Virus record (IMG/VR): IMGVR_UViG_3300048837_000981
Location: 1 to 21,342 of that record
Source of the DNA: a virus
Reading direction: 5' to 3' (one strand)
Length of the DNA stretch: 21,342 bases
The notes under the pieces are model-generated. The model saw nothing but the letters and a program-made list of their open reading frames with translations. It was not told the DNA's origin and did no database searches. This document shows positions 1 through 21,342 of this stretch, piece after piece (position 1 is the first letter of the stretch; each line of letters begins with the position of its first letter). A program made the translations under genes and the position numbers.

Positions 1-54
1 CTCTATCGCAAACACGCACGAAAATTCAGAAAACGGACAAAACAGGGAACCGAA

Positions 55-396
55 ATGAGAAACTACAAATCGGCAACACCGAAAAAGAGGCTGGTCTACG
101 AACCCGCCGGATCCCGCGGCAAGTGGCGGAAACCGGAATACGACAAAAAGCCGGGCTTGCGCTCTTCCGGCAGATGGCAGGCGATTCGGGAGCGCGTCCT
201 TTGCGCGAATCCGATCTGCGTCGTCTGCGGTCACGCGGCGAACGAGGCGCACCACGTGGACATGAACGAGGCGAGGTTCTTTGACGAGTCGAACCTTGTT
301 TCTGTCTGCGAGGATTGCCATGTCAAAGTCCATTCGGCCTACAAGCGAGGGATCGCCCCGGAAACGCTGTTCCCGAAAATGGGAGACATCGCGTAA
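55..396 (+). CDS. HNH endonuclease beside terminase
   Basis: This 113-residue protein has the layout of a phage HNH nuclease. It shows a C-x-x-C pair (C55, C58), the HHV core at residues 66-68, N80 within a SNL motif, and a second C-x-x-C-H (C85, C88, H89). The cysteines would bind a structural zinc, while H66/H67, N80 and H89/H93 would form the beta-beta-alpha-metal site that nicks or cuts DNA. In HK97-like phages an HNH protein of this size sits directly upstream of the small terminase and is required with it for cutting concatemers at cos. The position here fits: the stop overlaps the start of the next gene as TAATG. A GGGA ribosome site lies six bases before the ATG. The family call is firm; the cos role is inferred from position. 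Confidence 0.88.
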   Translation: MRNYKSATPKKRLVYEPAGSRGKWRKPEYDKKPGLRSSGRWQAIRERVLCANPICVVCGHAANEAHHVDMNEARFFDESNLVSVCEDCHVKVHSAYKRGIAPETLFPKMGDIA

Positions 397-881
397 TGCC
401 TGGCGCGAAAGGCAAATCGGGACGGAAGCCGAAGCCATCGGCGGAACGTCAATCGCTCGGATGCAGGAGGGGGACAATCGGGAAAAACCTACCCACGCCG
501 CCGAGGACAAGATCGTATCTTGACGGCGGGCTCGATGATGTCGCGCTTTCGTTTTTCAGATACTACGAACCAATCCTGTACAATTCAGGGATCCTCACTG
601 ACGCGGACGGAACCCTGCTGTATGCGGCGGCTGTCAAGTATTCGCTATGGTTCAACGCCGCAGCGGAAGCGGCCAAACGGAAGCCGGTCATTGAGATCAA
701 GGACAAGTGGGGGGCGGTTGTTGACCTGAAACGAACGCCGTACACTAAGATCGAAGCGGAATATTTCGACCAACTCTGTTCCGCGCTTCGCGAACTCGGA
801 ATGACTCCGCTGGGGCGGTCGGCGATTTCGAAGATCGGAATAGCCGGAAACGCGGAAAGCAAACTAAAAAGGATCACATGA
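396..881 (+). CDS. terS: terminase small subunit, P27 family
   Basis: The product is 161 residues if translation begins at the ATG that overlaps the HNH stop codon. The open frame runs upstream to 315, but that part overlaps the HNH gene, and a GGGAGA site eight bases before 396 favours the later start. The N-terminus carries the G-R-K-P-K-P stretch that opens most P27-type small terminases, followed by a basic, proline-rich linker and a helical region (about residues 50-150). Small terminases form rings that recognise the packaging site and load the large subunit onto DNA. It ends in an ATGA overlap with the large terminase, as expected for a packaging pair. The family is called from the N-terminal motif, length and position; sequence conservation in this family is low. 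Confidence 0.82.
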   Translation: MPGAKGKSGRKPKPSAERQSLGCRRGTIGKNLPTPPRTRSYLDGGLDDVALSFFRYYEPILYNSGILTDADGTLLYAAAVKYSLWFNAAAEAAKRKPVIEIKDKWGAVVDLKRTPYTKIEAEYFDQLCSALRELGMTPLGRSAISKIGIAGNAESKLKRIT

Positions 882-2476
882 GGAAGCCTGCAAAATTTTG
901 GATGGAGCCTATTCAGGGATACGATCCCTGGGCGAATGCCGGGAACTGCAAGTTCGATGCGAAAATTGCGAACAGCGTGATCAAGGCCATTGAGGGGCTA
1001 CGTCAGCACAAGGGAGAGTTCGCAGGGAAGCCGCTGAAACTGGAAGCATGGCAACGCCAGATCGTCGGCCACATGTTCGGCTGGAAACGCCCGAACGGTA
1101 CGCGCCGTTTCCGTCGTTGCTTCATATTCGTTCCCAGAAAGAACGGGAAAACCACAATGACAGCCGCTCTCGGAATCGTATTTCTCGCTTGGGACGGAGA
1201 GCCGGGTGCGGAAGTTTATTCACTCGCCGGGGAACGAGAACAGGCCGCAATCGTTTTCAAGGAGGCGTCGTCCATGGTCGAACAAGACCAGGACTTGTCT
1301 TCCGCGATCGAAGTGTTCCGAGGTTACAAGTCAATGAGCGTCGAGGAAACGAAAAGCGTCTGGCGCGTCCTGTCGTCCGATGCCGGAACAAAGCACGGGC
1401 TGAACCCGCACGCGTACATCGTGGACGAGGTTCACGCTCAGAAAAAATCCGAACTTATGGAAACGCTTGAAACCGGCGTGGGCTCGCGGCGGCAGCCGTT
1501 CGGGATCTACCTTTCGACCGCAGACGTTTCCGGCCCGTCGCCATGCAACAACCTTCTTGAGTACGCCAGAAAGGTGAGGGACGGCGTGATCGCGGACGAA
1601 TCGTTCCTGCCCGTTTTGTACGAAGCCGCTACGGAATCAGACTGGAAATCGGAAGAGGTATGGAAGGCAGCCAACCCGAACTACGGGGTTTCTCTCAAAC
1701 CTGAGTTCATTCGCTCCCAGTGTCAGAAGGCGATCGACGAGCCGAGCTTTGAGAACACATTCAAGCGACTCCACTTGAACATGCAGACCGAGCAGGAAAA
1801 GCGATGGCTGAAAATTGACGACTGGGACAAGTGCGGATCCGGCGATGCGCTGACCCCGGAAATGCTGGAGGGGAAGCGATGCTTCGGAGCCCTCGACCTT
1901 TCGAGCGTGTCGGACATAACCGCGTTCGGATTGTGGTTCCCGGATGAAGTTGCTTTTCTGGTATGGTTCTGGGTTCCGGAACGAACGGCGAAACGTCGTC
2001 TTGAATACGAACTCTGGGCAAGGCAGGGATTTCTCGAAGTCGAATCGGGACCGGTGATCGACCACCAGAAGTTGCGTGCCGAAATCAACGCGAGGAAAGA
2101 GAAATACAAAATCCTTGCGATCGCCTATGACAAGTGGAACGCTTCCCAGTTGGCGGTCAACCTCTCTGACGAAGACGGATTCGACATGGTGCAATTCGGA
2201 CAGGGATTCATTTCAATGAACGAGCCGTCGAAGGAACTCGAACGGATGGCGATCCGGCACGAACTAAATCATTTCGGGAACCCGGTACTGCGCTGGATGG
2301 CGAGCAACGCACAAGCGGAAGTGGACAAGGCCGGTAACATAAAGCCGGTGAAACCTCACAAGGATTCGCCGCTCAAGATCGACGGGATCGTGTGCCTGGT
2401 CATGGGGATCGGGCTTGCGATGAGTGAGAAAAAAGAAGATGTAATGCCATTTCAAGGCGGGTTGACATTTCTATAA
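878..2476 (+). CDS. terL: terminase large subunit (ATPase-nuclease)
   Basis: This 532-residue protein is the packaging motor, of the Terminase_1 (HK97/YmfN-like) type. The N-terminal ATPase shows a Walker A-like loop VPRKNGKTT at about residues 85-93, a Walker B IVDEVHA with D183/E184, and a coupling motif YLSTA near 211-215. The C-terminal RNase H-like nuclease begins near 334, with its first metal-binding aspartate probably D340 in GALDLS. Further acidic candidates are D418 (AYDKW) and D502 (KIDG). The enzyme would cut concatemeric DNA and pump it through the portal using ATP. The length is normal for the family and no motif is missing. The start ATG shares an ATGA with the small-subunit stop, with an AAAGGA site six bases upstream. 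Confidence 0.95.
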   Translation: MRKPAKFWMEPIQGYDPWANAGNCKFDAKIANSVIKAIEGLRQHKGEFAGKPLKLEAWQRQIVGHMFGWKRPNGTRRFRRCFIFVPRKNGKTTMTAALGIVFLAWDGEPGAEVYSLAGEREQAAIVFKEASSMVEQDQDLSSAIEVFRGYKSMSVEETKSVWRVLSSDAGTKHGLNPHAYIVDEVHAQKKSELMETLETGVGSRRQPFGIYLSTADVSGPSPCNNLLEYARKVRDGVIADESFLPVLYEAATESDWKSEEVWKAANPNYGVSLKPEFIRSQCQKAIDEPSFENTFKRLHLNMQTEQEKRWLKIDDWDKCGSGDALTPEMLEGKRCFGALDLSSVSDITAFGLWFPDEVAFLVWFWVPERTAKRRLEYELWARQGFLEVESGPVIDHQKLRAEINARKEKYKILAIAYDKWNASQLAVNLSDEDGFDMVQFGQGFISMNEPSKELERMAIRHELNHFGNPVLRWMASNAQAEVDKAGNIKPVKPHKDSPLKIDGIVCLVMGIGLAMSEKKEDVMPFQGGLTFL

Positions 2477-2496
2477 ACAAGAAAGGGATCGCAGGA

Positions 2497-3921
2497 ATGA
2501 AAAGTCTCGAAGCGGTAATGATCGTGAAAAACGAGGAGGCGTGTCTCGGCAGAGCGTTGGAGTCGATTCGCGGGATCGACAGGATCACGATCCTTGACAC
2601 GGGGAGCACGGACAGGACCGGCGAAATCGCAAGGGCGCACGGCGCAAACTTCATTGAGGGGGCGTATGTCTGGGAGGACCACTTCGCGAACGCCAGGAAC
2701 AAGGCGTTGGAGTACGCCGTCTCGGACTGGATTTTGATCATCGACGCGGATGAAGTTCTGGAAGCGGGGTCTCTCGAAAGAATCCGGGCGGCAATCGAGG
2801 AGGTTGACGATTCGATTCTCGCGTTGAAATTTATCGTTGTCTCTGCTGGCGGCGGGAACGAACATATCGTTGTTCGGTGCCACCGGCGACACCCGGACGT
2901 TTTCTGGAAGGGCGCGGCTCACAACTACCTGACCGCACAGGACGGACCGTTGATCAACGCGAAAATAATCTACGGCCACTCACCGGCGCATGACCTGGAC
3001 CCGGATCGCACCCTGCGGATTCTTGAACGCGAGGTCGCGGCACGCCAGGAGAAACCGAGGGAGGTTTACTATCTGGCGCGTGAGTATTACACCCGGCAGA
3101 AATGGGACGATGCGATTTCAACCTACCTCAAATACGTGGAGATTTCGAACTGGGCGCCGGAGAAGGCCGACGCATTCCTGATGCTGGCGCGGTGCCGAAT
3201 CGCGGTCGGCGATTTCGAGCAGGCATGGTTCGACGTTTGCCAATCATTGAGGGTAAACGCGGATCTGCGCGAAGGGCTCCTGATGCTGGCGGCTCTTTCC
3301 GGGCCGGTCAACCGGGCGAAATGGACGGAGTATTCCGCACTTGCCACAAACAGCCTTGCGCTTTTCGTTCGCAATGACCTCGCGCTTGAGGAGGTGATCG
3401 AGAAGGGACCGGAATACTACCAGGAGGCGTTCGCGCAATTCCCGGACATGAGCCGATACGAGGAGTTGAATATCGCCGCCGCAAAACTTTGCGGATCCGG
3501 GAAAGTCCTTGACATGGGTTGCGGACTCGGACAGATGCGGCAGTACGTCCGCGATCCAGACCTGTACCATGGGTTCGATTTCGCCGGAGTCGCGGAAGGC
3601 GATTGTTTCGAGGTCGGCGACATCTACGAGTACCCGCTCGAAGGATATGACGTTTACCTGCTGCTCGAAGTCCTCGAACACGTCGATGACATCGAGGTTC
3701 TATCCCGGATTCCATGCGGATCGCGTGTCGTGTTTTCGGTACCGTCGTTTCCCGATCCGGCTCATATCAGGACATATACGGACGAGTCAATGCGTTCAAG
3801 GCTCGGCGAACTCGTGGAGATCAAGACCGTAATCCGCTTCAACTGGTCCGGCGGGAAGTGGCGCGAAGGCGGCGAAAAAACGGATCAGCACATCCTTCTT
3901 GCAGAAGGGAGGAAAAGATGA
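2497..3921 (+). CDS. glycosyltransferase family 2 fused to SAM methyltransferase
   Basis: This 474-residue protein joins two enzymes. Residues 1-165 form a family 2 glycosyltransferase: an MIVKNEE opening strand, LDTGSTDRT at 33-41, and a metal/nucleotide-sugar DxD motif (D83-A-D85, then E86). Residues 185-265 look like TPR-type helical pairs (YYLAREYY; AFLMLARCRIAVGDF). Residues 335-445 are a class I SAM-dependent methyltransferase: motif I VLDMGCGLGQ (337-346), an acidic strand near D361, GDIYE (374-378) and EVLEH (391-395). It probably transfers a sugar and methylates the glycan or its carrier. The substrate is unknown; a virion protein is plausible given its place between terminase and portal, where packaging and head genes are normally contiguous. 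A 20-base gap and an AAAGGG site precede the ATG. Confidence 0.85.
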   Translation: MKSLEAVMIVKNEEACLGRALESIRGIDRITILDTGSTDRTGEIARAHGANFIEGAYVWEDHFANARNKALEYAVSDWILIIDADEVLEAGSLERIRAAIEEVDDSILALKFIVVSAGGGNEHIVVRCHRRHPDVFWKGAAHNYLTAQDGPLINAKIIYGHSPAHDLDPDRTLRILEREVAARQEKPREVYYLAREYYTRQKWDDAISTYLKYVEISNWAPEKADAFLMLARCRIAVGDFEQAWFDVCQSLRVNADLREGLLMLAALSGPVNRAKWTEYSALATNSLALFVRNDLALEEVIEKGPEYYQEAFAQFPDMSRYEELNIAAAKLCGSGKVLDMGCGLGQMRQYVRDPDLYHGFDFAGVAEGDCFEVGDIYEYPLEGYDVYLLLEVLEHVDDIEVLSRIPCGSRVVFSVPSFPDPAHIRTYTDESMRSRLGELVEIKTVIRFNWSGGKWREGGEKTDQHILLAEGRKR

Positions 3922-4085
3922 AGTGCGCGAAGTGCGGGTCAAAAATGAAGGTGACGAACTCACTCCCAAAGAAGAGCGGCGAAATAATCAGGTATAGGAA
4001 GTGCCCTAATTGCCGACTTACAGTAAAGACAAGCGAAAGCAAAGTAATTACCGAGATAATAGATATAGCAATAATTCGTGGATAG
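3918..4085 (+). CDS. small zinc-ribbon protein, NrdR/Ogr-like
   Basis: The ATG overlaps the stop of the glycosyltransferase gene (ATGA), with a GGAGG site in the run-up, and yields 55 residues. It has two C-x-x-C knuckles: C3/C6 in KCAKCG and C29/C32 in KCPNC, separated by a basic, strand-rich stretch. This resembles the zinc-ribbon head of NrdR (without the ATP-cone) and, more loosely, the small phage regulators Ogr/Delta and Com. A role as a DNA- or RNA-binding regulator is therefore plausible but unproven. The 3' half is markedly AT-rich and uses ATA for isoleucine repeatedly, unlike the neighbouring genes, which suggests a separate origin. It lies directly upstream of a palindrome and a promoter-like sequence. 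The zinc-ribbon call is good; the function is open. Confidence 0.7.
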   Translation: MKCAKCGSKMKVTNSLPKKSGEIIRYRKCPNCRLTVKTSESKVITEIIDIAIIRG

Positions 4086-4086
4086 G

Positions 4087-4102
4087 TTGCTACATGTAGC
4101 AA
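4087..4102. promoter_or_regulatory. perfect 16-bp palindrome, candidate operator
   Basis: TTGCTACATGTAGCAA reads identically on both strands. It lies two bases after the zinc-ribbon stop codon and 16 bases before the -35 box of the promoter-like sequence. No T-run follows it, so a terminator is unlikely. A dimeric DNA-binding protein is the natural reader, but which one cannot be said. Confidence 0.5.
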
Positions 4103-4118
4103 ACCCGATATTGTTCTG

Positions 4119-4147
4119 TTGATTTCGCTCCGGTTATGCGGTAGAAT
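4119..4147 (+). promoter_or_regulatory. sigma70-like promoter upstream of portal gene
   Basis: A -35 box TTGATT (4119-4124) and a -10 box TAGAAT (4142-4147) are separated by exactly 17 bases. They match the sigma70 consensus at 4/6 and 5/6 positions. The predicted transcript would start near 4154, just before the portal ribosome binding site. This is the only gap in the window with a convincing promoter pattern. Host sigma-factor preference is unknown. Confidence 0.5.
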
Positions 4148-4161
4148 CACCATAACCGGAG
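4128..4161 (+). promoter_or_regulatory. inverted repeat covering portal ribosome binding site
   Basis: Two perfectly complementary 11-base arms, CTCCGGTTATG (4128-4138) and CATAACCGGAG (4151-4161), flank a 12-base loop. The second arm contains the GGAG that serves the TTG start at 4169. In a transcript reading through from upstream the hairpin would mask this site. A transcript starting near 4154 would lack the first arm and leave it free. The DNA repeat also spans the -10 box, so it could equally be a protein-binding site. Confidence 0.55.
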
Positions 4162-4168
4162 ACTTTAT

Positions 4169-5317
4169 TTGATCGACAGATTGAAAAACTTTTTCTTTCG
4201 GAACACCTCCACCTACACCGCGGGTTCGGTTGAGGATATCATCCGCCGACTCGCGAATCAACAAAGAAGTTCTTCCGGGGTCTACGTAGACGAACAGGTG
4301 GCGATGCGTTTCGCTACGGTCTGGGCGTGCGTCCGTTTGCTTTCCGACACGGTTGCACAGATGCCGTGCAAGTTGTATCGCTCTTCGAACGGCGAAACCG
4401 AAATTTTGTACGACTCTCCGATTCACCGCGCAATTTCCGTTCGCCCAGAGCCGGGCCTTACCGCTTTCGATTTCTGGAAAAAATTTGTATCCGGCGTTTT
4501 GCTGGAGGGCTATTCCGTCGCTAAGAAAATCGAGGCGGGAAACGAGTTCCGGCTTGTTCCGGTTTCCGTTACGAGAATGGAGCGTACCCCGTTCGGCGAG
4601 TACATATTCACGTACATCGATTCGAACGGAACCGAAAAACAACTTCTGCAAAACGAATCATTCTTCGCGTTCTACGCGCTCGATAAAAACCTTCTTCCTA
4701 TTTCGCCGATCCGGGCGCAGGCGAACGCGATCGGACTCGGGATCAGCGCGGAAGGCCACGGCGCATCTACGCTCGCCAAGGACGCGACCCCTGCAGGAAT
4801 TCTGGAGTATCCGGGTGCACTCGACGCAAAAGTGAAAGACTCACTTAAAAAAGGGTGGGATAAGGCGTACGGCCCGAACGGCGACGGCGGAGTGGCGATA
4901 CTTGAGGGCGGCGCTAAATTTAATTCCATCGCGATGAGCAACGAAGACGCTCAACTTCTCCAGACACGTCAGTTCCAGAAGCAGGAAATCTGCGGGATTT
5001 ACGGCGTTCCCCCTCACCTCATTTCCGACACCACCCAGGCAAAGGGCTGGTCCACGATGGAACAGTTGATGACCGAGTTCGTTTCCCTGACGGTCACTCC
5101 GATCACGATCCGAATCGAACAGGCTATTTCCTCACATCTTCTCATGGACAGAAAATACCGGGACGCATACGCAAAGTTTTCCACGAACGGATTGCTTCGT
5201 GGGGACATTCGGACGCGGACGGCGTTTTATACGGCAGGGATCGACAAGGGGTTTTTGCTCAAAAACGAAGTACGCGCATTTGAAGACTTGAACCCACTGA
5301 AGGGCACCGAGAAATGA
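4169..5317 (+). CDS. portal protein, HK97 type
   Basis: This 382-residue protein is the HK97-type portal, forming the dodecameric ring at one head vertex through which DNA enters and to which the tail attaches. Diagnostic stretches are VWACVRLLSDTVAQMP (51-66), the central IRAQANAIGLGISAEG segment near 181-196, and GVPPHLISD (279-287) followed by GWSTMEQ. The length is in the usual range for this compact family. The start is a TTG giving M-I-D-R-L, chosen because GGAG lies seven bases upstream and no ATG is better placed. The 3' end overlaps the protease start as ATGA. Expression is probably controlled by the promoter and hairpin immediately upstream. Confidence 0.93.
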   Translation: MIDRLKNFFFRNTSTYTAGSVEDIIRRLANQQRSSSGVYVDEQVAMRFATVWACVRLLSDTVAQMPCKLYRSSNGETEILYDSPIHRAISVRPEPGLTAFDFWKKFVSGVLLEGYSVAKKIEAGNEFRLVPVSVTRMERTPFGEYIFTYIDSNGTEKQLLQNESFFAFYALDKNLLPISPIRAQANAIGLGISAEGHGASTLAKDATPAGILEYPGALDAKVKDSLKKGWDKAYGPNGDGGVAILEGGAKFNSIAMSNEDAQLLQTRQFQKQEICGIYGVPPHLISDTTQAKGWSTMEQLMTEFVSLTVTPITIRIEQAISSHLLMDRKYRDAYAKFSTNGLLRGDIRTRTAFYTAGIDKGFLLKNEVRAFEDLNPLKGTEK

Positions 5318-6108
5318 AAAACAGGATTCAGGGAGAATTGACGAAACCGCGCAAATGGTTCGACGTGAAAGCGTCCGGAACCGACACGGAAATTTACATT
5401 TACGACGTGATCGGCCCTGACTTCTGGGGCGACGGGCTCCGAGCCATTGACCTCGTGCGGCAAATCAAGGACGCGAAGTCGGAAAGAATTGTCCTTCATA
5501 TCAACTCGCCAGGCGGCGACGTGTTCGACGGAATGTCGATTCGGCACGCCCTGCAGGAATCGGGAAAACCGGTTCGCGCCATTGTTGACGGAATCGCCGC
5601 CTCAATCGCGTCCCTGATCTTCGCTACCGGCTCGGAACGCATAATGCCGCAGGGATCCATGCTGATGATTCACAACGCATGGACGTATGCAGTCGGAAAC
5701 CACCTCGACATGACCAAGGCGGCTGACACCTTGAAGAAAGTCGACTCCCAGCTGGTCGCGGCATACGATTCGATATTGAACGTGGACGAAACGCAAATCA
5801 GAAAACTCATGGAGGACGAAACTTACTTCGAGGCGGACGAGGCCGAGAAAAACGGCTTCGCCACAGAAGTCACCGATAAAATGAAAGTTGCGGCGTGCGC
5901 CTGGGATCTCGGGATCCTCGGAGACATGCCGCATGACGGAATGAAAAGGCTGCAAGCCGCAAAACAAAAGCGTGCGCTCGAACAGTCCCTGCGTGATGCA
6001 GGCTATTCGGCTTCGGAGGCAAAGCGCATCGCCTTCGGTCCTCGTGACGAGACCGGAGAAGACATCGCGGCGGCAATTAAGAAAACAATCGCGTTACTCA
6101 AATCGTAA
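5314..6108 (+). CDS. ClpP-like prohead (head maturation) protease
   Basis: The 264-residue product is a ClpP-fold serine protease of the S14 type found between portal and capsid genes. It has the oxyanion-loop motif NSPGGDV (64-70), the nucleophile S97 in GIAASIAS, the catalytic histidine H120 in LMIHN, and an acidic third residue at D168 or E169 ahead of a YFEADEA helix. Such enzymes assemble inside the procapsid and remove the capsid protein's N-terminal delta domain, then digest themselves. The adjacent capsid gene has such a domain, which supports the role. The C-terminal 70 residues are basic and helical and could anchor the protease in the prohead. It starts at the ATGA shared with the portal stop. 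Confidence 0.92.
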   Translation: MKNRIQGELTKPRKWFDVKASGTDTEIYIYDVIGPDFWGDGLRAIDLVRQIKDAKSERIVLHINSPGGDVFDGMSIRHALQESGKPVRAIVDGIAASIASLIFATGSERIMPQGSMLMIHNAWTYAVGNHLDMTKAADTLKKVDSQLVAAYDSILNVDETQIRKLMEDETYFEADEAEKNGFATEVTDKMKVAACAWDLGILGDMPHDGMKRLQAAKQKRALEQSLRDAGYSASEAKRIAFGPRDETGEDIAAAIKKTIALLKS

Positions 6109-6125
6109 AACAACAGGAGAGAATC

Positions 6126-7346
6126 ATGGCACCCGAACTCAAGGAACTGATCGAACAGCAGGGCAACGCCTTCGCGGAATACAAGGCGACGCTCGAGGCC
6201 AAGATCGAAGCGCTCAAAAAGGACAACGGAACCGCCGAACTCGACGGCAAAATCAAAAACATCCTCACCGACTACGACGCAATGAAGGATCGCGTGGACA
6301 AGGTCCATGCCGACCTCCAGCAGGTCAAGATCGGAACTGGCGGAACCCAGAACCACGAGGATCCGAAAGTCAAGGCGCACAAGGAAGCGTTCAACGCCTA
6401 TTGCCGCAAAAACGATGCGTCGAAATACGTCAACGTGGTCCAGTCCGGGGTCGACGCCGAAGGCGGATTCGCCTGTCCGCCGGAGCTTTCCAACATGGTT
6501 GCGAAAACCATTGTCAACGGAAATCCCATCCGGCTACTCGCGAGCAAACAAACTACCCAGCGCGGAGCTTACCAAATTCTGCAGGATCCTAACGACATGG
6601 TCGCCTCCAGAACTGGCGAAATGATTGCGCGTGCCGAAACCAACAATCCACAAATCGGATTGACGACCATCATCCCCGGAGAAATGTACTGCTACCCGCG
6701 CACAACGCAAGCGGCACTCGATGACGGGATTTGGGATTTCGAATCGTGGCTTGTCGAAAAAGCATCCAGAGCATTCAACAATCTCGAAATCACGGAACAC
6801 GCCGCAGGAAACGGTGGAGGCCCTGGGATCAATGCGGCTCGCGGGATCACCGATTACCCGACCGTGCTCGACGCAAACTGGGCATGGGGCTCGATCGGGC
6901 GCATTCATACCGGACAGGCCGCCACCATCGGCACGACCGGCGCGGAACTCGTTAATTGCATGGGAGCTCTGGAAGACGAGTACAAAACGAATGCCGCATG
7001 GATCATGAACCGTGCGACGCTCACGTCCTATCGCCTTCTGCGTGCAGGCGCGAACGCTGCGAACATGTTCCTGTTCTGGCAACCGTCGCTCCAGCCTGGA
7101 ATGCCGGACACCCTTCTCGGGTTCCCGGTCTACACCAGTGCTGGAATGCCGGTGCAGAACAACAACACGCACATCGTTGCGTTCGGCGACATCGGAGCCG
7201 CATACACCGTCGTTGATCGCGTCGGGATGAACATCATTCGCGACAACATCACCATGCCCGGATTCGTCCGCTTCCACGTCTACCGCCGTTCGAGCGGGGC
7301 CGTGGTCAACTTCCAAGCCGTCAAGCTCATCCGTTGCGCGGCATGA
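6126..7346 (+). CDS. major capsid protein, HK97 fold
   Basis: This 406-residue protein is the shell subunit. Residues 1-68 are charged and coiled-coil-like, as in the HK97 delta domain that acts as an internal scaffold. A Gly/Thr/Asn-rich linker follows (about 70-80), and the conserved core begins near 106 with SGVDAEGGFACPPEL. The C-terminal half carries the usual A- and P-domain pattern, including TLLGFPVYTSAGMP and a late FGDIGAAYTVVDR stretch. The protease next door probably cleaves between about residues 70 and 105; the exact site cannot be read. An AGGAGAG site lies shortly before the ATG. No covalent cross-linking chemistry can be asserted from sequence alone. Confidence 0.93.
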   Translation: MAPELKELIEQQGNAFAEYKATLEAKIEALKKDNGTAELDGKIKNILTDYDAMKDRVDKVHADLQQVKIGTGGTQNHEDPKVKAHKEAFNAYCRKNDASKYVNVVQSGVDAEGGFACPPELSNMVAKTIVNGNPIRLLASKQTTQRGAYQILQDPNDMVASRTGEMIARAETNNPQIGLTTIIPGEMYCYPRTTQAALDDGIWDFESWLVEKASRAFNNLEITEHAAGNGGGPGINAARGITDYPTVLDANWAWGSIGRIHTGQAATIGTTGAELVNCMGALEDEYKTNAAWIMNRATLTSYRLLRAGANAANMFLFWQPSLQPGMPDTLLGFPVYTSAGMPVQNNNTHIVAFGDIGAAYTVVDRVGMNIIRDNITMPGFVRFHVYRRSSGAVVNFQAVKLIRCAA

Positions 7347-7367
7347 TGTAACGGAAACTGAAATCAC

Positions 7368-7386
7368 GGGGCGGGAGAGCCGCCCC
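7368..7386 (+). terminator. GC hairpin after capsid gene
   Basis: GGGGCGG (7368-7374) and CCGCCCC (7380-7386) pair over a five-base GAGAG loop. Only three T follow (AAATTTC), so it is a poor intrinsic terminator. It more likely protects the 3' end of capsid mRNA or reduces read-through. The rest of the 77-base gap holds only the ribosome site (AAAGGG) of the next gene. Confidence 0.4.
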
Positions 7387-7423
7387 AAATTTCACAAACA
7401 GAAAACAGCAAAGGGATAAAACA

Positions 7424-7876
7424 ATGAACGACTTGCATTCCAATATCACCGCAGACGGACTCAACGCCAAGGGGCCGATTCGTCTGGGCGCGTCCGGCTC
7501 GGTTGTCTCGGATCTCCGGGGATTCGCCGCCGCAGAAATCCTGATCCAGTTGTCCGGAACTGGCGCGACGTTCTCCGCCGCGAACCTCGTCCGGCTCTCG
7601 ATCCTCCACGGCGACACCTCGACGGCGGCCACCGCCGCCTGTTCCGCCTCCGATCTGATCACCGACATCACCCCCGTGGCTGGCGTGGTCAAAACCTACA
7701 ACAGTTCCACCGCCGCCGCTCCCGGACTGACGAAGATCGGGTATGTCGGCGGGCGTCGTTACCTTCGCGTCCGCTATGCGGCATCCGGGACCGCAACCGG
7801 CGCCACCGGCATGACCGGCACGCGGATCGGGATCGCTGTCATCAAAGGTCGTCCGGGTCAGGCGCCCGTGGCGTAA
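7424..7876 (+). CDS. putative head decoration/structural protein
   Basis: I do not recognise a named family with certainty. The 150-residue product is rich in Ala, Gly, Ser and Thr and predicted beta-rich, with short strands such as GYVGGRRYLRVRY (about 108-120) and TRIGIAVIKGRPGQAPVA at the end. Proteins of this size and style commonly follow the capsid gene in HK97-like phages and behave as virion decoration or stabilising proteins. The presence of a strong ribosome site (AAAGGG, seven bases from the ATG) and the preceding hairpin suggests separately tuned, high expression. There is no signal peptide or membrane segment. The role is inferred mainly from position and composition. Confidence 0.6.
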   Translation: MNDLHSNITADGLNAKGPIRLGASGSVVSDLRGFAAAEILIQLSGTGATFSAANLVRLSILHGDTSTAATAACSASDLITDITPVAGVVKTYNSSTAAAPGLTKIGYVGGRRYLRVRYAASGTATGATGMTGTRIGIAVIKGRPGQAPVA

Positions 7877-7888
7877 TCGGAGAAAATG

Positions 7889-8425
7889 ATGGATTGCATC
7901 GGGTACAGAGTCACAACGGACGCCACGACGGAACCCGTTTCCGTCGCGGACATGAAAACATACCTGCGCCTGTCCGGCAACACCTACGATACTATGCTCG
8001 GCGGCTTGATAACCGCTTGTCGGCAGTATCTCGAAAGAACTACCGGAAGGTTATTCCTGAGCCAGACGGTCGCGGTGCAGTTTTTGTACTTCGGAAATAT
8101 TCTCGATCTCCCGGTGACTCCGGTGCAATCCATCACCTCTGTAGCCTACAAGATTGCCGGGCAAGCGGCGACATTGCCGTCCGGTGACTACGCGCTTGAT
8201 TCGTACGGACTGTTCCCGAAGATCGTCCCCGCTTACGGCGTATCGTGGCCGGCGGCTGACGCGGAGAGTGTGATCGTCACGCTCTCCGGCGGTGCGACGG
8301 TAGCGGACAAACTCGGAATCGTCCTGGTCGCGGACCTGTTCGAACATCCTGAATCGAACGTCGAATTGACGTTGCAGGAAAACAAGGTTGTATCGAGGCT
8401 GTTCAACGCATGGAGGACGCGGTGA
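7889..8425 (+). CDS. head-tail connector, HK97 gp6-like
   Basis: This protein of about 178 residues fits the gp6-like connector family that docks beneath the portal ring. It opens with a DATTEPVSVADMKTYLRL segment, the typical 'predicted helix joining phase' start, followed by an ITACRQYLERTTGRLF helix. The middle contains LDLPVTPVQSITSVAYK and later a YALDSYGLFPKIV strand pair, all common in this family. Two ATGs stand side by side at 7886 and 7889. The GGAG at 7879-7882 is better spaced (six bases) for the second, so that start is given. It overlaps the next gene by four bases if that gene starts at GTG 8422. Confidence 0.82.
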   Translation: MDCIGYRVTTDATTEPVSVADMKTYLRLSGNTYDTMLGGLITACRQYLERTTGRLFLSQTVAVQFLYFGNILDLPVTPVQSITSVAYKIAGQAATLPSGDYALDSYGLFPKIVPAYGVSWPAADAESVIVTLSGGATVADKLGIVLVADLFEHPESNVELTLQENKVVSRLFNAWRTR

Positions 8426-8742
8426 GAGTCGGACACCTGCGCGATTCCATCACTATAGAAACGCCGTCCGGTTCGGTGAGTTCGTACGGCGAACCGGTCG
8501 ATACGTGGACAACGTTCGCAACGGTCTTCGGAGAACTGCGTTCTGTGTCCGGTAGAGAATACATGCAATCGGAGCGCATCCAGGGAGACGTTTCGCACAT
8601 GATCACGATTCGGCATCTCACTGGATTGTTACCGAAGATGCGGGCCAAGATCGGGACGCGGATTTTCGAAATCATAGCGGTCCTGCCGGACAGGACGAAC
8701 GCGAAATTTCAGCAGGTTATCGCCAGAGAAAAGGCTTCATAG
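8422..8742 (+). CDS. head-tail adaptor (SPP1 gp16 / HK97 gp7-like)
   Basis: The product is a small beta-barrel head-tail joining protein. It begins R-V-G-H-L-R-D-S-I-T-I-E, which matches the usual family opening (RxGxLRxRIxI), and continues with a Y-G-E-P-V-D-T-W-T segment and GREYMQSERIQGD near residues 43-55. I place the start at GTG 8422 (106 residues) rather than the in-frame ATG at 8410. GGAGG (8412-8416) lies five bases before the GTG, the GTGA overlaps the previous stop, and family members start at this point. In the virion it would close the DNA channel below the connector and offer the docking surface for the tail. Confidence 0.82.
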   Translation: MRVGHLRDSITIETPSGSVSSYGEPVDTWTTFATVFGELRSVSGREYMQSERIQGDVSHMITIRHLTGLLPKMRAKIGTRIFEIIAVLPDRTNAKFQQVIAREKAS

Positions 8743-8743
8743 C

Positions 8744-9304
8744 ATGGCGACCCGAAACAGATTTTCAGGGCAAGGCGATTTCATCAGGGATTCCGGATCT
8801 CAGAAGTGGATCAACGTGTTCGGCGATGTGCAGGTGATCCAGAACATGCAACGGCTGAAAACGAAGATCGAACGGAAGATTTTGAAAAAGGCTATCGCAA
8901 ACGCGCTGAAACCAGTGGCGAAGATTGCGAAGCAAAAGGCCGCAAAGAAATCAGGGCTTTTGAAAGCATCAATCAAGTCGGCTGTAACGAAAATGGGATC
9001 GGGTAAAGTCTTCGTGGATCCGAAAGTTTTCGCGATCAAGAGCAAGGAGACCGGCGGCGAACTCAAGCGGGTCATCGTCAAAGGCGGAGCGGCCAAGCAG
9101 GGCAACCAGAAAATCCAGCGGAAGATACTGGCGATCCACGGTGACGGGGCGAAGATCAGGAAACCAGCGAACTATGCGCATCTGCTGGAGTTCGGGACCA
9201 AGCGCATGAAGGCGCACCCGTTCATGCGCCCGGCGCTGGCCGAGGGGAGAAATTCGGCAATCGGCGAAATCGCCAAAGAAGTCGAGAAGGCGTTGAAATC
9301 ATGA
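8744..9304 (+). CDS. HK97 gp10-like head-tail/tail completion protein
   Basis: This 186-residue, strongly basic protein belongs to the HK97 gp10 family, which sits between the adaptor and tail terminator genes. The hallmark is the C-terminal YAHLLEFGTKRMKAHPFMRPAL stretch, here from about residue 144. The N-terminal half holds the typical amphipathic helix of lysines and alanines that includes KSGLLKASI (about 67-75). Members take part in joining the finished tail to the filled head. It begins one base after the adaptor stop codon and ends with an ATGA overlap into the next gene. The segment of about residues 85-135 (KSKETGGELKRV and following) is somewhat longer than in minimal members. Confidence 0.88.
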   Translation: MATRNRFSGQGDFIRDSGSQKWINVFGDVQVIQNMQRLKTKIERKILKKAIANALKPVAKIAKQKAAKKSGLLKASIKSAVTKMGSGKVFVDPKVFAIKSKETGGELKRVIVKGGAAKQGNQKIQRKILAIHGDGAKIRKPANYAHLLEFGTKRMKAHPFMRPALAEGRNSAIGEIAKEVEKALKS

Positions 9305-9738
9305 AATCAGGGATCCGAACATATCTGCTGGCAAGTTCCGCGATTGCGGCGGCGTGCCCGCGCATATACTCGTTACCCGCTCCGAACAACGCGACGAAAC
9401 CGTATATCATGCTGTCCCGCGTTTCGGCGTCGATTCAAAATCTGATTTCGTCGAGCCTGAATATTTACGAAGAAACATGGCAAATCGACGTGATCGCATC
9501 GAGCGAATCGACGGCGGAGGCATTGAAGGAACTGATCATAACTCGCATGAACATCGCGGATCGGGTCGAGATGGGGAGCTACACGGTATACTCCTGCTCG
9601 CTGTCCGGCGTGAATGATTTGTCGGAACTCGAAATGGAAGGCGGCCAGATGGCGGACATCCGGATCAGCCTCGATTTTACAATGATCCGAGACCGCGAAG
9701 CGACGCCAGTCGTTCCGCCGCCGGAACCAAACCCGTAA
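9301..9738 (+). CDS. tail terminator/completion protein, DUF3168-like
   Basis: The 145-residue product resembles the DUF3168 (gp17/U-like) family that caps the tail tube and sets the joint with the head. Features are a first helix IRTYLLASSAIAAAC, a Y-I-M-L-S-R-V-S strand at about 36-43, the WQIDVIASSESTAEALKELI strand-helix at about 61-80, and a closing RISLDFTMIRD strand. The last 15 residues are a flexible proline-rich tail. Position agrees: after the gp10-like gene and before the tube protein. It starts at the ATGA overlapping the previous stop. The family is called from pattern and order, so moderate certainty. Confidence 0.75.
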   Translation: MKSGIRTYLLASSAIAAACPRIYSLPAPNNATKPYIMLSRVSASIQNLISSSLNIYEETWQIDVIASSESTAEALKELIITRMNIADRVEMGSYTVYSCSLSGVNDLSELEMEGGQMADIRISLDFTMIRDREATPVVPPPEPNP

Positions 9739-9753
9739 CCAAAGGGCAAAAAA

Positions 9754-10185
9754 ATGGGCAAGACGACCATCATCGTTGACGGCGCTGGCGTCGGAGCGAC
9801 GTTCAATTCGGTCCCGATCACCGACATCAACAACGTAGGTTTTTCGCCGATGGGCGAAAGAGACGAAATCAAACTCACCACGCTTGACGCGACTGACTTC
9901 GAAGTCGGTCTTCTCGGCGATCTGGTCGCCATCGACGACGTGGTAATCAACAAGAAGGCCGATCCAGCCGCAGACGTGGCGCACACGAAGGACAACAAAC
10001 TTCTTGTCATCACCTACAAGATTGGGAAGGCGACGACCAAGACGGCTACGTTCTGGGCGCAACTCAAGAGCGTTTCGCCCTCGACCATCGAACGTGCTCC
10101 CGGCGACGGCGTGAACGTCGATCTGGTGTTCGCGGTAACGAACCTGAACGCAAGCCTGGTCGAAACCGGCCCGGTCCTGACATAA
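9754..10185 (+). CDS. tail tube (major tail) protein, copy 1
   Basis: This 143-residue protein and the next gene are clear paralogues. Both open with (M)xKxTIIxDGA, contain LLGDL near the middle, then LVITYK, and share SxIERAPGDGVNVDL toward the C-terminus. Size, predicted all-beta character and location between the tail terminator and the tail assembly chaperones point to the tube subunit that stacks in rings around the tape measure. I cannot name a subfamily. This copy ends right after the FAVTNLNASLVETGP segment, without the extra acidic tail of copy 2. An AAAGGG site precedes the ATG. Confidence 0.65.
   Translation: MGKTTIIVDGAGVGATFNSVPITDINNVGFSPMGERDEIKLTTLDATDFEVGLLGDLVAIDDVVINKKADPAADVAHTKDNKLLVITYKIGKATTKTATFWAQLKSVSPSTIERAPGDGVNVDLVFAVTNLNASLVETGPVLT
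10086..10112 (+). repeat. 27-bp direct repeat in tube genes, unit 1
   Basis: This stretch is identical to 10534-10560 and encodes the conserved I-E-R-A-P-G-D-G-V core of the two tail tube paralogues. It reflects a gene duplication 448 bases apart rather than a mobile element. Confidence 0.8.
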
Positions 10186-10198
10186 GGAGAAATTGGAA

Positions 10199-10642
10199 AT
10201 GAGCAAAGCTACGATCATCATCGACGGAGCGGACGTGACCGTTGAGTTCGGTGCCGCGACCATCGGCAATGTCAACTCGGTTGCGTTCGGCCTTTTCGGC
10301 GAACGTCCCGAAATCAACCTTACGACCATCGATGCGACGAAGTTCAAAACGAAGCTGCTCGGCGATCTTCAAAAGGTTCAGGATGTCGTCGTCAGTAAAA
10401 AGTCGGAGCCTGCGCTCGATGCGGCTCTTTACGACACCGTTCCCGAGGCTCTTGTCATCACCTACAAGGTCGGAAAAAAAGACGCGAAAGCGACCACGTT
10501 TTACGCTCAGTTGAAAAACATTTCCTCTTCGAGCATCGAACGTGCTCCCGGCGACGGCGTCAATGTCGATCTGAATTTCTTCGTCACGAACATGGATGAA
10601 ACCTTTGACGAAGTCGGACCCGACACCACAGATGTGACGTGA
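10199..10642 (+). CDS. tail tube (major tail) protein, copy 2
   Basis: This 147-residue protein is a diverged tandem paralogue of the preceding one. The start is taken as ATG 10199, with AAGGAGA eight bases upstream, giving M-S-K-A-T-I-I-I-D-G that lines up with copy 1. A TTG at 10193 is in frame but too close to that site. The most conserved block is ERAPGDGVNVDL, where 27 bases are identical in both genes; elsewhere the copies differ at many residues. The C-terminus is more acidic (DETFDEVGPD). The pair could form a mixed tube, or one could be the tube and the other a tail-tip or terminator-interacting ring. Confidence 0.65.
   Translation: MSKATIIIDGADVTVEFGAATIGNVNSVAFGLFGERPEINLTTIDATKFKTKLLGDLQKVQDVVVSKKSEPALDAALYDTVPEALVITYKVGKKDAKATTFYAQLKNISSSSIERAPGDGVNVDLNFFVTNMDETFDEVGPDTTDVT
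10534..10560 (+). repeat. 27-bp direct repeat in tube genes, unit 2
   Basis: This is the second copy of the identical 27-base stretch in the tandem tail tube genes. A shorter shared stretch, CTTGTCATCACCTACAAG, occurs earlier in both genes and supports descent from one ancestor. Confidence 0.8.
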
Positions 10643-10650
10643 GGTGAAAA

Positions 10651-10944
10651 ATGACTCTGATTGACAAAGTTAAAAAGAACCGCCTGCGCCAAGCGGAATA
10701 CATGGACGAGCCGATTCAGGTCCGGGTTTACTCCGGGCCGGAGCTGAAGTCCATGGTCGAGAAAATCAAGGGCGGAGTCGATACCGAGATCGCGGAAATT
10801 CTCGCGGCTCAATTTCTCGACTCGGACGGCAAACCGGTTTTCACCCCTGAATTTCTTCTTTCGGACGAATGCCCGAACGTGGTGTTTACGGAAATTTCCA
10901 TGCTGTTCATGGAGGTAAATTCGGGAACCCATAAAAAAAAATAG
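10651..10944 (+). CDS. tail assembly chaperone, short form (gpG-like)
   Basis: The 97-residue zero-frame product occupies the place of lambda gpG, between tube and tape measure genes. It is mostly helical with a central ELKSMVEKIKGGVDTEIAEILAAQFLD region (about 31-57). It ends on three lysine codons read from a run of nine A (10933-10941), followed at once by TAG. Short-form chaperones coat the tape measure during tail assembly and are absent from the virion. Family-level sequence similarity is weak, as usual for this class; the call rests on gene order and the frameshift. A GAGGTG site lies five bases before the ATG. Confidence 0.8.
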   Translation: MTLIDKVKKNRLRQAEYMDEPIQVRVYSGPELKSMVEKIKGGVDTEIAEILAAQFLDSDGKPVFTPEFLLSDECPNVVFTEISMLFMEVNSGTHKKK

Positions 10945-11234
10945 AAGATTCTGAATTCGTCCCAGAAAGAACGCCGCTTTTCAGGGTGGCGAAAGCGACT
11001 GGAATCTGGGACGTTGATAAGCTGGAGAACGAAATGCCGCTGTGCATGATCGCAGAATGGAACCAGTACTTGGACTATGAGATTTCGCAGTACGCGAAAG
11101 CGATCCTCGGTGCGCTCCCGGCGGCAAGCAAGATCGGAGGGAGCGGAGGAGGCGGAGGAGAAATTCGCCTCACCGACCCGGACGCAATATCGGGATTTTT
11201 CGACGCAATGAACAAGGGGAACGGCAATGGCTAA
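10651..11234 (+). CDS. tail assembly chaperone, -1 frameshift fusion (gpGT-like)
   Basis: Slipping back one base on A AAA AAA (10935-10941) lets the ribosome avoid the TAG at 10942 and read ATA GAA GAT onward. That frame is open through 10941-11234 and adds 97 residues, for a product of about 194. The downstream part includes a helical segment (LCMIAEWNQYLDYEISQYAKAILG) and a glycine-rich run before the stop. It has no convincing start of its own: the only nearby candidate is GTG 10986, with no properly spaced ribosome site. A GGAGGT at 10911-10916 lies upstream of the slip site and a weak hairpin (10949-10967) downstream; either may help. This is the classic G/GT arrangement of long-tailed phages, in which the extended form recruits tube subunits to the tape measure. 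Confidence 0.8.
10933..10941 (+). promoter_or_regulatory. -1 ribosomal frameshift slippery site (A9)
   Basis: There are nine A immediately before the TAG of the short chaperone. In the zero frame the P- and A-site codons AAA AAA can both re-pair one base back. Nearly perfect re-pairing, the open -1 frame and the gene position together make programmed frameshifting likely. Transcriptional slippage on the A-run is an alternative or added mechanism. Confidence 0.78.
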
Positions 11235-12780
11235 GGGGCTCGGAACATTGACGGTATGGCTCAATACCGACACGTCGAAGATGGCGAAAGGGCTTTCGTC
11301 CGGCACCGCGATGATCAAGACGTTCTCGTTCGCCGCAAAGGCCGCGGGCGCGGCTGTGGCCGGCTCGATCACCGCGCTCGGCGTGCAATCCGTACGGGCG
11401 TTCATGGTGCAGGAAGAAGCGACGAACGCGCTCTCGGCGGCTCTTCGGAACATCGGAGCGAACGCCGAACTTGCAATGCCGTCCCTGAAAAAATTCGCGG
11501 GCGAAATCCAGAAGCAGACGGTCTACGGCGACGAGGCAATTGAAAAGATGATGGCCTACGGATTGAACCTCGGTATCAATGCGGACCAGATCAAGGCCGC
11601 CACGACTGCGGCGGCAGGGCTCGCGGCGAAATACGGAATTGATCTGTCGTCCGCCATGCAGCTCGTAGGCCGCGCATCGCAGGGCCAGACGCAGATGCTT
11701 GCTCGGTACGGAATCATTCTACAGGACGGCCTTACGAAAGAAGAAAAATTCAACGAGCTTCTTCGGATCGGTGCGGATAATTTCGGGCTCGCGACCGCTC
11801 AGACGGACACGCTGTCCGGGAAACTCTCGCAACTCTCGAACATCTGGGGCGATCTGAAGGAGGGCATTGGCGCGGTGCTTGTCGAGGTATTTGATCTCGG
11901 CGGCGGAACCGATTGGCTCGTGGAGAAAATCAGAGGAGTTGCGGAATACATCCAGTCGAACACAACATCAATCTCATTTTTCATCAAGTCGATTTACATC
12001 GAGGCGAAATTCGCGATCCTCCAAACTACGACGCTGATCGGGAATATCGGTGGCGCAGTCGCCGATGTCCTTGGAGCCGCAGGGAAAAACATAGCGAATA
12101 TTTTCATGTGGCTCTGGGATAACTCCAGCAAACTGTTCGGCAACATTTTCGAGATCGCGCAAGGATACGTCATGAACTACCTTAAGTTTTTCGAAAACTT
12201 CGGTAAGACTCTGTACGATGTAATGCTTGCGTCATGGGACGCAATTTTATCGGTCATGAAAGGAGGCTCCGTAGGCGACGCACTCGATTCTGTTTTTGAA
12301 AAAGCGGTCGAAGGTCTCGCGAAAACGGTCGGCGACATCGGGCGCGAAACCGAAGCCGCGCTAAACAAGGCCGGTGTTTCAAAACTCGAAATCGAGGCTC
12401 CGGATTACGAGGGATCATGGAACAAGATCACCGGCGACATAGCCAGGCTTGACGCGGAACGCGAGGCCGCACTTGGATCCCTCTTCGAAAAGTCCATGGA
12501 AAAGGTCGGCATGAAACCAGGACAAACCCCGGCGCCTGGAGCGAAGCCGGGAGACCAGGCGAAGAAGGCGGAAATGAAAGCGGAGAGTTCGATCGTATCG
12601 GCTGTCCAGAAGGGCAGTGCCGAAGCTCTGAAGATCGAGAACACCCGGGTCAGAAAAGAAGATCAGATCGCAAAAAACACCATGCTCACTGCTAAAAATA
12701 CCGGCGACATCGTAAAGGCGTTGAAGGGGCTCGGCAAATCTGGCGGCGGGCTCGGGCTGGAATTGGAGGATGCGTTTTGA
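11227..12780 (+). CDS. tail tape measure protein
   Basis: This 517-residue protein follows the chaperone pair and has tape-measure character. It opens GTLTVWLNTDTSKMAKGL, a start shared by many tape measures, then a small hydrophobic Ala/Gly segment (about 33-60). A long helical region follows that includes the GRASQGQTQMLARYGI stretch (about 149-164). Hydrophobic segments near 250-310 could insert in the host membrane during DNA entry. The C-terminal 130 residues are charged, Lys/Ala-rich and helical. At about 1.5 angstrom per residue the length implies a rather short tail, near 75-80 nm. The ATG overlaps the chaperone stop codon, with AAGGGG upstream. Confidence 0.87.
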   Translation: MAKGLGTLTVWLNTDTSKMAKGLSSGTAMIKTFSFAAKAAGAAVAGSITALGVQSVRAFMVQEEATNALSAALRNIGANAELAMPSLKKFAGEIQKQTVYGDEAIEKMMAYGLNLGINADQIKAATTAAAGLAAKYGIDLSSAMQLVGRASQGQTQMLARYGIILQDGLTKEEKFNELLRIGADNFGLATAQTDTLSGKLSQLSNIWGDLKEGIGAVLVEVFDLGGGTDWLVEKIRGVAEYIQSNTTSISFFIKSIYIEAKFAILQTTTLIGNIGGAVADVLGAAGKNIANIFMWLWDNSSKLFGNIFEIAQGYVMNYLKFFENFGKTLYDVMLASWDAILSVMKGGSVGDALDSVFEKAVEGLAKTVGDIGRETEAALNKAGVSKLEIEAPDYEGSWNKITGDIARLDAEREAALGSLFEKSMEKVGMKPGQTPAPGAKPGDQAKKAEMKAESSIVSAVQKGSAEALKIENTRVRKEDQIAKNTMLTAKNTGDIVKALKGLGKSGGGLGLELEDAF

Positions 12781-13745
12781 TCACATTCATCGGCTACAGA
12801 AACGAGGGCGCGTCCATCGACAAGGACGACAACCTTTCCACGTCACGCGTTTTCACCTACCACTTCAACGCCTCGGAAACCCCGCTGGACATTCTGGGGC
12901 AACCGGAAATCCCGGACATCGGAGCGGAACACCCGAGCAACGACAAATGTTTTGTCATTGGCAAGGCGTGTTCGTCTCCACAGGAGGGAGACGGGTTGAA
13001 GTCTGGACGGTACGACGTGACCGTGTCCTACTCAATGCCGACCTCAGGCGAGGCGAAAAAAACGGACCGCACAAAGGCGCCTTGGAAAATGGCTCCGTAC
13101 GACATTTCGATTGCGCCTCGGGAATACGTCGTTCCGTTCATCAAGGGCTACAAGGACGGCGATCAAATGGGCGCACCCACCGTCCCTGTCGTCAACTCCG
13201 CAGGCGACCCCTACGAAGACTCGATGACAAAGCAAAACGCCATCCTCAAATTTTCCTACAACCTGCAAAAATTCGACGACACATGGCAGGAAAAATTCAT
13301 CGACACGATCAACGGCGCACCTATCCGGGTCTGTAACGTGCCGTTCCAAAAATTCAAAGCGCGTCTTGCCGCGCTCGTGGCCAGCAGGCAATACGTCTAC
13401 GACAGTACAGGCCTGCTCAAATACGAGTACTGGCGCGTCGATGTCGAAATCGAGCGAAGCGGCGAGGAGTGGAAACGGGAAATCCTATGTCGCGGACTGT
13501 TCGCCAAGGATGCAAACGGCAAATACCGAATCCACGTTCGGAAAGACGATGCACCGGGACCAATTTTCGGGCGTGCGGAAGACCTCGGGAAAGACCCCGT
13601 TCCGTGCGACGAGCCGCAACTTCTCGACGCGACAACCGGCTACTTACTGTCTTCGACCGGAGACGGGACCGCGCAGTACCAAACATTCCGCGACAAGTTC
13701 GCCGTCTCTTGGGCTCCGCTGTCATTCCCTGAAAGGACCAGATGA
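12777..13745 (+). CDS. tail-tip protein of unknown family (1)
   Basis: I do not recognise this 322-residue protein. It is predicted beta-rich, has no signal peptide or membrane segment, and carries several aromatic strands (VFTYHFNAS; ILKFSYNLQKF; LLKYEYWRVDVEIER). Directly after the tape measure, tailed phages normally encode the distal tail protein and hub, so a structural tail-tip role is the natural inference. The start is TTG 12777, sharing a TTGA with the tape measure stop, with GGAGG seven bases upstream. No enzymatic motif is visible. It ends with an ATGA overlap into the next gene, indicating co-translation. Confidence 0.6.
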   Translation: MITFIGYRNEGASIDKDDNLSTSRVFTYHFNASETPLDILGQPEIPDIGAEHPSNDKCFVIGKACSSPQEGDGLKSGRYDVTVSYSMPTSGEAKKTDRTKAPWKMAPYDISIAPREYVVPFIKGYKDGDQMGAPTVPVVNSAGDPYEDSMTKQNAILKFSYNLQKFDDTWQEKFIDTINGAPIRVCNVPFQKFKARLAALVASRQYVYDSTGLLKYEYWRVDVEIERSGEEWKREILCRGLFAKDANGKYRIHVRKDDAPGPIFGRAEDLGKDPVPCDEPQLLDATTGYLLSSTGDGTAQYQTFRDKFAVSWAPLSFPERTR

Positions 13746-14071
13746 AGGCACTGATCGCAACACCCCGTACCGTATCGGCGATCCGTAAAGCAGACCGGCT
13801 GCCGACAGTGGTTCCTGGAGGGAAGATGCGGAAAGGCTCGCTGTCTGTTTCAGGCGACAATGGCTGTTATCCGGCGCGTGTCCTGTCAAAGGACGGAACG
13901 ACGTATCTATGCGACCTGTACGAGAACGGGGTCGGGCTCCCTGCGACGAGAACGAACGTGCCGGTGCTGGTCCTCCAGATCGAGCCGGCGGAAACAATCC
14001 CCGCTGGAACATGGATCATGGCGGCGCAATCGGCAATCGGAGCCATAGGAGGCGGCGGTGTTCCTGCGTAA
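13742..14071 (+). CDS. small tail-tip protein of unknown family (2)
   Basis: This 109-residue protein has no family I can name. It has a basic N-terminus (TPRTVSAIRKADRLP), a predicted small beta-domain (about 35-90; ARVLSKDGTTYLCDLYENG), and a glycine-rich end. Its start overlaps the upstream stop (ATGA) with AAAGGA five bases before. It overlaps the next gene by 14 bases. The tight coupling on both sides suggests it is made in proportion with its neighbours and belongs to the same tail-tip assembly. Confidence 0.55.
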   Translation: MKALIATPRTVSAIRKADRLPTVVPGGKMRKGSLSVSGDNGCYPARVLSKDGTTYLCDLYENGVGLPATRTNVPVLVLQIEPAETIPAGTWIMAAQSAIGAIGGGGVPA

Positions 14072-14981
14072 TCAAACAAAATGGGCTACAGTCGACGTTC
14101 TCGGAAGCGGCGGCGGGCTCTATTGGTGGAAGACCATCGTGAGCGGCGCGGAAAAATACTACATCTCTGCGGCTGTAGGAACGCCATTGACCATTGACGG
14201 AGCGACGTACACGCCGGACGGATCGAGGCCGCTCCATTACGCTCTGCCGGGCGGGTTTTTTCTGTCGCAGGTCGGGGCGACTCTGGCGATCACGAAGCGC
14301 GTCGGCGGCATGGCTCGCGAGCATTCGATCACAGAAGACGGCGTCACGACATGGCTCGGAGATTACTGGCATTCTGACGCTGGCGACGGAACGTTTACGG
14401 CTCGTGGCGCGGCGAAGCAGGCCGGGGCCGCTCCGATCTCAGTAGCGATGGCAACGCCTACGGGCTGGCAAAGCGACACGCTGTACGGAGTCTATGTCCA
14501 CACCAGCGGAGACAAGGAATCATTTCCGGATCGCTACATGGGGTTTCTGCGATCCGAGGCGTCTCATTCACTGACGATTGAGGAAGAGACGGTTTCATGC
14601 AAAATGATTTTCGTCGAAATTGTCGAACGGCATAATGCGGCTCCTGTTCTGGCCGGAGAATATACCGAACCGCCGGAGGCATTGCGCGAACAGGGGAAAT
14701 TCCTGTGGCGTTCCGGATCCGGCAACTGGAGAATATCGGACAGGGTTGCAGTATCGAATCCCGCCGACGGATACTGGGAAAACGCATCCGGGAAATTGGC
14801 TGGAACGTACTCTCGCGTTTATGTTCCGCTGGTCGTTCCTGGGGTCGATCCGCCGCCTCCTCCGCCTGACCCGGATCCGGCTCCTTTCGTTTTGAATATC
14901 GCAACGGTCGAAACGGCTCCTGCCGATCCGGGTTTTTCCGCGTATGATGTACTAATTGGGCAGGTGGGCTTATGGCTGTGA
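14058..14981 (+). CDS. tail-tip protein of unknown family (3)
   Basis: The 307-residue product starts at GTG 14058, supported by AGGAGG five bases upstream. It is beta-rich with many Trp, Tyr and Gly (for example GGGLYWWKTIV near 20-30 and TTWLGDYWHSDAG near 95). Near residues 264-276 a polyproline run (DPPPPPPDPDP) separates the main domain from a C-terminal tail of about 30 residues. Such a linker is common in virion proteins that join two parts. No catalytic motif or known family is recognised. The gene overlaps both neighbours by a few bases and sits between other unassigned tip genes and the tail fibre, so a tip or adhesin-adaptor role is inferred. Confidence 0.55.
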   Translation: MFLRNQTKWATVDVLGSGGGLYWWKTIVSGAEKYYISAAVGTPLTIDGATYTPDGSRPLHYALPGGFFLSQVGATLAITKRVGGMAREHSITEDGVTTWLGDYWHSDAGDGTFTARGAAKQAGAAPISVAMATPTGWQSDTLYGVYVHTSGDKESFPDRYMGFLRSEASHSLTIEEETVSCKMIFVEIVERHNAAPVLAGEYTEPPEALREQGKFLWRSGSGNWRISDRVAVSNPADGYWENASGKLAGTYSRVYVPLVVPGVDPPPPPPDPDPAPFVLNIATVETAPADPGFSAYDVLIGQVGLWL

Positions 14982-16288
14982 CATCATGGACCGACTACGG
15001 AATGGACTGGGCGAACCCGGACCTACGCGACGGCAGGTACATGGAGGCTCTGGTCGGGGCCGTCAACGAGCGAACCGACGCGCTCGGGTCGGGCGGCGCG
15101 GGGCTTCCGGTGCTGGAGTACGCGGGCTCGAACGGCTACCTGTCTCTGACCGAACTTAACGCGATCCACTCGGCGACGCTCGGACTGATCGGGAATTACA
15201 TCGACTACCGGCGGCTCCGCGATTCGTGGGAGCGATTCGGAACGATCCGCTGGAGCCTCGACGGCGTGCTGGAACGGCTCGGACGAACGAACCTGATCGA
15301 CCCGAACAGAAATCTGCTCGCGGTAGGCGGCGCGACCGAATGGGCGAAGCAGACCCGCGACATCCTGAATCTGCTGACGCACTGCGTACGGACCGTGCAG
15401 GGGAAGACGTTCCGGGAGATCGTGTCGCGGGAACGGCAGGCATGGTGGGACTGGCTCGAACTGGCGAAATTCTCAGAGGACTGGATGCGGGATGTCGTCT
15501 TCGACGGCGAGTGGACTCCGAACACGAAACCGGGCGAAAGCGGCATGGTCCAGAATAGCCGCGTCGAGAACGGAATGTACAGACCAAAATGGCCTGACGA
15601 CGCTCCGCCCGGAACGATCCGCGGCGAGAGCAACGGAAAGATACCGGGTCCGTACGTTTCGCTCGGATGGGAGTTTCCCTGTCCGGGCAGGCTCGGCGAG
15701 TCCATGGACGTTCCGGCGGCGAAGGGCGTTGCGACATCGAACGGCTTTCCGGCCACGCTGGAAGGCCACGCCATGAACGATTACGTCTGCGAATACACGC
15801 CGTACGATATGGAGCAGGAAGCACGATATGCCGAGGTTGTCGCGAAGTACGAGAAAGGCTCGCTTCAATTCCGGCAACTGCTGGAGACCGACAACGACTG
15901 GTATCTGTGCTATCGGGTCGGGTGGCTGAAGAGTCGCGACACCATCGGCGCGACGATCGACGAGATTTTTTATGCGCCGCTTTCGGGAACGCTCGAACTT
16001 TGGGCTCGCGTGGTCGGGTCCGAGGCGACCGAATACGGATCACGGGACTACGCGCCGCTGGCCGAAAAAGGCTGGAGGCGGATGGACTCGTTCGCCGTTC
16101 CCGAGGGGGCGACGCGGCTACGACGCGACGAGATCGCCGCCGCCACGCTTCCGCGTCTCGCGGTCCCGAACGCGAACATACCGGGATCATGGAAACACGA
16201 CGCGAGAGCGACGGACGGCTGGAAACGTTACGAAATCGGGGACTGGACCGGGATATACGCACCCAACTTTACATTCAAGGGGAACTGA
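14972..16288 (+). CDS. tail-tip/fibre-adaptor protein of unknown family (4)
   Basis: I do not recognise this 438-residue protein. The N-terminus (SWTDYGMDWANPDLRDGRYMEALVGAVNERTDAL) has the look of a virion assembly segment that ends in helices. Residues 75-170 are helical and charged (LRDSWERF; ILNLLTHCVRTVQGKTFREI). The C-terminal half is beta-rich with repeated aromatic residues (DNDWYLCYRVGWL; GTLELWARVVG). No signal peptide, membrane segment or catalytic triad is visible. It begins at ATG 14972 with AGGTGGG upstream, overlapping the previous stop. It directly precedes the fibre gene, so connecting the fibre to the tail tip is a reasonable but unproven role. Confidence 0.55.
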   Translation: MAVTSWTDYGMDWANPDLRDGRYMEALVGAVNERTDALGSGGAGLPVLEYAGSNGYLSLTELNAIHSATLGLIGNYIDYRRLRDSWERFGTIRWSLDGVLERLGRTNLIDPNRNLLAVGGATEWAKQTRDILNLLTHCVRTVQGKTFREIVSRERQAWWDWLELAKFSEDWMRDVVFDGEWTPNTKPGESGMVQNSRVENGMYRPKWPDDAPPGTIRGESNGKIPGPYVSLGWEFPCPGRLGESMDVPAAKGVATSNGFPATLEGHAMNDYVCEYTPYDMEQEARYAEVVAKYEKGSLQFRQLLETDNDWYLCYRVGWLKSRDTIGATIDEIFYAPLSGTLELWARVVGSEATEYGSRDYAPLAEKGWRRMDSFAVPEGATRLRRDEIAAATLPRLAVPNANIPGSWKHDARATDGWKRYEIGDWTGIYAPNFTFKGN

Positions 16289-16289
16289 A

Positions 16290-19200
16290 ATGAGCGAAAA
16301 AATCTATTACGACATGCGAACGGACAAAGCCTACCGTGGCGACGGCTCCGACATCGCGAACGACAACGTCCCGGAACTCAGGTACAAGGACGACCGCTAT
16401 TTCGAGGTACAGTTACTCGCCACCGACCACAAGGACGGAAACGGCGCATTCGACGATCCGTACACCGATCTTGACGGAGTGGCCGCAGCGGCTTCCGCCG
16501 CGATCGACAACAACAAAACGCACTATTTCGACGGACTCATTCATACCGCGATCACGGGCGGCGCGGCAATCGCAACCGTCAAGGTCAAGTCGCTTTCCGG
16601 CACGCCTCGTTCCTGCGGCACGATCCGCCTGGTGAATTCCACGGGCCAGACCGAAACCGTGAACTACAACGGGTTTTCTGTCGCTCTCGCAGTCTACACG
16701 TTCACGCTCGCAGATTCTGATTTTGTCGTTGGCAGTCAGACCCCGACATACTCCCATGCCGAAAACGACAAGACGCGAGTGCTCGAATTGCCGATTGTCA
16801 AGGACGCGGCATGCGACATTTCGCAGATCGCGGACGGCATCCTGACGATCCATGCCGACTGCAATAAACTCATCTACCAGGAGCTCGTACACGGAAGCGA
16901 AGAGATTTCCGGAACATTAATGGAGTGGCAGATTTTCGACTCCGGGACGAAACGCGTCTTGGTCAAGTCGATCCCGGTCAAACTGCTTTCGGTGCTTGAC
17001 GACGATGGCGCGGTAGGACCTGCACCGCAGGGCGACTACTACAATAAGACGGCAAGCGACGGACGATACGTACAGGCCGCGCTCGGCACGGCATACGCAA
17101 AGGAATCCTCCCCGTCGGCGACCGACAAACTCGCGATCCTCACGGCTGGAGGCTTGCGCCATGTCGAGGTCGGAGACCTTCCGGCTGGCTCGCCTGCCGA
17201 CGACTCGATCACGACCGCGAAGATACTCAATGCGAACGTGACGGCGGCAAAACTCGCCTCCGATGCGGTCGAAACCGCGAAGATCAAGGATGCGAACGTG
17301 ACAGCGGCGAAACTTGCCACCGATGCGGTAGAGACGGCGAAAATAAAAGACCTGAACGTGACGGAAGGCAAACTGGCCGCCGAGGCCGTGACGACCGCGA
17401 AACTCGCCACCGGCGAGCGCATGAATAAAACGAACATCGAGGCGGCGCTCACCGGAGAGATCTCCTCACACACCCACGCCGCGACCGCTCCCGCTACGGA
17501 CTCAGTGGACACGGAGCACGTCAAGGACGGCGCGATCACCTCGGAAAAACTGGACGTGAACCTTGCAGAGTCGCTTGTTACGAAGGCGCGTATCGAGGCG
17601 GTGCTGACCGGGGCGATTGCGACCCATACGCACAACTTGAGCGACATCGAAATCGAGAACGGGATCGACACCCCGAAAGCCGCACTGGACGAAACCGACA
17701 ACGGCAAATGGATCACGGCGCAGGTTTCGACCGACACACCGCCCGCCGGGGCAAGTCTGCTACTGCACCTGAACGGGAACGCGACCGACTACGGCGCGGC
17801 GGGGCTCGCGGTCACGAATACGGGCGTTACGTTCGAGGCTTCCGAGGGTCCGCAATGGGGATCGCAGAGAGCCGTTTTTGATGGAACCGCGAAACTCAGC
17901 GTCGCAGATTCAGACGGCTTCGCCCCCGGAACGAACGGGGCTTTTCTGGCTCTGGCTCGGGTCACGTTCGCGACCGGGACGCTGGCGCAGGTGCATACGA
18001 TCCTGTCGAAGGAGTCCCCTGCATCCAAGGGCTTCCGCCTCGAATGGAATCCGACGCGAGGGCTCGTGTTCTCGTGGGCGGATGCCGCTGGCGCGGTCTT
18101 CACGGGCGAAATGTCCGTATACTGGTTGCCTGTAGTCGAGACAGGATACACGGTCGGCGTGGCGTACTCGGGTACGGCCCTGACGCTCTTCGTCACGACG
18201 GGCGGAACCTACACCGTTGCGATGGCGACCGAGACCCGCGCCGTCACGATCTACAACGAGTCGAACGCCCTGCTGGTCGGCGAGTCGGGCGAAACCGGGG
18301 AGGAAAACAACTTCGAGGGGACGCTTGATGAACTGCTGTTCTGGAAGGGGGACCCTGCTACGTTCGTGACAATCAGCGGAACAGGCGTGACCAATACAGC
18401 CCCATACGCCCCGCTTGATGGCGACGTGCTGGTTACGCGCAAATACGACATCACCGACCAGACCGAAGACCAGTACGTCTACTATGTGGACAAGACCGCT
18501 GGCTCCGACCTCAATACCGGCGCAACCGAGGCAACCGCGATCCAGAACCTTACCGAGGCCATTGCGCGGATCGGCGGACGCTCGGGACGTTTCACGATCT
18601 ACCTCAAATACGGTTCGACTCACACACTCACGAACTATCTGACGCTCGGGAAAAACTCAGACAACATAAACACGGCCTCGGCATCCTACACGTTCCAGTC
18701 TTACGGCGGGCCGGGTGCTGTCCCGGTCATCGCCACGGAGGCGTATCATATCTCGCTGATGGGGCCCGTATCGGCATATTTTTACGGAGTTGTTTTGACC
18801 TCGACGAGCGGTCAGATTTTTTCCAGCGCGGTCGGGGAGTCGGCAATCACACTGATCAGTTGCACGCTTTACGGCGACCGTCCCGACACAAGCCCGATTT
18901 TCTCGGTGTATCAAGCGGCAAAGATGCTCGTTCTTGCGAAGAGCACGATGTTTACGGTCGTCGGCGGGTTCGGAACGCCCGCAACGGATCAACCGCTGTA
19001 CGAGTTGACAGACGAATCCTGCGGCTTCGAGTTCTACGGCGAGTCCAACACCTACAGCGGAACGCCAGCGTACTACCTCACGCCCCCCAACATCGCCGGG
19101 AAGGAAGGCGTGGACGTGGACGGGGTGACGCTCAAGGATGGAGGGATCAAATTCGGCTCGAACGCCGGGCCAACGAATGAAAACGGGGAGTATGTTGGAG

Positions 19201-19805
19201 CGCTTATCAATTACTACGTCAGCACCGCAGGGAGCGACACGGCGGCGGGCACGGCGGCGGCTCCGCTCGCGACCATAGAGGAAGCGATAGCGAGAATAGT
19301 CAGGCTCAACGCAAAATATGCGGGTATCTTACTCGAAAGGGATCAAACCCATGCTGTCGCGGCGGACATCGAAGTAAATAATATAGGTTTGCTATTCAAC
19401 GTTAACGGCTCCGGCGCAAACCCGATAATTAACCTTGCCGGAAACCGAATAATTTTGCGAGCCGGGGGTTCTTGCACGTTTACAGCTATTTCCGTCAATG
19501 CAAATACCGGCGGGGCTGGAAACGCAAACGGAATGCTTGCGACCAATTACGGCCATGGGACATTTTCGTTCTCCTCCTGCACGATTATCGGCGACGACAG
19601 CACCCCGCGCGTAATTTTCCGACCGTCCGGGCAGAGCTCAATGCTGGTGATGATGAACTCAACTACCGTTCGCGGCAATGGCTCCGGCGCAGGGCGGGCG
19701 GTTTATGCCGTCGCAACGGCTGGCAGGTTTGAAATCAACGATGTTTCCGGCACATGGTCTTCCGGGGATTATACGTTGCCGGCTGAAAACACACCACTGG
19801 TATAA
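16290..19805 (+). CDS. modular tail fibre with LamG and beta-helix-like domains
   Basis: The product is 1171 residues from ATG 16290, which has an AGGGGA site seven bases upstream. The frame stays open back to 15972 but that part overlaps the previous gene. In order: an N-terminal beta-rich virion-anchoring region (1-245), a YYNKTASDGRYV fibre motif near 250, three 20-residue repeats (310-369), and two segments each ending in an HTH motif (394-396, 446-448) like the metal-binding HxH of fibre shafts. Then come a LamG/concanavalin-like domain (about 489-692) and two related segments starting YYVDKTAGSD (near 731) and YYVSTAGSD (near 975) that look like right-handed beta-helix, pectate-lyase-fold modules. 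It probably forms a trimer that binds surface glycans; no depolymerase residues can be assigned. Confidence 0.83.
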   Translation: MSEKIYYDMRTDKAYRGDGSDIANDNVPELRYKDDRYFEVQLLATDHKDGNGAFDDPYTDLDGVAAAASAAIDNNKTHYFDGLIHTAITGGAAIATVKVKSLSGTPRSCGTIRLVNSTGQTETVNYNGFSVALAVYTFTLADSDFVVGSQTPTYSHAENDKTRVLELPIVKDAACDISQIADGILTIHADCNKLIYQELVHGSEEISGTLMEWQIFDSGTKRVLVKSIPVKLLSVLDDDGAVGPAPQGDYYNKTASDGRYVQAALGTAYAKESSPSATDKLAILTAGGLRHVEVGDLPAGSPADDSITTAKILNANVTAAKLASDAVETAKIKDANVTAAKLATDAVETAKIKDLNVTEGKLAAEAVTTAKLATGERMNKTNIEAALTGEISSHTHAATAPATDSVDTEHVKDGAITSEKLDVNLAESLVTKARIEAVLTGAIATHTHNLSDIEIENGIDTPKAALDETDNGKWITAQVSTDTPPAGASLLLHLNGNATDYGAAGLAVTNTGVTFEASEGPQWGSQRAVFDGTAKLSVADSDGFAPGTNGAFLALARVTFATGTLAQVHTILSKESPASKGFRLEWNPTRGLVFSWADAAGAVFTGEMSVYWLPVVETGYTVGVAYSGTALTLFVTTGGTYTVAMATETRAVTIYNESNALLVGESGETGEENNFEGTLDELLFWKGDPATFVTISGTGVTNTAPYAPLDGDVLVTRKYDITDQTEDQYVYYVDKTAGSDLNTGATEATAIQNLTEAIARIGGRSGRFTIYLKYGSTHTLTNYLTLGKNSDNINTASASYTFQSYGGPGAVPVIATEAYHISLMGPVSAYFYGVVLTSTSGQIFSSAVGESAITLISCTLYGDRPDTSPIFSVYQAAKMLVLAKSTMFTVVGGFGTPATDQPLYELTDESCGFEFYGESNTYSGTPAYYLTPPNIAGKEGVDVDGVTLKDGGIKFGSNAGPTNENGEYVGALINYYVSTAGSDTAAGTAAAPLATIEEAIARIVRLNAKYAGILLERDQTHAVAADIEVNNIGLLFNVNGSGANPIINLAGNRIILRAGGSCTFTAISVNANTGGAGNANGMLATNYGHGTFSFSSCTIIGDDSTPRVIFRPSGQSSMLVMMNSTTVRGNGSGAGRAVYAVATAGRFEINDVSGTWSSGDYTLPAENTPLV
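17217..17396 (+). repeat. three 60-bp tandem repeats in fibre gene
   Basis: Three adjacent 60-base units encode AKI(L/K)(N/D)xNVTxxKLAxxAVxT, 20 residues each. Units one and two are the most similar; unit three is more diverged (LNVTEGKLAAEAVTT). The 20-residue period with regularly spaced Ala, Val and Leu fits a trimeric fibrous shaft. Unit number could change by recombination. Confidence 0.8.
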
Positions 19806-19823
19806 ATTGAATTGAGGTGAAAA

Positions 19824-20129
19824 ATGCTTGTTTCTGTCATTTACAACGGGACTTTTTATCACAACTGGGACGAGGCGAAACTTAGGGCGTTGATCGGCGA
19901 CGAGGCGTATGAGGCGGCGATTCCCGCACCCCGCTACATCTCGAAATTCCTCGTCCTCAATCGCGTTGTCGCGGCGGGCAAATTTGCGGATGCCATGACC
20001 GCACTCGGCGGGCCGGGCTCGCTACAGTATGAGCTATGGAGCGCGGCGCAGGAACTCGACGCGAACGATGAGCAGGTACGGGGCTTGATCACCGCAATCG
20101 GGTTGGACCCGGCGGAGGTGCTGGCATGA
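19824..20129 (+). CDS. small fibre-adjacent protein, unknown function
   Basis: This 101-residue protein follows the fibre gene by 18 bases, with a GAGGTG site before its ATG. It has a short N-terminal beta segment (MLVSVIYNGTFYHNW), then helices (residues 16-60) and a C-terminal module ELWSAAQELDANDEQVRGLITAIGLDPAEVLA. The latter resembles the ends of small proteins found after fibre genes in many phages, some of which are fibre-assembly factors, but I cannot name a family. It ends in an ATGA overlap with the next gene, tying it to the terminal cassette. Confidence 0.5.
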   Translation: MLVSVIYNGTFYHNWDEAKLRALIGDEAYEAAIPAPRYISKFLVLNRVVAAGKFADAMTALGGPGSLQYELWSAAQELDANDEQVRGLITAIGLDPAEVLA

Positions 20130-20434
20130 CCAACGCCGCAGAAATCCGCGAAATCGTCCGTGCCGAAATGGCGCAGAAGTCGAGCGTCCCTTGGTGCGGA
20201 GCGTCGCCTGAAATCGTCGGGCAACACAGCGAAAAACTGGACTCGTTGAAACGGGCGGACGATAGGATTTTTGCGGTGCTGGAGAGGATGGACGCGACAC
20301 TGCACGAGATACGGCAGGAAATAACTATCCTCAAAACCGAGCGGAGTACTGCCGTAAAAATCGCGGCGGGCATCGGCTCGGCTGCCGGGGCGACCACCGC
20401 AATATTTTTTCAAATTCTCGGAACAAGGGGGTGA
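20126..20434 (+). CDS. XhlA/holin-like membrane protein
   Basis: The 102-residue product has a charged, coiled-coil-like region (about 34-72; EKLDSLKRADDRIFAVLERMDATLHEIRQEI) and one C-terminal hydrophobic segment (about 77-97; VKIAAGIGSAAGATTAIFFQIL). This is the architecture of XhlA-type phage proteins, which help holins or endolysins act at the membrane. It could instead be a holin itself or a membrane-anchored accessory protein. Its place just before a lipoprotein gene and the end of the late operon favours a lysis role. GGAGGTG lies seven bases before the ATG. An N-terminal spanin is less likely because the membrane segment is at the wrong end. Confidence 0.6.
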   Translation: MTNAAEIREIVRAEMAQKSSVPWCGASPEIVGQHSEKLDSLKRADDRIFAVLERMDATLHEIRQEITILKTERSTAVKIAAGIGSAAGATTAIFFQILGTRG

Positions 20435-20436
20435 GC

Positions 20437-20814
20437 ATGAGGGCAATTTTCATCGTTTTGGCGGCGTTGCTGCTGACCGGGTGTTCAATGGGGCGCAAAT
20501 CGTGGGGGATGGCGACGAGCGCGGATGCGTTCAAGGTTGTTTTGGCCGACCCTCAAAGCGGATCGACAGTCCCGGAACTGGTCGCGGGCGGAGGGTGTGT
20601 TGCGGCTGTTTTCGCCGTGCCGATGGAGCCCGGGCAAACCATGAGCAGGCACATATCGTACTCGCGGCGGCGTAGCCTCTGGAATGTGTTTTCGAGCGCG
20701 TCGGCGAGCAACGTCGGATGCGTCTATATCTCCGGCTCGGATGAGTCGGCGGAAGAAACGGCGAAAATCCTGGAGGCGTTTGGGCGGGTTGTCAATGGCG
20801 AGGCCGACGAGTGA
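20437..20814 (+). CDS. phage lipoprotein, function unknown
   Basis: This 125-residue protein begins with a short hydrophobic signal peptide and a clear lipobox, L13-T14-G15-C16, followed by Ser. In a diderm a +2 serine would send it to the outer membrane. I start it at ATG 20437 because GGGG ends six bases before; the in-frame GTG at 20431 abuts that site. The mature part is Ser/Ala-rich with a C-terminal helix (ESAEETAKILEAFGRVV). It could be an outer-membrane spanin, although it is not proline-rich like Rz1, or a superinfection-exclusion lipoprotein. It ends in a GTGA overlap with the last gene. Confidence 0.65.
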   Translation: MRAIFIVLAALLLTGCSMGRKSWGMATSADAFKVVLADPQSGSTVPELVAGGGCVAAVFAVPMEPGQTMSRHISYSRRRSLWNVFSSASASNVGCVYISGSDESAEETAKILEAFGRVVNGEADE

Positions 20815-21242
20815 CGGACTGGGAAAACCAACAGAAGCGAGCTCACGTTGCGTACCTGCTCCGGCAGGTGCGGCGGTATCGACTTCATGCCTCACCGGAA
20901 TTTCACCAGGCGGATATCCGGGATCTCGTTTCGGCATACAACGGCGCCGGGCCGGACACCCTCGGATGGATCGGGCCGCAGACGACCGCGAAAATCCGAA
21001 AAATCCTCACGGGCGCGTACTGGTTTTTCGAACCGGCATTTCTGATCCACGATTGGGATTTTCAAACGAGCGGGGAGAAATTCGACCGGCAAATCTCGAA
21101 CGAATGCCTCCGGCGGAACCTCGCGATTATCATCGAGGCGGAAATTAATCCGTGGATGTCGCCGGTATCATGGATCCGACGCAAACGCCAGGCATGGTGC
21201 ATAGTAGCCGCGTGCAGGGCATACGTCGCGTCAATGAGTTAG
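20811..21242 (+). CDS. putative phospholipase A2-like protein
   Basis: This 143-residue protein starts at GTG 20811 (GTGA overlap; GAGG seven bases upstream). It contains AYNGAGPDTLGW (42-53), then FEPAFLIHDWDF (73-84) and GEKFDRQISNECLRRNL (88-104). The order NGxGP, F-x-P-A-x-x-x-H-D, then a following aspartate (D92) matches bacterial and viral phospholipase A2-like proteins, where the glycine loop binds calcium and the HD pair is catalytic. The usual cysteines flanking HD are absent, which weakens the call. There is no signal peptide. As the last gene before the terminators, beside a membrane protein and a lipoprotein, it could attack lipids at lysis. Alternatively it could be a structural protein with a chance motif. 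Confidence 0.45.
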   Translation: MTDWENQQKRAHVAYLLRQVRRYRLHASPEFHQADIRDLVSAYNGAGPDTLGWIGPQTTAKIRKILTGAYWFFEPAFLIHDWDFQTSGEKFDRQISNECLRRNLAIIIEAEINPWMSPVSWIRRKRQAWCIVAACRAYVASMS

Positions 21243-21245
21243 TTT

Positions 21246-21290
21246 GACCCGCCAAGCCTCTGTCCTCGACATGCTCAAATTTGGCGGGTC
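21246..21290 (+). terminator. terminator-like hairpin 1 after late genes
   Basis: GACCCGCCAA (21246-21255) pairs perfectly with TTGGCGGGTC (21281-21290) across a 25-base loop, followed by TTTGTTT. The arms are strong, but the loop is long and the T-run interrupted, so it may be a weak terminator or processing site acting with the next hairpin. Confidence 0.6.
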
Positions 21291-21296
21291 TTTGTT

Positions 21297-21328
21297 TCCC
21301 GGTCAACCAACGGCCGGGATTTTTTTTT
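21297..21328 (+). terminator. rho-independent terminator 2, end of late operon
   Basis: TCCCGG (21297-21302) and CCGGGA (21314-21319) form a six-pair stem with an 11-base loop, followed at once by nine T (21320-21328) and a further T6. This is a typical intrinsic terminator and closes the plus-strand late unit. Confidence 0.75.
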
Positions 21329-21342
21329 GCTTTTTTCGAGTG

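What the first reader, a model, noticed from the sequence alone, without database searches (positions are those of the whole stretch)
2497..3921. Glycosyltransferase-methyltransferase fusion inside the packaging/head module
Between terminase and portal, a place normally kept contiguous, lies a single protein with a GT2 domain (DAD at 83-85), TPR-like helices and a complete SAM methyltransferase (VLDMGCGLGQ, EVLEH). One polypeptide could add a sugar and methylate it. Glycosylation of capsid or tail proteins by phage-encoded enzymes is known in some actinobacteriophages. This fusion may decorate the virion or alter host surface sugars.
Basis: partly seen in the sequence, partly recalled or inferred. 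Interest (0 to 1): 0.62.

Follow-up and report, generated by a model that had tools for sequence, protein, structure and literature searches.

The report
Phage sugar-adding enzyme fused to methyltransferase
A phage gene lodged between two DNA-packaging genes encodes one protein that looks able to attach a sugar to a protein and then methylate it, and related phage genes often sit beside collagen-like virion proteins that are their likely targets.

Summary
Window 2497-3921 is one 474-aa ORF: family-2 glycosyltransferase (GT), TPR helices, class I SAM methyltransferase (MT), between terminase and portal, all catalytic motifs intact. Two other viral contigs (L312 57%, L313 56% identity) carry the same fusion in the same slot. 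Five more full-length fusions (37-45%) lie elsewhere. An AlphaFold model (pLDDT 88) matches the peptide glycosyltransferases SunS/ThuS (Z 24-26) over residues 1-275 and SAM methyltransferases (Z 14.7) over the C-terminal part. So the GT core most resembles enzymes that glycosylate proteins. New here: viral relatives of the GT-TPR core sit beside Thr-rich collagen-like (GPT-repeat) genes in 14 of 47 sequence clusters, against 0 of 120 random and 0 of 99 terminase loci. Clostridioides difficile SgtA, also GT2-TPR beside a collagen-like gene, is shown in the literature to glycosylate Thr in GPT repeats. Other members fuse the same core to a sulfotransferase or pyruvyltransferase. Best reading: a virion-protein O-glycosyltransferase with a built-in cap-adding domain. 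Weak point: neither the window nor its 41-kb sister encodes a collagen-like protein, so the substrate in this lineage is unknown, and no activity has been shown.

The parts
2497..3921 (+). GT2-TPR-methyltransferase fusion protein, 474 aa
2497..2991 (+). GT-A family-2 glycosyltransferase domain (residues 1-165)
   Evidence: Pfam PF00535 E 4.2e-18; SunS 7msp Z 25.9 over residues 1-268
2596..2607 (+). DTGS nucleotide-sugar motif (residues 34-37), invariant
2743..2751 (+). DAD (DxD) metal/nucleotide-sugar motif (residues 83-85), invariant
2992..3381 (+). TPR-like helical domain (residues 166-295), probable acceptor-binding part
   Evidence: helices 171-282 in the model; TPR superhelix matches; weak Pfam TPR hits
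3394..3918 (+). class I SAM-dependent methyltransferase domain (residues 300-474)
   Evidence: fold matches 5ufm and 3ofk Z 14.7; orthologue L313 passes Methyltransf_23 cut-off
3505..3534 (+). SAM motif I VLDMGCGLGQ (residues 337-346)
   Evidence: D339, G341, G343 invariant
3667..3681 (+). EVLEH motif (residues 391-395)
   Evidence: E391, E394, H395 invariant
3918..4085 (+). small zinc-ribbon ORF (55 aa), overlaps the fusion stop codon as ATGA; similar small zinc-ribbon ORFs follow the fusion gene in L312 and L313
878..2476 (+). terminase large subunit, 20 bp upstream
4169..5317 (+). portal protein
5314..6108 (+). ClpP-type head maturation protease
6126..7346 (+). HK97-type major capsid protein (possible acceptor, untested)

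Best explanation
It is a soluble, phage-encoded protein O-glycosyltransferase with its own capping enzyme. The N-terminal GT-A domain transfers a sugar from a nucleotide-sugar made by the host. The TPR helices hold the acceptor polypeptide, a virion structural protein made from the same late operon. The fused SAM methyltransferase then O-methylates the added sugar or glycan, capping it. Shown: fold, intact motifs, conserved fusion, conserved genomic slot, association of relatives with Thr-rich collagen-like genes. Inferred: that the acceptor is a virion protein, O-linkage to Thr/Ser, that the methyl group goes on the sugar, the donor sugar, and the biological benefit (altered adsorption, protection or immune recognition). 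In relatives with GPT-repeat proteins those are the likely acceptors. In the window's own lineage the acceptor is unidentified.
For: (1) Residues 1-275 match SunS/ThuS peptide glycosyltransferases well above anything else (Z 24-26, next 17). Best PDB sequence hit is GmaR, E 1e-19; from general knowledge GmaR glycosylates Listeria flagellin. (2) No membrane segment (maximum 19-residue hydropathy 1.26). (3) Same fusion in the same TerL-portal slot in L312 and L313. GT-MT identity to L313 (56%) is close to that of portal (53%), protease (57%) and capsid (62%) and exceeds TerL (41%); GT (62%) and MT (55%) halves are similarly conserved. (4) Thr/Ser-rich Gly-X-Y runs near viral GT-TPR genes: 27/80 loci (first scan), 14/47 clusters, against 0/120 random and 0/99 TerL loci, p 4e-9 at cluster level; 178 runs on the GT strand, 12 opposite. 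Reverse test: 17/120 GPT-repeat loci carry a GT2-TPR, 0/120 random, p 8e-6. (5) C. difficile SgtA, GT2 plus C-terminal TPR, immediately upstream of bclA3, adds O-GlcNAc to Thr of GPT repeats in vitro (PMC7157674). (6) The core is fused to other glycan-modifying domains in relatives: MT at the N-terminus (L047), a sulfotransferase-like domain (L034), a pyruvyltransferase domain (L321), which points to the sugar as the methyl acceptor. (7) PBCV-1 A064R is a proven GT-GT-MT fusion capping a capsid glycan (PMC9614988). (8) FlmG's TPR domain binds its flagellin acceptors (PMC7591256).
Against: No collagen-like protein in the window (21 kb) or in L313's whole 41.4-kb record, so the strongest acceptor evidence comes from relatives, not from this lineage. 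No nucleotide-sugar synthesis genes seen in the window. The protein scores only 50 bits against the SunS model (cut-off 350), so substrate class cannot be read from family membership. Donor, linkage and methyl acceptor untested. The contig is a fragment.
Confidence: 0.6

Rival explanations
1. It modifies a host surface glycan (LPS, teichoic acid or capsule), for example to block superinfection, with methylation of the added sugar.
For: GT2 enzymes often act in LPS/teichoic acid synthesis; papers usually read phage GTs this way (PMC7029224); a weaker fold match to TarS/TarP/RmlT teichoic acid GTs (Z 15-16).
Against: SunS/ThuS fit far better (Z 24-26) and over the TPR part too; no membrane segment; gene sits in the head operon; relatives associate with collagen-like virion genes.
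Confidence: 0.17
2. The two domains act on different targets: GT on a virion protein, MT on a protein side chain or terminus, fused only for joint recruitment.
For: SAM-MT fold matches include small-molecule N-methyltransferases and do not define the acceptor; the domains are separate units joined by a lower-confidence linker (residues 290-310, pLDDT about 60-70).
Against: Other fusions to the same core are a sulfotransferase-like and a pyruvyltransferase domain, and MT fused in either order (L047), the pattern expected of sugar-tailoring; A064R precedent.
Confidence: 0.13
3. DNA modification: the GT adds sugar to modified bases and the MT methylates DNA or the sugar, protecting phage DNA.
For: Phage GTs on DNA are well known, and this role was proposed for GTs of freshwater actinophages (PMC10202952).
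Against: Fold and TPR are of the protein-acceptor type; no base-hypermodification genes found in the part of the genome held; association with collagen-like genes.
Confidence: 0.04
4. A horizontally acquired cargo gene with no fixed role in this phage.
For: About one terminase-portal interval in seven in relatives holds extra DNA, so this is a tolerated insertion slot.
Against: Same gene, same slot, all motifs intact in three phages diverged to 41% in TerL.
Confidence: 0.06

Closest known systems
C. difficile SgtA (O-GlcNAc transferase of the spore collagen-like protein BclA3; PMC7157674)
   Same: GT2 domain plus C-terminal TPR; cytosolic; relatives of the window gene, like sgtA, neighbour a GPT-repeat collagen-like gene
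   Different: SgtA is bacterial, 358 aa, has no methyltransferase; the window lineage has no collagen-like gene in the sequence held. Direct sequence comparison with SgtA was not made.
SunS / ThuS peptide glycosyltransferases (PDB 7msn, 7msk)
   Same: Whole GT plus helical C-terminal part superposes (Z 24-26, about 270 residues, 18-20% identity)
   Different: Far below the SunS family cut-off (50 vs 350 bits); no bacteriocin precursor seen nearby; extra MT domain
Chlorovirus PBCV-1 A064R (GT-GT-MT; PMC9614988)
   Same: Single viral polypeptide that adds sugars and then O-methylates the terminal one; acts on the major capsid glycan
   Different: Eukaryotic-virus protein, GT34-like first domain, two GT domains, no TPR; no homology claimed
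Mycobacteriophage Che8/Rita virion glycosylation (cited in PMC11256854)
   Same: Tailed phage, virion proteins carry glycans, phage-encoded GTs
   Different: In the related phage Maravista the GTs lie near the genome's 3' end as separate genes; homology to the window protein not tested
FlmG flagellin O-glycosyltransferase (PMC7591256)
   Same: TPR module gives acceptor specificity to a fused GT
   Different: GT-B fold, TPR at the N-terminus, pseudaminic acid donor

Membership tests
GT2 family (Pfam PF00535) | Score over the curated cut-off | tested here: met
   66.3 bits vs 23.3
GT2 family (Pfam PF00535) | DxD and nucleotide-sugar motifs intact | tested here: met
   Invariant in 22 aligned relatives
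Class I SAM methyltransferase | Pfam Methyltransf_23 over cut-off in this protein | tested here: not met
   20.8 bits vs 27; orthologue L313 passes with 30.7
Class I SAM methyltransferase | Rossmann MT fold and GxG SAM motif | tested here: met
   5ufm and NodS Z 14.7 over residues 264/294-474; motif invariant in 8 of 8
SunS peptide S-glycosyltransferases (TIGR04195) | Score over equivalog cut-off | tested here: not met
   50.5 vs 350 bits
SunS peptide S-glycosyltransferases (TIGR04195) | Shared GT plus helical domain fold | tested here: met
   Z 25.9, 265 residues, rmsd 2.3
SgtA-like collagen O-glycosyltransferases | GT2 followed by TPR | tested here: met
SgtA-like collagen O-glycosyltransferases | Adjacent collagen-like GPT-repeat gene | tested here: not met
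   None in window, L312 or L313 records; met in relatives L032, L033, L047, L330 and present in the L314 record
SgtA-like collagen O-glycosyltransferases | Sugar transfer to Thr of GPT peptides | not testable with these tools
   Needs biochemistry
Viral GT-MT fusion that caps virion glycans (A064R type) | GT and MT on one viral polypeptide | tested here: met
   recurs in seven other loci full length
Viral GT-MT fusion that caps virion glycans (A064R type) | Methylated glycan on a virion protein | not testable with these tools
   Needs mass spectrometry of virions

The most novel reading that the evidence does not exclude
Many uncultured phages carry a modular virion-protein glycosylation kit: one SgtA/SunS-type GT-TPR core, often beside its Thr-rich collagen-like acceptor, with interchangeable fused capping enzymes (methyl, sulfo, pyruvyl). 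In the window's lineage the kit moved between terminase and portal and was retargeted to a non-collagen virion protein.
Probability: 0.35. Interest if true: 0.7.

Novelty: new variant of a known kind. Interest (0 to 1): 0.52.

Why it matters
Phage GTs are usually read as modifying DNA or host surface sugars. The statistical link between GT-TPR genes and collagen-like genes points instead to glycosylated virion fibres and gives a named acceptor motif (Thr in GPT repeats) that can be tested directly in vitro. If true, phages build capped glycoproteins with single fused enzymes, a bacterial-virus parallel to chlorovirus A064R, with consequences for adsorption, virion stability and immune recognition of phages.

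Tried and rejected
Single-protein scan of viral contigs with P0001 or the window portal found nothing; only profile scans reached relatives. DNA-level search of phages found no match. I looked for a collagen-like acceptor in the window and in the sister record and found none; the only GXT-like traces are GATGMT in the 7424-7876 protein and GESGET in the fibre, and the sister's counterpart does not keep the first, so I do not claim it. I considered whether nearest TerL relatives share the inserted gene: L002-L020 hold other small ORFs or nothing there. Papers linking phage GT2-TPR genes to collagen-like proteins: none found in the held library; absence there is not proof of novelty. I checked that the collagen association is not background by using terminase loci and loci drawn with an arbitrary 14-mer.

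Full report
What is there. Window 2497-3921 is a single uninterrupted ORF of 474 aa, 20 bp after the terminase large subunit and about 250 bp before the portal; a 55-aa zinc-ribbon ORF overlaps its stop codon as ATGA. The window itself is a 21,342-base IMG/VR virus record, classed as linear, often a fragment, holding an ordinary HK97-type head-tail module: TerS, TerL, portal, ClpP-type protease, major capsid, connectors, tape measure, fibre.

Domains. GT2 is certain by sequence. TPR and MT are below Pfam cut-offs in this protein but well supported by structure: an AlphaFold2 model from 22 relatives has mean pLDDT 88 and pTM 0.74. Residues 1-275 superpose on SunS and ThuS peptide glycosyltransferases (Z 24-26), well clear of the next match (WrtF, Z 17); the C-terminal part matches SAM methyltransferases (5ufm, NodS, Z 14.7). 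By sequence the best solved relative is GmaR, then SunS. The GT module ends at a sharp boundary shared by its closer relatives (W..ATN..VLFxR, residues 276-292), after which they either stop or carry a different domain.

Relatives and synteny. Profile scans found seven other full-length fusions: L312 57%, L313 56%, L314 45%, L330, L032 and L033 42% (viral contigs) and L390 37%, a 4.5-kb contig binned as Patescibacteria but flanked by a collagen-like and a tail-spike-like gene, so probably a phage (inference). In L312 and L313 the gene lies in the same TerL-portal slot. Against L313 the fusion (56%) is as conserved as portal, protease and capsid and more so than TerL, and GT and MT halves are similarly kept. 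In a quick GT-TPR tree the window, L312 and L313 form one supported group. The TerL-portal interval is empty or short in 79 of 96 loci, but 14 hold more than 700 bp, so the slot is unusual, not unique.

Collagen link. In L032, L033, L047 and L330 the fusion gene lies next to, or a few genes from, genes with (GPT)n repeats; the L314 record also carries them. To test this I counted runs of at least 8 Gly-X-Y triplets with Thr/Ser in at least half of third positions. First GT scan 27/80 loci, second 46/78 (the scans share contigs), 14 of 47 clusters at 50% identity within 4 kb on the same strand; terminase loci 0/99; random 14-mer loci 0/120. Cluster-level Fisher p is 4e-9. Runs lie on the GT strand 178 to 12. 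Reversed, 17 of 120 loci picked only for GPT repeats hold a GT2-TPR gene against 0 of 120 random (p 8e-6). Cellular cases exist too: Priestia, Niallia and Paenibacillus plasmids and a Peptococcaceae contig (L396).

Modularity. The same core is fused to a sulfotransferase-like domain (L034, below the Pfam cut-off but with the PAPS-type motif), a pyruvyltransferase domain (L321), a different MT-like domain (L391), and an N-terminal MT (L047). Such enzymes commonly cap sugars, which is the main reason to think the window's MT acts on the sugar.

Mechanism. From these facts the most likely mechanism is glycosylation of a virion polypeptide held by the TPR part, then O-methylation of the glycan. 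Biochemical precedents for each step exist separately: SgtA (GT2-TPR, Thr of GPT repeats, PMC7157674), FlmG (TPR binds acceptor, PMC7591256), A064R (viral GT-GT-MT on capsid glycan, PMC9614988), Che8/Rita (phage virions carry glycans, cited in PMC11256854). The gap is the acceptor in this lineage: no collagen-like gene exists in the window, L312 or the 41.4-kb L313 record.

Verdict. A real, intact and conserved fusion; a new variant of a known kind. The broader pattern around it, phage GT-TPR genes paired with collagen-like genes and fused to capping enzymes, is the more interesting part, and I found no paper describing it in the held library.

Noticed in passing
L034:4001-5542 (also L318, L319): GT2-TPR core fused to a C-terminal sulfotransferase-like domain (VGHPRSGT motif) on a contig rich in collagen-like genes.
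   Followed up: partly
L321:2095-4290: 732-aa protein: GT2 core, a second GT domain and a polysaccharide pyruvyltransferase domain, followed by a collagen-like gene.
   Followed up: partly
L047:3923-5533: Domain order reversed: SAM methyltransferase first, then GT2 and TPR; directly follows a collagen-like gene.
   Followed up: partly
L470 (phage DSL-LC01, OQ999401) 14514-21056: GT2-TPR gene beside a 'tryptophan halogenase' gene and several collagen genes; might halogenate a collagen-like virion protein or its glycan.
   Followed up: no
L022 (phage PaBG) and L025 (phage HRDY3): Jumbo Pseudomonas phages carry a GT2-TPR gene about three genes from the prohead protease.
   Followed up: no
window 21248-21289 (+): Borderline Rfam abiF RNA match (37.3 bits, cut-off 37); the stretch is also a terminator-like GC hairpin, so it may be chance.
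   Followed up: no
window 9754-10185 and 10193-10642: Two adjacent similar proteins (shared S.IERAPGDGVNVDL) at the tail-tube position, apparently a tandem duplication.
   Followed up: no
window 15972-19805: The listed fibre ORF overlaps the preceding gene; its real start is probably the ATG at about 16290. It holds a 60-bp tandem repeat at 17230-17402.
   Followed up: partly
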